Of a stretch of DNA of 64,000 nucleotides, positions 1 through 64,000 are shown piece by piece. The stretch's first letter is position 1; every line of letters begins with the position of its first letter. The position numbers and the translations under genes are program-made. The notes below the pieces were generated by a model. That model was not told where the DNA came from, did not search any database, and was given only the letters and a program-made list of their open reading frames with translations. Source of the DNA: Spirulinaceae cyanobacterium SM2_1_0 (GTDB taxonomy: Bacteria; Cyanobacteriota; Cyanobacteriia; Cyanobacteriales; Spirulinaceae); contig JAAUTY010000014.1 of the NCBI GenBank assembly GCA_012031265.1, positions 1 through 64,000 on the forward strand. Reading direction: 5' to 3'.

Positions 1-151
1 AGTAAAAGTCAGACTGGACGAGGCCTTCGGACTCCTGAAGCCTGCTGTAAAAGTAGGGGCGAAACCAAAAAAGTAAAACCCGCTAACGGCAAGGGTTTCA
101 GGACTTGTGTATACACAGTAGCCCAAGCTGGGCGAAGGGGAGCTAGAAGTT

Positions 152-208
152 CCTCTCCCAGCTTGGGAGAGGAATTTAGGGTGAGGGTTTCCAAACTGGG
201 ATGCTCCC
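152..208. repeat. Dispersed intergenic repeat, copy A
   Basis: A 9-bp perfect inverted repeat, CCTCTCCCA then TGGGAGAGG with a 3-base loop, is followed by ttaggg and then by a CTGGGATGCTCCC block at 196-208. The same order (inverted repeat, TTAGG, CTGGGATGCTCCC) occurs at 59238-59322, and the second block alone at 6821-6840 in reverse. It lies in a gene-free stretch, and the open frames crossing it are low-complexity artefacts. Confidence 0.7.
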
Positions 209-263
209 TAGGAGATAGATTCGGCAGCTATCTACAGGCTACCAAGCTGGAATGCTTCTGATG

Positions 264-1082
264 CTACATGGCTGAAGGATAAATTTCGTCTGCAACGAAC
301 ACGGGGCGATTTTCGTATTCTGCCTCGATCTGGCGCTGCATATCCAAATCCCAAGTCAGATCATAATCTTCCTCGAATTCAGCCATGACAAACGGTCGCA
401 GGACGCCAGTGACAACGACCTCTTCCCCTTCATCTGCTATGAGCGAACCTTGTGGATCAATGACCAGCAGATCCTCACCACCAAATAGTGTGTCGTCGTC
501 TAAAGAAATTGCCATCAGGCTAAAAATCTCTTCAACCTCGCCACTGACAGCAATCCGACGATTGTAGTACAGCTCAGGGGCATCGCTAATATCGCTCGGA
601 TCTGGTGAAAGGGCAATCGATGAGGCTAGGACAACCGGCTGACCCTCGAAGTCTACGAACAGATCTGGATCCAAATCCAGGTCAAACTCCCGCTCTAAAT
701 CAGCACGCACCAGTTGGCGGACTTCGCCGGTGACTTGCACTTCAGTGTCGTCCCCTTCAACCAGTTCAATGGCCGAGTTAGAAGTATTAATTACGAGTAG
801 TTCTTCACCACCGAAGAGTTGATCCTCGTCTAAGAAAAAGGCTGAATCGCCAACCAGCTCAGAGACCTCTGACCGGACGCTGATCATTTCACCTGCGTAC
901 TCCGTGAATTCTTCGGATACCTCGCCGATTGTCACGTTCTCCCGAATGTCTTCTGCTGAATCGACTTCAGATTCAGGGACAGCGCAGGCGGGTAAGATCA
1001 TGGCTGCGGCCACAAGTATGGCAGTACCCGCGCGACCTAAGCTCTTGGTTAAAAAGTGATTGTTCTGTTTGTCAGTAGACAT
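264..1082 (-). CDS. Putative lipoprotein with two repeated domains
   Basis: I do not recognise the function. The N-terminus has a charged start, a hydrophobic stretch (about residues 18-31) and an LPAC box with Cys33, which suggests lipidation and export; proline at -2 makes the box imperfect. The rest (about residues 45-270) is an internal duplication. Each half holds a segment ending in LFGG(E)(E/D)LLVI, then a VxVTGxxRxxV strand and an ExxxDL(D/T) acidic helix, and closes with RPVFVA- or QPVVLA-like residues. The alternating strands resemble an OB-type barrel, but that is inference. The protein is strongly acidic. It is transcribed alone, away from the window edge, with metG on the same strand about 270 bp upstream. 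Confidence 0.7.
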   Translation of the reverse strand: MSTDKQNNHFLTKSLGRAGTAILVAAAMILPACAVPESEVDSAEDIRENVTIGEVSEEFTEYAGEMISVRSEVSELVGDSAFFLDEDQLFGGEELLVINTSNSAIELVEGDDTEVQVTGEVRQLVRADLEREFDLDLDPDLFVDFEGQPVVLASSIALSPDPSDISDAPELYYNRRIAVSGEVEEIFSLMAISLDDDTLFGGEDLLVIDPQGSLIADEGEEVVVTGVLRPFVMAEFEEDYDLTWDLDMQRQIEAEYENRPVFVADEIYPSAM

Positions 1083-1350
1083 ACAAAATCTCCAAATAAT
1101 TGTTCAACAGACTTGTAAGTGACAAACCACAAATCTGTAGCGCCCCTTGGTTATTGAGGAATATGCCGCATTAATCTTCAATATATCGCGACTATCTGTT
1201 GTGTCCATCTATCGGCGCTCGCAGGGACTACTCGCTCTTTGGGGAGATTAATTTTGGCGCTCAAATGTGTCTTTGGAATGGCAGGGCAAGCGGTTGGGGG
1301 AGCAGCCGGGTGGAACTGGGCGATCGCCCCTCGCAGCCCACAATGATCGC

Positions 1351-3038
1351 TCAATCGCTGCCGCCACCAAACTGTGATCGCAACTCGGCGAGTTGGTCAT
1401 CATCGAGTTTTTGGAATAGTGGTGGCGGTACCTCAAAAGCGCGCCCCGGCTCCAGGCAAGTGAAGTCAACGGCGGCGGCAAAACGGCAATCGCGCTCAGC
1501 CGCTGAAAGTTTCAGAGCATCGCATAAGGTTTTCGCGGTGAAGGGGATGAAGGGGCTGGCGGCGATCGCATAAATCCGAATCAAATGAATCGAAGTGCGA
1601 ATCACCAGCGCCGCCTGCTCACGATCCGTTTTGAACAAGGCCCAGGGGGCGCGCTCGTCGATGTACTGGTTGCCGACCGTCCAGAGGGCGTTGAGGGTGT
1701 CGGCCGCCTTGCGAAATTCCATGTTGTGGAGGTGGTCGGCGATCGCCGCCAGCTTCTCCTCACAAGCCGCCGCCAACTGCTGCTCGGCTGGCCCCGGCTC
1801 ACCGCCCGCTGGGATCTGGCCGTCGAAGCGCGATCGCGCGAACTTGAGGATGCGATTGACGAAGTTGCCGAGATTATCAGCTAAATCTTTGTTCACCTTG
1901 ACCTGAAACTGCTCCCAAGTGAAAGCTGAATCCGAAGATTCTGGCGCATTCGCCATCAACGCATAGCGCCAATAGTCGGCAGGCAAAGTTGCCAGCGCTT
2001 GGTCAAGAAATACGCCTCGCTGTGAGCTAGTAGAGAACTTGCCGCCGTAATAATTCAGCCAGTTGAAGCCCTTGATATAATCAGCCGACTGCCATGGTTC
2101 CCGCGTCCCCAAAATCGTTGCCGGCCACATGATCGTGTGAAACGGCAGATTGTCCTTCGCCATGAACTGCGTGTAGCGAACCTCACCCGCGCTGGGTTGC
2201 CACCAGCTCAGCCAGTCGCGCCCCTCGGCCTGTGCGGCCCAGGCTTGGTAATCGACAGATAACCGATCGGGGCATCGAACCAGACGTAAAAGACTTTGCC
2301 CTCGAAGCCAGCGCGCGGCACGGGCACGCCCCACTTGAGATCACGGGTGATGCCGCGACTTTGCAGCCCTTCTTTCAGCCACTTACGAGCAATGGATTTG
2401 GTTAAATTCGGCCAGTCCTGCTGTTTTTCGACCCAGGCTTCTACTTCGGGGCTGAGCTTATCGAGGCGCAAAAAGAGGTGCTTGCTTTGACGCACTTCGA
2501 GATCGGTGCTGCCAGAAATGGCGGAGCGCGGTTCGAGCAGATCGGTGGGATTTAAAACTGATGTGCAGTTTTCGCACTGGTCACCGCGTGCCTTGCCGTA
2601 GCCACATTTTGGGCAAGTGCCTTCGACATAGCGATCGGGTAAAAAACGCGCATCCGTCAGCGAATACATCTGGCTGATTTCGCGTTCTTCGATGAAACCA
2701 TTGGCGTCGAGACTTTGATAAAAATGTTGGGTGAGTTCGTAATGTTCGGGAGCTGAGGTGCGGCCGAAGTGATCGAAGGAGAGGCCGAACTGACGATAAA
2801 CATCGGCTTGCAACTCGTACTGGCGCTGGCAATAAACGGCTACGTCGATGCCTTCTGCGAGTGCAGCTAATTCTGCTGGTGTTCCATGTTCGTCGGTACC
2901 GCAAATGAAGAGGACTTCTTCACCTTCTTGGCGCAAAAAACGGCTGTAAACATCGGCGGGGAGCATGGAGCCGACTAGGTTGCCCAGATGTTTGATGCCA
3001 TTGATATAGGGTAGGGCGCTGGTGACGAGATACCGCAT
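1351..3038 (-). pseudogene. metG: Methionyl-tRNA synthetase, interrupted by a one-base deletion
   Basis: Charges tRNA-Met with methionine in the cytoplasm. The first frame, starting [11 protein letters not shown], carries the class I HLGN signature (residues 17-20), GTDEHGTP, one zinc knuckle (CPKC 142-145, CENC 155-158) and [13 protein letters not shown]. It then runs off frame. A second frame resumes at [12 protein letters not shown] with FMAKDNLPFHT, the KFSTS loop (KMSKS equivalent) and the anticodon-binding helical domain. The frames join at about 2242-2246, where AAGCC would have to be AAGGCC to stay in frame. Joined, the protein would be about 560 residues, near normal for the short bacterial form. 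metG is normally essential, so a sequencing error or a second copy elsewhere is more likely than true loss. Confidence 0.85.
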
Positions 3039-3145
3039 TCTGCCTCGCAAACATTCTAGGGTGATGTCTGCACATCCCCTTGCTTGGTTAATCTACCGCA
3101 GATTTTGTTGTCTGTGGCGGTGGCTGAGATGGCTAGTACTGCTAC

Positions 3146-3250
3146 GCGGAGTTGTGAGTTCTGAGTTTTGAGTTCTGAGTTTTGAGTGTCTGCAATAACC
3201 GCGTTGCGGAGTTTTGAGTTCTGAGTGCCTGCAATACGGGAATCCTGGGG
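3146..3250. repeat. GAGTTTTGAGTTCTGAG simple repeat with TGCAATACGGG tail
   Basis: The sequence between metG and the BrkB-family gene repeats GAGTT(C/T)TGAGT several times, and twice ends in TGAGTG(T/C)CTGCAATA. A related copy with the same TGCAATACGGGA tail lies at 39585-39630. The repetition produces a spurious short frame rich in NSEL/QNSK residues; I do not call a gene here. Confidence 0.6.
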
Positions 3251-3266
3251 ATTTTGCATGGGCATC

Positions 3267-4319
3267 TCATTGCCGCTGTCCTGTGCTAGTGGGGGGCAGT
3301 GGTGGATCGACGATGGTGAGGGGTGCGGTACTTTCAGTTTGTAATTGGGCGATCAGGGCTTGTCGCCGCGCCTTGGAACGCATTGCTTCGCCGACGGTGA
3401 CATTGAGCTGGCAGCCGATCAGCATCACCAGTGAGCTGAGGTAGAGCCAGAGCATGAGCACGATGACCGCCCCGATCGCGCCGTAGACCTTGTTATAGTT
3501 GCCGAAATTGTCAACATAGGTGCGAAAGAGGAAGGAAATGCTGACCCAAGAGAGGGCGGCGAGGATCGCCCCGGGCAAGATCGGTGTGCGACGCCGCCAG
3601 CGGCTAGGGGCAAAGCGGTAGATGAGCGCGAAGGCGATCGCCACTGTCGCCAGCGCGAACGGCAGACTCAACTGCCGCCAAGTATCTAGCAGCAGCAGTG
3701 CTCCTTGCTCGGACTCGACGAGGGGCAGGCTGCGAACGGCATCGGCGATGAACTGAACAAGGGAGCCGCCGATCAGGATCAGAAAGGACGCGATCACCAG
3801 CAAAACAATACTTCCTAGCGTCAGGCCTAACGAGACAAGCTTTGCCTGCCAGAATGGCCGTCGCCGCTTTGGGGGAATGCGGTGGATCTGGTCGAGGGCA
3901 TTCATTGCGGAGCCGATCGCTGTGGAGGATACCCAGAGCGTCGCCGCAAAACTGAGCGAGAGTAGACTGGTGCTCTTGGTGCGGGCGATCTCATTGGTCA
4001 CGTCGCTGAGCAAATCCCAGGCTGAGTCGGGCATGAAAATCCGCAGTTCGGCCGCGAGATTGCGGAGCGTGGACTGCAAGGAGTCGTCTTTGACATCCAG
4101 GTAAACTGCTAAGTCCTCAAAGCTCGACTGCAAGGACTCTTCTAGCAGGCCGATCGCCGCAATCAGTGCCAGGAAGGCTGGAAATAGTGCCAACATGGCA
4201 TTGAAGGCGATCTCGGCCGAGAGTCCGGGCAAGCGTCGCCGAAAGACTCGGCGCACAATCTTGTTCACGGTCGAGTAGTTGAGGTAGTAGAAGAAGCTCC
4301 AGAAACGCGCAAGACCCAT
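3267..4319 (-). CDS. YihY/virulence factor BrkB family membrane protein
   Basis: An inner-membrane protein of about 350 residues, the typical length for the family. Visible family marks are the early KIVRRVFRRRLPGLSAEIAFNA segment, the LWVSSTAIGSAMNALDQIH helix, PILPGAILAALSWV, and the LWLYLSSLVMLIGCQLN helix near the end; about six membrane segments are visible. The family was once labelled ribonuclease BN, which was a misassignment; its transport role remains unsettled. The ATG start (MGLARFWSFFYYLNYS) is directly followed by conserved sequence. It stands alone, divergent from the coiled-coil gene beginning at 4601. Confidence 0.85.
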   Translation of the reverse strand: MGLARFWSFFYYLNYSTVNKIVRRVFRRRLPGLSAEIAFNAMLALFPAFLALIAAIGLLEESLQSSFEDLAVYLDVKDDSLQSTLRNLAAELRIFMPDSAWDLLSDVTNEIARTKSTSLLSLSFAATLWVSSTAIGSAMNALDQIHRIPPKRRRPFWQAKLVSLGLTLGSIVLLVIASFLILIGGSLVQFIADAVRSLPLVESEQGALLLLDTWRQLSLPFALATVAIAFALIYRFAPSRWRRRTPILPGAILAALSWVSISFLFRTYVDNFGNYNKVYGAIGAVIVLMLWLYLSSLVMLIGCQLNVTVGEAMRSKARRQALIAQLQTESTAPLTIVDPPLPPTSTGQRQ

Positions 4320-4600
4320 GGGCAGAGAACATCAGTCTGAATCTCCAGTTTAATCTGTCATAGATGACCTAGTTGTCTCGGCGTCGCTGTGCCAGATTTA
4401 GGCTTCTAGGAGGACGCTGGCGGCAACGCGGTTGGCGAAGGGGGTTGGGGGGCATGGCGAGTTGTGGTTCACGGGACTCGCGCGGCTGAACTCTGGGGGA
4501 TGTCGCCAGGGTTTGGGGGCGATCGCGCTCCAGCCTGAGAGTTGTGCCGTAAAGTATTGGAGGAGTGCAAATATTTGGATCCGGTGAGGTGTAGCGGTTC

Positions 4601-5179
4601 ATGAGCGAAGAGGTCGTGCAGTGGTTGGCAGAGATTCGGACCCTCAGGCAACAACTCGCTCAGGTTCAGGATGAAAGTCGTGCTGCTCAGGAAAGCGCGG
4701 CGCATTGGCGCAAGCTCTACAATATCGAAGCTCGTCAGCGCCGTACGGAGACGCAGGCGCTGCAAGCGCAGATTGAGCAGCTTGAGGGGGCGCTGGAGCA
4801 GTTGCGGGCTGGTTTACCGCTCGCTGGTGAGCGTGAGGCGGCGATCGCTGCTGAATTTGCCACCCTCCAGGCTCCCGAAGCCCTGAAGCAGAAATTGATC
4901 GCGGCGATTCAGGAGCGCGATCGCGCTCTCGATGCCTTGAAGACAGAGCAGAAAAACCACATCAACACCCGCAAGAATCTCACGGCGGTCATCGGTGACA
5001 CGATGGAGCAGTTGACGCGGGTGCGCGCGGCCCAAGCCACCAATGGCGTCGCGCTCCAGTCCTCCCATGCTGAAGCCGCTGCACTGGTCGGCGAGCCAGC
5101 AAAATATTCCGCCCCCGCCCCTGCTGATGCGTCCGCGTCGCGTGCTCATGATGCTATCCCGCCCACCGAGCGTTCCTGA
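4601..5179 (+). CDS. Coiled-coil protein of unknown function
   Basis: A protein of 192 residues with no domain I recognise. Residues 1-120 are rich in Gln, Glu, Ala and Arg with heptad-like spacing (LRQQLAQVQDESRAAQESA, then ALQAQIEQLEGALEQL), pointing to a long coiled coil; there is no signal peptide or membrane segment. The last 40 residues are low-complexity Ala/Pro/Ser. The gene overlaps the likely lnt start by roughly 30 bp in another frame, so the two are probably co-transcribed. Proteins of this kind beside lnt occur in cyanobacteria, but I cannot assign a role. Confidence 0.7.
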   Translation: MSEEVVQWLAEIRTLRQQLAQVQDESRAAQESAAHWRKLYNIEARQRRTETQALQAQIEQLEGALEQLRAGLPLAGEREAAIAAEFATLQAPEALKQKLIAAIQERDRALDALKTEQKNHINTRKNLTAVIGDTMEQLTRVRAAQATNGVALQSSHAEAAALVGEPAKYSAPAPADASASRAHDAIPPTERS

Positions 5180-6800
5180 GCGATCGCCCACCCTGCTCGC
5201 GCCGCCGCGATCGCCCCTCCTCCCACGTTTAGGATTCGCCCTCCTCGCCGGTTTGGCAATGGGCTTAGCCCCAGCGCCGTTATCGGCGTTTCCCTTGGCT
5301 TGGGTTGCGTTGGCACCGCTGTGGTGGTGGGTGGTGCGGGCGACCCACTGGCGCACCGCTCTGAGCCTAGGCTTGGTCTGGGGCGCGGGTTACCATAGCT
5401 TGGCGATCGCCTGGGTTACGGGCATTCACCCGATGATGTGGTTGGGGGTGCCTTGGTTGGGGAGTGTGGCGATCGCCCTTTTTTGCTGGCTGGCGGTTAC
5501 GCTCTGGGGCGCGCTCCTGGCTGGCTTGTGGGCGAGCCTATTTTGGTGGGGGCTGAGGCTTGGTCGGCAATCGCCTGCGGGGATCGGGTTCACCTCAGCT
5601 CACCGCCTGCTGCTGGGGGTGACGCTGTGGTGTCTGGCAGAAGCTGTGTGGAATGCCAGCCCGCTCTGGTGGACCGCCCTGGCCTACACCCAAAGTCCGA
5701 ATAATCTCTGGTTATTGCACTTGGGACGACTGAGCGGGCCGACGGCGGTCACCGCCGCGCTCGTGGCGGTGAATGGCGCACTGGCGGAAGCGGGGTTGTC
5801 AGCCTGGCGATCGCGGCACGACGCCCTGATGCTCCAGCAGCATCGAGCCAAACGCTGGCTGGCGATCGCGTTGCTCTTGTTGCTGGGAACACACGCCCTC
5901 GGTGCGGAACTCTACTGGCGGCCAGAAACTCCGGGTGAGCCACTGCGCGTCGGCCTGATTCAGGGCAATATTCCCAACGAGATCAAGCTCAATGCTGAGG
6001 GCTGGCGACGGGCGATCGCCGGTTACACCAGCGGTTATGAGCAGTTAGTTGACCAAGATGTCGAGGTGGTTTTGACGCCGGAAACCGCTTTGCCGTTTTA
6101 CTGGGAGCGTCAGAAGCAGCGCAGCTCTTTCTATGCGGCGATTCGCGATCGCGGCGTTCCCGCCTGGGTCGGTGCCTACGGCGAGCAGGGCACGAGCTAC
6201 ACCAACAGCCTCTTCAGCATCGCCAGCGACGGCCGCACCCTCAGCCGCTACGACAAGGTGAAGTTGGTGCCGCTCGGCGAGTACATCCCGTTTGCGGCTG
6301 TGCTTGGTCAGTTCATCGATCGGCTGTCCCCTCTGGACGCCCATTTGGCGGCTGGCAATTCCAACCAACAATTTGACACGCCCTTTGGTCGCGCGATCGC
6401 TGGTATTTGCTACGATTCGGCCTTTAGCCACCTATTTCGACGCCAAGTGGCCGCCGGGGGCGAGTTCATCCTGACCGCCTCCAATAACGCTCACTACAGC
6501 GCCGCCATGCCCGCCCAGCACCACGCTCAGGATGTGATGCGGGCGATCGAGGGCGATCGCTGGGCCGCCCGCGCCACCAATACCGGCTACTCCGCCTTCG
6601 TCTCGCCACACGGCCGCACGCTCTGGATGTCGCCGTTGAATGAATATGCCACCCACGCCGAAACCATCGAGCGCCGCCAGACGCGCACCCTCTACACGCG
6701 CTGGGGCGATTGGCTACTGGGGGTGTTGGGGGTGCTCAGCCTCGGCTCCGTCCTCAGCCAGGCCCGCGCACGGCGGCGCGATGCTCGACCCGGTGGCTGA
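5151..6800 (+). CDS. lnt: Apolipoprotein N-acyltransferase
   Basis: Transfers the third acyl chain to the N-terminal cysteine of lipoproteins at the outer face of the plasma membrane. Several membrane segments fill the N-terminal half (GFALLAGLAMGLAPAPLSAF onward). They are followed by a nitrilase-fold domain with the expected catalytic triad: Glu about 310 (LTPETALPF), Lys about 369 (YDKVKLVPLGEYIPF) and Cys about 420 (GICYDSAF). A last membrane helix (WLLGVLGVLSLGSVL) closes it. The open frame extends upstream to 5043, but that part is Pro/Arg-rich and overlaps the coiled-coil gene, so I prefer one of the two adjacent ATGs at 5148/5151. Several lipoproteins in this window would be substrates. 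Confidence 0.93.
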   Translation: MLSRPPSVPERSPTLLAPPRSPLLPRLGFALLAGLAMGLAPAPLSAFPLAWVALAPLWWWVVRATHWRTALSLGLVWGAGYHSLAIAWVTGIHPMMWLGVPWLGSVAIALFCWLAVTLWGALLAGLWASLFWWGLRLGRQSPAGIGFTSAHRLLLGVTLWCLAEAVWNASPLWWTALAYTQSPNNLWLLHLGRLSGPTAVTAALVAVNGALAEAGLSAWRSRHDALMLQQHRAKRWLAIALLLLLGTHALGAELYWRPETPGEPLRVGLIQGNIPNEIKLNAEGWRRAIAGYTSGYEQLVDQDVEVVLTPETALPFYWERQKQRSSFYAAIRDRGVPAWVGAYGEQGTSYTNSLFSIASDGRTLSRYDKVKLVPLGEYIPFAAVLGQFIDRLSPLDAHLAAGNSNQQFDTPFGRAIAGICYDSAFSHLFRRQVAAGGEFILTASNNAHYSAAMPAQHHAQDVMRAIEGDRWAARATNTGYSAFVSPHGRTLWMSPLNEYATHAETIERRQTRTLYTRWGDWLLGVLGVLSLGSVLSQARARRRDARPGG

Positions 6801-7209
6801 TGGGGAGGCGCTGAGCGAACGGGAGCATCCCAGATTGGCAACCCCATGTTTCTATGGAACAGGCTGATGTCTCCGACATCTCCTCATAGGCATCTAGCTC
6901 ACGCGCCTCAATCCGCGCCTGCACCGGCACCGAAGCCCGCAACCTGGAGATACCCTCCGCCAACTCCAAGCACACCGCACCCTCCAACGGTAACGTCGCT
7001 GGCAGCGCTGTCAACCTTGGCAACACCGGTATTGCCATTTGCACCCTCGCAACCTTGTGACAACGCTGTCACAGCCTGCGGGCGAGCCGCCGAGCGTTGC
7101 TCAGCAATGCAGCACTAACCAAAGTTGGCGAACTGACACCCGCTGACAGAAACCACCCCGCCAGTGTCACAATACAAAATGTAAAGTCTTGTTGCTGCCT
7201 GCTGTCATT
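6801..7209. other. Intergenic region between lnt and msrP
   Basis: I see no convincing gene. It contains a reversed copy of the dispersed repeat (6821-6864) and a Pro/Thr-rich low-complexity stretch that gives shadow frames on both strands. There is also an inverted repeat, TGTGA and TCACA with 8 bases between them (7056-7073). The msrP promoter should lie in the last 150 bases, but I cannot place it. Confidence 0.4.
6821..6864. repeat. Dispersed intergenic repeat, copy B (reversed)
   Basis: Read on the minus strand this gives TGTTCC, a short spacer, then TTGCCAATCTGGGATGCTCC. The same arrangement occurs forward at 59283-59322, and the terminal block at 196-208. It sits about 20 bp after the lnt stop codon. 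Confidence 0.7.
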
Positions 7210-8202
7210 ATGCCCTTCCTCCGCGTTCCACCCGCTTGGCAACTGCCCCGCCCTCACGCCACCGCCGAGGCCAGCTACCAAAATCGTCGCCAGTTTCTCA
7301 AGCAGTTAGTGGGAGCGGGGATTGGCGCGAGCCTGATTCCCCTTGCCGGTTGTCGGTCGGGTGACGCTGAAAATCCCAATCTAGCCGCGACCTACGAGTT
7401 ACCCTCCCTCGAACCACTGGTCAGCAACGACCGATTTGCTGGCGTTGATGACCGCCCCATCACCTCTCAAGTCCTCGCCAGCCAGTACAACAATTTTTAT
7501 GAATTTGGCGGCTCCAAGAACATTTGGCTCGCGGCGCAAGCCCTGCCCGTGAATGATTGGCAAGTGGAAGTTGGCGGTTTGGTCAAAAATCCCCAAACCT
7601 ACGACCTCGACGATCTCAAACAACAATTTGACCTCGAAGAGCGCCTCTATCGCTTCCGCTGTGTCGAGGCTTGGTCGATGGTCTTGCCTTGGGTGGGTTT
7701 TCCGATGCGATCGCTCCTCGCCGCCGTCGAGCCGCGTCCTGATGCCAAGTTTGTCCGCTTCACCTCCGCCTACGATGCCGACGTGATGCCCGGCCCCGGC
7801 TTCCACCTCGGCAGCCTGCCTTGGCCCTACACCGAGAGCTTGCGCGTGGAGGAGATGGCGAATGACCTCGCCTTCTTCGCCGTCGGCATTTATGGCAAGG
7901 AACTGCCCAAACAGCACGGTGCGCCAATTCGGGCGGTGCTGCCCTGGAAGTATGGTTTCAAAGGGGCAAAATCGATTGTCAAAATTGAACTCGTCGCTGA
8001 GCAACCCAAGACCTACTGGCACACACTGGTTCCCAACGAGTACGGCTACGAAGCCAACGTTAATCCTGACCAACCCCACCCGCGCTGGTCGCAGGCACGC
8101 GAGCGTTTCATCGGCGAGGGCACGACCTTGAGCTGGGAGTGGCGAGAAACCCTGCCCTACAACGGCTATGGTGAGTTTGTGGCGGATCTATATTCGGCGT
8201 AG
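7210..8202 (+). CDS. msrP: Protein-methionine-sulfoxide reductase catalytic subunit MsrP (YedY-type)
   Basis: A molybdopterin enzyme of the sulfite oxidase fold that repairs oxidised methionines in periplasmic proteins. The N-terminus has a twin-arginine signal, RRQFLK at about residues 26-31 followed by a hydrophobic run (LVGAGIGASLIPLAG), so export is folded and Tat-dependent. Cys151 in YRFRCVEAWSMVLPW is the expected molybdenum ligand. Further family marks are PWVGFPM, GFHLGSLPWPY, LPKQHGAPIRAVLPWKYGFKGAKS and the NPDQPHPRWSQA tail. Usual partners are a heme membrane subunit MsrQ, not present here. An ATG at 7210 fits better than the TTG-type start upstream. Confidence in the family is high; the precise substrate is inferred from E. 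coli. Confidence 0.92.
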   Translation: MPFLRVPPAWQLPRPHATAEASYQNRRQFLKQLVGAGIGASLIPLAGCRSGDAENPNLAATYELPSLEPLVSNDRFAGVDDRPITSQVLASQYNNFYEFGGSKNIWLAAQALPVNDWQVEVGGLVKNPQTYDLDDLKQQFDLEERLYRFRCVEAWSMVLPWVGFPMRSLLAAVEPRPDAKFVRFTSAYDADVMPGPGFHLGSLPWPYTESLRVEEMANDLAFFAVGIYGKELPKQHGAPIRAVLPWKYGFKGAKSIVKIELVAEQPKTYWHTLVPNEYGYEANVNPDQPHPRWSQARERFIGEGTTLSWEWRETLPYNGYGEFVADLYSA

Positions 8203-8301
8203 GGGTCATGTTGCGCACCTGTTGCAGCCAACAATCGGGGTCGGCGGCCGGGAGGATGTCTGCGTTAGGATCGGAGCTTAACCGTCCGCTGTATTGAATT
8301 G

Positions 8302-9906
8302 ATGAGTGCCTTCGCTGCTGAGACGCTACTGTTTGAACCCGCGACCCCGGTAGCGGACGCGATTCCGGTCATTTTCAGCTTTCCCAACACCTACACCATC
8401 GGCATCTCCAGCCTCGGTTATCAGATCATTTGGGCAATGCTAGCGCAGCGGGCCGATGTCGCCGTCGCACGCCTGTTCACCGATACTCATGAACCGCTGC
8501 CCCGTCACCCGGAACTCGTCGGCTTCTCGATGTCCTGGGAGCTGGACTACATCAATATTCTGGCGCTGCTGTCGCAGTTACAGATTCCTGCACGCGCGGG
8601 CGATCGCCAAACCAACGATCCCCTCATCTTCGGCGGCGGCACCGTCTTGACCGCGAATCCCGAACCCTTCGCCGCTTTCTTCGATGTCATCTTGCTCGGC
8701 GACGGCGAAGAATTGCTCGACAATTTTCTCGATGCCTATCAAGCCGTGCGCCACGCGGATCGCGCCGCCCAGTTGCGCGCCTTGGCTCAGGTTCCCGGTG
8801 TCTATGTGCCCAGCCTGTATGCGGTGAGTTATGAGGGGGATGCGGGGGCGATCGCTCAGATCGAACCCATCGACGCCGACATCCCCGCCACGGTCGCCAA
8901 GCAAACCTATCGCGGCAACACCCTCTCCACCTCCACCGTCGTCACCCCCGCCGCTGCCTGGGAAAATATCTACATGGTCGAAGTCGTCCGCAGTTGCCCG
9001 GAGATGTGCCGCTTCTGCTTGGCGAGTTACCTGACCTTGCCATTTCGGAGCGCGAGCATGACAGGATCGCTGCTACCGGCGATCGCACGCGGTTTAGAGG
9101 TCACCAATCGCCTAGGTCTGCTGGGCGCATCAGTGACGCAGCACCCGGAATTCGACGACCTGCTCGACTACTTGGCGAAGCCGAAATTTGACGACCTGCG
9201 CGTCAGTCTCGCCTCAGTTCGCACCAACACCGTGACCGAGAAACTGGCACGCCTGCTGACAGCGCGCGAGACCCACTCGATCACGATCGCGGTCGAGAGC
9301 GGTTCCGAGCGCCTGCGCCAGATTGTCAACAAAAAACTCACCAACGACGAAATTATCCAAGCCGCCATCAATGCCAAGGCCGGTGGTCTCAAAGCGATCA
9401 AGTTCTACGGCATGGTCGGTGTCCCGGGCGAAGCGCCCGCCGATGTCGAGCAGACTGTGGCGATGCTGCAAGCCGTGAAAAAAGCCGCGCCGGGGCTGCG
9501 CTTGACCCTCGGATGCAGCACTTTCGTGCCCAAGTCGCACACGCCCTTTCAGTGGTTCGGGGTGCAACCGGTGGCGAAGCAACGCTTGCAGAGTTTACAG
9601 AAACAATTGCGATCGCAAGGTATCGATTTTCGACCCGAAAGTTACAACTGGTCAGTCATTCAAGCCTTGATTTCTCGGGGCGATCGCCGCCTGACGCCGC
9701 TGTTAGAACTGACCCGCGATTTCGGCGACTCCCTCGGCAGTTATAAACGGGCTTTCAAAGCCCTACGCGGCCAGTTGCCGCCACTCGATTTCTACGTGCA
9801 TCAAGACTGGCCGACCGCGCAAGTCCTGCCCTGGCAACATCTGCAAGGCCCGCTGCCCGTGCCCACCTTGCAAAAGCACTTGGCTGAAGCCCAGAGCCAT
9901 TTCTGA
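8302..9906 (+). CDS. B12-binding domain radical SAM protein
   Basis: The N-terminal 150 residues form a cobalamin-binding-like Rossmann domain (FPNTYTIGISSLGYQIIWAML, LVGFSMSWELDYINIL, DPLIFGGGTVLTANPEP, FFDVILLGDGEE). A radical SAM domain follows with the iron-sulfur motif CPEMCRFC (Cys232, 236, 239), then a VESGSERLRQ strand and a YGMVGVPGEAP loop typical of the family. Members of this class perform varied chemistry (methylthiolation, ring closure, methylation); nothing nearby tells which. It is transcribed from its own short upstream region with the ATG following GTATTGAATTG. The protein is 534 residues long and appears complete. Confidence 0.85.
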   Translation: MSAFAAETLLFEPATPVADAIPVIFSFPNTYTIGISSLGYQIIWAMLAQRADVAVARLFTDTHEPLPRHPELVGFSMSWELDYINILALLSQLQIPARAGDRQTNDPLIFGGGTVLTANPEPFAAFFDVILLGDGEELLDNFLDAYQAVRHADRAAQLRALAQVPGVYVPSLYAVSYEGDAGAIAQIEPIDADIPATVAKQTYRGNTLSTSTVVTPAAAWENIYMVEVVRSCPEMCRFCLASYLTLPFRSASMTGSLLPAIARGLEVTNRLGLLGASVTQHPEFDDLLDYLAKPKFDDLRVSLASVRTNTVTEKLARLLTARETHSITIAVESGSERLRQIVNKKLTNDEIIQAAINAKAGGLKAIKFYGMVGVPGEAPADVEQTVAMLQAVKKAAPGLRLTLGCSTFVPKSHTPFQWFGVQPVAKQRLQSLQKQLRSQGIDFRPESYNWSVIQALISRGDRRLTPLLELTRDFGDSLGSYKRAFKALRGQLPPLDFYVHQDWPTAQVLPWQHLQGPLPVPTLQKHLAEAQSHF

Positions 9907-9948
9907 TGCACAAATTTCGGCATCAACTCTTGATTAACTCGTAATGCC

Positions 9949-10605
9949 ATGACTGCTACTCACCGAACGCTCACTCTACCCCCGCCGCTGGAAAATGGCG
10001 ATCGCCTCACCCGCGACGAATTCGAGCGCCGCTATACCGCCCAACCAGAAATCAAGAAAGCAGAACTCATTGCCGGCCAAGTCTACATGGCTTCTCCCCT
10101 ACACGCCCGCGCCCATGGTCAGCCTCACGCTCGCATCATGGGTTGGTTGATTGCCTACGAAGTGGCAATGCCTGGTGTTGAAGCCTTGGACAATGCTACG
10201 GTTCGTCTCGATGCCGACAACGAACCGCAACCCGATGCCTTGCTGCGAATGATCGAGGGCGGACAGTCGCAGCTCAGCGAGGATGACTATGTGGTCGGTG
10301 CGCCAGAGTTGATCATCGAAATTGCCGCTAGCAGTGCCTCCATCGATCTCCACGACAAGCTGCAAGCTTACTGCCGCAATCAGGTACAGGAATATCTGGT
10401 TTGGCGAGTCTATGACCAGGAATTTGACTGGTATTACTGGCGCGAGGGTCGCTACGAGCGATTGGAACTTAACGATGCAGGCTTACTCTGTTCAACGCAG
10501 TTTCCGGGACTGTGGCTGGACAAAGCAGCCTTGCTGGCGGGTGACTTGGCGCAGGTCTTGGCAGTTCTACAGCAGGGGTTAGCGGTTCTCCTGGATCTGC
10601 GGTGA
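9949..10605 (+). CDS. Uma2 family (DUF820) putative endonuclease
   Basis: A PD-(D/E)XK-fold protein of 218 residues from a family hugely expanded in cyanobacteria. The conserved core is visible: TRDEFERRYTAQP near the start, the EPQPDALLRM motif (metal-binding Asp), APELIIEIAASSAS (second acidic residue plus the usual Ala/Ser) and YCRNQVQEYLVWRVYD in place of the YxxxGVxEYWLVD helix. No cellular role is established for most members. It follows the radical SAM gene by about 40 bp on the same strand and may share its transcript. Two other family members lie at 48.6-50.2 kb. Confidence 0.85.
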   Translation: MTATHRTLTLPPPLENGDRLTRDEFERRYTAQPEIKKAELIAGQVYMASPLHARAHGQPHARIMGWLIAYEVAMPGVEALDNATVRLDADNEPQPDALLRMIEGGQSQLSEDDYVVGAPELIIEIAASSASIDLHDKLQAYCRNQVQEYLVWRVYDQEFDWYYWREGRYERLELNDAGLLCSTQFPGLWLDKAALLAGDLAQVLAVLQQGLAVLLDLR

Positions 10606-11189
10606 TAAGCAAAAGTTTCCAGTGCTGAAATCACTGCCAAGCAAGGGTTTCAGGAATTCAGCTCACAAGGTTTGGTATCACGGCTACACTTATCCCACCC
10701 TAAACCCAGGAGAGCCTGCGCTTGGCTGATGACGTGGCTCTCCCAAGCGGGCCGACTCAATTTCAAGCTCAGGATTAGTCCGGTGACCATCCAGGCGAGG
10801 GCGATGAGATGCCGTTTGTCTCGGTATCAGCTCTGTTGACTCAGCCAGCCCATTAGCTGACTATGGAGGCGGGTCGGGCTGCTCATGGATTCCAGACTGG
10901 TTTTACTTCAATCTTAGTCTTCCATGTCTCCCGGCTTTTTTCTCCCCCGGCACCACGCTTTTTCAGGCTTTTGGGCATTTGTGTCGGTCAGTCAGGGTTT
11001 TGGCTCTCGGAGATGCTTGGGGGGCTGCTTGTCATTTTCTTTCGCTCTTTGCTGTGCTTCTTGCTGCAAGCGCCCTTTTTCTCCCTTCTGTCGGTATCTT
11101 CTTAGACTATTCTGTATGCGTTTATCCTGCCCGATTGAGCGCCTCTATCGTAGAAGAATTAAAGCATCGTCTAGAGCTGTTCTCGTTCT
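10606..11189. other. Intergenic region with degraded mobile DNA
   Basis: No intact gene is visible. The first 280 bases include a transposase remnant on the minus strand (separate entry). The block CAAGGGTTTCAGGA near 10643 also occurs near 93-106. The remainder, 10890-11189, is pyrimidine-rich on the plus strand and gives only Phe/Ser/Leu-rich shadow frames. It presumably holds the promoter of the gene starting at 11190. Confidence 0.5.
10690..10886 (-). pseudogene. Remnant of an IS4-like transposase N-terminus
   Basis: Reading the minus strand from an ATG at 10886 gives MSSPTRLHSQLMGWLSQQS, then a TGA stop, then in the same frame YRDKRHLIALAWMVTGLIL and SLKLSRPAWESHV. This order (a short helix, then YxDxRHLxxLAWMxxGLI) matches the start of cyanobacterial IS4/IS701-type transposases as I know them. 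The catalytic DDE domain is absent: similarity fades by about 10690. The in-frame stop and truncation mean the element is dead. No terminal inverted repeats or target duplication were found. Confidence 0.55.
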
Positions 11190-12623
11190 ATGTTAAGTCC
11201 GCTTGCTTGGTTCGCTGCCAGTTTGACCGTTGGGGGTGTGGCGATCGCCCTGCCTCGCACCTTCGCCAATTCCGCATCGCTTCCTCCCCAAATTACCATG
11301 TCCAAATCCAACGCTCCGGCTCAGTCCCGCGTCGCCTACGAAATGTACCACCAGGTTATTCGTCGCACGGTGGGTATGGCGAGTGATGCGGCGGCTCGAG
11401 ACCTTGCTAATCAGTTTGGTCTCGACATTCTCAACATCACCTGGGAGGACACCGGCCGCTTCCAGAACTCGGCCGTCGGCCCCAACATCAGCGACATGAG
11501 CATCCAGGTGCAGCAACGGAATCCTCGCAACGGCGAGTATCAGTTGCACCTGATGCCGGTGATTCGTCACCCCAACTTCGCCGACATGACCGCCGATGTG
11601 CCGCTGGATCGCTTTTTCTTGCTGGCTGGCAATGAGCGCGGTGCTGACCTGGAGCGCGTCTCCCTGCGCGACTTGTTGGGCAATCTACGGGACTATCTCA
11701 GCGAGCCGCAGTCTTGGGCGGGGTCGGAGGATTCGCTACTCGCTGAGCGCGATACCCATGTCCTCGTCTCGGCCCAGGCCTGCTTTTTACCCATTCCCCA
11801 GGGCGGCGAGGCTGAGTTCAATCCGGTGCTGTTCAATTACCAATCTTATGAAGGTGATCCAGCCGTGCTGACGATCTTGGCGACCCGCGAGGGCACCAGC
11901 GTCACCGTGATTGATAACCAACGCGATGGCTTTGAGGCCGGGTCAACTTGGGGGCAGCGCTTATTTTTTAATACCGATGGCGATCGCGCTAGTCTCACCG
12001 GCCAGCGACTCAGTGACTTCCAGGCGGCGGTGGAAACAGGTGAGAACCCTGCGACTGAAGCCAACGACGAGGCGGGACTAAACATGGTCATGTTGATCCA
12101 AGTGCCACTGCGGCAAAAAAATCCAGCCCAATTTGGCAGTAGCGCGGAGATGGATTTCATGATGGCTCCAGTGCCAGCCGCCATGCCCCAAGCTAGCGAT
12201 GTCGAGGCGGCGGTGATCGGTCACGGTGAGACCGAGGGGCCGTTTACGGAAATCGATGGGTTGGAAATCGAACGCGACCCCGATTTCCCGATCCGCGTGA
12301 CGGTGCAGTTTTACAAAGCTACGAGCAATGGCGTCGTTTCCGAGGCTGACCTACGCGAGATTCGTGAGCAGATCGATCGCGTCTATGCGGACGCGGATTA
12401 TGTTGGCAGTTTGGTGATTGGCGATGAGGGCGATCGCCCGACGGCCTACGACGGCCCGAAGGAGGAGCCGCCCGGTTGGTGGGACGATTTTTGGCAGCGG
12501 CACGAGGCAAATACCGGTCAGTCGCGACAAGAGGCGATCGAGATGCTGCGCCGTTTGCTGGGAGGAAATTGGCAACCAGCATCGCCAGCCGAGTTGCAGC
12601 GCGAGCTGGAGCGGCTGGAGTGA
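11190..12623 (+). CDS. Hypothetical exported protein
   Basis: I do not recognise this 477-residue protein. The first 27 residues (MLSPLAWFAASLTVGGVAIALPRTFA) look like a cleavable signal peptide. An internal ATG at 11299 (MSKSNAPAQSRVAYEM) would give a shorter cytosolic form, and the sequence cannot decide between them. The body reads as one mixed alpha/beta domain with conserved-looking blocks (DAAARDLANQFGLDILNITWEDTGR, ISDMSIQVQQ, LHLMPVIRHPNFADMTADVP) and then an acidic C-terminal part ending in a helical EMLRRLLGGN segment. The start fits a monocistronic gene with an upstream leader. No neighbours suggest a pathway. Confidence 0.65.
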   Translation: MLSPLAWFAASLTVGGVAIALPRTFANSASLPPQITMSKSNAPAQSRVAYEMYHQVIRRTVGMASDAAARDLANQFGLDILNITWEDTGRFQNSAVGPNISDMSIQVQQRNPRNGEYQLHLMPVIRHPNFADMTADVPLDRFFLLAGNERGADLERVSLRDLLGNLRDYLSEPQSWAGSEDSLLAERDTHVLVSAQACFLPIPQGGEAEFNPVLFNYQSYEGDPAVLTILATREGTSVTVIDNQRDGFEAGSTWGQRLFFNTDGDRASLTGQRLSDFQAAVETGENPATEANDEAGLNMVMLIQVPLRQKNPAQFGSSAEMDFMMAPVPAAMPQASDVEAAVIGHGETEGPFTEIDGLEIERDPDFPIRVTVQFYKATSNGVVSEADLREIREQIDRVYADADYVGSLVIGDEGDRPTAYDGPKEEPPGWWDDFWQRHEANTGQSRQEAIEMLRRLLGGNWQPASPAELQRELERLE

Positions 12624-12711
12624 TTCAGGCTTGGTTGCTGGTAGGGCTGTAACCGTGGACTGGTGGCAATTTTGTCGGGCGCAGCAATTCTTCCTGCGGC
12701 TGGGTAGAGAT

Positions 12712-13386
12712 TTAGTCGCTTAGCCCCGGTGGTAGCGGTTCCTGGCAGCAGTGGTGAATCTCGGTGATGCGCGCGAATAGCCAGGGCTGCGACTGGCGAT
12801 AGTGTGGCAGGAGGGCGAGTGGGCTGAGTAAAGCCGCGGCGGTGAGGTCAGCAAGGCTGGGGCGATCGCCCCCTAGCAAAAACGGCTGCCGCCGCCAGGG
12901 CGCTAACACTTGAAAAGCCATCGCCAAGCGTTGCTCGGCTAGCTTCACAGCGGCTGGAGTGATGCTGTACTGACGGCGCACGATCGCGATCACGGCTTGG
13001 CTCATCAGCGAGGGATCGATCCCCTTACCCGCGTTGGCGCGGTAGTCGTAGTAGACGAAGCGAGTGGCGGTGCCGATGCTTTCGTCGAGCCAGTCTTCGA
13101 GTAGCGCTGCCTGCTGTTGCTGCTCCGGGTCGGATAAGGTGAGGGGCGGGTCTGGCTGGGATTGCTCCAGGTAGCGCCAGATCGCGGTGGAGTCGGCGAT
13201 CGCCTCTGGTGCGCTAGCCTGCTGCGGTTGCAAGACGGGCACAGTGGTCAATCCTGTGAGTGGCTTCAGTTTCAGAATATGCAAGCCAGGGGTCAGATTC
13301 TCGACGCTGTAGGCAAGGCGCTTGTAGCCCAGCAGCAGTCGGGCTTTGCGGCAGTAATGGGAGGTGCTGAACTGGAGCAGGTGCAT
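12712..13386 (-). CDS. Glutathione S-transferase family protein
   Basis: A cytosolic GST of about 224 residues. The N-terminal thioredoxin-like domain is seen in MHLLQFSTSHYCRKARLLLG (with a Ser/Cys active-site region near residues 8-12), the cis-proline TVPVLQ and the ADSTAIWRYLE glutathione-binding helix. The C-terminal all-helical domain includes FLLGGDRPSLADLTAAALLSPL, the usual N-capping box. The frame opens further upstream to 13536 but that part is not GST-like, so I take the ATG at 13386. The substrate is unknown. It is followed on the same strand, upstream, by rplY and purA, but spacing suggests separate control. Confidence 0.88.
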   Translation of the reverse strand: MHLLQFSTSHYCRKARLLLGYKRLAYSVENLTPGLHILKLKPLTGLTTVPVLQPQQASAPEAIADSTAIWRYLEQSQPDPPLTLSDPEQQQQAALLEDWLDESIGTATRFVYYDYRANAGKGIDPSLMSQAVIAIVRRQYSITPAAVKLAEQRLAMAFQVLAPWRRQPFLLGGDRPSLADLTAAALLSPLALLPHYRQSQPWLFARITEIHHCCQEPLPPGLSD

Positions 13387-13469
13387 GGGGCGATCGCCAA
13401 AAGGGACGCGACTGTCGCGTCCCGATGATTTTAGCGGATTGACTCGCCCCGGGTGATCGCGGTGAGCGC

Positions 13470-13784
13470 CTAGGCACCCGCTGCATCCTGGGGCGGGATC
13501 ACGAAAAAGCTGACGTGATAGAGCGATCGCCGCCAAGGATGTGACTGCACTTCACGGACGACCGCCTGTCCCGACCAGTCGAGATCAGGAATCTTGACCT
13601 CCACCGGCGTTTGGTTGATTTTGATCTGGCGTAGCAGCGTTTCCGCTTCTTTTGCATTGACGACCAGCGACCAAGACTCAGCGCCTTGGTGACCGTAAAT
13701 CGTTGCGGGCAGTTGACCCTCACGGCGTAGGGCGCGGGGCTTGCTGCCCTCGGGGCGTTTCTGGCATTCGATCGTGGCAGACAT
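13470..13784 (-). CDS. rplY: 50S ribosomal protein L25
   Basis: Binds 5S rRNA in the large ribosomal subunit. The 104-residue protein is the short single-domain form. Recognisable are the opening IECQKRPEGSKPRALRREGQ with LPATIYG, the LLRQIKINQTPVEVKI strand pair, and VVREVQSHPWRRSLYHVSFF near the end. The ATG at 13784 gives the usual start (MSATIE). It lies 55 bp downstream of purA on the same strand and could be co-transcribed with it. Confidence 0.92.
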   Translation of the reverse strand: MSATIECQKRPEGSKPRALRREGQLPATIYGHQGAESWSLVVNAKEAETLLRQIKINQTPVEVKIPDLDWSGQAVVREVQSHPWRRSLYHVSFFVIPPQDAAGA

Positions 13785-13839
13785 GATTTTAGATTAGGGG
13801 ATAGAAATGAGCGGTGGACAGCCGGTTCAGGTATTGACG

Positions 13840-15174
<1,335 letters not shown>

Positions 15175-15351
15175 TTACCGCCACTAGGCAGGTTTCAACA
15201 ATGGTCACAAACTGTCATTATCCTGAAATGAGCCGCACTGTGTCAAGTTATTTGTGGATTTTCATGCCGGACGCGATCGCACCCCACGCGCTACACTAAC
15301 GCCTAATAGATAGCGTTTGCTGGCTCGCGAATTCCCGGCGATTAGTAGAAC

Positions 15352-16388
15352 ATGGCTTTACACGCAGACCTGCACCGACACCTCGGCGGCTCCGTTGTGC
15401 CGCGCGTCCTCTGGCGCTACTTTCATCGGCATGAACCGCTCTCGCCGCGCGCTTCCCGGACTACGACGAGTTTGAAGATTTCTACACGCGGCCGCGCAAC
15501 ACGCTGGACGAATACCTCGAGCTCCATACCCTCGTCGAGCACGTCCAGACCGAAACCGCGCTCCCCTACTTCATCTATCGCCTCATGCGCGGCGCTTACA
15601 TTTTTGAGAATCTGGCGTATCTCGAATTGCGCTACACACCCTATCTGCGCACCCCTGATCACCTCGAGCAAGCTGAGCGCATTGAAGCGATGCACACGAT
15701 TGTCGAAGTCGTGGGCAAGGCAGCGCAGCTCGGGGACTGCCCGATCGTCACCAGCCAGATCCTCTGTATGCACTCGCGGCTCCCCTCCGCAGTCAATCAG
15801 GCGATTGTGGAGGTGGCGGCGGCACATCCGGAGTATGTCTGCGCGGTCGATGTCGCGGGTGGCGATGTGCATTATCGCGATCGCCTAGACGAATTTGCCC
15901 GCTTGTACGAACTGGCGCGATCGCACGGTCTCAAAACCACCGGTCACTTGTACGAAACCACCGACGGCTGCTACCCGGAGCTACTGCCGTATCTGATGCG
16001 GATCGGTCACGGCATCCAGATCCCGCTGCGCTACCCGGAGCTGTTGCCAGCCGTAGCGGCACGCCGACAGTGCCTAGAGGTTTGCCCGACAACATATCTG
16101 AAAACGGGAACCCTCGATGACCTACGCGAACTGAAGGTGGTCTTCGACCGCTGCTTCGAGGCTGGTGTCGATATCGCCATCTGCACCGATAATGCCGGTC
16201 TGCACAATGTCCGCCTGCCCTTTGAATACGAAAATCTGCTCACCTACGACATCATCGACTTCCGCCAACTGCAAGCCTGCCAAGAAGCGGCGTTCCGCCA
16301 TGCCTTCGCTTGGCCCCATGACCAGCGCCCAGAATCCCTGCTGACCGATATTCTGCAACCGGAGGCGTCGTCGGCACTATCGGTTTAG
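15352..16388 (+). pseudogene. add: Adenosine deaminase-like protein, interrupted by a one-base deletion
   Basis: A metal-dependent hydrolase of the adenosine deaminase family. The first frame starts MALHADLHRHLGGS, with the metal-binding HxH motif, and reads to YFHRHEPLSPRA. The continuation FPDYDEFEDFYTRPRNTLDEY and all later sequence lies in a different frame. Visible there are ELRYTPYL, VDVAGGDVH, GHGIQIPLRYPELL, CLEVCPTTYL and ICTDNAGLHN (metal Asp). Restoring one base near 15452-15455 (TT to TTT) joins the halves into a protein of about 345 residues. HGIQIP and the short CPTTYL stand where classical enzymes have related motifs, so the substrate may be adenosine or a related nucleoside. 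Divergent from purA. Confidence 0.83.
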
Positions 16389-16696
16389 CCTGGGCTTGTG
16401 AGCCAACCGTCAAGGCTGCCCTGTTGCTGGGTTGCGGGCAACCTCGTTTTGCGCTTGGTCAACCAGAAACGCCAAAGTGGGATGCACCCCTTAAAACTCA
16501 TCCATCATCACCTTGCTGTGACTAAGGAGTGAGACAAAAATACAGACTCGTCCGCCCTAATGGCTTGTCTAGCATGAACGTCGTCATTAAGTTTAGGCAA
16601 TCAACGCCGGGAGCATGGCTCTGGAACTGTCCAACCGCTACCGGCTGCGGTTTACAGTGGAGTCACTCAGGTTTTGCCAGCGGATGATCGCCTTCT
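16389..16696. other. Intergenic region before the ABC ATPase gene
   Basis: No gene is visible. A small hairpin (GGTTGC/GCAACC, about 16422-16437) and a weak copy of the dispersed repeat (GCCAAAGTGGGATGCACCCC, 16471-16490) are present. Nothing else is recognised. Confidence 0.35.
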
Positions 16697-17463
16697 ATGA
16701 CCCAGACGCCAGATCGCGACAGACTGACGCCACTGTTGAAGCTAAATCACGTAAGCCTCAGCGATGCCTTGGGTCTCGAAACCATCCTCCATAACATCTC
16801 GTTCACGGTCACAGCGGGCGAGTTTGTTGCTGTAGTCGGGGCATCTGGAGCCGGGAAGACCTCGCTGCTGCGTTTGCTCAATGCCCTCAGTAGTCCGACG
16901 ACTGGCGAGATTGAATTCGCTGGGTGCAAGCTGGAGAGGCTGCCCGTCTTGACCCTGCGGCAACAGGTGGTGCTCGTGCCCCAGGAGCCAAAATTGCTCG
17001 GCATGACGGTGGCCAATGCTCTGGCTTATCCGCTGCGCTTGCAGAAGTTGCCCAAAGCTGAATGCCAAACGCGGCTGGCGTGCTGGTGCGATCGCTCGGG
17101 ATCCCCGACCTTTGGCTGGAGCGCGGCGAGCTAGAGCTTTCGGTCGGGCAGCGACAACTGGTGGCGATCGCCCGTGCCCTCGTCATGCAGCCGCGCCTGC
17201 TCCTACTCGATGAGCCAACCTCGGCTCTGGATGTTGGGACGGCGGAGCGTATGTTGAATGCGCTCACGCAAAGCGTCCGCACGGAGGGTTTAACTGTGTT
17301 GATGGTAAATCATCAACTCGAGCTGGCGGCGGTGGGCGATCGCGCCCTCTTCCTTGCCGACGGCAAGCTGCGCCACGACCAACCCCAAGCGCAAATCGAC
17401 TGGCAAGCGTGGCGAGCCGAACTCTTGACGACGGCTCAAACCGAGACTGACGCCTGGGAATAA
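16697..17463 (+). pseudogene. ABC transporter ATP-binding protein, interrupted by a one-base deletion
   Basis: A single-domain ABC ATPase. The first frame holds the Walker A motif GASGAGKTS and the Q-loop region (VVLVPQEPKLLGMTV). The frame is lost near 17078-17081, where GGCGTG would need to be GGCGGTG. The second frame continues VLVRSLGIPDLWLERGE with the signature LSVGQRQ, Walker B LLLLDEPTSALD and the switch histidine MVNHQLE. Joined, it is about 255 residues. Its short ATPase type resembles YbbL/FetA-like exporters, but no permease gene is adjacent, so the substrate is unknown. Confidence 0.8.
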
Positions 17464-17483
17464 CCTCGGCGAAGCGGCTGACT

Positions 17484-18176
17484 TTAGTGACGCGCGGTTC
17501 GTAGCCGCTGGCGACGGCGACGTTCCCAGATCAGCGGCAGTTTGCGGATGCGCCGTTTGAATTGTTGCCATTCTTCCGGGCTGAGCGCGATCTGTTGCCA
17601 GGTCGGCCGCGACAGCAATCGCATTGACCAATGGTGCAATTTTGGGTAATCCTCGAGCGCAATACTGAGATCCGGAACGCGACAGACGAGCGTACCCGCA
17701 ACGATCTCCGCGAGGGTCAATTGCTCACCGGCAAAATAGGGTGCGTTGCTCAACAAGTTTTCTAAAAAATGTAAGCTCTTGGTGACTCGCAACCGCGCAT
17801 ATTCTAAATCTGCTGATGGCTCAGAAGTGCTGTCCGCCTGCATCAATACTTTGACAGCAGCAGGGAGTAGTTCATTGAGCACGATCAATTGTACCATCCG
17901 CACTTTTGCGAGGGTGGCTGGCTCTGTCGGAAGCAACGGCGGCTGGGGATATCGGGCTTCGAGATAGTCCAGGATCGCCAGTGACTCAATGACCCGCAAG
18001 TCACCATCTACCAATACGGGAATGCGGCTAAACGGATTCAGGGCGAGAAAGTCAGGTTCAAATTGTTCGCCGCCCAAATTGACCGGCATCAGTTCAAACG
18101 GCAGTTGTTTTTCGAGTAGGGCGAGCCAGACGGGACGAGCATAGAGAGAGGGACGGGCGTAGTAGAGTTTGAGCAT
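17484..18176 (-). CDS. Glutathione S-transferase, probably TetR-regulated
   Basis: A GST of 230 residues. The thioredoxin-like domain shows MLKLYYARPSLYARPVWLALLEK, a SRIPVLVDGD cis-proline loop and VIESLAILDYLEARYP. The helical domain shows FAGEQLTLAEIVAGTLVCRVPDL. A basic tail (RRRQRLRTARH) ends it. The start ATG lies 23 bp from a perfect 22-bp palindrome (18199-18220), and a TetR-family gene ends just beyond that palindrome on the same strand. I infer that the TetR protein represses this gene and that the enzyme detoxifies the inducing compound; the compound is not identifiable. Confidence 0.88.
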   Translation of the reverse strand: MLKLYYARPSLYARPVWLALLEKQLPFELMPVNLGGEQFEPDFLALNPFSRIPVLVDGDLRVIESLAILDYLEARYPQPPLLPTEPATLAKVRMVQLIVLNELLPAAVKVLMQADSTSEPSADLEYARLRVTKSLHFLENLLSNAPYFAGEQLTLAEIVAGTLVCRVPDLSIALEDYPKLHHWSMRLLSRPTWQQIALSPEEWQQFKRRIRKLPLIWERRRRQRLRTARH

Positions 18177-18198
18177 AGTTTTAGGGTGGTTTTGGGGA

Positions 18199-18220
18199 AG
18201 ACAGACCGATCGGTCTGTCT
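18199..18220. promoter_or_regulatory. Perfect 22-bp palindrome, probable TetR operator
   Basis: Half-site AGACAGACCGA is followed directly by its exact reverse complement. It lies in the 58-bp gap between the TetR gene stop and the GST start. The inner 16 bases match the second palindrome at 18844-18859 in 14 positions (GAGACCGATCGGTCTC there, CAGACCGATCGGTCTG here). Position and symmetry fit a TetR dimer site controlling the GST gene. Confidence 0.8.
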
Positions 18221-18234
18221 AAGAACAAAAAAAA

Positions 18235-18834
18235 TTAGCGCGGGACGGTGAGGTGATGGCTGAGATAAACTCGAAGCTGGGCGATCGCCCGTTGTAAATA
18301 AGCGGGATCGTCGTACAACTTGCTGAGCATGACCGCGCCCTCGAGGGTGGCGATCGCCATCGTGACCACCGCCTCAGTATCCGTTGTGGCCGGGAGTTCG
18401 CCGCGCGCAATGCCTTTGGCGAGGATGCGATGGAGGAATTGTCGCCAAGTATCCATCGCCTGCCGGGCGCGATCGCGCAGTACCGGCTGCGTATCATCAC
18501 TTTCGCTCGCCGTGTTGAGGATCGGGCAGCCGCCTTGAATCAGCGGTTCGTGCCAGATTTGCTCGTGAACGCTGAGCACCGCCATGAAGCGATCAAGAGC
18601 ATGGCGCTTGCCCCGCAAAGCACGGACGGATTGTTGCTGGAGGTACTGAACCAAATGGTCAAAGGCGGCGATCGCCAACTCCTCCTTGCTGCGAAAGTGA
18701 TTGTAGAGACCGCCTTTCTGCAAACCCGTGGCGCGCATCAGATCGGACATCGATGTCCCGGCATAGCCCTGTTGATTGAACAACCGGGCGGCTTGTTCGA
18801 TGATGCTGGCTTTGGTGGCAGGTGCAGACGGCAT
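18235..18834 (-). CDS. TetR/AcrR family transcriptional regulator
   Basis: A dimeric repressor of about 199 residues. The N-terminal helix-turn-helix is clear: SIIEQAARLFNQQGYAGTSM followed by SDLMRATGLQKGGLYNHFRSKEEL (residues about 10-55). The C-terminal ligand-binding part includes IQGGCPILNTASESDD, typical of regulators close to cyanobacterial and proteobacterial stress-type TetR proteins. I take the ATG at 18834 because conserved sequence begins just after it; the frame opens to 18906. A palindrome sits 8-25 bp upstream of this start, suggesting autorepression, and a longer match lies before the downstream GST gene. Confidence 0.9.
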   Translation of the reverse strand: MPSAPATKASIIEQAARLFNQQGYAGTSMSDLMRATGLQKGGLYNHFRSKEELAIAAFDHLVQYLQQQSVRALRGKRHALDRFMAVLSVHEQIWHEPLIQGGCPILNTASESDDTQPVLRDRARQAMDTWRQFLHRILAKGIARGELPATTDTEAVVTMAIATLEGAVMLSKLYDDPAYLQRAIAQLRVYLSHHLTVPR

Positions 18835-18841
18835 TGGCTCA

Positions 18842-18861
18842 GAGAGACCGATCGGTCTCCC
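18842..18861. promoter_or_regulatory. Second TetR-type palindrome, upstream of the tetR start
   Basis: GAGACCGATCGGTCTC is a perfect 16-bp inverted repeat with partly matching flanks (AGA/TCC). It shares its central 14 bases with the 22-bp palindrome before the GST gene. Such paired sites are the usual signature of a TetR protein that controls itself and a target. Confidence 0.75.
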
Positions 18862-18902
18862 TAAGTTTAGCAGCCAACGCCGACCAATGCTCAGGGCACC
18901 GC

Positions 18903-20891
18903 TCAAGAATTGCTGGTGCTGGACGGCGCAGCAGCAGAAGCAAGTGCGACTTGGCGGGCGATCGGCAGCGCGATCGCCACCGTCGTACCACAGTTTTTGC
19001 CCGCGCTCGTCAGTTGGATATGCCCGTGCATCAGCTCGATCAGGTTACGGGCGATCGCCAACCCCAAGCCAACACCGCCGTATTGGCGCGTGTGACTGCC
19101 ATCAACCACCGCGAAGGGTTTGAAGAGTTTTGCTTGCAGCTCCGGTTCGATGCCGATGCCGGTATCCCGGATCGTGATGATTGCTTGTTGCCCACTAGCA
19201 GCCTCAGCCGAGGCCGTGACTTCAGCCATCAGGGTGATGCCGCCGACCGCCGTGAATTTAATCGCATTGTCAAGCACGATGCCCAAAACGCGCTGCAACT
19301 GATCGGGATCAGCATAGACCCAAACCTCAGCGTCAGGCTGAGTCCATTCCAGGCTCAGCTCTTTGGCAGCGATCGCCGCTTCATGGGTGGCGATCACCGC
19401 CCGTAAGCAATCCCCTAGATTCACGGACTCAATGCCGACCTTGAGTTGGCCGGCTCGCAGCTTGGTGATGTCAGAAATGTCGGTAATGATTTCGTAAAGT
19501 TGCAGCGCCGACTGCTGAGCCTGGTGAATATAAGTCAATTCTTCAGCGCGCGAATCGCAGAGATCATCTTGGATAATGCTGAGCGAACCCAAGATGCCAT
19601 TCAGGGGCGTCCGCAGCTCATGCGAAGTAATGGTCAAAAACTCATCCTTGAGTTGGTTAGCGATTCGGGCGTCCTGCCAAGCGTGTTCGAGTTCCTCCGT
19701 CCAAGTTCGCAGCCGCTGAAGCATCGTTTCTAGCGCCGACCCAAGCTGGCTGAACTCGCGAATGCGAAAATCATGGGGGATTGTTTTACTGGCGTAGGGA
19801 TTGTCCTGGTTCAGGGCATAGTCGCGTAGTTGCTCCAGCGGTCGTGCCGTCTCGCGGGAGATGAAGAAAATGGCGGCGGTAGTCGCGGCGATCAGGGTCA
19901 GGGTCAAGGCGACCAGCAGCCCGATCAGGACACGCCGGATGGCTTCTAGGTCGGCGAGAGCATCATCGAGGTTGGCGATCGCCAACACCGCCCAGCGCTG
20001 ACCGACCTCAGCGGTGAGCGGACTGTTGATAGAGGTATACCCTGCTAACAACTCCCGGCCGTCTTCATCAAAGGAAAAGAGATGGAGGAAATCTTTGTGA
20101 CCAGCCAGGGCATTGCGGAGCAGACTCTGCAAGCGGCGAGCGTCCGCTTCTTGGGCAATATTGCGCCCGATCCGTTCAGGGAAGGGGTGTGCTAGGATCG
20201 TGCCCGCTTCATCGATGATGACGGGATAACCCGCGAGCGAACTGGGTCGCAGTTGGGCGCGATCGCGGATAACGGCATGAGCTTGCAGAACATAGCGCAG
20301 TTCACCGCTATCGGCGTAGACCGGGGCACTCAAAACAAAATCCAAGCGGCTACCGCCGTCCAGAGCACGCTCCTCAGCCGCGGCCATCACCGCAGCCGTT
20401 GCGGCATCCAGCTCGGGCAACAAGACTTGCACCCGCACCTCAGACTGTTGCAGGGGAGCGTCAGGAGCGATTGACGGCCAAGAAGCAGCATCCACATTCA
20501 GGGATAACGGCTCGTCACAGGTGCTCGCCAGGGGCTGAAAATCATCGAGCGATCGCAACTGCAAACAGTCCACTGGGTAAGGCAACTGCAACTGCAACTG
20601 CCGCAGCCGTTCAGCATCGATCGGGGTACGGGTGGGAGTCAACCAGCGACTCGTGCTGAGGGCAGCTAGATTGGCGCGGAGCAGGGTAATCGTCGCGGTC
20701 AGCGCACCACCCTTCCGCACAGCGCTTTCGGTGAGATTCTGGCGGGCCGTTTCCAGGAGCGCCGAGCGTGCCTTGCGATAGGTGACGTGCGAGGTGATGT
20801 ACACGCCCAACAGCAAAACCGGCACACTCAACAGCAGCAGGCGCGAGAGCAAAATGCGACGGAACGAAACTTGCGAACCCGGCTGAGCCAT
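18903..20891 (-). CDS. Membrane sensor histidine kinase with extracytoplasmic sensor domain
   Basis: A two-component sensor of about 662 residues. Order of parts: membrane helix (about 12-33, ILLSRLLLLSVPVLLLG), a large periplasmic region of about 285 residues with Cache-like features (FVLSAPVYADSGELRYVLQA, SSLAGYPVIIDEAGTILAHP), a second helix (about 321-346), a HAMP-type linker, the HisKA helix with phospho-acceptor His424 (SHELRTPLNG) and the ATPase domain (LDNAIKF N-box, DTGIGI, YGGVGLGLAIA). No receiver domain or partner regulator is adjacent. An upstream extension to 21050 is open but not kinase-like; 20891 and 20969 are alternative ATGs. The signal is unknown. Confidence 0.9.
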   Translation of the reverse strand: MAQPGSQVSFRRILLSRLLLLSVPVLLLGVYITSHVTYRKARSALLETARQNLTESAVRKGGALTATITLLRANLAALSTSRWLTPTRTPIDAERLRQLQLQLPYPVDCLQLRSLDDFQPLASTCDEPLSLNVDAASWPSIAPDAPLQQSEVRVQVLLPELDAATAAVMAAAEERALDGGSRLDFVLSAPVYADSGELRYVLQAHAVIRDRAQLRPSSLAGYPVIIDEAGTILAHPFPERIGRNIAQEADARRLQSLLRNALAGHKDFLHLFSFDEDGRELLAGYTSINSPLTAEVGQRWAVLAIANLDDALADLEAIRRVLIGLLVALTLTLIAATTAAIFFISRETARPLEQLRDYALNQDNPYASKTIPHDFRIREFSQLGSALETMLQRLRTWTEELEHAWQDARIANQLKDEFLTITSHELRTPLNGILGSLSIIQDDLCDSRAEELTYIHQAQQSALQLYEIITDISDITKLRAGQLKVGIESVNLGDCLRAVIATHEAAIAAKELSLEWTQPDAEVWVYADPDQLQRVLGIVLDNAIKFTAVGGITLMAEVTASAEAASGQQAIITIRDTGIGIEPELQAKLFKPFAVVDGSHTRQYGGVGLGLAIARNLIELMHGHIQLTSAGKNCGTTVAIALPIARQVALASAAAPSSTSNS

Positions 20892-21309
20892 GAGATGTCG
20901 GCGGGTAAAGCGGGCAAATGACCCGGGCGGCTTAACACCAGCAGCATCTTCAGCCTTCAGACTGAGCATTATAGTGAGGTTGTCATTGCCCTCTACCGTT
21001 GCTGGCCCGGATAGAACGATGCACACTACGATTCTGGCTACATTACCCATTTTAGAGTCTGATTGATGCCGCGAATGCGAAGAAACGATGTAGTTGGAAT
21101 CACAATCTCGTCAAGATTTCGTAAAAAATTGGGTCACAGGTCACTGACCTGACGATGCGATCGCACTCTGCACTGGGGACTCAGGCTTCCCGGCTTAGCC
21201 GCGCTCCCGGCTGGCGATGTGCAAGTTTGCCCACGGCCTTGTGACAGTGACGGCAACCGAGGGGGGTAGAATGGAGTGCGGATCGCCTCTGTCTGTCTGA
21301 GAAACCCCC
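20892..21309. other. Intergenic region between the kinase gene and efp
   Basis: The divergent promoters of the kinase gene and efp should lie here. Apart from a possible N-terminal extension of the kinase (to 20969 or 21050), I see no gene and no clear motif. Confidence 0.35.
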
Positions 21310-21870
21310 ATGATTTCCAGTAACGACTTCCGAACTGGTGTCAGCATTGAACTTGATGGTTCAGTGTGGCGCGTCGTTGAATTCCTGCACGTTAAGCCGG
21401 GTAAAGGATCAGCCTTTGTCCGGACAAAGCTCAAAAATGTCCAAACCGGCAGCGTCGTTGAACGCACCTTCCGCGCCGGCGAAACTGTGCCGCAGGCGGT
21501 ACTCGACAAGCGGACGATGCAGTACACCTACAAAGATGCTGAGCAGTTGGTCTTCATGGATATGGAGACCTACGAAGAAACGCGTCTAGCGCCGGAGCAA
21601 GTCGGCGAGCGCGTCAAATATCTCAAAGAAGAGATGGAGGTCAATATTCTGACCTGGAATACGCAAGTCTTGGAAGTGGAGCTGCCTAACTCAGTAGTGC
21701 TCGAGGTGACGGAGACCGATCCAGGTGTGAAGGGGGATACGGCGACGGGAGGAACGAAGCCTGCCATCGTGGAAACCGGCGCTCAAGTGATGGTGCCGCT
21801 CTTCATCTCGGTCGGTGAGCGGATCAAGATCGACACCCGCGACGATTCGTATCTTGGCCGTGAAAAATAG
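21310..21870 (+). CDS. efp: Translation elongation factor P
   Basis: Relieves ribosome stalling at consecutive prolines. The protein has 186 residues in three beta-barrel domains. The domain I loop [10 protein letters not shown] carries the lysine that is modified in many bacteria. [31 protein letters not shown] and the C-terminal [25 protein letters not shown] motif are all canonical. It stands 75 bp before accB on the same strand; the efp-accB pair is a conserved cyanobacterial and wider bacterial arrangement. Confidence 0.97.
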
Positions 21871-21945
21871 TCACGGGCGAACCGCGAGCGCCATCATGCA
21901 CTGGACGACTGACCGAACGACCACGACAAGGGGATAGCAAAGCGA

Positions 21946-22422
21946 GTGCCTATCGATTTTCAACAGGTGCGCGACCTACTAGCGGCGATCGCGCAGACCG
22001 ATGTTGTCGAACTTGAACTAAAAAGTGACGACTTCGAGCTTCGGGTTCGCAAAAGTGAAACCGCGAGCGCATCAGGCAGTCTGCCTGTAGAATTGCCAGT
22101 CGCGACGATCCCATCCGTGGTATCAAAACCGGCTTCCCCCACCGCCCCCGCGAGTCCAGCCCCACCCGTGGATACCAGTCACTGGGTCGCAATCACCTCA
22201 CCCATGGTCGGAACGTTTTATCGGTCGCCCGCACCAGACGAAGCGCCGTTTGTGGAGGTAGGCGATCGCGTTCGCAATGGCCAGACGGTCTGCATCATCG
22301 AGGCGATGAAACTGATGAACGACATTGAATCAGAGGTCAGCGGTCAGGTCGCTGAAATCCTGGTCGAGAACGGTGAGCCAGTCGAGTACGGTCAAGCCCT
22401 CATGCGCGTGCAGCCCGACTGA
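21946..22422 (+). CDS. accB: Biotin carboxyl carrier protein of acetyl-CoA carboxylase
   Basis: Carries biotin between the biotin carboxylase and carboxyltransferase parts of acetyl-CoA carboxylase, the first step of fatty acid synthesis. The N-terminal region ([23 protein letters not shown]) and a Pro/Ala-rich linker precede the biotinyl domain, where EAMKLMND holds the acceptor Lys122 and [13 protein letters not shown] is the conserved opening. Start is GTG at 21946, chosen because the conserved region begins immediately after it. It probably shares a transcript with efp. Confidence 0.96.
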
Positions 22423-22564
22423 ATTCTGGTCGTCGCCATTGCTAGTAAGGTTAATCTTCCATGCATCCGGCAATGATTCGTAATCGCGCCGGCTGAATTC
22501 TGGTCGTTGCCATTGCCAATAAAGTTAAGGGATTGTTAATATCAGGCAATGGACTTGAAGAACA
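22417..22564 (+). repeat. Imperfect tandem repeat of about 74 bp after accB
   Basis: Two copies of TGAATTCTGGTCGT(C/T)GCCATTG followed by a TAA-rich block begin at 22417 and 22491, a period of 74. About 33 of the first 38 bases agree, and GGCAATG recurs near the end of each unit. The first copy includes the accB stop codon. The second runs up to the start region of the ArsR gene. Confidence 0.65.
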
Positions 22565-22571
22565 AGACGCG

Positions 22572-22949
22572 ATGACCCTGACAAAATCCGTTCCCCCGGA
22601 AGTGGTGCAGCAGGTTGCTGAGTACTTTGGCATCCTCAGCGAGCCGATGCGCCTGCGTCTGCTCAACTCCCTCCGGGAGGGCGAGAAGTGTGTACAGGAA
22701 CTGGTGGAAACCACTGCAACCAGTCAGGCGAATGTCTCGAAGCACCTCAAGGTCATGCTCCAAGCCGGGATCCTCAGCCGTCGTAGTCAAGGAACTTCTG
22801 CCTACTATCGCGTCGAAGACCCTTTGATTTACGATCTGTGCAATTTGGTTTGCGATCGCCTTGCCGCCCGCATCGAACAGCAAGCGAGCCACTTTCGTAA
22901 CTTCAACCTGAAGGCCGACAGCCAATCCCCAGCAGCAATCAGCTCGTAG
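22572..22949 (+). CDS. ArsR/SmtB family transcriptional regulator
   Basis: A small winged-helix regulator of 125 residues. The core reads VQQVAEYFGILSEPMRLRLLNSL (helices 1-2), then CVQELVETTATSQANVSKHL (recognition helix), then the wing GILSRRSQGTSAYYRVEDPL. Cysteines occur in EKCVQEL and in DLCNLVCDRL. The typical metal motif CxC of helix 3 is not complete, so it could respond to a metal, to a reactive sulfur species, or to something else. The ATG at 22572 is preferred over the frame opening at 22533. It lies 150 bp after accB behind a tandem repeat. Confidence 0.85.
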   Translation: MTLTKSVPPEVVQQVAEYFGILSEPMRLRLLNSLREGEKCVQELVETTATSQANVSKHLKVMLQAGILSRRSQGTSAYYRVEDPLIYDLCNLVCDRLAARIEQQASHFRNFNLKADSQSPAAISS

Positions 22950-23311
22950 CTCATCAGCTGTTTGACGATGCTCAAGCATGGAGCACTCAGTCACCCCCAC
23001 AGGCTGGCAATCTAGCGATGCCCACCTGATACGAATCCCTGAAATGCAGTAAGGGAACCGACGACTTGCCGTGTTTCGTCTCGGTTCCCCACACTGGTTC
23101 GCTCCTCACAGTTGCAAAATTTACCGGAATCGTCGGGATTTGTCAACATTTCTTAGCAAGCTGCCGACCCACGGCCAAAATGGCGGTCTGAAGCATGGCG
23201 ATCGCCCAGCCCAAGGCCGTGCCCTAGATGTGCTCAAGTCCGATGGGTTCGGAACCCGTTTGCTAGAATGACCGGTGTTGTCGCAGCCCATCCTCGCTAC
23301 AGAATTTACCT
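22950..23311. other. Intergenic region before sppA
   Basis: No gene is supported. A hairpin with a 9-bp stem, GGGAACCGA with TCGGTTCCC, at about 23054-23088 could end the ArsR transcript, although no T-run follows. Short frames here have no recognisable content. Confidence 0.4.
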
Positions 23312-25132
23312 ATGCTTCAGTTTCTCCGGCAGACCCTGGCGAGTTTGCTCGGTACCATCATCGCCTTGCTGATCGCGACGAGTGTGGGGGTGGGCGCGAT
23401 CGCGGTCGTGCTCGCCGCCGTGGCGACCCAGCAAGAAGGCAACGCTCCGAGTATTGACGACAAGACCGTTCTCGTTTTTGATCTCTCGTTGCAGATTAGC
23501 GACACCGAGCCGCTGATTGGCTTTGCCGATAATCTCGTGGGCGACAACCCCGACATCGTGACCCTGCGGCAAGTCCTGGATGCGATCGAGAAAGCGACCT
23601 GGGACGACCGGATCGTGGCGATCCTGCTGGACGGCAGCTTCGGCGGCGAACTGGCCGGTTTTGCCTCGCTCACCGAAGTCCGTGCCGCGCTGGCAAAGTT
23701 TCGCGAAACGGGCAAAGAGATCATCGCCTACGATGTCGATCTCAGCGAGCGCGAATATTACCTCACCTCCATCGCCGACCGCATTTTCCTCAATCCGATC
23801 GGCGCGGTCGAGTTCAACGGCTTCCGTTCCGAGCAAGTGTTTCTCGCTGGGGCTTTGGATAAGTTTGGCGTCGGTGTGCAGGTGGTGCGCGCCGGGGATT
23901 ACAAGGCCGCTGTCGAGCCATTGGTCCGCCAAGACCTCAGCCCCGAAAATCGCCAGCAATTGAATGATCTCCTGTCTGACCTCTGGCAAGAGTTTCTCCG
24001 TACCGTGAGCGATAGTCGCGACTTGGCCGTCGATGATTTGCAAGGCATTGCTGATACTCAGGGCTTGCTCTTGCCAGCGGCGGCGGAAACGCTGCAACTG
24101 GTGGATCGTCTGGCTTATTTCGATGAAGTCGCGGCCGAGTTGCGCGAGTTGACTGAGGAAGAGGCGGACGAGGCTGAAGCAGAGAGCGATCGCTTCCGTC
24201 ACATCGATCTGGCCGCCTACAGCGAGATCGCGGTTGAAAATCCCGAACAGCGCGATTCGGACAATAAGATCGCCGTGCTCTACGCCGAAGGGGCGATCGT
24301 CAGTGGCGAAGGCGCACCCGGACAGATCGGCAGCGATCGCTTCGTCTCGCAAGTCCGCCGCCTGCGCCGCGATCAGGACGTCAAGGCGATTGTTGTGCGG
24401 ATCAACAGCCCTGGCGGCAGTGCGATCGCCTCCGAGATGATCCTGCGCGAGCTAAAATTGGTCGGCGAGGATAAACCGGTGGTGGTTTCGATGGGCGACG
24501 TGGCGGCGTCCGGTGGCTACTGGATCGCGACCGCCGCCTCGCAGATCTTCGCCGAAACCAACACGATCACCGGTTCCATCGGCGTATTCGGCCTGCTGCC
24601 TAATTTTGCCGGGCTGGCGAGTGAAAATGGCATCACTTGGGACTCGGTGGAGACGGCGGCGTTGGCTGATCTCGATACGGCTAGCCGCCCCAAAACCGCT
24701 GCTGAGTTAGCGGTGATTCAGCGCTTTGTCAACCGCATCTATGACTTGTTTCTGACCAAGGTGGCAGAAGCGCGATCGCTCTCGCGGCAAGAGGTTGCTG
24801 AGATTGCTCAGGGGCGCGTTTGGTCGGGGGAGGACGCCCAGCGGCTGAACTTAGTGGACGAGATCGGCGGGCTAACGGCGGCGATCGCCTACGCGGCGGA
24901 AGCAGCAGAACTCGGCGATGACTGGGAAATCCAGGACTACGAAGACGAGCCAACGCTGGAAGAGCGTCTGCTGCGGAGTTTACCCCTAGCCGCTTGGGCG
25001 CGTGCCCAGCATCCCCCTGATCCGCTGGCGCAACAGGCCAACCGCCTCCGCCGCGAACTCGATTTTGTCCGCCACCTCAGCGATCCGCGCGGAGTCTACA
25101 CCTATCTGCCCTTTGAGCTGCGGATCGAATAG
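23312..25132 (+). CDS. sppA: Signal peptide peptidase SppA, 67-kDa type
   Basis: A membrane-anchored serine protease that degrades leftover signal peptides; in cyanobacteria it has also been linked to light acclimation. The 606-residue length, two tandem ClpP-like halves and an N-terminal anchor (LLGTIIALLIATSVGVGAIAVV) mark the long form. The Ser-Lys dyad is split between halves as expected: Lys198 in RAGDYKAAVEPL and Ser400 in DVAASGGYWIA. INSPGGSAIASE and ITGSIGVFG are further landmarks. Transcribed alone, ending at a strong hairpin. Confidence 0.95.
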   Translation: MLQFLRQTLASLLGTIIALLIATSVGVGAIAVVLAAVATQQEGNAPSIDDKTVLVFDLSLQISDTEPLIGFADNLVGDNPDIVTLRQVLDAIEKATWDDRIVAILLDGSFGGELAGFASLTEVRAALAKFRETGKEIIAYDVDLSEREYYLTSIADRIFLNPIGAVEFNGFRSEQVFLAGALDKFGVGVQVVRAGDYKAAVEPLVRQDLSPENRQQLNDLLSDLWQEFLRTVSDSRDLAVDDLQGIADTQGLLLPAAAETLQLVDRLAYFDEVAAELRELTEEEADEAEAESDRFRHIDLAAYSEIAVENPEQRDSDNKIAVLYAEGAIVSGEGAPGQIGSDRFVSQVRRLRRDQDVKAIVVRINSPGGSAIASEMILRELKLVGEDKPVVVSMGDVAASGGYWIATAASQIFAETNTITGSIGVFGLLPNFAGLASENGITWDSVETAALADLDTASRPKTAAELAVIQRFVNRIYDLFLTKVAEARSLSRQEVAEIAQGRVWSGEDAQRLNLVDEIGGLTAAIAYAAEAAELGDDWEIQDYEDEPTLEERLLRSLPLAAWARAQHPPDPLAQQANRLRRELDFVRHLSDPRGVYTYLPFELRIE

Positions 25133-25142
25133 GACAAAATAA

Positions 25143-25167
25143 AAAGCCAGCAGACTCGCTGCTGGCT
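25143..25167 (+). terminator. Hairpin after sppA
   Basis: AAGCCAGCAG and CTGCTGGCTT form a perfect 10-bp stem around a 5-base loop, 10 bp after the sppA stop codon. No long T-run follows, which is common in cyanobacterial terminators. Confidence 0.7.
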
Positions 25168-25512
25168 TCAATTCGCAATCTGTCGTTATAAGTCTTGGAG
25201 AAAATCCCAAGCAAGCCGCTGGCGCTGACCGACCTGAAATATTTCTTCACAGCTCCTTATTGTAGCAGCAAATACAAACGAAGACGAATCACCGTTGGCT
25301 CTGATACTCAGTCTTGTCTGGGGAACCCAAGAATTGTCTCCCCGATCCCCGGCTCTTCGCCCAAGCCAGGAGCAGTGAGCAAGAAGCCATCTACCCCGTT
25401 TGGGAGCAGGTTGGGGGATCGCTCTGATTGATCGGGTAGGAATCAGATTTAGTGATGATGCGTTCCATTGAATCCCGGCCGCCCGTTTGCCACTGAAGGC
25501 AGCCAGATAACA
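25168..25512. other. Intergenic region after sppA
   Basis: No gene is recognised. Short inverted repeats (GGGGA...TCCCC around 25320-25345) are present, but nothing is diagnostic. Confidence 0.3.
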
Positions 25513-25704
25513 CTACTCCGAGAGCGGCAGTGCTGAGAAATCACGCCATTCGCCTTGATCGCCCGTCGGCTCACCCGCTGCGCTCAATTGCTCATCCACC
25601 AGCTCTTCCAAGAGATCTTGTGCCCAGAGATCGCTGCCCTGTTGACTTTGGTGGTGCAGATAATGCACCAACCGCGCATAAGTTGAGCGCTTGATGCCCA
25701 TCAT
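25513..25704 (-). CDS. Small hypothetical protein
   Basis: A possible protein of about 63 residues (MMGIKRSTYARLVHYLHHQS onward), with a basic helical start and an acidic second half (LLEELVDEQL). I recognise no family. The upstream ATG at 25728 would add eight residues. Its upstream neighbour is a MITE-like palindrome, and no operon partner exists. Composition looks coding-like, but support is modest. Confidence 0.45.
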   Translation of the reverse strand: MMGIKRSTYARLVHYLHHQSQQGSDLWAQDLLEELVDEQLSAAGEPTGDQGEWRDFSALPLSE

Positions 25705-25790
25705 GATTAGTGTTTTCTGGCTCAGCACAATGATTCACCCACTGTTTCAACTCAGTTTGCTGTTGCTTGCAACGCCTGCCGGGCTGGAGC

Positions 25791-25901
25791 TCATACTAAA
25801 TCCGTATCGTGAACCCCAAAAATTGCAACATCGAGAGGGTTTCAAACCCTCCTCTACCGTGCATTTCATTTTTGGGGCAAAAATTCGGACTGGGTATCAG
25901 A
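25791..25901. repeat. Palindromic MITE-like element
   Basis: An imperfect palindrome of about 110 bp centred at 25843, where GAGGGTTT and AAACCCTC pair around one base. Further out, CCCCAAAAAT in the left arm pairs with ATTTTTGGGG in the right. The outer ends, CATACTAAATCCG and CGGACTGGGTATC, pair with several mismatches. It encodes no protein. The structure resembles small non-autonomous elements common in cyanobacteria. Confidence 0.6.
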
Positions 25902-26013
25902 CCCTGTCTTGATCCCTATTCCTTACCCTTACACAATATGCGGCAATGTCAACTGCGGCAATGTTAAATATTGCAAAAACTTAAGCCATTGTTATGAAAA
26001 ACATGGTAACCCT

Positions 26014-26613
26014 TCAAGGATTAACGGCTGCTTGCTGCCAGTAACCGGTGGCATCCCGCACATAGCGCCAACGATTTTGTGGCTCACCGCATAACTCCAG
26101 CCAATCCACGCGCTGCGGCTCAAGCAGCAACAGACAAAACTCGGCGAGCGGTGCCGTTGGCTCTGGGGGCGCAACTGCAAACGACTCCGGACGATGATCG
26201 CGCGCTGCGCCCGGATGTGGCCAGGCAAATTGCGATCGCGCTGTGTCAGATAGACGCTGCCAGATCTGTTGCCGTTCCTGTTGCAGCGCCGGGTCAGGAC
26301 TATCCTGAGCCACCAAGACGAGCGACCCAAACAGCCGAAACTGCTCCCGCGACTCGCTGAAATACCAGCAAATCTCGCCCCAAGGCTGCTGGAGAAGCTG
26401 AGCAATCTTGCCACTGCGCGCGTCCGTGACGATCCGCAACTGATTGGTCTCGTCACGAAAGCCGCGAAAGACGACGGTACGATTTGCCGGGTAGCCCTCT
26501 GGCGTCACAGTTGCCAGTTGTAGATAACGGGCTTGGGGCTGACGACGGTGGCGATGAAGCGCACGCGCTAAGGGCGATCGCCAAGGCGCAAGCATACACA
26601 GTTTCGGGTTCAC
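26014..26613 (-). CDS. Pyridoxamine 5'-phosphate oxidase family FMN-binding protein
   Basis: A 199-residue flavin-binding split-barrel protein. YLQLATVTPEGYPANRTVVFRGF and LRIVTDARSGKIAQL match the FMN-binding N-terminal half of PdxH-like proteins. The C-terminal half (FCLLLLEPQRVDWLEL and NRWRYVRDATGYWQQAAVNP) matches the cyanobacterial and plant Alr4036-type subfamily. It may oxidise pyridoxamine phosphate, or act on another small molecule; the substrate-binding residues of true PdxH are not all obvious. It lies 60 bp from cpcT on the same strand. Confidence 0.85.
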   Translation of the reverse strand: MNPKLCMLAPWRSPLARALHRHRRQPQARYLQLATVTPEGYPANRTVVFRGFRDETNQLRIVTDARSGKIAQLLQQPWGEICWYFSESREQFRLFGSLVLVAQDSPDPALQQERQQIWQRLSDTARSQFAWPHPGAARDHRPESFAVAPPEPTAPLAEFCLLLLEPQRVDWLELCGEPQNRWRYVRDATGYWQQAAVNP

Positions 26614-26673
26614 TCGACTCCTTAGTCTAGAGCAATTCCTCCTCAGAGTTCGGGTCTGGGCGGCCCACTATTC

Positions 26674-27267
26674 CTAATTCAACGTTATCTCATCGGCAAA
26701 ACTGTGCCAGCGCACAAAGCGAAACGGTCCCGCGACTGAACCCCAAACTCGCTCATCTGTGTTGAAGTCGCGACCGCGATCGAGGCTGAAAAAGTGTTGA
26801 CCATCGATTTCAAACGTGCTGTCCAGATAGGTTTCTTGCCCTTTGCGCACGACCCGACAGCCCTTGCCCGGCTCGATCTCGCCGCGAAAGCTATGACCTG
26901 TCCAGGTGACAACCATATTACAACCGGGGAGCTTGGTGAGGCGATCGCTCGTCAGCGTCCGCAACTGTGTCAAGTTGCGTGTCGCCCCAAAGAAGTCTTT
27001 TTCATTCTCAACCAGATAGTTCTCGATCTCGAGATGGTCGCCCACGGTTAGCAGCTTCAGCACCCGCAGACGATAGGGGTTATTCAGCATATAGTCATAA
27101 GCCTGCTCAACCATGAAGCTCACCCCCGACAGCACGTCCAGCGGCAGCGGTCGCATACAGACGCGGATATGGGCGAAAAAAGGGGGATTTTCAAAAGCTT
27201 GTTCCTGATTGCTAAAATCGGCGGCCAGCCAGCGCGCCAGCGTTAACAGGTCAGTGGAGTGGGACAT
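26674..27267 (-). CDS. cpcT: CpcT/CpeT family phycobilin lyase
   Basis: Attaches phycocyanobilin to a beta-subunit cysteine of phycobiliproteins (Cys-153 site for CpcT), so it belongs to phycobilisome assembly. The protein has 197 residues, as expected. Conserved blocks are LTLARWLAADFSNQEQAFENPPFFAHIRVCMRPLP in pieces, EQAYDYMLNNPYRLRVL, GCNMVVTWTG and a closing GPFRFVRWHSFADE. The assignment within the CpcT/CpeT group rests on overall resemblance. No phycobiliprotein structural genes are in the window. Confidence 0.88.
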   Translation of the reverse strand: MSHSTDLLTLARWLAADFSNQEQAFENPPFFAHIRVCMRPLPLDVLSGVSFMVEQAYDYMLNNPYRLRVLKLLTVGDHLEIENYLVENEKDFFGATRNLTQLRTLTSDRLTKLPGCNMVVTWTGHSFRGEIEPGKGCRVVRKGQETYLDSTFEIDGQHFFSLDRGRDFNTDERVWGSVAGPFRFVRWHSFADEITLN

Positions 27268-27499
27268 TGACGCTTTATTTCAAATTTCAAGATTTCTTGA
27301 CTTTGTTCCCCACTTTAAAACATTTCTGGTCGCCAGTGTCCGCCAACACACTCAGCCAGCCCAGGTCAGTCGCTAATCTACTCAATAATCTGAGCTTGTT
27401 GACTTTTACCCTATCGAGGGGTTCACTCAGCATCTCCCTTGCTCTCGGCGGGTCACGCTCACTGCTTGCATCCCACCGCTTGCTGACGCCACTTCCCCT

Positions 27500-28663
27500 T
27501 CAACGCGATGCCACAAACTTCGCGAGACGCTCCAAGCCTTTTGCTAACGAGGTGGTGTCGGTGGCGTAGGACAGGCGAATGCAGCCCTCGGCTCCAAAGG
27601 CGGCACCGGGGACGGCGGCGACTTGAAATTCATCCAGCAGCGCCGCACAAAAATCGAGCGATGCCATCCCGGTCGAGCGGATGTCGATGAAGACATAGAA
27701 AGCGCCATTTGGCCGGGGACAACTGAGGCCTGGAATTGCGGCGATGCCATCGAGGATGATCTGGCGGCGCTGGGCAAAGGCTTGGCGCATGATTTCAACT
27801 GGTTCTTGCGAGCCTTCGAGCGCAGCGATCGCCCCAAATTGGGCAAAAGTGCAGACATTAGAGGTGCTATGTCCTTGCAGCTTCGCCATCGCTTGCACGA
27901 GTTCGACAGGTGCAGCAGCATAGCCCACACGCCAGCCAGTCATCGAGTAGGCTTTTGCGAAACCGCTGCTGGTGATCGTGCGTGAAAATATGTCTGGACT
28001 GACGGCACCGATGCTGAGGTGCTCAGCGCCGTCGTAGAGGATTTTTTCGTAAATTTCATCCGACACGACCCAAATGTCGGATTCCACCACGACCGCTGCC
28101 AAGGCGCGAATTTCGGCTGGTGGGTAGACCATGCCGGTCGGATTTGAGGGCGAGTTGAGCACAAATAGCTGAGTGCGGGGCGTGATCGCGGCACGCAACT
28201 GCGCGGGCGTGATTCGGTAACCGGCACTAGCCTCGGTCGGGATGATCACCGGCGTGCCCCCGGCGAGCTTGACCATCTCGGGATAGCTGAGCCAGTAGGG
28301 CGCGGGGATGATGACTTCATCACCGGGTTCGATCATCACTTGGATAAGGTCATAGAGCGATTGCTTGCCGCCGTTGGTGACGATGACATTTTCGGGTTGA
28401 TAGTCTAGGCGGTTGTCGTGCTGGAGCTTGCGGGCGATCGCCGCTCGTAGTGCTGGCTCCCCCGCCGCCGGGCCATAGCGGGTCTTGCCTGCATCCAGCG
28501 CCTGCTTGGCCGCTGCCTTGATCGCGTCCGGTGTATCGAAGTCCGGTTCACCAGCGCTGAAGCTGCACACATCCAGACCATCAGCCTGCATGGCCTTGGC
28601 CTTGGCAGCAATGGCGAGAGTCATCGAGGCCGGAACTTGAGCAATCCGCGACGCCAGCTTCAC
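27500..28663 (-). CDS. aspC: Pyridoxal-phosphate-dependent aspartate aminotransferase
   Basis: Class I/II aminotransferase of 387 residues, type Ib. Landmarks: [12 protein letters not shown] near the start, [34 protein letters not shown] (PLP-binding Asn), [10 protein letters not shown] (ring-stacking Asp/Tyr), and the Schiff-base lysine in [26 protein letters not shown] near the end contains the Arg that binds the substrate alpha-carboxylate. It probably interconverts aspartate and oxaloacetate; some relatives also accept prephenate. Transcribed singly. Confidence 0.93.
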
Positions 28664-28875
28664 AGTAGTTTTCTCCGCACAAAATGAATCAAATGGCTAA
28701 CTTTCCACACTAGCGGTAGCCACTCCGGCAATTTAGTGACCTTCGTTACTTTTTGTGGCATTCTTCGTGATCCAGTTGCAGAAGTTGCACAAAATCTGAC
28801 CGGATTTGGGAGCCTCGGCGGCGCAGAGTTCGACTATGCAGCTAACCGTCGCACGCTTGTCCTGGGAAGGGAATT

Positions 28876-29166
28876 ATGTTGAACCTGAATGTGGTCAAGG
28901 TCTTGCAGTTAACATGGGTGCGAACTGAACAGCCTTCTCATCGCCCCCAACCACTCAACCGTAATCATCGGCATTTTCGCGGCGAGGCCATCGTAGATGA
29001 GGTGATCGAGCCGCAGCGCAAGGTGCGCGTTCGCTACCGTGGGGGCTGGTGGCCGGCGCTGTGTGAGACCAATGTGGCGATCGCCCCGGGTGAAACGGTG
29101 GAAGTGATCGGCATTCGCGGCATCGCGCTGCTGGTGCAGCCGATTGTCCAACCAACGCGAGTTTAG
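28876..29166 (+). CDS. Short NfeD-like OB-fold protein
   Basis: A protein of 96 residues whose second half (GEAIVDEVIEPQRKVRVRYR, then GGWWPALCETNVAIAPGETVEVIGIRGIALLV) matches the soluble C-terminal domain of NfeD proteins. It lacks the protease and membrane parts of full-length NfeD. Such short forms usually act with a membrane partner of the stomatin/SPFH type, none of which is near. The first 30 residues are poorly conserved-looking, and a later start cannot be excluded. Confidence 0.8.
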   Translation: MLNLNVVKVLQLTWVRTEQPSHRPQPLNRNHRHFRGEAIVDEVIEPQRKVRVRYRGGWWPALCETNVAIAPGETVEVIGIRGIALLVQPIVQPTRV

Positions 29167-29242
29167 TTCAAGACAATACTGGCTTTTAGCCTCCGAGCGC
29201 GGCGCTAACCTTTCCCAAGGCGACGCAAACCGATGCATGGCG

Positions 29243-29776
29243 CTACGGGTTGACGGGGCGACCCTGACGGTTGTAAATCAGGACATCCCACTGGCCGCTG
29301 CGGCTGGCGGCAAAAGCGATCCGTTCGCCATCGGCACTGATCGCCGGGTGGCGGACTTCGGCTTGGAGAGCATCGGTGAGATTGCGATTCGAGCTAGTCT
29401 CGCGATCATAGAGGTAAATGTCGGTGACGCCGTAGCGACTGGCGGTGTAGGCAATGTAACGGCCATCTTCGCTAATCGTCGGGTCAGAGACGGTAGCATC
29501 TAGGGCGTTGAGGCCGGGGAGGCTGATCAGTTGGCGACGGTCAGCATCAAATAGATAGATGTCGGGGGAGCCGTTGCGGTCGGAGACGAAGACAATCAGA
29601 TTGTCCGCCAAGTGGGGAGTCAGTTCGGAGTTGGCGGTGTTGAGCGATCGCCCACTGCTCGCCTGGGGAAAATTGAGCAAGCGTGGGTAGCCTGTGCAAC
29701 CTGAGAGCAGCAGCAGGGCGATCGCCGCACTCAGTTGCCACAGTTGACTACGGCGCCACATCCAGCGGGGTTCCAT
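29243..29776 (-). CDS. TolB-like beta-propeller lipoprotein
   Basis: A lipoprotein of about 177 residues with a signal ending in LLLLSGCTG (lipobox cysteine about residue 28). The body holds three WD40-like (PD40) blades: LIVFVSDRNGSPDIYLFD, DGRYIAYTASRYGVTDIYLYD and GERIAFAASRSGQWDVLIYN. This is half of a normal propeller, so it may work as a dimer or with its neighbour. It overlaps the upstream paralogue by about 30 bp on the same strand. Either ATG, 29776 or 29782, could be the start. Confidence 0.82.
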   Translation of the reverse strand: MEPRWMWRRSQLWQLSAAIALLLLSGCTGYPRLLNFPQASSGRSLNTANSELTPHLADNLIVFVSDRNGSPDIYLFDADRRQLISLPGLNALDATVSDPTISEDGRYIAYTASRYGVTDIYLYDRETSSNRNLTDALQAEVRHPAISADGERIAFAASRSGQWDVLIYNRQGRPVNP

Positions 29777-30296
29777 CAGCAATGTCTAGCTCAATATTCG
29801 GCCCGCGATCGAGCACTTCGATGTCCCATTGTCCGCGTCGCGCCGTTTCAAAGCTAATGTAGCGGCCGTCGGCGCTGATCTGTGGATTGCGAACCCAGTG
29901 GCGGTAGGTGCGCGTCAGGATCTCGGCTTGGGCGGTGATGCGATCATAGAGTGCGATTTCTAGGCGACCTTCGACACTGGTGAGATAGACGAGGTAGCGA
30001 CCGGTGCGGCTGAGACTAGGGTTGGTGGCGATCACGCCGCTCCGGTTCAAGCCGGGCGCATCGAGAAACCGACGTTGCTCCAGGTCGTAGAGGGCAATCT
30101 GCTCTTGGCCGTTGCGATTGGTCGTGAAAGCCAAGAGCGTGCCATCGCCGCTGAGGCTGGGTTGGTCATCGTGGAAGCGACTGTTAAGGGGTTCGTTGGC
30201 AGGTAGCTCGTTCTGACTATTGCAAGCCAAAAGACTCAGGACAAGCAAACTGCTCGCGATCGCCCTCAAACTTCGACAGGAATTGTGCCGCACCAC
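29748..30296 (-). CDS. TolB-like beta-propeller lipoprotein
   Basis: A lipoprotein of 182 residues, paralogous to the overlapping downstream gene. The signal ends in LVLSLLAC (Cys25). Blades visible: GTLLAFTTNRNGQEQIALYD, GRYLVYLTSVEGRLEIALYD and GRYISFETARRGQWDIEVLD, three as in its partner. The pair may form a six-bladed propeller together, which is inference. The role of TolB-like lipoproteins outside Tol-Pal is unsettled. Confidence 0.82.
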   Translation of the reverse strand: MVRHNSCRSLRAIASSLLVLSLLACNSQNELPANEPLNSRFHDDQPSLSGDGTLLAFTTNRNGQEQIALYDLEQRRFLDAPGLNRSGVIATNPSLSRTGRYLVYLTSVEGRLEIALYDRITAQAEILTRTYRHWVRNPQISADGRYISFETARRGQWDIEVLDRGPNIELDIADGTPLDVAP

Positions 30297-30314
30297 GGCA
30301 TCTCTACCACCGTG

Positions 30315-31298
30315 CTAATACTCCGAGCCAGCACGTGGATCATAGTCTTCCTCGTCTTCGTCGTCATAATAGTCATCGTAGTCAGCCGCACCATCGTCGG
30401 GATGCTCGCGCTCATCACCGACATCCTCGCGGTGCTCCGCGTCAGCCACCGACGGGCGTTGGCGGTCATCGGCAAACTGCTCATCATCGTAGTCATCAGC
30501 CGCTGCGTCATCAGCGTCGGGTCGATAATCGACGTAATCCACGTAGGGCGCAGGTTCCTCATCGCGGATATCCTGACGCTCATCAGCGCGGGGGCGGCGG
30601 CGCGGCGGGCGCGCATCCAGGTCGCGCTCCGGACGGGGGCGGCGGCTGGTTGGGGCATCGTAGGGTTCGCCCCATTCGTCGTAGCGTTCTGAGTAGCGCT
30701 CGGCATCAGCAGGCGGTGCAGTTGGCTCGTCAGGATAGCGCTCGACGACGGGAGGGCGACTACTGCGCCGACTGCGGCTGGGGCGCTCGTAGTCATCGCG
30801 GCCGTTGCTGCTGGGGCGAGGGCGACTGCGGCGAGTCTCGACCTCTTGGCGATCGCGCCGACTTGAGCGGGCTTCGGGCGTGCCCCGCAATTGGCGAGGC
30901 GCAACATAGCGCTCAGACTCGTAGGCCTCGATCTGTTCGTAGTCAGAATATTCAGGTTCCCGGTAAGCCTGGTAGGAACGGCTCACCGGTCGGTCATCAT
31001 CGACCACCGGTGTACTGCGGCGGGCTTGCTCAGTCGCGACGCCGCGCAGGCGCACACTCTCGACGGCGAAGAAGATGGTAGAGCCAGCAAGCAAAAACTG
31101 GTTGAACTGCAAAATCGGATCCAGTCGCCAGCCATTGAAGATCAAAATACCGCCGCAGGCGAGGCCGACCGCGGCAAAGAAGATGTCATAGTCGCGCGAA
31201 AGCTCCGGGCGAACAGAGCGCAGGAAATAAAGACCTGCACCAACGACCATCAAGAATACGCCCAGGATACTTGCCGAGTTCCAGCCGAAGTTGACCAT
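30315..31298 (-). CDS. ycf66: Ycf66 family protein
   Basis: A membrane protein found in cyanobacteria and some plastids, of unknown role. The first 95 residues contain the conserved part: MVNFGWNSASILGVFLMVVGAG-type opening helix, FFAAVGLACGGILIF and FLLAGSTIFFAVESVRLRG. The remaining 230 residues are a highly charged Arg/Asp/Tyr-rich tail of low complexity (RPRPERDLDARPPRRR and the like), typical for the family. It lies directly downstream of psbX on the same strand. The GC-biased tail gives a long spurious frame on the opposite strand. Confidence 0.93.
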   Translation of the reverse strand: MVNFGWNSASILGVFLMVVGAGLYFLRSVRPELSRDYDIFFAAVGLACGGILIFNGWRLDPILQFNQFLLAGSTIFFAVESVRLRGVATEQARRSTPVVDDDRPVSRSYQAYREPEYSDYEQIEAYESERYVAPRQLRGTPEARSSRRDRQEVETRRSRPRPSSNGRDDYERPSRSRRSSRPPVVERYPDEPTAPPADAERYSERYDEWGEPYDAPTSRRPRPERDLDARPPRRRPRADERQDIRDEEPAPYVDYVDYRPDADDAAADDYDDEQFADDRQRPSVADAEHREDVGDEREHPDDGAADYDDYYDDEDEEDYDPRAGSEY

Positions 31299-31477
31299 TC
31301 TCTACTACCTCAGTCCTTGCCTATGGTAACGGTTACCGGGGTGCTCGTGCGAACAGTTGTGGGCAAAGTCGGGACGGGATTGGTGATCACCAACCCAGCC
31401 AACACTCCTGTCGCAGTCAGCATCCATTGCTGCCGCCGCAGGAGTCGAGAAAGCGCAAGACCACCCAGGCAACGGAT

Positions 31478-31597
31478 CTAGGAACGGCGGACTTTATCTT
31501 TTTGGCTGACGAAGATCAGCCCGACGATGACCGGGATGACGACAACTACGGTACCAGCCAGCAGACTGTAGAAGAAGTTAGCGAGTGAGGGTGTCAT
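31478..31597 (-). CDS. psbX: Photosystem II reaction centre protein PsbX
   Basis: A 39-residue single-helix subunit at the periphery of photosystem II near cytochrome b559, involved in quinone turnover. The translation reads MTPSLANFFYSLLAG, a hydrophobic helix rich in Val and Ile (IPVIVGLIFV), then SQKDKVRRS. The opening MTPSLANF and the ending FVSQKDK are the family signature as I know it. Length is exactly typical. ycf66 follows about 180 bp downstream on the same strand, a neighbourhood I believe recurs in cyanobacteria. Confidence 0.93.
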   Translation of the reverse strand: MTPSLANFFYSLLAGTVVVVIPVIVGLIFVSQKDKVRRS

Positions 31598-31643
31598 AGC
31601 GATTTGTAACGTTAATGGCGTTTCTCGAAATGTATTGTTACTT

Positions 31644-31671
31644 ATTTTAAGCTTTCCGCCACCACTTGCAA
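31644..31671 (-). promoter_or_regulatory. Probable psbX promoter
   Basis: On the minus strand TTGCAA (31666-31671) is followed after 16 bases by TAAAAT (31644-31649), a reasonable -35/-10 pair for the vegetative sigma factor. It lies about 47 bp before the psbX start codon. Confidence 0.5.
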
Positions 31672-31790
31672 CTGTGGGGAGTGGCGATCATGCTGGGCCT
31701 ACCCGTAAGCTAAGCGGAGTCATGATCCACAAACGTTACAATTGTTGAAGTTGCGATGGCATCATTAAGGTTTCTAGAGTGATTTTGAGT

Positions 31791-32075
31791 ATGAATGCTG
31801 AAGTCGTCTTCACCATCGGGCTGAATCTCCTGCTAGGGTTGGCTATCCTCCTCTTCATTTTCCGGATTGTGCTGACCTGGTATCCACAGTTCGATCTGCA
31901 ACGCGGGCCACTCCGCTTGATTGCGCTGCCGACCGAACCGTTGCTGGCACCGACGCGCCGACTGGTGCCACCGCTGGGGGGCGTGGATATTAGCCCGATT
32001 ATCTGGGTTGGGATCATCTCGCTCCTGCGCGAGGTGCTGGTGGGCCAGCAGGGCTTGGTGCATATGCTGCTGTAA
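31791..32075 (+). CDS. YggT family membrane protein
   Basis: A protein of about 94 residues with two membrane helices: VVFTIGLNLLLGLAILLFIF and ISPIIWVGIISLLREVL. The conserved YggT pattern RIVLTWYPQ...PTEPLLAPTRRLVPP..GGVDISPI is present in order. In chloroplasts and cyanobacteria relatives (Ycf19/CCB3 type) are linked to thylakoid membrane organisation and cofactor binding to cytochrome b6; the role here is not shown. The ATG at 31791 is preferred to a GTG at 31779. A terminator follows. Confidence 0.9.
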   Translation: MNAEVVFTIGLNLLLGLAILLFIFRIVLTWYPQFDLQRGPLRLIALPTEPLLAPTRRLVPPLGGVDISPIIWVGIISLLREVLVGQQGLVHMLL

Positions 32076-32117
32076 CTGAGCATAGAGCTGGGTTCCGTTC
32101 CCCAAGCTGCCCGAAAA

Positions 32118-32160
32118 CCAGCAAGAAGATACGATCACCGCTTTCCTTGCTGGCTTTTTA
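32118..32160. terminator. Terminator after the YggT gene, possibly bidirectional
   Basis: CCAGCAAG and CTTGCTGG form an 8-bp stem, followed by CTTTTTATT on the plus strand. On the minus strand the same hairpin is followed by TTTTCGG, so it could also end the transcript of the ferredoxin gene. Confidence 0.7.
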
Positions 32161-32196
32161 TTCGCTCAACAACTGTATTACAGTTGCAGTCAGAGC

Positions 32197-32499
32197 TTAA
32201 TAGAGATCACCCTCTTGATGAGTGATGATCGTACAGTCTGACTGTGGACGACCAATGCACGTCAGCACATAGCCCTCCTCCATTTGCGTTTCGTCCAGAT
32301 ACATCTGCTCAGATTGATCGAGTTCACCCTCAATCAGCTTCCCGGCACAAGTCGAGCAGACGCCTTGGCGGCAGGAGAAGGGGAGATCCAGCCCAGCCTC
32401 TTCGCCAACGGCCAGCACAGTTTCGCCTTCAGGAACCTGAATGGTTTGATCGATTCCTTCGCTTTCGTTAACAAGTTTGATAGCGTAGGTGGTTGGCAT
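32197..32499 (-). CDS. 2Fe-2S plant-type ferredoxin
   Basis: A soluble electron carrier of 100 residues. The cluster ligands are in CRQGVCSTC with a fourth cysteine in VLTCIGRP; the arrangement C-x4-C-x2-C-x(about 29)-C is canonical. The start is [12 protein letters not shown], inside a longer open frame. Compared with the second ferredoxin at 45.1 kb it has Gln for Ala in the loop and a more acidic middle part ([18 protein letters not shown]), and so is likely a paralogue with a distinct partner. Confidence 0.93.
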
Positions 32500-32694
32500 A
32501 ATTTTTTGTGTACTCCATCGTTCTACAGGGGCGTTAGTGATCGCCCGACCCGCATCGTGTCGTGCTTGCGCCCAACGCAACGGTTGCATTCACAACCTGC
32601 CTGTAGCCTAACGAAGCCGCAAACTCCCTCCCTCGACCAATCGGCGCAAAGTTCACCCTTTTCATCTCTGTAGAAGGTCAGAGTCCCTGAAAAT

Positions 32695-35571
32695 CTATTG
32701 CGGCTGTTTGGCGTCGCGATCGCGCCTATGACCAAAGTAGAGGCGTAGGAAGAGTTTTTCGCCCTCGACCCAAATAAACATCAGCGCACTGAATCCCAAG
32801 CAGATGCCTAGTTGCTCGATCGTCAGCACCTGGGTGCCGAAGAAGTTGCGGAGAAACGGCACGTAAATCAGGGCGAGTTGCAGCGCGACAGTGATCGTCA
32901 CGGCACCGAGCAGATAGGGATTCGAGAAGGGATTCATCTCGATGGTCAGGCGGTTGTGCGATCGCGCTGCCAAGGCATGACCCATCTGCGCGATACAGAG
33001 AGTCGTGAATACCATCGTCTTCCAGCTATCGGGATTGTCAGTGCTCTGAGCGACATCATGGGCCCAGACCATGAGGCTAATTGACATGATGGCAAAGACG
33101 ATACCAATGCGGAGAATATAGCTACCGAGGCCGCGCGCGAAAATGCTTTCGCGGGGATTAAAGGGCGGGCGCTGCATCACATCCGGCTCGGCGGGTTCGA
33201 CCGCGAGCGCCAGGGCCGGCAGACCATCGGTGACCAGATTCATCCAGAGGATTTGCAGCGGTGTCAGTGGCACACTCGCCAGGCCTAGAATCGGGGCGGC
33301 CGCGATCGTGATCACTTCACCGACATTGCTACCGAGAATGTATTTGATGAAGCGGCGAATGTTGGTGTAAACAACCCGACCCTCTTCCGTCGCGGCGACG
33401 ATCGTGGCGAAGTTGTCGTCGAGCAGGATCATGTCGCTGGCTTCTTTGCTGACATCTGTGCCAGTGATGCCCATGGCGATACCGATATCCGCTTGCTTCA
33501 GGGCCGGGGCATCGTTGACCCCATCCCCCGTCATTGCCACGAACTTGTGGCGAGCTTGCAGCGCCTGCACAATACGGAGTTTATGTTCGGGCGAGACGCG
33601 GGCGTAGACGCTGACGGTTTCGACTTCGAGTTCGAGGTCTGGCTGCGAGAGCTTTTCTAGCTCCTGACCGGTGAGGGTGCGACTGCCCGGTTCGGCGATG
33701 CCCAGTTGTTGGGCGATCGCCTGAGCCGTAAGCTGGTGGTCACCCGTGATCATCACCGGGCGGATCCCAGCTTCTTTGCTGTGTTGCACGGCGAGCGCCG
33801 CCTCGGAGCGTGGGGCATCCAGCATTCCCGAGATGCCGAGCCAGATCATGTCCTGCTCCGGATCTTCATCGACCCCAGCCAGAGGCACGTCGTCCAGCAG
33901 TTTGTAGGCAAAGCCGAGCACCCGCAAGCCATTGGCGGCCATTTGGTTGTTGGCACTGAGGATCTGGTGGCGCTGGTCGGCGGTCAATTCCTCCGACTCG
34001 TCGCCAAACTGGTAGAAGCGGCAGCGTGCCAACAACAGTTCCGGCGAGCCTTTGCTGAACATCGCATAAGCATCGCCGGCATCCGAAGTCTGGCAGATGA
34101 CGCTCATGCGTTTGCGCTCAGAGCTGAAGGGGATTTCGCCCACGCGCTCAAACTGCCGATCAAGCGCCGGACGTTCTAGGGCTGCCTTGCCCGCTAGGGA
34201 CAAGAGTGCGCCCTCGGTGGGATCACCGAGGATGACCCATTCGCCGCGCTCCGATTTCTGCAAGATGGCATCGTTGCAGAGAGCGCCGGCCACGAGGAGA
34301 GCCTGTAGCTCAGCGAAATCTTTGGTGGCGATCGCCTGTCCCTGCTCATCGACAAATTCACCGGCTGGAGCATAGCCCTCGCCGGTGACGTGATAGATGC
34401 CGCCAGGAGTTTCCACCTCTTTGACGACCATCTTGTTCTGGGTCAGGGTGCCAGTCTTGTCCGAGCAAATCGTGTTGACGCTACCCAGCGTCTCGACCGC
34501 CGGCAGCTTGCGGATCAGCGCCTGGCGGCGCACCATGCGCTGGGTGCCGAGGGCGAGTGTGACTGTAATCACAGCCGGCAGACCTTCGGGGACAACGGCG
34601 ACAGCCATACTCAGCGAGACTTCGATCAGGTCTTGCAGACGGCTAAAGTCACCAGCCTGGATCACGCCGATGACGATCACGAAGGCAACAAGGGCCAATG
34701 AACTGCTAACGAGGACATTGCCCAGTTGGGTCATGCGGCGTTGCAGCGGCGTCTGCTCGTCATCGACGGATTGAATCATGCGGGCAATTTTGCCCAGCTC
34801 AGTCGCCATGCCCGTCGCTGTGACCACCATCGTGCCCCGGCCTTGCAAGACTTCTGTACCCGTGAAGACCATATTGACGCGATCGCCCAGCGCTGTATCA
34901 GCTTCTAACGCCAGACCCGGCTGCTTATTCGCCGCTTGGGATTCACCAGTCAGTGCCGACTCGCGAATTTGCAGATTGATAGCTTCAGCAAGCTGACCGT
35001 CGGCAGCCAATTGCGTTCCCGCTTCGATGAAGGCGATATCGCCCGGAACGAGGTTGGGGGCATCCAGTTCGAGCACCTGACCATCGCGCAAGACGCGCAC
35101 GCGCGGCGAGGACATCTGCTTGAGAGAGGCGAGAGCTTGTTCGGCACGGACTTCCTGGACATAGCCGAGAATGCCATTCAAGATCACAATCAGCAGGATC
35201 GCGATCGTGTCTTTGAAGGGGAGACCACCCTCTAGCTCGCCGCTGCGGAGCGATAGGAAATCCATGATGCCAGCGACAACGGCTACCCCAATCAGTAACA
35301 CCAGCATGATGTTGCTGAACTGGTCAAGCAGGATTTGCCAAGAACTGCGCCCAGCGGTTTCAATAATTTCGTTGCAGCCGTAATATTCGAGCCGAGCAAT
35401 TGCCTCCTCACGAGTCAAGCCCTGCTTGAGATCGGTCTGGAGCGCTGTGAGGGTCTCATCGAGCGGCTGCGCGTGCCAGGGACGCTGCAAGTCAGGCAGG
35501 GAGTCGGATGGACGAGAAAATAAAGTCACAGGTGAATCTGGCTGGCTCGGCAGACAACAATCTCCGATCAT
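32695..35571 (-). CDS. Calcium-type P-type ATPase (PacL-like)
   Basis: A P2A-type ion pump of about 958 residues. All catalytic elements are present: the TGE loop ([11 protein letters not shown]), [15 protein letters not shown] in helix 4, the phosphorylation site [19 protein letters not shown], and the hinge [20 protein letters not shown]. The C-terminal part, with [22 protein letters not shown] and a further four helices, fits Ca2+ (or Mn2+) pumps rather than heavy-metal pumps. The N-terminal cation-ATPase domain ([20 protein letters not shown]) is standard. The start ATG is uncertain: 35571 (MIGDCCLP) or 35646. Confidence 0.92.
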
Positions 35572-35717
35572 AGGGCTTATCTCGGCGATCCGGCGCGCGG
35601 CGATCGCCCGAAATTCCGATAGACCTAGCCCAAGTTTGACCCGCAACGCCTGAATGACCTGACAGCGCGTGCTATGCTGGAAGTTACGCGCTTGCGAAAT
35701 GGCGTGATGGTTCAGAT

Positions 35718-36299
35718 ATGTCGTTGCCGCATTCCCCCGATAAAGGTCAAGCTGACCGCCAGGTTGTTACGCTAGAAGATGACGCTGGGCGATCGCTTCT
35801 TTGCTGGGTCGAGCACAGCTTCTACGCTGGCAGTACTGATTACCTCTTGCTCGTACCCGTTGACGCACCGGCCATGGTGCTCACTTGGGAAGAGAGTGAT
35901 TCTGATAGTGCCGAAGTGACTTGGATCGAAGATGCCGAGATGCTCGCCGCCCTGTTCCCAGATGCCCGCGCAGTTCTCGCCGAACAGAATCTAATTCTTC
36001 AGGACGCAGCCTACACCCTCACGATTGCTGGGGATCTGCCTGAGCCAGCTGAAGATGATATCCTCACCGTCGAACTAGATGAGGATGCTGTCGAACCGGA
36101 CGCGGAAGACCTGGCTTACCTCACCGAGTTCTATCACGAGGGCCGCGCCTACGAAATCTACACACCGCTCGAACCCTTGCTGTTACCCGCGAAGCAAGTG
36201 GGTCGGCATCTAGAGCTACTGGAGCCAGAGGAAGTGGAGCGCATTCAACCCCATCTACAAGCCTGGCTGGAATCAGTCGCCGTTGATGAAATCTCCTAG
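35718..36299 (+). CDS. DUF3727/DUF1292 domain protein
   Basis: A soluble acidic protein of 193 residues. The first domain ([23 protein letters not shown] and [15 protein letters not shown]) resembles DUF1292-like strands; the second ([41 protein letters not shown] in pieces) matches the cyanobacteria- and plastid-specific DUF3727. No molecular function is established for bacterial members. It is divergent from the Ca-ATPase with about 145 bp between starts. Confidence 0.85.
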
Positions 36300-36723
36300 A
36301 GCGCCGGTACAGAAACCCGGTTTTCTGCTCTAGGAGGCAAGAAATCTCGTCCGCCAACCCACGAAGAAACCGGGTTGCTTGGACTTCTGAACCGATGCTC
36401 TAGCACGAGATGGCGGCAATGAAATGCCCAGTCAAGATCTACAGGATTCCGTGTCGCTGGCACTCGCCGTTCGCAATCCAGACCCCAAAACTCCGCGTAG
36501 TAGTAATCGCTTCGGAGTTACAGCAGAGCCGACCCACTCTGCTTAATACTCGGCAAGACCACCCCGAAACCCCGGCTCGCTGGCTCAATGGGCTTGACAG
36601 ATTGACGACGGCACAGTCTCTCTAGAGTCAGTGCCCAGAAAATATCCAGGCGAGACACCACCAGTAGGGGTATGGTAGGATCAACAGACTTCAGGTCAAG
36701 TGTCGTTCAACTAATCTAAGCAC
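36300..36723. other. Intergenic region before the restriction-modification island
   Basis: It begins with a hairpin-like near-palindrome CAGAAACCCGGTTTTCTG (about 36311-36328) and a second GAAACCGGG block near 36366. Both resemble the AGAAACCGGG-type repeats common in cyanobacteria. No gene is recognised; GC content falls toward the 3' end as the island begins. Confidence 0.4.
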
Positions 36724-37760
36724 ATGACCATCGGTAGCGATCGCAGAACTGTTGCAGAGCTACGTGCTCACGCTCTGATGTTCTGGCCTGCTGAACTCTC
36801 AAAACGAGAAGCTGAGAGCAGTGTTATTCCCATGCTTCTGGATCGCATGAGGCTTTCACCGCCATCCTCAGTGTGCCCGCCCGCAATCTCCAGAGTCTCT
36901 TCCGTATAGTCAAAGAATCTGCACTACCAGGGAACTTGTTTCTTAAGCACTTAATTGTATTAGCAGATTTTGGCGGCGAAAGTTTGCAAGGTCTCAATAG
37001 TCGATTCTCGACATTTTTTCCTGCTGGCACGATGGAATACTATTAGCGAGGCGAAGCCCATACTTATTCATTTAAAGCTCTACCAGTTCCTAAACTAAAT
37101 AACCGCAAGCTAAATGTATCTAGTAGGCAACTATTTCAAAAGCGTCCCCTTGATGAGTTACATCAAGATGTAGCTGCAATCCTTATGTTCGGTCGCGCCT
37201 GTGCCAATCAAGAAACAGGGGATTTTCTGAGAAGATGTGAAATTGGTAGCTACTTAGGGCAGCGTGAAGAACTCGACCGATTCATTAAGCAGCGCTACAT
37301 TTGGGTCAGTCGTATTACGATGGGTTCTCGTTCCAACGACCTTGGACAACTCGCTCAACGGTTTGTTGTAGAGCATCTGCGAAGCAATCTGGGGATAGCG
37401 GAAATAGAGATTCGACCCAACAGTACAATTCCCGGAGTCACCCATACAGATCGACAGACCAACCGCCCTACTACTTTCGACATAGTTGTCTCTAAGGAAA
37501 GCCGATATGTAGCGGTAGAAATTAGCTTTCAGGTCACTACTAACAGTGTTATTGAGCGCAAGGCAGGACAGTCCCAAGCAAGATTTAGTCAGATTGACAG
37601 GGCCGGACACAAAATTGCTTATGTCTTGGATGGTATTGGGAACTTAGTCCAGCGAGAATCTGCTATCAGTACGATATGTTCTTACAGCCATTGTACGGCC
37701 ACATTTTCCAGTTCCGAGCTAGACGTTTTGTGCAACTTTATTAGAGAACACTTACAATGA
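36724..37760 (+). pseudogene. Type II restriction endonuclease, inactivated
   Basis: Reading with two repairs gives a protein of about 345 residues. It starts MTIGSDRRTVAELRAHALMF, loses frame near 36846-36852 by one base, continues EAFTAILSVPARNLQSLFRIV, meets a TAG at 37044 (EYY stop RGEAHTYSF) and then runs to the end. The C-terminal half contains a plausible PD-(D/E)XK core: TFDIVV followed by YVAVEISFQVTTNSV. I infer a restriction enzyme from this and from the methyltransferase gene that overlaps its stop by 4 bp (ATGA). I do not recognise the subfamily or target site. AT-richer than its surroundings, it looks acquired. Confidence 0.6.
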
Positions 37761-39565
37761 CGCATCTATCTGAGAATAGCAAGAGATTAGAGATTGTTCA
37801 ATTCAAACTTTCAAAAGAAAATGATCTGTGTAAACAAAATATCTCTAAAATCCATGATGTTTGTATTGTTGTTTTACCAATAATTCTGAAAGATACTACA
37901 GATGCAATATTTGAGTACATTAACTGCATTATTGATGAAATCACTTCTAGGCTAGAGGAAAGTGCAACACTCGTGGTTATTGGCGAAACCAGCAACTTAG
38001 TTCATGTTCATGAGCTGCTTGCAAACTCAATGCAATATCATCTGTGGATCGCAATCAAGCGGAAAATCCCAAAAGCCAAGCTCAATCACGTGGCATTACC
38101 AGAAGCACATTTTGGTGCATTGGTTTACACAAACTATCGAGGTTCTTTGCGCCATACGAAGACACGCTTAGCATACACTTATTGTCCTGCTTGCGGTAAA
38201 ACCACCAAAGACTATGGTGGGAAAAAGCATACTTACAATTCTTACGGAACGCTCATCTCTGATGTTTGGCGTGATATGCCAACAGAGCTAGAAGGGAATC
38301 TAGATGATCTGATCCGAAGATTTGCTGATTTGTTTGGAATAGATGAATATTCACAAATGGTGATCTGTGATTATCGACAAATATATAATTTGCCCAGTGT
38401 TGCTGAAAGTAGTAGTGACTATACGATTCAAAACGCTCTCTTCACAACTGCTGATCGAGAGAATGATGTGAGCCGACTAATATTGGGTGATTCTTTAGAG
38501 GAACTAAGGAAAATCCCCGATAACAGTATTGATTTTGCTTTCGCAGATCCGCCCTACAATCTGAGCAAAAAATATAATGGCTATGCGGATGATTTATCAA
38601 TCACCGAATATTTTGATTGGTGTGATCGCTGGATCAGCGAGCTGGCTCGTGTTCTACGCCCTGGGAAAACTTGTGCTGTCCTCAATATTCCCCTATGGTG
38701 CATTCGCCATTTTGTCCATATGACGAAGGTTTTAAGATTTCAAAACTGGATTGCCTGGGATGCTCTATCTTTCCCGGTTCGTTTAATCATGCCAGCACAC
38801 TACGGTATTCTCTGCTTCAGCAAGGGTATGCCTCGGCCACTGCCTGGTCTGATTGGAGAACAACAGTCAACTAAGCACTTTGATCCTCACCCAGTTTCTC
38901 GATATACGCAGCCTTTAGCTGAAGGGTACTGCCTACGCTCCCGATGTGTGCGTTCTCGGAAGCTGGCAGGCATAGATGATCGGGCGATGCTGACAGATTT
39001 ATGGTGGGATATTCATCGCCTGAAGCACAATAGCCGGCGTGTTGACCATCCTTGCCAACTGCCGCCACAGTTGATGTATCGTCTAATCTCCATCTTCACA
39101 GAGCCTGAAGAGGTGGTGCTCGATTGTTTTAATGGCACTGGAACAACGACTTTGGCGGCACATCAGTTGCAACGCCAATATATTGGCATAGAAGTTTCAG
39201 AAAAATATCATGCGATCGCTGAAGTTCGTCACAAAGAGGTTTCGGCGGGGATCGATCCGTTTAGGAAGGCTAAGCGTCAGTTGACAGAGAAGAATAGCCC
39301 AGTAGAACGGATGAAAACACAGACTTATAAAATCCCGAAGAAAACTTTGCAATTGGAGGTCAGACGAGTCGCCAAACTCCTGGGAAAGCTGCCCAATCGC
39401 CAAGAAATGATGCAGCATGGGCAATATTCAATCGAGTATTATGACCGTTATTTTGCAAGCTGGGGTGAGGTCTGTGCGGCGGCTCGCCATGATGGCATGA
39501 CTGAGGAGCGTGTCGATCCCGTCAGTCCAGATAGCACCCCGCAGCAGTTAAGTTTATTCGAGTAA
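37757..39565 (+). CDS. Site-specific DNA methyltransferase with C-terminal HNR-like repeat
   Basis: A modification methyltransferase of 602 residues. The N-terminal 230 residues contain alpha/beta strands (VCIVVLPIILK, ATLVVIGE) and a YCPACGKTTKDYGGKKH cysteine-pair segment (Cys143, Cys146), then SDVWRDMP. The catalytic half starts with DPPYNLS (264-267), preceded by IDFAFA, followed by PLWCIRHF. The SAM-binding motif DCFNGTGTT (456 on) comes after it, so the order is beta-class; DPPY suggests N6-adenine methylation. The end (about 531-578, LGKLPNRQEMMQHGQYSIEYYDR and ASWGEVCAAA) resembles the homing-endonuclease-associated repeat. It is translationally coupled to the broken endonuclease. Confidence 0.85.
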   Translation: MTHLSENSKRLEIVQFKLSKENDLCKQNISKIHDVCIVVLPIILKDTTDAIFEYINCIIDEITSRLEESATLVVIGETSNLVHVHELLANSMQYHLWIAIKRKIPKAKLNHVALPEAHFGALVYTNYRGSLRHTKTRLAYTYCPACGKTTKDYGGKKHTYNSYGTLISDVWRDMPTELEGNLDDLIRRFADLFGIDEYSQMVICDYRQIYNLPSVAESSSDYTIQNALFTTADRENDVSRLILGDSLEELRKIPDNSIDFAFADPPYNLSKKYNGYADDLSITEYFDWCDRWISELARVLRPGKTCAVLNIPLWCIRHFVHMTKVLRFQNWIAWDALSFPVRLIMPAHYGILCFSKGMPRPLPGLIGEQQSTKHFDPHPVSRYTQPLAEGYCLRSRCVRSRKLAGIDDRAMLTDLWWDIHRLKHNSRRVDHPCQLPPQLMYRLISIFTEPEEVVLDCFNGTGTTTLAAHQLQRQYIGIEVSEKYHAIAEVRHKEVSAGIDPFRKAKRQLTEKNSPVERMKTQTYKIPKKTLQLEVRRVAKLLGKLPNRQEMMQHGQYSIEYYDRYFASWGEVCAAARHDGMTEERVDPVSPDSTPQQLSLFE

Positions 39566-39584
39566 CTGAGCTGGCTCGTCTTCC

Positions 39585-39630
39585 AGTGCCTGAGTTTTGA
39601 GTGCTTGCAATACGGGACAAGAATCCAGGT
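39585..39630. repeat. Second copy of the TGAGTTTTGAGTG/TGCAATACGGGA repeat
   Basis: TGCCTGAGTTTTGAGTGCTT followed by GCAATACGGGA matches the end of the repeat at 3205-3242, with the following AATCC(T/A)GG also shared. The two copies are 36 kb apart and lie outside genes. Confidence 0.6.
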
Positions 39631-39663
39631 TCAGCGCGTCAATCCGCGACAAGACTTAGCTGG

Positions 39664-39811
39664 GTGTGCCCGCGTGTTGCTGATACAGTGCCTAGTGGCG
39701 ATCGCGCCGGTTCATCAGCTCCTCGTGTCTGCCCTGCTCGGCGACGGCACTTGCATCCATCGTCACAATCCTGTCGGCGCGCTGCACCGTGCCCAGGCGG
39801 TGCGTAAGCTA
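39664..39811 (-). pseudogene. Vestige of an ABC exporter ATPase C-terminus
   Basis: On the minus strand the frame reads LTHRLGTVQRADRIVTMD, then ASAVAEQGRHEELMNRRDRH, a TAG stop and ALYQQHAG. This matches the H-loop and following end of MsbA/HlyB-type exporters (ITHRLSTVRDADRIVVLD..., EQGTHEEL, LYxxQ). Nothing upstream of it resembles the Walker motifs, so only about 50 residues remain. It is unrelated to the intact ABC-2 ATPase that follows on the other strand. Confidence 0.55.
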
Positions 39812-39838
39812 TCTTGGGAGCAGAGTGGGCAACTGCAA

Positions 39839-39880
39839 CGCTACAGTGGGCTGCACCTGGAGGAGAAGCCCACTGTAGCG
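39839..39880. repeat. Perfect 14-bp inverted repeat (hairpin)
   Basis: CGCTACAGTGGGCT is followed after 14 bases by its exact reverse complement. It lies just beyond the exporter vestige. It could be a terminator of the lost gene, a mobile-element end pair or a protein-binding site; no T-run is present on either side. Confidence 0.65.
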
Positions 39881-40003
39881 CCGAAGCGGTCGATGTCGGG
39901 AGTATGTCACTTTAAGCCTGTATTAACTTCCTACGCTCGTTGCGGCAGAGCTTTTACAATAGTCAGCAAACGTTATGATTTGTTTACAGAAATTCATAAA
40001 CGT

Positions 40004-41023
40004 ATGGCTGCTGCGGTTTTAATCGAACAATTACAGAAGCGTTACGGCGAAGTCGAGGCGGTGAACGGGATCTCGTTTAGCGTCGAGCCGGGTGAGATTT
40101 TTGGCTTGCTCGGCCCCAACGGCGCTGGTAAAACGACGACGATCCGCTGCCTTTGCACGCTGGCAAAGCCAGATGCGGGCAAAGTCGAAGTCTGCGGTGT
40201 TGATGCGATCGCCCAACCCCGCCAAGCGCGCCAACGGCTTGGCTACGTTGCCCAAGAGGTCGCCCTCGACAAAGTGCTGACCGGCCGGGAGTTGCTAGCG
40301 CTGCAAGCGGCGCTCTACCACCTTCCGAACGCTGCCGCTCAGCCGCGCATCACTCAGTTAATCGAGCTGCTCGGCCTGCAAGACTACGCCGACAAGAAAA
40401 CCGGCACCTACTCCGGTGGCATTCGCAAGCGCCTGGACTTAGCCGCTGGTCTGTTGCACCAACCAGATGTGCTCGTCCTCGATGAGCCGACTGTGGGCCT
40501 GGATATCGAAAGCCGCTTCGTGGTTTGGGACTTCCTGCGGCAGCTCCGCGCCGCCGGTACGACTGTCCTGATCACTAGCCACTATCTCGAGGAGGTCGAT
40601 GCCCTGGCTGATCGCTTAGCCATCATTGATCAGGGCACGGTCATTGCGGAAGGCTCACCCTCAGCACTCAAAGATCGGGTGGGGGGCGATCGCGTCACGC
40701 TTCGCATTCGGGAGTTTGCCAGTGCCGAAGAGGCTGACCAAGCCAAGCAGCATTTGGCAACCTTGCCCTTTGTTGAAGATGCCATCGTCAATGCCGCCCA
40801 GGGCAACTCGCTCAATCTCGTCGTGCAAGCGCAGAGTAATCCATTGAGCCAGATCGAGCGAGCGATCGCCGAACTCAACCTCCCGGTCTTCAGCCTCGCG
40901 CAATCGCGCCCCAGCCTCGATGATGTCTACCTCGCCGCCACCGGCCGCACGCTGATGGACGCAGAGCTAGCAGCGGCTGGCTCCCGCGATCTGAAGAAAG
41001 AAAAGAAACAGATGATGAAATAG
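40004..41023 (+). CDS. ABC-2 type exporter, ATP-binding protein (DrrA-like)
   Basis: Energises export by the permease encoded next to it. The 339-residue protein has Walker A GPNGAGKTTT, the Q-loop, signature YSGGIRKRLD, Walker B VLVLDEPTVGLD and switch His in ITSHYLEE. A C-terminal extension (VGGDRVTLRIREFASAEEAD and SLDDVYLAATGRTL) is typical of daunorubicin-resistance-type ATPases. The conserved protein starts at MAAAVLIEQLQKRYG; the upstream open frame to 39605 is unrelated. Substrate unknown. Confidence 0.92.
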   Translation: MAAAVLIEQLQKRYGEVEAVNGISFSVEPGEIFGLLGPNGAGKTTTIRCLCTLAKPDAGKVEVCGVDAIAQPRQARQRLGYVAQEVALDKVLTGRELLALQAALYHLPNAAAQPRITQLIELLGLQDYADKKTGTYSGGIRKRLDLAAGLLHQPDVLVLDEPTVGLDIESRFVVWDFLRQLRAAGTTVLITSHYLEEVDALADRLAIIDQGTVIAEGSPSALKDRVGGDRVTLRIREFASAEEADQAKQHLATLPFVEDAIVNAAQGNSLNLVVQAQSNPLSQIERAIAELNLPVFSLAQSRPSLDDVYLAATGRTLMDAELAAAGSRDLKKEKKQMMK

Positions 41024-41119
41024 AGTTTGACCTAATTTGATCCAGCCATCAGTTTCTGGAGCCAGATAGCCACCTCAGCTTGTGATTGCCCCGTTGAACT
41101 TCGCACCTCAAACCCCAAA

Positions 41120-42007
41120 ATGAGCCAATCGATCTCCCCCACCCCATTCAATAGCCTCGCCCCCAATCCCAGTGCCCCCGCGCGCGCTGAGCAGTCGGCC
41201 CTCGCCGACTTCGCCCAAGAAACCGCAGCGATGGCCAAACGCCTGTTCATTCAGTTGCGCCGTCGCCCTTCGACGCTGATGGCTGGCGTCATTCAGCCGC
41301 TGATGTGGCTGCTGCTCTTTGGGGCGCTGTTTTACAAAGCTCCCGCTGGTATGTTCGGCATTGAAGCCAGCTACAGCCAGTTTCTGGCTCCCGGCGTCAT
41401 CGTCTTCACGGCCTTTTCGGGGGCGTTGAATGCTGGTTTGCCCGTCATGTTCGACCGCGAGTTTGGCTTTCTCAATCGGTTGTTAGTTGCGCCCTTGTCG
41501 TCGCGCTACTCGATTGTCGCCGCCTCGACGATCTACATCATCAGTTTGGCGCTGTTACAAACCGCATTGATTGTTGGGGCAAGTGCGCTGCTCGGTGCTG
41601 GTTTGCCGGGACCGGCTGGCTTAGTGGCGATCGCCCTGATCGTTCTGGCGATCGTCCTTGGCGTCACCGCGCTCAGCCTCGGTCTCTCCTTCGCCCTGCC
41701 CGGCCACATCGAGCTGATTGCCGTTATCTTTGTGACCAATCTGCCGCTGCTCTTCGCCAGCACGGCCCTCGCCCCGCTTGACTTCATGGCGAACTGGCTG
41801 AAGGTAGTCGCTTGCTTGAATCCCTTGACCTATGCGATCGAGCCGATTCGCTACCTCTATCTCAATGCCGATTGGTCGCTGGGCAGCACTGTTCTGTTCG
41901 CTCCTTGGGGTGACCTCAGCTTTGCGGCGGTGTTGGTGGTGCTTGTTGCCTTCGATGTCGCCGTACTGCTGCTCATCCAACCTCTGCTCCGTCGCCGCTT
42001 TGCCTAG
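41120..42007 (+). CDS. ABC-2 type exporter, permease protein
   Basis: A membrane protein of 295 residues with six helices. Visible are the cytoplasmic start with Ala/Pro-rich residues 1-40, RRPSTLMAGVIQPLMWLLLFGALF, SQFLAPGVIVFTAFSGAL, MFDREFGFLNRLLVAPLSSRYSIV (the conserved coupling EFGFLxRLLxAP region) and LPLLFASTALAPLDFMANWLKV. It begins 97 bp after the ATPase gene and forms a complete two-gene exporter with it. Related cyanobacterial pairs move polyketides, lipids or drugs. Confidence 0.92.
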   Translation: MSQSISPTPFNSLAPNPSAPARAEQSALADFAQETAAMAKRLFIQLRRRPSTLMAGVIQPLMWLLLFGALFYKAPAGMFGIEASYSQFLAPGVIVFTAFSGALNAGLPVMFDREFGFLNRLLVAPLSSRYSIVAASTIYIISLALLQTALIVGASALLGAGLPGPAGLVAIALIVLAIVLGVTALSLGLSFALPGHIELIAVIFVTNLPLLFASTALAPLDFMANWLKVVACLNPLTYAIEPIRYLYLNADWSLGSTVLFAPWGDLSFAAVLVVLVAFDVAVLLLIQPLLRRRFA

Positions 42008-42048
42008 GATCAGCAATGGCTCTGGCGGTTAGCGTTGGCTCCAAATCT

Positions 42049-42726
42049 ATGAAATCCATCCTGGCGATCGCGCTTCTGTTGGTGGCGACAGGCTGCACAG
42101 AGGTTGTGCCAGAGGCTGATGCGCCGTCACCCTCTACTGTGCCGCCGTCAGCCGCCGTCACGGCTGAGCCACCTGCTGCTGCGCCTTCACCGGCTGCAAC
42201 CGCCGTACTATCGGACACCCCAAATCAGGATCTTTGGTCACGGCTGCAACAGGCCGACAGCCATTACTTTGTGCTGATGCGACATGCGCTCGCCCCTGGA
42301 ACCGGCGATCCCGCCAACTTTCAATTAGCCGACTGCACCACTCAGCGCAACCTGTCGGCGGCCGGTCGCGAGCAAGCGCGGCAAACGGGAGCCATTTTTC
42401 GGCAGCAGGAAATTGTGGTGACGCGGGTGCTGTCGAGCCAGTGGTGTCGCTGTCTGGAGACGGCTGAGTTACTGGCTCTCGGCCCTGTCGAACCGTTCGC
42501 GCCACTCAACTCGTTTTTTCGCGATCGCTCTACCCGCGACGCTCAGACCGCAAAGGTTCGCGACTTCATGCGCGCGCAGGCGACTCCTGGCGTGACCGTG
42601 ATGGTCACGCATTTTGTCAATATCGCGGCTCTGAGTGATCGCAATATCGCATCAGGCGCAATGGTGATCCTGCGGCTCAACGACCAAGATGCCCTCGAAA
42701 TCGTGGGACAAATCACGATCCAGTGA
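42049..42726 (+). CDS. Histidine phosphatase family lipoprotein
   Basis: A secreted phosphohydrolase of the phosphoglycerate-mutase-like superfamily. The signal SILAIALLLVATGC has a lipobox Cys; an Ala/Pro-rich linker follows. The catalytic domain has FVLMRHALAPG (phospho-acceptor His), LSAAGREQARQTG, VLSSQWCRCLETAELL and VMVTHFVNIAALSD (second His). The conserved Arg-His-Ala form is retained. Start ATG 42049 is chosen as the one next to the signal; the frame opens at 42016. Substrate unknown; no operon link to the exporter apart from 40 bp spacing. Confidence 0.85.
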   Translation: MKSILAIALLLVATGCTEVVPEADAPSPSTVPPSAAVTAEPPAAAPSPAATAVLSDTPNQDLWSRLQQADSHYFVLMRHALAPGTGDPANFQLADCTTQRNLSAAGREQARQTGAIFRQQEIVVTRVLSSQWCRCLETAELLALGPVEPFAPLNSFFRDRSTRDAQTAKVRDFMRAQATPGVTVMVTHFVNIAALSDRNIASGAMVILRLNDQDALEIVGQITIQ

Positions 42727-42798
42727 CAGTTGCCTCGCAATCGACGCAGCACCTCAAAGCCTTTCAGATGACTACCCCAAGGGCAGAAATTGATCAAG

Positions 42799-43509
42799 CT
42801 AGCGCTGAGAAACTTGAACCGGATCAGCGGTTGGCTCGGCAGCACGCAGCGATTCCAAATGGGCTTGCACGCGGCGGGCTTCTTCAGAGCCACGCAGCTC
42901 TGTTTGCAGACGCTCGATGCGGGCTTGCGGTGCTTCTGGGACGATCACTGTTGCAGGCGCGCTGACCAGTGGCTGAGCCGCCGTAGTCGCAACCGTTGCA
43001 GAAGCCGCTGCTGGTTGAGGAGCGGAGGTTCGACGAGTCCGAGGCGCAACCGCCGCACGCTGCACAGGGGAGGGTGACATCGCTGTCCGGAGCGAGGCCC
43101 ACTCGAAATGCTGTTGGGGTACGCTATGGCTGCCAAGTGTTGAAGCGGCTGGATACTCTGGCAGCGGTACCGAGGTGGTGGTGCTAAATTCGGCATTTAG
43201 CGCCGATGCTGGGTCTTGGCGCGTGTCAGTCCCGGCGGTCAACGACAGTATATCCGTTTCTAATTCAGCAGTCGTAGCGTCGTCGGGAGCAACGCTGGGA
43301 ACAGTACCCATGCGCTGAACCGCTGACTGCTGCGAATACAGCATCAAGCCAACGGTCGCCGTCGCGATCAGGGAAACTGTGCCCCAAAAGATAGTGGCAT
43401 CGACCCGGCGATCGCGGCGCTGGCGCGATCGCACCCATGGTGACGCTGAGTGATATGTGGCAGAGTGACCCGAGAGACGCGCAACCATTATCGAATTTCC
43501 CCTGTTCAT
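42799..43509 (-). CDS. Hypothetical single-pass membrane protein
   Basis: I recognise no family in these 236 residues. The N-terminus is basic (SRQRRDRRVDATIF) and is followed by one membrane helix (WGTVSLIATATVGLMLYS, about 42-59), giving a likely inside-N topology. The rest is Ala/Pro/Ser/Thr-rich and probably disordered, then a helix rich in Arg and Glu (RIERLQTELRGSEEARRVQAHL). Alternative ATG at residue 8. The gene faces the histidine phosphatase tail to tail. Confidence 0.6.
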   Translation of the reverse strand: MNRGNSIMVARLSGHSATYHSASPWVRSRQRRDRRVDATIFWGTVSLIATATVGLMLYSQQSAVQRMGTVPSVAPDDATTAELETDILSLTAGTDTRQDPASALNAEFSTTTSVPLPEYPAASTLGSHSVPQQHFEWASLRTAMSPSPVQRAAVAPRTRRTSAPQPAAASATVATTAAQPLVSAPATVIVPEAPQARIERLQTELRGSEEARRVQAHLESLRAAEPTADPVQVSQR

Positions 43510-43755
43510 CTAAGCGATTACACGCAATGTTAACCTGCAATTTTGCAAATGGGACGAGCACTACCGACTTTTTACTGAGATTTTACTGAGAATGCCCTGC
43601 GGCAACTACGGATTGGCTGCAAGGACTGGCAAGCCGCACTGCTGAAAATACGGAGTAAAACACTCAGAGGGTCAGTAATCTTGCGCAAGCAACCGCGCAC
43701 CGCTCAACAGGCGCTGGGCAACGCCCTGCGTCCTGTCAGTAACTTTACTCAAACC

Positions 43756-44744
43756 CTACGCCGACAGTGCGATCATCTGTCCCGTAGCGACGGACTGACG
43801 CACGGCGTCGGCGACTTCGAGAGCATATAGGCTAGCGGTTGGTTCGACGTAGAGCGGCTGACCGCTGGTGAGGTGACTTAACACCGCATCCGTATCCTGA
43901 GCGAATAAACCCCGGCGGCGGCTGGTGGTCAGTGCTTCAACCTGCTCACCCCGGATGAACCGCCCCGACTCGCCCTCAAAAATCAGCGTCCCGGCTTCGC
44001 CATGTAGCTCAAAGGTTCGGGCTGCCTGCCAAAAGACCTCGCCCTTGCCGTAGGTAATCTCGGCGATCGCCCCACTGGCAAAGCGCAATTGTGCGGCACA
44101 CAAACAAGCGTGATAAGCCCCGCTGGCGGATAGATCCCAGTAGCGGGCTTGGCCACTCACCGCGACCACAGCGCCGAGGAGATCCGTCAAGCGATGAACG
44201 CGTGACAGCGCCGCCACCAGCGGGAAGCCAAAGAGTTTTTGATCATACGTCCAGCGTCCGGCGACTGGGCGTTGTGGCGTCAGGGTCACATAGCGGGCAT
44301 AGTTCACCGCTCCCAAGCGGGGCAACGCCTGACGTACCGACTGGTGCATCCCGCCCAATAACTCAATATGTTCAATATGCAGCAGGCGCTGGTGGCGACG
44401 CGCCAGTTCAAGCAGCGATCGCGCCGCCGCCGGATCGAGGGCAAGCGGATATTCGACGATGACGTGTTTGCCAGCCTCCAACACTGCCCGCACGATCTCG
44501 GCATGGGCGCGATTGACGTTGGCAACAATCACCAAATCGAGCTGCGGGTCACCTACCAACTGCCGCCAAGAGTCACAGGCGCGCGCTGATGGGTTTCGCA
44601 GAGGGCGGCGACCTTGGCGGGCGTGTGACCGGCGATCGCCACTAACTCGGCACGCGGGTCAGCGGCGATCGCTTCAGCACGACGCTGACCCGCGTAACCT
44701 GTGCCGACAATCCCGACGCGGAAGGTCTGTGGAGAGGTACTCAT
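43756..44744 (-). pseudogene. bvdR: Biliverdin reductase, interrupted by a one-base deletion
   Basis: Gfo/Idh/MocA-fold NAD(P)H enzyme converting biliverdin to bilirubin; in cyanobacteria it influences phycobiliprotein accumulation. The first frame has the dinucleotide motif VGIVGTGYAGQRRAEAI, and ends at a TAG after APVTLGGSW. The second frame continues from CDSWRQLVGDPQLDLVIVANVN with GKHVIVEYPLALDPAAA, LLHIEHIELLGGMHQ, RWTYDQKLFGFPLVAALSR and SLYALEVADAV. The HIEHIELLGG and FGFPLVAALSR blocks are those of cyanobacterial BvdR. Adding one base near 44575-44586 gives about 328 residues, normal length. Confidence 0.85.
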
Positions 44745-45448
<704 letters not shown>

Positions 45449-45550
45449 GGCTGGGATTGTCTCCGTTAGTTTGAGCGTCTGAAACGCAAAGCAGGGGAGA
45501 AGTCTACAACACCATGGTGATTGTGAGGGGCACTGTTGAGTGCCCTTCTC

Positions 45551-48238
45551 TTATGGCCGACTGTCCTCCTCAGACAGTGCGCCACGTACCAAGATGGTTG
45601 TGCAGTCCGTACCTGCTGCGATCGCCCGGGGGATATTCCCCCGCACCGCCTGGGTCAATAAACTGTCACGGCTCGCACCAAGTAGCACGACATCACAGGC
45701 CTGGCTGTTTGCAACCTGGATCGCAGCCTCCGGAATCGACTGAGCGCGGATCACCAAGGTTTCAATCGTCGCGGCTAAGTGACGGCGCAATTCCCCCGCC
45801 ATTTGCTCGAGCTGGCTCAGTTCGGGCTGACTCTGGGGCGGATAAATCTGCGCCAGCCAAATCTGTGGCGCTTGGGTCAAGCGGGCGAGCGCGGGCAAGA
45901 GGTGGAGTGCCAGCTCGGCATTGGGGCCGCCAGCCGTCGGCACCAACCAGCGGGTCGTGACGCCCTGATTTTGGGGAAAGGGTTGAACCGTTGTGCCCAA
46001 CTTGACCAGTACGAGCGGGCAGCGGGCGCGATGGATGAGGGTGTCAGCGATCGTGCCGAAGACGCGATCTGGTGTAGTCGTGCCGCCCTTCCAGCCGGTG
46101 ACCAGCAGATCGATATGCCGCTCCGCGATCGCCTCCAAAATTGCCTGCGCTGCATCTTGAGCCACGCGGACTTGGACGTGCAGGGGGACTTCCCAGAGGG
46201 CGGCGAGATCGCGGGCGCGAGCGAACAGGCGCTGACTGGCCGCGAGATCCACGGGTGTCTGAGCCGGTGAACAATGCCGAGGGATGGCGATCGCGTGCAA
46301 GCATTCCAACTCATACTGCTGCTCGCGCGCCAAGGCGATCGCCAGTTGCAGCAGTAGCGGTGCCGTCTGCGGGTTGCTCAACGGCAGGAGCAGGCGGCCC
46401 TTGCCCGTCGCGGGCGATCGCGAGACATAAACCACATAAGAAGGGGCGATCGCCGGCAGCACCGGCTGCGCTTCCCGCTGTTCGGCCGCCGCATGGATCA
46501 GATCGCTGCGAGTGACAATGCCGACTAGCTTACGCTCCTCGACTACCGGCAAGTGCGAGAGATGATAGCGATCCATGAGATAGATCGCATCCTTAAGCGA
46601 GGCGGTCGGGGCCAACGTCACCGGTCGGCCGCTGACCAGCTCGCGCAGTTTCAACTGCGGCGACTTGCCGCGATGGGTGGCCAAATCGGAATCGGTAATC
46701 ACACCAATGGCGCGGCCGTCGTCCAAAACTGGAAAACCGCGATGGTTGGAGCGCGTGAAGAATTGAATCGCGGCGGCCAATGTGAGATCGGCTGAAAGCG
46801 TCTCGACCTGGCGCTGCATCACGTCCGCCGCCACCAGCCGCGCGAGCGGATCGGTTTCGTAATTATTTGCCTCGTCCTTGAGATCGATACCGCTGGCTTC
46901 GAGGAGGTGCTGATAGAGCGAGCCGCTGAAGACCGCCTCGCCAACCAGATAGGCGATGCCGCAACCGATCATCAGCGGTAGGACGAGGCCGAAATCGGCC
47001 GTGAGTTCAAACACAATCACGATCGCCGTCACCGGCACGCGCGCTACGCCGGTAAAGAATGCCCCAGTGCCAACAAGCGCATAGGTCACCTCGGAACCGC
47101 TACCCGCCAACGCCACCGAGCCAGTGCCGACCAGATAGCCTAGCGCCGACCCCATCAACAGCGCTGGCGCAAAGACGCCGCCGGGGGCACCAGTGCCGTA
47201 GGCAAGGATCGTGAGGCTGAAGTGTGCCGCAAAGGCGATCGCCGTCGCGTGCCAATCGGCCGCTCCGGTCATCAGAATTTCGCGCAGGCCGGTGTTGTCG
47301 CGGAACTCGGGCGGGGCGATCGCTAGAACCACCCCAGCAACTAGGCCGACAACCCCGACGCGAACCAGCATCGGCCAACCCAAGCGGCGATGCATAGCGA
47401 GACTGGTGAGCACGCCGCGATTGAACAGCGCCCCCAGGCCCCCCGCCAGCAAGCCGAGCAGGATATAGAACGGAATCTCCTGGGCGCTGAATTCGCTGGC
47501 GGCAATCTCAGCCGGTAACCCCGAAGCCCCCAGCAGACGCGAGACGATCGAGCCAGTGAAGGAGGCAAAAATCGCCGTCTCCAAGGTCAAACCCGACATA
47601 TCGCGGGAGAGTTCTTCGACGACGAAGAGGACGCCCGCGATCGGGGTGTTGAAGCCAGCGGCGAGTCCAGCAGCGGCACCAGCAGCGATCATCTGGCGGC
47701 GGTGCTGCGGCGAGGTGGGCAGCCAGTTGCTCAGTTGTGCGGCGAGGGCAGCACCGATATGGACGGTGGGGCCGCGTCGCCCCAGCGGAATGCCGGCCCC
47801 GAGGAGCAAAATCGTCCCCACGAGTTTCACGATCCCGACCCGCAGCGAGAGCGGCACCGCAAATTGCGCCAGGGTGGCTTTGACTTGGGGAATACCGCTG
47901 CCAGCGGCGGCGGGAGAAACATACTCCACCAGGCTGCCAGCGATCGCCGCCAAGCAGAGACCAAAGAGGGGCAGGGTGATCACGCCCCAGTGGTCAGCGA
48001 GTTGCAGGCGTATCCCTCCCAACCAACCGGTGCCCTGTTTGAGCAGGAGGGCGGCGAGGGCGGAGACCATTCCGATTAGGCAGGCTTCGGCGAGAGCGTA
48101 GCGAGGATCGATGGCGCGATCGCCAAAGTGATAGCTGTGAAACCACTGCGCCCAGCGCTGCGGCCACTGCCACCAGGTTGCACGGGGGCGATCGCCGGGA
48201 GATTGCTGGCGTTGCCAAGGGCGCTTGAACCAAAACAC
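45551..48238 (-). CDS. ClC chloride channel/transporter with CBS and universal-stress domains
   Basis: A fusion of about 895 residues. The ClC core includes GSGIPQVKATL (first selectivity loop), GRRGPTVHIG in place of the usual GREGP loop, GGVFAPALL, LFVVEELS (internal Glu retained) and GTGAFFTGVARVPVTAIVIVFELT. Two CBS domains follow (VMQRQVETLSADLTLAAAIQ, VGIVTRSDLIHAAA), then two universal-stress-like domains (LLVTGWKGGTT and DRVFGTIADTLIHRARCPLVLV; then ACDVVLLGASRDSLLTQAVRG). I choose a GTG start at 48238 (FWFKRPWQRQQ); the frame runs to 48424 but through a repeat. ClC carries chloride or exchanges it with protons; the role of the tail is presumably sensing nucleotides. Confidence 0.9.
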   Translation of the reverse strand: MFWFKRPWQRQQSPGDRPRATWWQWPQRWAQWFHSYHFGDRAIDPRYALAEACLIGMVSALAALLLKQGTGWLGGIRLQLADHWGVITLPLFGLCLAAIAGSLVEYVSPAAAGSGIPQVKATLAQFAVPLSLRVGIVKLVGTILLLGAGIPLGRRGPTVHIGAALAAQLSNWLPTSPQHRRQMIAAGAAAGLAAGFNTPIAGVLFVVEELSRDMSGLTLETAIFASFTGSIVSRLLGASGLPAEIAASEFSAQEIPFYILLGLLAGGLGALFNRGVLTSLAMHRRLGWPMLVRVGVVGLVAGVVLAIAPPEFRDNTGLREILMTGAADWHATAIAFAAHFSLTILAYGTGAPGGVFAPALLMGSALGYLVGTGSVALAGSGSEVTYALVGTGAFFTGVARVPVTAIVIVFELTADFGLVLPLMIGCGIAYLVGEAVFSGSLYQHLLEASGIDLKDEANNYETDPLARLVAADVMQRQVETLSADLTLAAAIQFFTRSNHRGFPVLDDGRAIGVITDSDLATHRGKSPQLKLRELVSGRPVTLAPTASLKDAIYLMDRYHLSHLPVVEERKLVGIVTRSDLIHAAAEQREAQPVLPAIAPSYVVYVSRSPATGKGRLLLPLSNPQTAPLLLQLAIALAREQQYELECLHAIAIPRHCSPAQTPVDLAASQRLFARARDLAALWEVPLHVQVRVAQDAAQAILEAIAERHIDLLVTGWKGGTTTPDRVFGTIADTLIHRARCPLVLVKLGTTVQPFPQNQGVTTRWLVPTAGGPNAELALHLLPALARLTQAPQIWLAQIYPPQSQPELSQLEQMAGELRRHLAATIETLVIRAQSIPEAAIQVANSQACDVVLLGASRDSLLTQAVRGNIPRAIAAGTDCTTILVRGALSEEDSRP

Positions 48239-48621
48239 AAATCTGAAGGTGGCACAGCCAGGGTGAGAGACAAGACAATCACCCCTATTATTGCAGCCAC
48301 TTCCGGCGGTTCGGAGACAGCGCCAATAGGACTTACGCACTGAATAAAACTTCAGCGGGTTGAAAGATCCCCCCGGCTTTGCCACCCCCCTTGATAAGGG
48401 GGGAAGGGGAGATTCTGCCACCACCGACAGTGTTTTCCGTCTTGAACTGCGTCAGTACCAATTTGGTCGAGGACTGTGGGCAAGCCAAAGCCGAAACCGC
48501 TACTGACCTGAATGGCGGCCCTGTGTCAGAGTCGGGGTCAGTGGGGTTCCGTTCACCCCTCGCGAACGCACACCTTCTTGACCAGTTAAGATAGAGCACA
48601 GATTCCTAGAAGCAAGCCATT
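48239..48621. other. Region before the first duplicated Uma2 gene
   Basis: It includes the palindromic run CCCCCTTGATAAGGGGGG around 48387-48405, which resembles small cyanobacterial repeats, and from 48567 on the shared upstream of the duplication. No gene is recognised. Confidence 0.4.
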
Positions 48622-49304
48622 ATGGTTCGTCTCGACGCCCAACAACCGCTTCAAACAGCCGCTGTGCCTCCAGCGGGATCGGTTGCCGTTGACACGGACG
48701 CGAGTGAACGCATTGCCTGCCCACCGCCCGGTCTCTACAGCGACGAACCCCCCTTGGAAACCGACTTTCATCGCAATCAAATCGACCTGCTGATTCGCTT
48801 GCTCAAATATTGGTGGCGCGATCGCTCGGACTTCTACATCTCTGGCAACCTGACGGTCTACTACAGTGCCGAAGAGACCAAAAAGCGCGACTTTCGAGGT
48901 CCTGATGTCTTCGTGGTCTTGGACACAGAGAAGCGTGATCGCCGCAGTTGGGTGCTGTGGGAAGAAGGGGGCAAATATCCCAATGTGGTCATTGAGTTAC
49001 TATCAGATTCGACCGCAGCAGTAGACAAAGGCAAAAAGAAGGATGTGTATGCAACCGTCTGGCGTTTGCCGGAGTATTACTGGTTTCATCCCGAGACGAT
49101 GGAGTTTGCGGGTTTTCGGTTAGGGAATGGGCACTACGAGGCGATCGCTCCTGATGCTGAGGGTCGGCTTGTCAGTGAGGAATTGGGGTTAGCCTTGGGG
49201 ATTCATGAACGACAGTTACGTTGGTACACGGCTGCCGGTGAGTTGATCCCGCTGCCGGAGGTCGCTGCTGAGGAGCGGGCTGAGCAGGAACGGCAACGTG
49301 CCGA
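48567..49304 (+). repeat. Tandem duplication, copy 1
   Basis: A block of about 738 bp is repeated at 49415-50152 (offset 848). By eye I find one base difference, just before the ATG (aagcaagc versus aaggaagc). It includes the 55 bp upstream of the gene and about nine-tenths of the coding part, so both copies have the same start region. The match stops sharply within the coding sequence. Confidence 0.85.
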
Positions 49305-49383
49305 GCAAGAACGGCAAGCTAAAGAGCGGCTAGAAGCCTACCTACGCTCCCAAGGCATCGATCCCGATCAGTTGCCAGAATAG
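48622..49383 (+). CDS. Uma2 family (DUF820) putative endonuclease, copy 1
   Basis: A protein of 253 residues of the cyanobacterial Uma2 superfamily, PD-(D/E)XK fold. Visible: YSDEPPLETDFHRNQID (N-terminal helix), GPDVFVVLD (acidic metal ligand), PNVVIELLSDSTAAVDKGKKKDVYA (Glu then Lys-rich helix) and the VWRLPEYYWF strand. The C-terminal tail is a charged coil (AEERAEQERQRAEQERQAKERLEAYLRSQGIDPDQLPE in pieces). Its N-terminal 229 or so residues are identical to the following gene; the tails differ. Function of the family is unknown. Confidence 0.88.
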   Translation: MVRLDAQQPLQTAAVPPAGSVAVDTDASERIACPPPGLYSDEPPLETDFHRNQIDLLIRLLKYWWRDRSDFYISGNLTVYYSAEETKKRDFRGPDVFVVLDTEKRDRRSWVLWEEGGKYPNVVIELLSDSTAAVDKGKKKDVYATVWRLPEYYWFHPETMEFAGFRLGNGHYEAIAPDAEGRLVSEELGLALGIHERQLRWYTAAGELIPLPEVAAEERAEQERQRAEQERQAKERLEAYLRSQGIDPDQLPE

Positions 49384-49414
49384 GGGCGACCGTATTTCAC
49401 ACCTACTTTTTGAG

Positions 49415-50152
49415 CGCACACCTTCTTGACCAGTTAAGATAGAGCACAGATTCCTAGAAGGAAGCCATTATGGTTCGTCTCGACGCCCAACAACCGCTTC
49501 AAACAGCCGCTGTGCCTCCAGCGGGATCGGTTGCCGTTGACACGGACGCGAGTGAACGCATTGCCTGCCCACCGCCCGGTCTCTACAGCGACGAACCCCC
49601 CTTGGAAACCGACTTTCATCGCAATCAAATCGACCTGCTGATTCGCTTGCTCAAATATTGGTGGCGCGATCGCTCGGACTTCTACATCTCTGGCAACCTG
49701 ACGGTCTACTACAGTGCCGAAGAGACCAAAAAGCGCGACTTTCGAGGTCCTGATGTCTTCGTGGTCTTGGACACAGAGAAGCGTGATCGCCGCAGTTGGG
49801 TGCTGTGGGAAGAAGGGGGCAAATATCCCAATGTGGTCATTGAGTTACTATCAGATTCGACCGCAGCAGTAGACAAAGGCAAAAAGAAGGATGTGTATGC
49901 AACCGTCTGGCGTTTGCCGGAGTATTACTGGTTTCATCCCGAGACGATGGAGTTTGCGGGTTTTCGGTTAGGGAATGGGCACTACGAGGCGATCGCTCCT
50001 GATGCTGAGGGTCGGCTTGTCAGTGAGGAATTGGGGTTAGCCTTGGGGATTCATGAACGACAGTTACGTTGGTACACGGCTGCCGGTGAGTTGATCCCGC
50101 TGCCGGAGGTCGCTGCTGAGGAGCGGGCTGAGCAGGAACGGCAACGTGCCGA
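49415..50152 (+). repeat. Tandem duplication, copy 2
   Basis: Second copy of the 738-bp block described at 48567. It carries its own start region and lacks only the tail of copy 1. The 110 bp between copies contain no recognisable element. Confidence 0.85.
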
Positions 50153-50210
50153 ACGTCTAGAAGCATTCTTGCGATCACAAGGCATCGACCCCGATCATCT
50201 GCCGGAGTAG
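49470..50210 (+). CDS. Uma2 family (DUF820) putative endonuclease, copy 2
   Basis: 246 residues, identical to copy 1 up to the coiled tail, where it is shorter (QRAERLEAFLRSQGIDPDHLPE) and differs at many third positions. The tails diverge clearly more than the rest, which appears identical, so the copies were probably homogenised recently by gene conversion or unequal crossing-over. Function unknown. Confidence 0.88.
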   Translation: MVRLDAQQPLQTAAVPPAGSVAVDTDASERIACPPPGLYSDEPPLETDFHRNQIDLLIRLLKYWWRDRSDFYISGNLTVYYSAEETKKRDFRGPDVFVVLDTEKRDRRSWVLWEEGGKYPNVVIELLSDSTAAVDKGKKKDVYATVWRLPEYYWFHPETMEFAGFRLGNGHYEAIAPDAEGRLVSEELGLALGIHERQLRWYTAAGELIPLPEVAAEERAEQERQRAERLEAFLRSQGIDPDHLPE

Positions 50211-50283
50211 CGGCGCGAATGACTCAAGTTCTGCGGTTGGTCTGCGACGCAGTACAGCTATCATCATTGCCTATCGGGCTTAC

Positions 50284-51591
50284 TTATGATTGCGTAGTCA
50301 CCGACAAGCCGTTGACTAGTACAGCCGGGGTGTAGTAGGAACCCTGCCAAGCGCGATCACCCGCCAGCACAACCTCGTCAGCCAGGGCGGTGTAAACATT
50401 CCCAGCCAGCATCGTATCTTTGACGCGGCCGACAACTGCACCACGTTCGATGCAATAACCAAGATCAACATTGACAGAAAAATCACCCGACAGATCCGGC
50501 CCGCCTCCCAGCACCTGATCGACGAGCAGGGCGCGATCCAGCGAGCCAATTAGGCTGTACAGATCGCCCGTGCCTGGTTCGACGCAGAGGTTAATCAGAC
50601 TTGGAGTTGGGTAGCGGTCAAGGCTGGGGCGGAAGCCATTGCCCGTGCTTGCCTGCTGCAACTGGCGACCGGTGACGCGATCGCAGTAAGGTTGAACAAA
50701 CTCACCGGCGCGGATGAGGTCAAAGGCTTGGGTGGGCGTGCCTTCATCATCGATCGGGCAACTGTAGGGGCCGAAGTCCGGCACTTGTCGCAGCGTCAAC
50801 GCGGGGTCGAGCAAGCGCTGACCGAGTGAATCACTCCACGGGGAGGCTTGCTCCACGAGGCGCTTGCCATTGGTCGCCGCTTCGATGGCCGACCAGAGGA
50901 GGCCCGCCGCCTTGCGGGTGAAGATGACCGGGATGCGACCCGTCGGCGCGGACACATTCGTTTTTGCCCAGTCGAGACGTTGGGCGATCGCCGCCGCCAG
51001 GTCTGGAACCGCGAGGCGATCGCGCGCCTCTTCATCTTCATAGATGCCGAGAAAATTTTCGCCCCGCACCCACTCCGCCCCCAGCCAGGCACTCAGGCTG
51101 ATGTCAGCCGTCGTGCAGTGCAAGCCGCGTGAGTTGAGCAGTAGTGTGGTCGCGGTTTCGCACTCCAGCTCGGCGCTGCACAGGATTTCGGGGTACTGAT
51201 CGCGGAGGTTGGCGATCGCGCTACGTCCCTGCTCCACCAAAACTTCTACCGGCACGGTCGCGCCCAGGGTGGGAAAAGTCGCCCGCGCTGCTGCCGCCAG
51301 CTCGATCGGCTCGGACGCATTCAATTGCGCCAGCGCCACCGCCTTCTCGACCAACTGCGCCGGTTCAAAGTCACCATAAGCGACCGCCAGACCGGGACGA
51401 CCCTGGCACCACAAGCGCAGCGCCGTTCCGAGCGACTCGCTACTCTCCAGTTGCTTGAGCCGATTCGCTTCAAAAAAGGCCGGTTGCGAGCGCGCGCTCG
51501 CCTGGTACACCTCCGCCACCGCCGCTCCTGACTGCGTGGCTAGGGAGAGCAAGTGCTCAGCTTGCATCAGTTGTGCCGCCGCAATCTGCAT
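50284..51591 (-). CDS. TldD/PmbA family protein, PmbA (TldE) type
   Basis: A 435-residue protein of the metalloprotease-related TldD/TldE family. The family pair forms a heterodimer that degrades or trims small peptides (microcin B17 and others). It lacks the HExxxH zinc motif of TldD, so is more like TldE/PmbA. Blocks such as GAEWVRGENFLGIYEDEEARD, RIPVIFTRKAAGLLWSAIEA and GNGFRPSLDRYPTPSLINLCVEPG match the family. A TldD partner is not in the window. Transcribed alone after hisH (not overlapping). Confidence 0.88.
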   Translation of the reverse strand: MQIAAAQLMQAEHLLSLATQSGAAVAEVYQASARSQPAFFEANRLKQLESSESLGTALRLWCQGRPGLAVAYGDFEPAQLVEKAVALAQLNASEPIELAAAARATFPTLGATVPVEVLVEQGRSAIANLRDQYPEILCSAELECETATTLLLNSRGLHCTTADISLSAWLGAEWVRGENFLGIYEDEEARDRLAVPDLAAAIAQRLDWAKTNVSAPTGRIPVIFTRKAAGLLWSAIEAATNGKRLVEQASPWSDSLGQRLLDPALTLRQVPDFGPYSCPIDDEGTPTQAFDLIRAGEFVQPYCDRVTGRQLQQASTGNGFRPSLDRYPTPSLINLCVEPGTGDLYSLIGSLDRALLVDQVLGGGPDLSGDFSVNVDLGYCIERGAVVGRVKDTMLAGNVYTALADEVVLAGDRAWQGSYYTPAVLVNGLSVTTQS

Positions 51592-51623
51592 AAGGAATTG
51601 AAGTGCTGGACTGAAAGATTCAC

Positions 51624-52298
51624 CTAAGCGAGGGCCGCCGCGCGCCTGCTGGCTGTGGCGGGATGATCGTAGCGGGCGGCGACTTGCTGGACGAAATTCG
51701 CCAAAATTTGCAGACCGGCCTGGGAGGATTTTTCAGGGTGGAATTGGACAGCCATCAGGTTTTCGCGGGCGATCGCGGCTGTTACAGTTTGTGAGCCGTG
51801 AGTCACGGTAGCGGCTTGGAGACTTGGATCACTCGGTTCGACATAGAAGGAGTGAACGAAATAGACGTAGGGTTGCGAACCCAATTGCCACCAGAGCGGC
51901 AGGTCAGGTTGCGCAAAATCGAGTTGATTCCAGCCCATGTGCGGGATCGTCAGGCCGGGTTCGGAGCGGAAGCGGCGCACAACACCGGGGATGATACCCA
52001 AGCCGGATTCGTGACCTTCTTCGGAGCGATCGCACAAGATCTGCATCCCGACGCAAATGCCCAGAAATGGCTTGCCACTAGCAACGGCATCGCGAATCGG
52101 CGCTTCAAGGTCACGCGCGCGTAGGTGCTGCATCGCCGGATCGAAGGCTCCTACTCCTGGTAAGACGACCGCATCGGCACGTTCGATGTCGGCGGCTTGG
52201 TCAGTGATCTGAGGCTTGGCTCCGGCTCGATCGAGTCCCTTGCAAGCGGAGTGCAGATTCCCCATGTCGTAGTCGATGACGGCGATGCGTGACAGCAT
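51624..52298 (-). CDS. hisH: Imidazole glycerol phosphate synthase, glutaminase subunit
   Basis: Supplies ammonia from glutamine to HisF in the fifth step of histidine synthesis. Starts MLSRIAVIDYDMGNLHSACK; the oxyanion strand VVLPGVGAFDPAM, the nucleophile in PFLGICVGMQIL (Cys about 88) and the catalytic VQFHPEKS are all present. Final residues (QLVARYDHPATASRRAAALA-like tail) are low-complexity. The upstream ATG at 52334 is not homologous. HisF is not nearby, usual for cyanobacteria, where his genes are scattered. Confidence 0.95.
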   Translation of the reverse strand: MLSRIAVIDYDMGNLHSACKGLDRAGAKPQITDQAADIERADAVVLPGVGAFDPAMQHLRARDLEAPIRDAVASGKPFLGICVGMQILCDRSEEGHESGLGIIPGVVRRFRSEPGLTIPHMGWNQLDFAQPDLPLWWQLGSQPYVYFVHSFYVEPSDPSLQAATVTHGSQTVTAAIARENLMAVQFHPEKSSQAGLQILANFVQQVAARYDHPATASRRAAALA

Positions 52299-52410
52299 AA
52301 TTTGGCTCCTGGCGCTGTGGGCTGCATTCGCCACAACATCTGGCTTCTCATAGCCAGATTATAGCGGTTGGTTGCGATGCCACTGCCCTAGCCCGACCCC
52401 GTTACTTCGC

Positions 52411-52620
52411 TCACTCGACCGCGAGCATCACATTACTCGCCTTCAAGATCGCCTTCACCGCTTTCCCCGGTTGCAGATCGAGGGCTTCGGCGGAGGCAAG
52501 CGTCACCACTGAGACCAATTCCTGACCATCCGACAGGGTGAGGGTGACCTCAGCATTGACAGCACCGGTCGTCACCGATTTCACGGTGCAATCCAGCATA
52601 TTACGAGCACTAAGTTTCAT
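52411..52620 (-). CDS. Molybdenum-pterin-binding (Mop/TOBE) protein
   Basis: A molbindin-like protein of 69 residues. The Mop sequence KLSARNMLDCTVKSVTTGAVNAEVTLTLSDG..LVSVVTLASAEALDLQPGKAVKAILKASNVMLA, shown in pieces, is a single OB-like domain that binds oxyanions such as molybdate in a trimer or hexamer. It probably buffers cellular molybdate for enzymes such as MsrP encoded elsewhere in the window. The start is the second ATG, at 52620. Confidence 0.9.
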   Translation of the reverse strand: MKLSARNMLDCTVKSVTTGAVNAEVTLTLSDGQELVSVVTLASAEALDLQPGKAVKAILKASNVMLAVE

Positions 52621-52900
52621 GACCAAAGCTCCTCGGTTCGGCAACGATAGACGGCACAACGCCGATTGGCGCTCATCCTAGACGAGCCGGGGATTGTTAA
52701 AATGTTTGCCTCGAACAATTACCAATTTGCGCCGCGACCAGTGCGCCGAAGCCTGCATAGGCGGCTCATTGGCATTCTGAATCGTAGACCGGTGAGCCGT
52801 CGCGTCACTGGGATGGCGAGCGAGGAGGGGCAGAGCGACACATCTACGATGGGGTGAGACTGCCAATCTGGGATACTCACGACCGTCACCGCAACTCACG

Positions 52901-53374
52901 TCACTCGTGATGATAGGGTTCACCGCGCAAAATCGTCAGCGCCCGATAGAGCTGTTCGACAAATAAGAGACGGATCATCTGATGCGAAAAAGTCATCGCG
53001 CTGAGGGCGAGCTGGGCATTGGCGCGAGCGTAGACGGCTGGCGAAAAGCCGTAGGCTCCGCCAATTGCGAATACCAGAGTTTTACGACCGGTCAACATTT
53101 GCTGTTGCAGAAAGTCGGCAAACTGGCGCGATCGCCACATACACCCCCGTTCGTCGAGCAGCATGAGGTAGTCGTGATCGCTCACCTGAGCCAGGAGTTT
53201 CTGCCCTTCGCGCTCATTTTGCTGCTCGGTCGATAGATTTTTGCTTGACTTCAAATCTGACACGATCTGCATCTGATACGGCAGATAATGCCGCAGCCGC
53301 TGCTCGTAGAGCGTGATGCCGTCCTGCAAGTAGCGAGTGTTGGTCTTGCCAATTGTCAATAGCTTAACTTGCAT
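52901..53374 (-). CDS. rlmH: 23S rRNA (pseudouridine1915-N3)-methyltransferase
   Basis: SPOUT-class methyltransferase acting on 70S ribosomes at helix 69. The protein is 157 residues, normal length. The SAM knot is seen in LVFAIGGAYGFSPAVYARA and LSAMTFSHQMIRLLFVEQLYRALTILRGEPYHHE in pieces, the C-terminal YHHE being the family signature; LLDERGCMWRS lies in the middle. The second ATG (53374) is preferred over 53377. Transcribed alone. Confidence 0.96.
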   Translation of the reverse strand: MQVKLLTIGKTNTRYLQDGITLYEQRLRHYLPYQMQIVSDLKSSKNLSTEQQNEREGQKLLAQVSDHDYLMLLDERGCMWRSRQFADFLQQQMLTGRKTLVFAIGGAYGFSPAVYARANAQLALSAMTFSHQMIRLLFVEQLYRALTILRGEPYHHE

Positions 53375-53623
53375 CAATCTTCAGTGTTTGGCGGCTGGTG
53401 CAATCATCACCCAATCAGTCCCTAGCCATCATCATCGGCGAGATTGCTGATGGCGAAGGTGTGGTTGTGCGGATGAGCCGCTCGGCCGAGCGCGATCGCA
53501 TTTCGTTACATTCTCGGCAATTGCCCGTGACGGCACTAATCAGCGGCAGACCGATTCGCCAGTGAGCGAAGTTTCGGCTAGACTATCGTTATTAATGCTG
53601 CGTTGGCTATTCCGAGGCAAGCC

Positions 53624-55210
53624 ATGAGTGCTGTACTACACGTCGGCGATCGCAGGTTTGGGGTTGATGAAATCATCGCACTCCTCACCTCGCCACAGGT
53701 TCTACCCCAACTGCTCCGTGAGCTGATTGTCGAGCAGGCGATCGCGAAGGTTGCTTGTACCGATGAGGAGTTGGCTCAGTTCAAAACGCAACTGGAACAC
53801 AGTTCCAGTCGTCTCTCGCCACAGCAATCGCTGGATGCCCTCGCACCGCGTCAACTGAAGCTTGAAAAATTTAAGGAAAGCTGCTGGGGCAGTCAGATCG
53901 ATGCCCAGTTTCAGAGCCATCGCGACCGCCTCGACCGGGTTCTGTTCTCAATTATTCAAACCCAGGAAGTCGAAGTCATCCAGGAACTCTACTTCCGCTT
54001 GCAAGAAGACGAAGCTGATTTCTCGCAACTCGCCACGCAATATTCACAAGGCCCGGAAGCCCAAACCAATGGCTTGGTCGGTCCAATGGAGGTGCGGAAC
54101 CTCAATCCCAAGCTAGCGCACGTCTTGCGCGCTAGCCAGCCGGGACAGATCTCGCCGCCCTTTCGGGTTGATCAGTGGGTGGCGATCGCTCGCCTCGAGC
54201 GCTACCTACCCGCTGCTCTCGATCGCTCAACGCGGCAGCGACTGCTCGACGAAGCCTTTGAGCAATGGCTACAAGAGCAACTACAACACCATTCGCAGCA
54301 AGTCTTTCTGGAGCGGCCCAGCCAGCCCGCTCAGGCACTGCCCCCTGCCAATGTTGCCGCGACTGAGATGGATGAACCGGAGTCCCAAGCGCCGCCCACT
54401 CCGGCAGCAGCCCCCACCACTGCGACGTCCGAACGCGAGCGCACGGCGGCTGTCCCCGTCCGCTCATCCCCCCCTGTCGCTGTCGCCAGCCGCGTTACCG
54501 TTCCCCAGCGGATTGTCCCCAGCGAACTGCAAGCCGAACTTCAGAAGCGTCGCGGCAGTCGCCTGCCGGAGGCGCTGATGCTCTCGCTCGTGCCGATTGC
54601 TGTAGGGGGCTGGTCGATTTACGCGCTGTTCAACTTTGGCGTCAGCACTAGCCCCTTCGCGGTGACTACACCCATCGCCGAAGTGGCAACGGCAGAACGC
54701 GAACAGGGCGGCCGCGTCGCTGCGATGAGTGCTAGTCCTGCACAGCCGAGTCCTGAATTTCATGCCGCTGTCAACCATGCCAACCGCGCCGCTGAGCTGA
54801 CCCAAACGGCCCAAAGCCAAGCTGAGTGGCAGACGGTGGCTGAGCTGTGGCAGCAGGCGATCGCCGGGATGGCTGCCGTACCCAGCAATGATGACCGTCG
54901 CCCCCTCGCTCGCGCCAAGGTCAATGAGTACGGTGTCTACCTCGAGTACGCTCAGGAACAGGTCAACGATCCGGATCTGCCCTTCCGAGCGGCTGTCCGC
55001 CACGCGCTTCGGGCCAGCGAGACCACGCTCATCGCCCGCTCGTCGCGCGATTGGGCGCAGGTGGCGCGCGACTGGGCACAGGCTGCCGAGCTGATGCAGT
55101 TGGTAGAGACCAACAGTGCTCATTATGATGTGGCACGCGATCGCAGCCAACGCTATCAGACCTACCGAGACTACGCCCAGCAACAGGTGATCGCGAACGT
55201 GCGCCGCTAG
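53624..55210 (+). CDS. Parvulin-type (PpiC-like) protein with membrane anchor and C-terminal repeats
   Basis: A 528-residue protein without a signal peptide. Parts: N-terminal SurA-like helices (about 1-120), a PpiC-type rotamase domain (about 125-210; FSQLATQYSQGPEAQTNGLVGPM and QPGQISPPFRVDQ), a Pro/Ala-rich linker (about 240-310), one membrane helix (about 318-338, ALMLSLVPIAVGGWSIYALF), and two tandem repeats (381-446, 454-522) with the pattern A-x2-L-x-Q-A-x4-W-x2-VA-x2-W-x2-A. The same repeat occurs in the caspase-like protein at 59.4 kb. Topology would leave the parvulin domain in the cytoplasm and the repeats outside, or the opposite. Start ATG 53624 chosen (MSAVLHVGDRRFG). Confidence 0.82.
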   Translation: MSAVLHVGDRRFGVDEIIALLTSPQVLPQLLRELIVEQAIAKVACTDEELAQFKTQLEHSSSRLSPQQSLDALAPRQLKLEKFKESCWGSQIDAQFQSHRDRLDRVLFSIIQTQEVEVIQELYFRLQEDEADFSQLATQYSQGPEAQTNGLVGPMEVRNLNPKLAHVLRASQPGQISPPFRVDQWVAIARLERYLPAALDRSTRQRLLDEAFEQWLQEQLQHHSQQVFLERPSQPAQALPPANVAATEMDEPESQAPPTPAAAPTTATSERERTAAVPVRSSPPVAVASRVTVPQRIVPSELQAELQKRRGSRLPEALMLSLVPIAVGGWSIYALFNFGVSTSPFAVTTPIAEVATAEREQGGRVAAMSASPAQPSPEFHAAVNHANRAAELTQTAQSQAEWQTVAELWQQAIAGMAAVPSNDDRRPLARAKVNEYGVYLEYAQEQVNDPDLPFRAAVRHALRASETTLIARSSRDWAQVARDWAQAAELMQLVETNSAHYDVARDRSQRYQTYRDYAQQQVIANVRR

Positions 55211-55211
55211 T

Positions 55212-55661
55212 TTGCCTTCGTTGTCGGCGGTTCTCTGGGTGGGGATTGGCAGCCAGCGGGGCGTCGCTATGTCAACCCTTGCTGCCAGCGTGCAACAATG
55301 CTTGCAGCAGCATCACCTGCCAATTGCGGTGATCGCCGGTCTGGCGACGCTCACCAGCAAAGCCAACGAACCGGCACTGCTGGCACTGAGCCAAGCTTAT
55401 GGTTGGCCGCTGCTCAGTTTCACCGCTGCCGAACTGCGGGAGATCGCGACGCCTAACCCTTCCGTCACAGTCGCGGGCTACACCGGGACGCCCAGCGTCG
55501 CCGAAGCAGCGGCACTGCGAGCGGCACGGCGGGCTGACCCCAGCAGTCAACTGCTGATTCCGAAACAAATTTATCGTCAACCGCGTTCGCCCTATGCCGT
55601 AACTCTGGCGATCGCCAGTACCCAGCGCCACGCGGCTGGGGCTGAGCCGTCCCAGGCTTAG
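55212..55661 (+). CDS. Cobalamin biosynthesis CbiG C-terminal domain protein
   Basis: A stand-alone copy of the C-terminal domain of CbiG (CobE-like), 149 residues. The pattern LWVGIGSQRGV, LATLTSKANEPALLALSQ and FTAAELREIATPNPS then VAEAAALRAA followed by LLIPKQIYRQP is the usual one. In the anaerobic cobalamin pathway CbiG opens the lactone of cobalt-precorrin-5A; the isolated C-domain has an unclear role. It starts 1-2 bp after the stop of the parvulin gene and is likely co-transcribed. Confidence 0.85.
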   Translation: MPSLSAVLWVGIGSQRGVAMSTLAASVQQCLQQHHLPIAVIAGLATLTSKANEPALLALSQAYGWPLLSFTAAELREIATPNPSVTVAGYTGTPSVAEAAALRAARRADPSSQLLIPKQIYRQPRSPYAVTLAIASTQRHAAGAEPSQA

Positions 55662-55685
55662 CTGAATGATCTCAGTCAATCCGGA

Positions 55686-55949
55686 TCAGTCTGCTTCCTC
55701 ATCGCGCGCCGCAGGCCGATCCGTATGGGGGAGAACCATTTCGATATACTTGTTCTCGACCAAAAACGCGCCACGCTCGAACTTCACCGCCCAGTAGCCC
55801 CCCGGTCGCCGAGCGAGCACGCGGCCCTCCTCGCCGACACGCACAACATTGGGTGGGCGCAACATCGGCATCGGGTCAGCCGTTTTGAAATACTGCGGCG
55901 ATGTCGTCAGACGCACTTTCGCCCCCAAGGCGAATTCAGGCTCGCTCAT
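55686..55949 (-). CDS. sipA: NblS-interacting protein SipA
   Basis: A small SH3-like regulator of 87 residues found only in cyanobacteria; in Synechococcus elongatus SipA binds the sensor kinase NblS/Hik33 and raises its autokinase activity (established knowledge). The signature is clear: FALGAKVRLTTSPQYFKTADPMPMLRPP, in pieces, then VVRVGEEGRVLARRPGGYWAVKFERGAFLVENKYIE. A few acidic residues close the protein. No nblS gene is nearby; the sensor kinase at 18.9 kb is not obviously NblS. Confidence 0.92.
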   Translation of the reverse strand: MSEPEFALGAKVRLTTSPQYFKTADPMPMLRPPNVVRVGEEGRVLARRPGGYWAVKFERGAFLVENKYIEMVLPHTDRPAARDEEAD

Positions 55950-56034
55950 GATTCCTGGACTGGCAAACAGTTCCTAGCGCTCAGGGCTATGCTTCTATCC
56001 TAGTCGCTGGCGATCGCCCACAGGGAGCGCGGCC

Positions 56035-56063
56035 AAAAAAAAGAGAGCCGCAACGCGACTCTC
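56035..56063 (-). terminator. Rho-independent terminator of the TVP38 operon
   Basis: On the minus strand GAGAGTCGC and GCGGCTCTC form a 9-bp stem (one mismatch) around a 3-base loop, followed by eight T. It lies 20 bp after the stop codon of the second TVP38 gene. Confidence 0.88.
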
Positions 56064-56082
56064 CCCAATCATCAGGGTGCAT

Positions 56083-56871
56083 CTACTGAATGTCATCATA
56101 ACCTTCGGGGTGAGGGGTGTCACCCCCTTTTTTGAAAATTCGGTCAAGTTTGAGTCGCCACCGATAAAATTTTGGTGAAGAAAAAATCCCTGCCCTCCCT
56201 GCAACCAGCCGCTGCCGACCCCAAAGCGGCAGCAGCGACAACAACGCCAGCAAACTCAGCGCGGCAAAGAGCGGCCAGCGATCGCCCCCTGCGAGTGCAG
56301 TTAGGCCCGTAGTGCCAACCCAGGTATAGGCGAGGGTTCCCGGCACGATGCCAATCAACGTCCCAATCGCGTAGTGCCCAACCCCGATCGGCGTCAGCCC
56401 GAAGAGGAAATTCACCAGGTTGAAGGGCGAAATCGGTGCCAAGCGGACGGCGAGGACGAAATGGAGGGGTTGCTGTCGCACCGCCTGACAAAAGCAGTGC
56501 AGCAGGCGGTGATGTTTAAAACGGTGCTGCACCCAGTCGTGCAGCAGGTAGCGCGCCGTCAGAAAGGCGGCGATCGCCCCGGCCGTCGCTCCCAGCACCG
56601 ACCAGACCGTCCCCCAAAACAAGCCAAACACCGCGCCGCCTGCCAAGGTCAAGATCGTTCCGGGCATACCCAGTACAGTTAAGACCACATAGGCGAACAA
56701 GAAGCCCTTGACAGCCCAGTAGCCGAGAGCATCCAGGCGCTCGACCCAAAACTGCGGCTCAATCAACAGCGATCGCAGCGGGGTCAGGGTCAAACCAATC
56801 GCCAAACAAAGTCCGAGGGCAAACAGTCCCCAGAAGCGTTTGTCTTGATGCCAAGGGCGGCTGCCATTCAT
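56083..56871 (-). CDS. TVP38/TMEM64 (DedA-like) family membrane protein
   Basis: A membrane protein of 262 residues from the SNARE-associated/DedA superfamily. Typical segments: GFLFAYVVLTVLGMPGTILTL, VFGLFWGTVWSVLGATAGAIAAF, LRLAPISPFNLVNFLFGLT (the RLxPxxPFNLxNxxxGxT motif, read FNLVNFLFGLT) and AIGTLIGIVPGTLAYTWVG. It overlaps the stop of the upstream TVP38 gene by 4 bp and uses an ATGA junction, so translation is coupled. A terminator follows. Superfamily members move phospholipids between leaflets or help with resistance; the role here is unknown. Confidence 0.9.
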   Translation of the reverse strand: MNGSRPWHQDKRFWGLFALGLCLAIGLTLTPLRSLLIEPQFWVERLDALGYWAVKGFLFAYVVLTVLGMPGTILTLAGGAVFGLFWGTVWSVLGATAGAIAAFLTARYLLHDWVQHRFKHHRLLHCFCQAVRQQPLHFVLAVRLAPISPFNLVNFLFGLTPIGVGHYAIGTLIGIVPGTLAYTWVGTTGLTALAGGDRWPLFAALSLLALLSLLPLWGRQRLVAGRAGIFSSPKFYRWRLKLDRIFKKGGDTPHPEGYDDIQ

Positions 56872-57659
56872 GCGTCATGGGTGGCTTGCGGGTCAGCGAT
56901 GGTTGATGCACCCAGTTCAGTAGCGATCGCCTCGCCTTCTAGTTCCTCATTCAGCGCCTTGCGGGCGATCTTGGTGACGTAGACGGTCACAGCGACGGTC
57001 GCCAACAGACCGACGATGCGGATCACCCATTCGACCGGCGAAGTCTGCTGCCCTGCCGCTCCCAGCGTGGCAAGGTTACCCGCCAGCGAGCCGAGATACA
57101 CATACATCACGGTTCCCGGCATCATGCCAATCCAGGAGGCGAGGAAGTAGTCGCGCAGCGAAACCTGCGTGACACTCAGGCCGTAGTTGAGCAGATTGAA
57201 GGGGAAAACGGGGGAAAGGCGCAGCAGGCCAACGATTTTCCAGCCTTCTTTGGCGATCGCGCGGTCGATGGCACTAAATCTCGGCTTGTCTTCCAGTTGC
57301 TTGGCGACCCAGCCACGAGCGAGGTAGCGCCCGACCAGGAAGGCCGCCGTCGCCCCCAGGGTTGACCCGATCGACACACAAATCGAGCCTTGAACCACGC
57401 CGAAGACAATGCCCGCGCCGAGGGTCAGAATGGTGCCGGGCACACCGGTCACCGTGGTCACGATGTACAGACCGACGAAAATGAATGGCCCCCAAACGCC
57501 CAGCCCGCGAATCCATTCCAGGGCTTGGATGAATAACTCTTGCACGTTGAATTGTCTCGCGAGAACGATCAGTACCGCCACGATCACGGCGATGATCGCC
57601 AGCTTCACGATTGTATTAACCCTGCTGCGTTTCTTGGGCAGCTCTTCTGAAGATGTCAT
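56868..57659 (-). CDS. TVP38/TMEM64 (DedA-like) family membrane protein
   Basis: A paralogue of the preceding entry, 263 residues from ATG 57659, which follows a clear GGAGG ribosome-binding site; the frame opens farther upstream but is not membrane-like. Conserved blocks are FVGLYIVTTVTGVPGTILTLGAG, GSICVSIGSTLGATAAFLVGRYLA, LLRLSPVFPFNLLNYGLSVTQ and LASWIGMMPGTVMYVYLG. It is immediately downstream of arsS (130 bp gap), on the same strand; such arsS-TVP38 groupings are known in cyanobacteria and other marine bacteria. Confidence 0.9.
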   Translation of the reverse strand: MTSSEELPKKRSRVNTIVKLAIIAVIVAVLIVLARQFNVQELFIQALEWIRGLGVWGPFIFVGLYIVTTVTGVPGTILTLGAGIVFGVVQGSICVSIGSTLGATAAFLVGRYLARGWVAKQLEDKPRFSAIDRAIAKEGWKIVGLLRLSPVFPFNLLNYGLSVTQVSLRDYFLASWIGMMPGTVMYVYLGSLAGNLATLGAAGQQTSPVEWVIRIVGLLATVAVTVYVTKIARKALNEELEGEAIATELGASTIADPQATHDA

Positions 57660-57786
57660 GGGAATCCTCCGTAAGTTAGAAGTTTGCTCGTCTGTTATTG
57701 CCATCTGTTCAGCGAACCAGGACGAGCGACCATTCATCCCAGGCGGCTGAATTCTGCGGGCGATCGCCTTTCGCGGAGAGCGATCG

Positions 57787-58797
57787 CTACAGCAGTGCTC
57801 CCCCACAACTCGAACCACAACCAGCCGTACAGCCGTAGCAGTATTTCGCCGTTTGTACCTCATGGATGACATCGAGGTTCTGCAACGCGAGCAGTTTGCT
57901 CACGGTCAACGGCTCACCATCTGCTAGGCGAGCCGGGATGCCTTCCATCTGGTTAAAGTCACAGTCGTAAACATTACCCAGGTAGTCGATCGACAGCTCG
58001 TTGCGACACATCAACTGCGGCACTGTTGCGGCGTTGTAATGCGCCGCCAAAAAGTCCACATAGGCATCATGCAACTGTTGGCGCTGCAAATATTGCTTCG
58101 TCCGACCAATCGGCAAGTTGGTGATCGTAAAAAGGTTATTGAACTGAATCCCGAAATGCTCATCCAGGTAGGCTTTATAGTCACCCTGTAATTGTTGTTG
58201 ATCGGCGGTCAGGCTGAAGTTTTCATCTGTAGGCAGGGTCGGGTTATAGACCAGATCCAGCACCAAGTTTGGCTCGCGCCCGTAGCCGACCGCGTTCAAC
58301 TGTTGGATGGCGCGAATCGAGTCGTCATAGACACCCGCACCCCGCTGTCGATCAACATTGCTCTGCAAGTAGCAGGGCAGCGAGGCAACGACCCGCACCT
58401 GTTGTTGAGCAAAGTAAGCGGGTAAATCTTCAAAACCCGGCTCGAAAAAGATCGTCAGATTCGAGCGTACAATCACTTCCATACCTTGCTGACGAGCCGC
58501 TTCAACCAGTGGTCGAAAGCCATAGTTCATTTCCGGCGCTCCCCCGGTCAAATCGAGTGTTTGTAACTGGGGAAATTGTTGAATAATTTGAATCAATTGC
58601 TGGCAAATTTCCGGTTGCAATTCCTCAGTACGTTTCGGCCCGGCTTCAACATGGCAGTGGGTACAAGCCAGATTACAGCGTCGCCCCAAGTTGACCTGCA
58701 ATACGCGGATCGATTGCTTGCTCAGTGGCTCAGCAAGGCGATCGCGAAACGGGATTGCAGCCTGACGCGACTGCTTTTCATTCACCACAGAAACCAT
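57787..58797 (-). CDS. arsS: Radical SAM protein ArsS (arsenosugar biosynthesis)
   Basis: Transfers the 5'-deoxyadenosyl group to dimethylarsinite in arsenosugar synthesis (established for Synechocystis-type ArsS). The 336-residue protein has the radical SAM cluster in RRCNLACTHCHVEAGP (Cys41, 45, 48), the SAM-binding DLTGGAPEMNYGF, a substrate region (NNLFTITNLPIGR, FNQMEGIPA) and the C-terminal cysteine-rich tail CYGCTAGCGSSCGG, a diagnostic feature. Start ATG 58797. The methyltransferase ArsM is not in the window. The TVP38 genes follow on the same strand. Confidence 0.93.
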   Translation of the reverse strand: MVSVVNEKQSRQAAIPFRDRLAEPLSKQSIRVLQVNLGRRCNLACTHCHVEAGPKRTEELQPEICQQLIQIIQQFPQLQTLDLTGGAPEMNYGFRPLVEAARQQGMEVIVRSNLTIFFEPGFEDLPAYFAQQQVRVVASLPCYLQSNVDRQRGAGVYDDSIRAIQQLNAVGYGREPNLVLDLVYNPTLPTDENFSLTADQQQLQGDYKAYLDEHFGIQFNNLFTITNLPIGRTKQYLQRQQLHDAYVDFLAAHYNAATVPQLMCRNELSIDYLGNVYDCDFNQMEGIPARLADGEPLTVSKLLALQNLDVIHEVQTAKYCYGCTAGCGSSCGGALL

Positions 58798-59360
58798 ATT
58801 GACGCTCCATTCGTTAGCACTAAATCCATTACCGCAGGGGGCAATTTTATTGATTGTCGCGAGTGACTAATTGTATTAAATCGAGATGACCTGAAATTTC
58901 CCTGAGAGTTTGACAGGTATGGGCTTAAGTCTGCACAACAGAGCGGGCAATTGCCATCACAGGCAATCACCCGCGCCCTCCAAGCGATCGCCACAGCAGC
59001 CATTGCCGTAGCCAACTGACCGGGCAGCAGCGCGCTACTATCGCCCAAAGCTAGGCTGTGACCAGGACGTGAGCAAAAGGCCGTGCCATGCCAATGTCCA
59101 TTCGCTGACCACGCTAATGTAGACCTGAAGCGGGTGAATCTGGAGACACCGCTGGCGACTCTGGCTGGGTGCATTCCACTTTAGTGTTGCAGTTGCCCAC
59201 TCTGCGAGCAACTGCGATGCGTCTACATCTCCCGATCCCGTCTCCCAGCTTGGGAGAGGGATTTAGGATGTTGGCAGAGCTTGTTCCGTAGGAACGGAGA
59301 ATTGCCAATCTGGGATGCTCCCCTTTGGCTCGACAAGGCTGACCTGCCTGTCAGCCGCAA
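58798..59360. other. Intergenic region beyond arsS
   Basis: No intact gene. On the minus strand a stretch at 58930-59100 reads GHSLALGDSSALLPGQLATA then VIACDGNCPLCC, coding-like but not recognised. A copy of the dispersed repeat occupies 59238-59322. Confidence 0.4.
59238..59322. repeat. Dispersed intergenic repeat, copy C
   Basis: TCTCCCA/TGGGAGA inverted repeat, TTAGGATGTTGGC, then TGTTCCGTAGGAACGGA and TTGCCAATCTGGGATGCTCC. This is the most complete copy in the window: its left part matches 152-180 and its right part matches 6821-6864 (reversed). Confidence 0.75.
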
Positions 59361-60929
59361 TCACTGCCAGGTGGTGGCCTCACATTCAAGCAAGCGTTGC
59401 AGGATGGCAATGAGAGTTGAGTTGCCACTGGCGCGGAGCTGTTGCTCAATGCCGATGTTCAGCAACTCCATCCCCAACCGCGTTAGGTAAGCGGACTGTA
59501 CGGTGCCGAGGTTGCCACGGTTGGTCGCTTGGGTCTGATAGGACTGATTAAGATTCATCCCAAACTGTCGCGCCAGTGTCTCGACCACATAGCGTTGCTC
59601 CGGGCGCGCTGAGGCGAGGAGTGATTGCAGCGGCTGATTGAGAATTTGTTGTTTTTCAGCTTCCGAGCGCTGGCTGTGCAACCAGACTTCTGAGGTGGAG
59701 ACGGGCAAGTCAGTCGTGCGTCCGTCCACCTTGGCGAAACCGTGGGCTTCGGCATAGGACACCCGACCGTCGCGGTTGTAGTCAGCAGAGGCGGCGGCTT
59801 GGCCGGTGCGATCGCGCCCGCTCAAGCCCGCAAAGAAGCTAGAGCTGTAGTCACGGTAATCCGCTTCATTCACCTCTGGCGTGCAACCGACCGAGACACT
59901 GGTCTTGATCGTCGCGAAGAAGCCGCAGCGCGTCTGGGCGGCTAGATTCACGCCCGGCGTACCGTTGGGATGGACAAAATTGGCAAACGAACCGGCATAA
60001 CACTGCGCCATCATCGTCACGATCTGGCGATCGCTCCCCAATTGATCCAATTGCTGCGACAACTGCTGTACGGTCAAGCGTTGGTCACCCCAGAGGATCA
60101 GCGAATTGTTGTCTGGGTTTTGATTGTTTTTTGCGCCGTGGCCGGTGAAGTAGAAGAAGAGAGAGCGGCGATCGCGCCCTTGTTGACCGAGCCAATTGGT
60201 AACATTCGCCACCGTTGCCGCCCCGGCGACACCGGGAATCGCTGGAGCTTTGTATTGCTCCTGTCTCTGGTCATTGATGTAGCGCACGGTCGCCTGACCG
60301 TCGTTACCATTGGCGAAAAAAATCGTGGCTTGCGCCGGATCGAAACCTCGTGCCTGCAAAGCGCGCTGGAAATACAGCACATTTTTTTCCAGGGCGATCT
60401 CGTTGTTGCGAGGGGTGCCACCACCGGCAACGACGAGGAAATTCATGCCTGCGCCCCCACTCGCTGCGGCGGCAATTGGGCTAGCGGTCGGGGCTGGGAC
60501 ATTGGCCGTTGTCGCCGAGCTTGGCTCAGCACCGCTACGCTGCTGAGCTGTGGCTAAGTTTTGCTGATATTCGGCAATTTTGGCTTGTGCCGCCTGGTGT
60601 TGGGGAGCGGTTGGCGGCAAAGCGGTGAGCAGGGCGATCGCCCGCTGCCACTGTCCCGCCACCAAACGCCAATCGTTCTCAGTGCGAGCCGACTGTGCCA
60701 GCGTTGCCGCGCCCATGCCGATGTCGAGGGCATCCTGAAACGCATTAGCCCGCGCCACTGGTGTCGCAACGGCTGCTGCCACGGTCGGCGTCGGTTCAGG
60801 CGGCGGGGCGAGCACCTGCGACTCGCTCGCAGCGCAACTCATGCTCAGTACAGCGGTAGTCAGGGCCGCTAGACTCAGACGCCATGGACGTTCCCGATGT
60901 GGCGCGTGATGTCGTGTAAGTTTGTGCAT
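59361..60929 (-). CDS. Caspase-like lipoprotein with tryptophan-rich repeat
   Basis: A 522-residue lipoprotein (signal ends LTTAVLSMSC; Cys about 32). Next comes one helical repeat (about 55-120; ALDIGMGAATLAQSARTEND, then W-x2-VAGQW-x2-AIALL), like those in the parvulin-type protein at 53.6 kb. The caspase/legumain-fold domain follows: MNFLVVAGGGTPRNNEIALE, catalytic His264 in YFTGHGAKN and Cys310 in MAQCYAGSF. A C-terminal part (DYNRDGRVSYAEAHGFA) has an EF-hand-like loop. The dyad is intact, so peptidase activity is plausible; substrate and trigger unknown. Start ATG 60929 (MHKLTRHHAPHR). It is divergent from the gene at 60995. Confidence 0.85.
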   Translation of the reverse strand: MHKLTRHHAPHRERPWRLSLAALTTAVLSMSCAASESQVLAPPPEPTPTVAAAVATPVARANAFQDALDIGMGAATLAQSARTENDWRLVAGQWQRAIALLTALPPTAPQHQAAQAKIAEYQQNLATAQQRSGAEPSSATTANVPAPTASPIAAAASGGAGMNFLVVAGGGTPRNNEIALEKNVLYFQRALQARGFDPAQATIFFANGNDGQATVRYINDQRQEQYKAPAIPGVAGAATVANVTNWLGQQGRDRRSLFFYFTGHGAKNNQNPDNNSLILWGDQRLTVQQLSQQLDQLGSDRQIVTMMAQCYAGSFANFVHPNGTPGVNLAAQTRCGFFATIKTSVSVGCTPEVNEADYRDYSSSFFAGLSGRDRTGQAAASADYNRDGRVSYAEAHGFAKVDGRTTDLPVSTSEVWLHSQRSEAEKQQILNQPLQSLLASARPEQRYVVETLARQFGMNLNQSYQTQATNRGNLGTVQSAYLTRLGMELLNIGIEQQLRASGNSTLIAILQRLLECEATTWQ

Positions 60930-60994
60930 TGTCCCCGGTCTCATGTTTAATGTCTGTACTAATTTCAGTTTGCCGTGTGGGGAACTCAGCACCT

Positions 60995-61969
60995 ATGTTT
61001 GCAGCGCCTGTACTGTCTTCCCGTTGGTTGGGTTATTTGGCTGTCGGGACAGGCGCGATCGCCTGCGGGATCGTCCCCCCCGTGCGTGGCAATGAATTGC
61101 CGCCAGTGTCAACCTCTGCCGCCGATCTGAAAGCCGAACTCAATTTATTATGGCAAACTGCGCCGCAAACCGCTGCCCCGCTGGCGAACCTCGAAGCCAC
61201 CCCATTTCAGTTCAATGCGGCCACACCGTCAGCACCAGAAAGCTTTTTCAACCCGGAGTTTGCAGCGGCGCTGCCGCCCGTGTCGCCAGCGATTGTGCAA
61301 CCCTTCCAGTTTCAGCCCGCTGATCTCCCCGCGCCCTCCCTGTGGCTGAGCCAGGCGGAGACCGAGGGGGGAGACGCTCTGGATATTGAGCCGGAAATCC
61401 TGGAAAACAGTCCCGTCCTTCAGCGCTGGCTCGAGGAAGTCCCAGATGTCCTAGAGGATATTCGCCACGATCCCGCCTTCCGCAGCCGCGTGCGCTTGGG
61501 CTACTCGTTCTTCCCTTCGACTGAAGATAAGAGCGGCTGGATTATTGGCATCGAAGACTTCTTCATCGGTCGTACCGGCTTGACGGTTAGCGCCGAGTAT
61601 CAGGGTGCATTTGCGGGCGGTCGAGAAACCTGGGGCGGCGACCTCCGCTACTACGTGTTGCCGCTCGGCAGCTACATCAACATTGCCCCCGTGCTCGGCT
61701 ATCGCAATATCACCACCGACAATTACCACACGGACGGCATTAATGTTGGTGCGAAGCTGATCCTAGCCCTGTCGCGCACCGGTGCAGCCGACATTTCGAT
61801 TTCGCAGACTTTTGTGTCGCCCGGTTCCGCCGATGAGGTGGGTATCACCACGCTCTCGACCGGCTACGCGGTGACGGAGGATTTACGAATTTCGGTCGAT
61901 CTCCAGAAGCAAAATTCCGTCGGCGAGAAGGATAGCCGCGTCGGTTTGGTCTTTGAATGGATGCTGTGA
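60995..61969 (+). CDS. Predicted outer-membrane beta-barrel protein
   Basis: I recognise no named family. The first 35 residues are a probable signal peptide (SRWLGYLAVGTGAIACGIVPPVRG). A Pro/Ala-rich disordered region (about 40-150) follows, then a C-terminal half of alternating strands with aromatic ends (RVRLGYSFFP, GLTVSAEYQGAF, LRYYVLPLG, APVLGYRNITT, GAKLILALS) closing at GLVFEWML, a hydrophobic aromatic end like that of barrels. It has 324 residues from ATG 60995. The upstream frame to 60929 overlaps the divergent caspase-like gene, whose start is only 65 bp away. Confidence 0.65.
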   Translation: MFAAPVLSSRWLGYLAVGTGAIACGIVPPVRGNELPPVSTSAADLKAELNLLWQTAPQTAAPLANLEATPFQFNAATPSAPESFFNPEFAAALPPVSPAIVQPFQFQPADLPAPSLWLSQAETEGGDALDIEPEILENSPVLQRWLEEVPDVLEDIRHDPAFRSRVRLGYSFFPSTEDKSGWIIGIEDFFIGRTGLTVSAEYQGAFAGGRETWGGDLRYYVLPLGSYINIAPVLGYRNITTDNYHTDGINVGAKLILALSRTGAADISISQTFVSPGSADEVGITTLSTGYAVTEDLRISVDLQKQNSVGEKDSRVGLVFEWML

Positions 61970-62065
61970 TTGGCAAAGCGGCGGGTGGCGCGATTTACTG
62001 GTAGAAGCAGCGGACGAGCCGTTGCTTTTGCTGATTGACCCGATCTCTGAATCGCCTGCCTAGCC

Positions 62066-62563
62066 ATGTTTCGACCCCAACGCATTGAACCCGGCCCCGG
62101 CCAAGAATCAGTCTGGGATTATCCGCGCCCGGCGATCGCCCAGCCCTCAGACAAGCACGTCGAGATCGTCTACAACGGCGTCACCATCGCCGACAGCCAC
62201 CGTCCCTATCGCGTGCTGGAGACGAGTCATCCACCCACCTACTATCTGCCGCCGGAGGACGTGAAGCTGGAGTATTTTCAGCCCACGGCGCGTCGCACCC
62301 TCTGCGAGTGGAAAGGCGCAGCGCGCTACTACACGCTCCAAGTCGGCGACCAGGTGTTGACGGAGGTGGCCTGGAGCTATCCCGAACCGACACCAAATTT
62401 TGCGGCGCTCAAGGACTACATCGCGGTCTACCCCGGTCGGATGGAGGCTTGCTATGTCAATGGTGAGCGCGTGCAAGCCCAAGCGGGCGATTTCTACGGC
62501 GGTTGGATCACCAGTGAGATTGTCGGCCCGTTCAAAGGGTCAGCGGGGACTTGGGGTTGGTGA
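62066..62563 (+). CDS. DUF427 domain protein
   Basis: A soluble protein of 165 residues. DUF427 is visible in HVEIVYNGVTIADSHRPYRVLETSHPPTYYLPPEDV in pieces, CEWKGAARYYTL and VAWSYPEPTPNFAALKDYIAVYPGRMEAC. The C-terminus has FYGGWITSEIVGPFKGSAGTWGW. The family is beta-rich; no enzymatic function is assigned with confidence. Tandem with the preceding gene at about 100 bp, possibly co-transcribed. Confidence 0.88.
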   Translation: MFRPQRIEPGPGQESVWDYPRPAIAQPSDKHVEIVYNGVTIADSHRPYRVLETSHPPTYYLPPEDVKLEYFQPTARRTLCEWKGAARYYTLQVGDQVLTEVAWSYPEPTPNFAALKDYIAVYPGRMEACYVNGERVQAQAGDFYGGWITSEIVGPFKGSAGTWGW

Positions 62564-62653
62564 GTCTCAATGCCACTCGCCAGCCAAGACCCGGTTGCGG
62601 CGAGAAACTGAGCTTTTGAGCTGAAGTTGTCTGAGCGGTTCAGGGTTGGCTAT

Positions 62654-63727
62654 TCACGGCTGGCGAATAACAGCGGTGAGCCAAGTTTCCAGGCGATCGC
62701 CCAACGCCGTCAAAGAAAACTCCTGCTCGGCTTGACGACGACAGGCGTTGCGGTCGAGGCGCTCAAGTTGGCCAATGGCGGCAACGAGACCGGCAACACT
62801 ATCGGGTTCGACGAGAAAGCCGGTTTCGCCATCGCGGACGATCTCCGCTGGCCCGCCGCGACGATAGGCCACCACGGGCACACCGCAAGCCAGCGCTTCA
62901 ATAGCAACATTGCCAAAGGCCTCGACCCAGCGCGGTGTCACCAATAGCGCTAGGCTGTTGCTGAGGACTTGTTGCAGCTTGTCCGTGGGGAGAAAGCCGA
63001 GATAGTCAAAGTCGGCGTCTGGATAGGCGGCTTGCAACTGTTGCCAGTAGGTGTGGTCTTGTAGCTTGCCACAAATTTTTAGGGGCAAGTTGGCCTGTTG
63101 CGCGGCTTGGATGGCGTCTTCTAGCGCCTTTTCGGGGGCAATGCGGCCGACCCAAGCGAGTTGCGCGGATGGGCGATCGCCAAACTGATAACGCTCCAAA
63201 TCAATCGCGTTGCTGAGGCAAGTGTAAGGCGGCAACTTGCCAAAGGTTGCGGCTTGCGCGTGGCTGTGGAAAGCGAGAGCGATGGGATGGTAGCGGGCGA
63301 GAGTGGCGATCGCCCGATCCATCGCCTCATTCAGCGAAGCCATACTGACCAAGTGGGCAACGGGCGTGCGGAAAAAAGGCGTCAGATAGAGCGGCAACCA
63401 GTCGTAGGCAAAATTGAGCAACAAGTCGTAATTGGCCTGCTCACGCTGCGCCCAAGCCCACATATTCGCCAAGACCGAATGGGGCGGCATCGTGATTGGG
63501 GTCAGGCGGGCTTGGGTTTGGGCAGGAACATGCGGGGTGCCCTCGATCGCGACCACCTCCAGCCCTGGCAAGCGTGAACCACTGGGCGCACAAACCTGCA
63601 CCTGATGTCCGCGCCGCTGTAACTCGCGCCCACAGTTAGCCAACGTCAGCTCCACACCCCCCCCGGCACCCGATCCAAGCGCGCCGACCGGGGTAGATAG
63701 GAGTAACAGGCGCAAACGGTTTAGCAT
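62654..63727 (-). CDS. Glycosyltransferase family 4 protein
   Basis: A GT-B-fold retaining glycosyltransferase, 357 residues. N-terminal domain: GGVELTLANCGRELQRRGHQVQVC, the acceptor side. C-terminal nucleotide-sugar domain: WVGRIAPEKALEDAIQAA, LPLKICGKL, YLGFLPTDKLQQVLSNSLALLVTPRWVEAFGNVAIEALACGVPVVAYRRGGPAEIV, in pieces, with the E-x7-E motif (EAFGNVAIEAL). The sugar and acceptor are unknown. Near (15 bp) the HEAT-repeat gene on the same strand, upstream of it in transcription. Confidence 0.9.
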   Translation of the reverse strand: MLNRLRLLLLSTPVGALGSGAGGGVELTLANCGRELQRRGHQVQVCAPSGSRLPGLEVVAIEGTPHVPAQTQARLTPITMPPHSVLANMWAWAQREQANYDLLLNFAYDWLPLYLTPFFRTPVAHLVSMASLNEAMDRAIATLARYHPIALAFHSHAQAATFGKLPPYTCLSNAIDLERYQFGDRPSAQLAWVGRIAPEKALEDAIQAAQQANLPLKICGKLQDHTYWQQLQAAYPDADFDYLGFLPTDKLQQVLSNSLALLVTPRWVEAFGNVAIEALACGVPVVAYRRGGPAEIVRDGETGFLVEPDSVAGLVAAIGQLERLDRNACRRQAEQEFSLTALGDRLETWLTAVIRQP

Positions 63728-63742
63728 CGGTTCTGCGAGCAG

Positions 63743-64000
63743 CTAACTGGGGGGAGCATGGCGATCGCCCTGGGCAATATGGTTGGGGACGCGAATGTTG
63801 TTGAGTTGTCCCAATGCCCAGCGCGCCGTCTCTTGCACATCGGGATCAGGATCATCGGTGGCGTAGTAGATCAACTGGCTGAGTTGGGCGACCAATTCGT
63901 AAATGCGCGTCAGATCCCGGATCGCATTTTTCCGCACATGGGCGTCGTCGTCCTGGAGCGACAGGGCGAGGGCACGGTTCATCGGCTTCAGGGCGCGGGT
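63743..64000 (-). CDS. HEAT-repeat protein, cut by the window edge
   Basis: The C-terminal part of a longer protein: the frame stays open through the last base of the window (TRALKPMNRALA precedes the first in-window ATG). Two helical repeats can be made out, DDDAHVRKNAIRDLTRIYEL and DDPDPDVQETARWALGQL, with the typical HEAT pattern. HEAT-repeat proteins in cyanobacteria include phycobilin lyases and scaffold proteins; nothing here identifies this one. Confidence 0.75.
   Translation of the reverse strand, partial: TRALKPMNRALALSLQDDDAHVRKNAIRDLTRIYELVAQLSQLIYYATDDPDPDVQETARWALGQLNNIRVPNHIAQGDRHAPPS

Follow-up and report, generated by a model that had tools for sequence, protein, structure and literature searches.

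A predicted autoregulated TetR–GST circuit with paired palindromic operators in a Spirulinaceae cyanobacterium

In Spirulinaceae cyanobacterium SM2_1_0, a GST gene lies directly behind a tetR gene on the same (minus) strand, and each of the two genes has in front of it a palindrome that seems to be an operator of the TetR protein. We give a probability of about 0.83 to the reading that this TetR is autoregulated, represses both its own gene and GST, and comes off the DNA on exposure to an electrophile or oxidant, perhaps via Cys103. Very probably this is a genuine circuit for stress response, of a kind already well known, and not a chance pattern. The operator logic is well supported at the level of sequence; binding, repression and the nature of the signal are inferred. 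The window analysed is a stretch of 64,000 nucleotides (contig JAAUTY010000014.1, positions 1 to 64,000), and the host genome comprises 5,028,328 bases (5.03 Mb) in 149 contigs.

In the simplest reading, a single TetR dimer species would bind two copies of AGACC-N4-GGTCT and repress both promoters sterically. The copy at tetR would cover the likely transcription start, just after a TGnTAnnnT -10-like element, and TetR bound at its own promoter would limit its own synthesis by negative feedback. Bound to the other copy, which follows the tetR stop codon and precedes the GST start codon, TetR would repress GST. An electrophile or oxidant would alter TetR and take it off the DNA, tetR and GST would be expressed, and GST would then conjugate or reduce the compound with glutathione.

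The locus and its predicted operators

The original prediction placed a 22-bp palindrome before GST and a 16-bp palindrome before tetR, and both prove perfect on direct reading (Table 1). It also gave their centres 14 identical bases, and the same core, AGACCGATCGGTCT, is indeed found in both. Widened to 22 bp (18841-18862), the tetR palindrome matches at 20 of 22 positions. The operator centre lies 33 nt upstream of the start codon at GST and 17 nt upstream at tetR. With one palindrome before the regulator's own gene and one before the adjacent target, the locus has the layout of an autoregulated circuit, judging from sequence and conservation. The host has TGCTAAACT in the -10-like position of the putative tetR promoter and a poor -35; a generic sigma-70 scan of 17400-19100 recognised no promoter.

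Table 1. Features of the tetR–GST locus, with positions in the window.
Feature	Position	Strand	Description
GST gene	17484-18176	-	230 aa; start codon at 18176; candidate repressor target
GST operator (predicted)	18199-18220		AGACAGACCGATCGGTCTGTCT, perfect 22-bp palindrome; core AGACCGATCGGTCT at 18203-18216
T8G tract	18226-18234	-	downstream of the tetR stop codon, ahead of the GST operator
tetR gene	18235-18834	-	199 aa; ATG at 18834; candidate autorepressor
tetR operator (predicted)	18844-18859		GAGACCGATCGGTCTC, perfect 16-bp palindrome; core AGACCGATCGGTCT at 18845-18858
Extended -10-like element of the putative tetR promoter	18864-18872	-	TGCTAAACT, directly upstream of the tetR operator

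The GST protein matches the Pfam families GST_N_3 (5.8e-18) and GST_C (3.7e-11), which place it in the GST superfamily, and by sequence its nearest solved relatives are maleylacetoacetate isomerase / zeta GST. An assignment as MaiA was rejected at 97.8 bits, below the equivalog cut-off of 171.05. To call the protein a detoxification enzyme, as the original prediction did, is a family-level reading of its GST domains. The roles reported for such proteins, in photo-oxidative stress and with methylglyoxal, fit a role against electrophiles or oxidants. One cyanobacterial GST is said to take part in methylglyoxal handling (PMC7407080). Activity of cyanobacterial GSTs in photo-oxidative stress is reported in the available portion of PMC6700277, a text from which the term TetR is absent.

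Two neighbouring plus-strand genes of the window are also of note. An ABC transporter ATPase at 16697-17463 lies in two frames (16697-17134 and 17062-17463), as either a sequencing-error frameshift or a pseudogene. Adjoining it at 15352-16388 is an adenosine-deaminase-like gene, apparently in two frames as well: a stretch resembling its N-terminus runs from 15352, and the rest is in a frame open at 15435-16388.

The TetR protein and its signal

The TetR protein matches Pfam TetR_N (1.3e-16) and TetR_C_13 (3.9e-33), both over the cut-off. Its fold model has ten helices with a mean pLDDT of 84.2, weak at residues 99-101, and the TetR_N HTH domain together with the predicted all-helical C-terminal domain makes it a member of the TetR/AcrR family. 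The closest solved structure is Caur_2221 of Chloroflexus aurantiacus (PDB 3qbm; E 1e-53, TM 0.91), and the next closest is a Cytophaga TetR (PDB 3eup; E 5.5e-30, TM 0.86). Both share with the host protein a GGCP(I/L)LNT stretch including its Cys. The sole cysteine of the host TetR is Cys103 (codon 18526-18528). Among the best 80 of 231 homologues, this cysteine is present in 80/80 and Lys172 in 79/80.

One of the nearest known systems is NemR of E. coli, also of the TetR family. Just upstream of the nemR start lies AGACCGACTGGTCT, the same motif as AGACCGATCGGTCT here and a putative NemR site. Cys106 and Lys175 of NemR align with Cys103 and Lys172 of the host TetR, a pair that is not specific to NemR-like proteins. 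The NemR structure 4yze comes at Foldseek rank 11, with a TM of 0.79 to the host TetR model, and the two proteins are 25% identical over 143 residues. NemR was best matched by this TetR in 5 of the 6 genomes tested and by another TetR in G029. The two systems differ in their targets, since nemRA-gloA encodes N-ethylmaleimide reductase and glyoxalase I whereas the host tetR is followed by GST. They also differ in two cysteines: Cys21 and Cys116 of NemR are absent in the host TetR, which has F19 and D113 there, and F and D stand at these positions in 80/80 homologues. The host TetR resembles NemR in anatomy and is at most a possible orthologue of it.

In the part of PMC5297802 that was available, NemR is described as regulating genes against electrophiles, with Cys21 and Cys116 implicated in the electrophile response; the response to reactive chlorine is said to depend critically on Cys106, with a Cys106-Lys175 sulfenamide. 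The Cys106-Lys175 bond was unseen in a NemR-based sensor, according to an excerpt of PMC8748444. A second system of this kind is AltR of Pantoea ananatis, which acts in allicin tolerance. According to the sections of PMC13178969 at hand, AltR is a TetR that represses its own promoter via an inverted repeat, with further predicted boxes in its cluster; its response to thiosulfinates needs one conserved cysteine, and it is unresponsive to N-ethylmaleimide or diamide. It differs from the host TetR in its repeat, CAATCTAC-N6-GTAGATTG, and in its target genes (same sections of PMC13178969). By analogy with NemR and AltR, the host TetR might sense through Cys103, to which we give somewhat less than even odds.

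About as likely is the same circuit with another kind of signal, a non-covalent ligand (phenolic, lactone or acyl-CoA-type) held in the TetR pocket, with Cys103 in a purely structural role. The TetR C-terminal domain also matches the LmrA/YxaF-type model TetR_C_13_2, and it matches the ScbR-type autoregulator model at 98.9 bits, below the equivalog cut-off of 150. Both the LmrA/YxaF-type and the ScbR-type families include ligand-binding members. LmrA/YxaF (QdoR) of B. subtilis is flavonoid-responsive, and the YxaF structure 1sgm scores 42.7 bits. Of 25 paralogous TetR proteins, 22 likewise have a cysteine at the Cys103 column and 9 have both Cys and Lys (some of the alignments being weak). Since a cysteine is common at that column, Cys103 is no marker that singles out redox sensors. 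The thioesterase and the SDR enzyme found behind the operator in relatives would suit a metabolic ligand. The retention of Cys in all 80 homologues and of Lys in 79 points the other way, as do the genes of GST and tautomerase type at these loci and a motif like that at nemR, but none of these is decisive.

Sites in relatives and on plasmids

Relatives of the TetR protein were collected by a search of named genomes, which gave 231 confirmed relatives; the best 80 of 231 were kept, and all of these are cyanobacterial records. Of these best 80 loci, 58 have AGACC-N4-GGTCT with no more than one mismatch within 120 nt upstream of tetR, against 0.4 of 80 in shuffles of the same 120-nt stretches. The site is exact in 22 loci and has one mismatch in 36, two in 14, and three or more in 8, which leaves 22/80 tetR genes with two or more mismatches in that stretch. 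Five of the 80 have no site at up to three mismatches in the 120 nt; L058 and L062 have one about 200 nt upstream. A site at tetR is joined by another site within 4 kb downstream in 54/80 loci, and any site lies 200-4000 nt away on the upstream side in 5/80 (a few loci end earlier).

A GST homologue, aligned from its start, lies downstream in 41/80 loci. In 27 of these 41, with GST starts derived from BLAST, a site with no more than one mismatch lies less than or equal to 130 nt from GST. The remaining 14 of 41 have no such site, several of them in apparent operons behind another operator. Where GST is the next gene after tetR, a second site with at most one mismatch stands before GST in 17/17 loci.

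Control genes were taken from 59 genomes, the host's own and 58 relatives. A tetR orthologue (at least 49% identity) is present in 7 other genomes of this set, and 7/7 have a site with at most one mismatch. Each of the 21 distant TetR genes scored has two or more mismatches; this number leaves out one fetched locus below the BLAST limit (L130) and TetR matches whose locus was not fetched. GST homologues (E up to 1e-40) give 41 matches in 34/59 genomes. Thirty of the 41 matches, the host's own GST among them, were fetched and scored; the 11 left out include one from G031, a GST lying about 3.8 kb downstream of tetR. The fetched GST homologues adjoining tetR (G029, G054, G046) have at most one mismatch in 3/3 cases, the GST about 590 nt behind tetR in G057 has no nearby site, and those away from tetR have three or more mismatches in 25/25. 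Five weak GST matches (28-32% identity) stand outside the count of 25, each with three or more mismatches.

In a phylum-wide draw of 292 genomes, a tetR orthologue is present in 18, the host's own included. In the other 17 orthologue genomes, the site has no more than one mismatch in 14 cases and two mismatches in 3, in a draw that partly overlaps the earlier sets (at least three already among the 80 loci, four genomes already in the 59-genome set). The locus L183 (G029) carries the same DNA as L011 (Gloeocapsopsis crepidinum). No tetR orthologue was found in the 12 same-family genomes (G001-G012; two about 80% complete), so the pair is patchy, and it may have been horizontally acquired in the host.

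These comparisons bear out the central claim of the original prediction as far as sequence can, namely that an autoregulated TetR would control a GST: the sites are position-conserved at orthologous tetR and GST genes and are missing at the examined off-locus homologues. TetR might instead regulate itself only, with the GST site a relic or used by another regulator, and the variable presence of GST behind tetR (those 41 loci) would fit this. That reading is improbable, given a site at every one of the 17 neighbouring GST genes against none of the 25 non-neighbouring ones examined.

Sites with no more than one mismatch number 139 across the 80 loci (799,764 bases), where the density in the host genome would predict about 15. 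Sorted by gene, with one representative per cluster defining each gene family, 60 of the 139 are at tetR, 29 at GST, 26 at a 4HBT_2 thioesterase, 6 at an SDR enzyme, 3 at a PanB-like gene and 3 at a second GST-like gene; three are single cases at other genes, and nine have no looked-for gene start nearby. A Tautomerase_2 gene follows tetR in 20 loci with no intervening site. The PanB-like (ketopantoate hydroxymethyltransferase) gene behind the TetR operator, in L028, L032 and L039, is odd for a detoxification regulon. By sequence, the host locus would be the compact form, with GST as the sole remaining target, of a regulon that is larger elsewhere.

Plasmid homologues were found in 1263 matched records, of which five were scanned. 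On a Priestia megaterium plasmid (L170), which encodes a TetR 42% identical, there is an exact pair of AGACC-N4-GGTCT sites (2421-2434 and 3119-3132), one before tetR and one between tetR and the gene for an SCP2 sterol-binding protein, whose start lies about 380 nt further. Another Priestia plasmid has one site with one mismatch, before tetR. A Stenotrophomonas rhizophila plasmid (L169; TetR 36% identical) has a single one-mismatch site at 3083-3096, which lies behind tetR and is followed by a DJ-1/PfpI family gene. The site was absent on the scanned Nostoc and Acetobacter plasmids, one of each. On the Nostoc plasmid, a conjugative one (L168), a GST gene and a distant TetR gene point away from each other, with a different repeated palindrome containing GGTAC between them (2726-2995); this is perhaps an independent TetR-GST circuit.

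A wider reading is possible and is held tentatively. The host pair would be a compact version, with two genes, of an as yet undescribed electrophile/oxidant regulon of cyanobacteria, built from TetR, a NemR-type operator and a thiol switch of Cys103 (with Lys172). Elsewhere this regulon would drive GST, 4HBT thioesterase, tautomerase, SDR and second GST-like genes, most units standing behind their own operator and many having a phased T-tract. The operator code and the thiol switch would either predate the phyla that carry them or have moved between phyla (Priestia/Bacillota plasmids, E. coli NemR), with the targets exchanged.

The surroundings of the sites suggest two promoter designs for one repressor, a T-tract at targets and TGnTAnnnT at tetR. 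Among the 59 tetR promoters with a site, host included, 34 have TGnTAnnnT at -14 to -6 before the operator and 42 have TAnnnT at that position; TTG lies at -35 or -34 from the operator in 22 and 20 of 59. From these positions, the tetR operator would cover the expected transcription start. Of 77 downstream sites (L008-L087), 51 have TTTTTT starting at -16 from the operator, the host's tract included. The phased T-tract, which ends in G, occupies the stretch 10 to 17 bases before the operators of downstream genes and may be either a promoter element or the end of the tetR transcript.

The palindromes might also act as RNA hairpins, in a terminator or leader, and not as protein-binding DNA. Both fold well (-16.1 and -19.5 kcal/mol, z -5.59 and -5.03), but any palindrome folds so, no T-run follows either palindrome in the window, and a terminator scan (17400-19100) came back empty. 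Changes in the arms also speak for DNA over RNA structure, because they are mostly one-sided and break pairing, as in half-sites read by a protein. The 39 distinct tetR sites show 32 broken, 11 wobble and 0 two-sided paired changes, and the 100 distinct downstream sites show 97 one-sided broken, 31 wobble, 5 two-sided paired and 3 two-sided broken, in a tally whose sites were picked by consensus likeness, which under-samples two-sided changes. An RNA role is very unlikely.

Rarity in the host genome and meaning

The 14-base core AGACCGATCGGTCT occurs at 2 places in the whole host genome, both at the tetR–GST locus. It occurs nowhere with one mismatch and at 21 places with two; its backward-read control has 26 places at up to two mismatches. 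A genome scan for the 10-base core ACCGATCGGT, proposed with the original prediction, finds 5 places against 7 for the backward control, two at the tetR–GST palindromes and three within long reading frames (L001 974-1804; L002 577-1539; L005 104-1132). The prediction had seen a danger in a palindrome frequent irrespective of promoters, and that danger has passed, with AGACCGATCGGTCT standing only at these two genes. From these counts, the motif is not a by-product of HIP1 spread across promoters. CGATCG, which the core includes, does belong to the GCGATCGC element (HIP1) that is abundant in cyanobacteria, but a chance or HIP1-derived origin is ruled out by the genome counts and by conservation of the site also where its central four bases are AATC, ATTC, GTTC or others in place of GATC.

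AGACC-N4-GGTCT is exact at 4 places in the host genome, and the two beyond the locus are inside ORFs; with one mismatch allowed there are 93 places, fewer than the 185 of the backward control. No third exact intergenic site was found in the host genome (of the 93 places, the four exact ones were inspected), and weaker or diverged further targets may exist there. The circuit had been called self-contained: this stands for exact intergenic sites in the host genome, and it does not hold for relatives, in which the same operator serves a larger regulon.

Two autoregulated TetR-family regulators are described in Synechocystis PCC 6803, PfsR and PrqR, and in this the proposed host TetR is like them. 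PrqR is tied to oxidative stress; PfsR differs in acting in iron homeostasis, and a GST target is unmentioned for either in the accessible part of PMC4092027. A 2026 review of cyanobacterial redox regulation, as far as its accessible text goes, considers the characterised redox regulators likely a mere fraction and lists PrqR and PfsR among candidates without a mechanism (PMC13421787); the word NemR is absent from its text. Among the papers listed in a literature search that covered neither subscription papers nor preprints, none was about this cyanobacterial TetR–GST regulon.

The proposed regulon, which has a defined operator, a single cysteine and targets of GST type, can be tested directly. 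The operator pair could serve as an inducible switch in cyanobacteria. If true, the regulon would link the glutathione-dependent defence of photosynthetic bacteria with one particular sensor.
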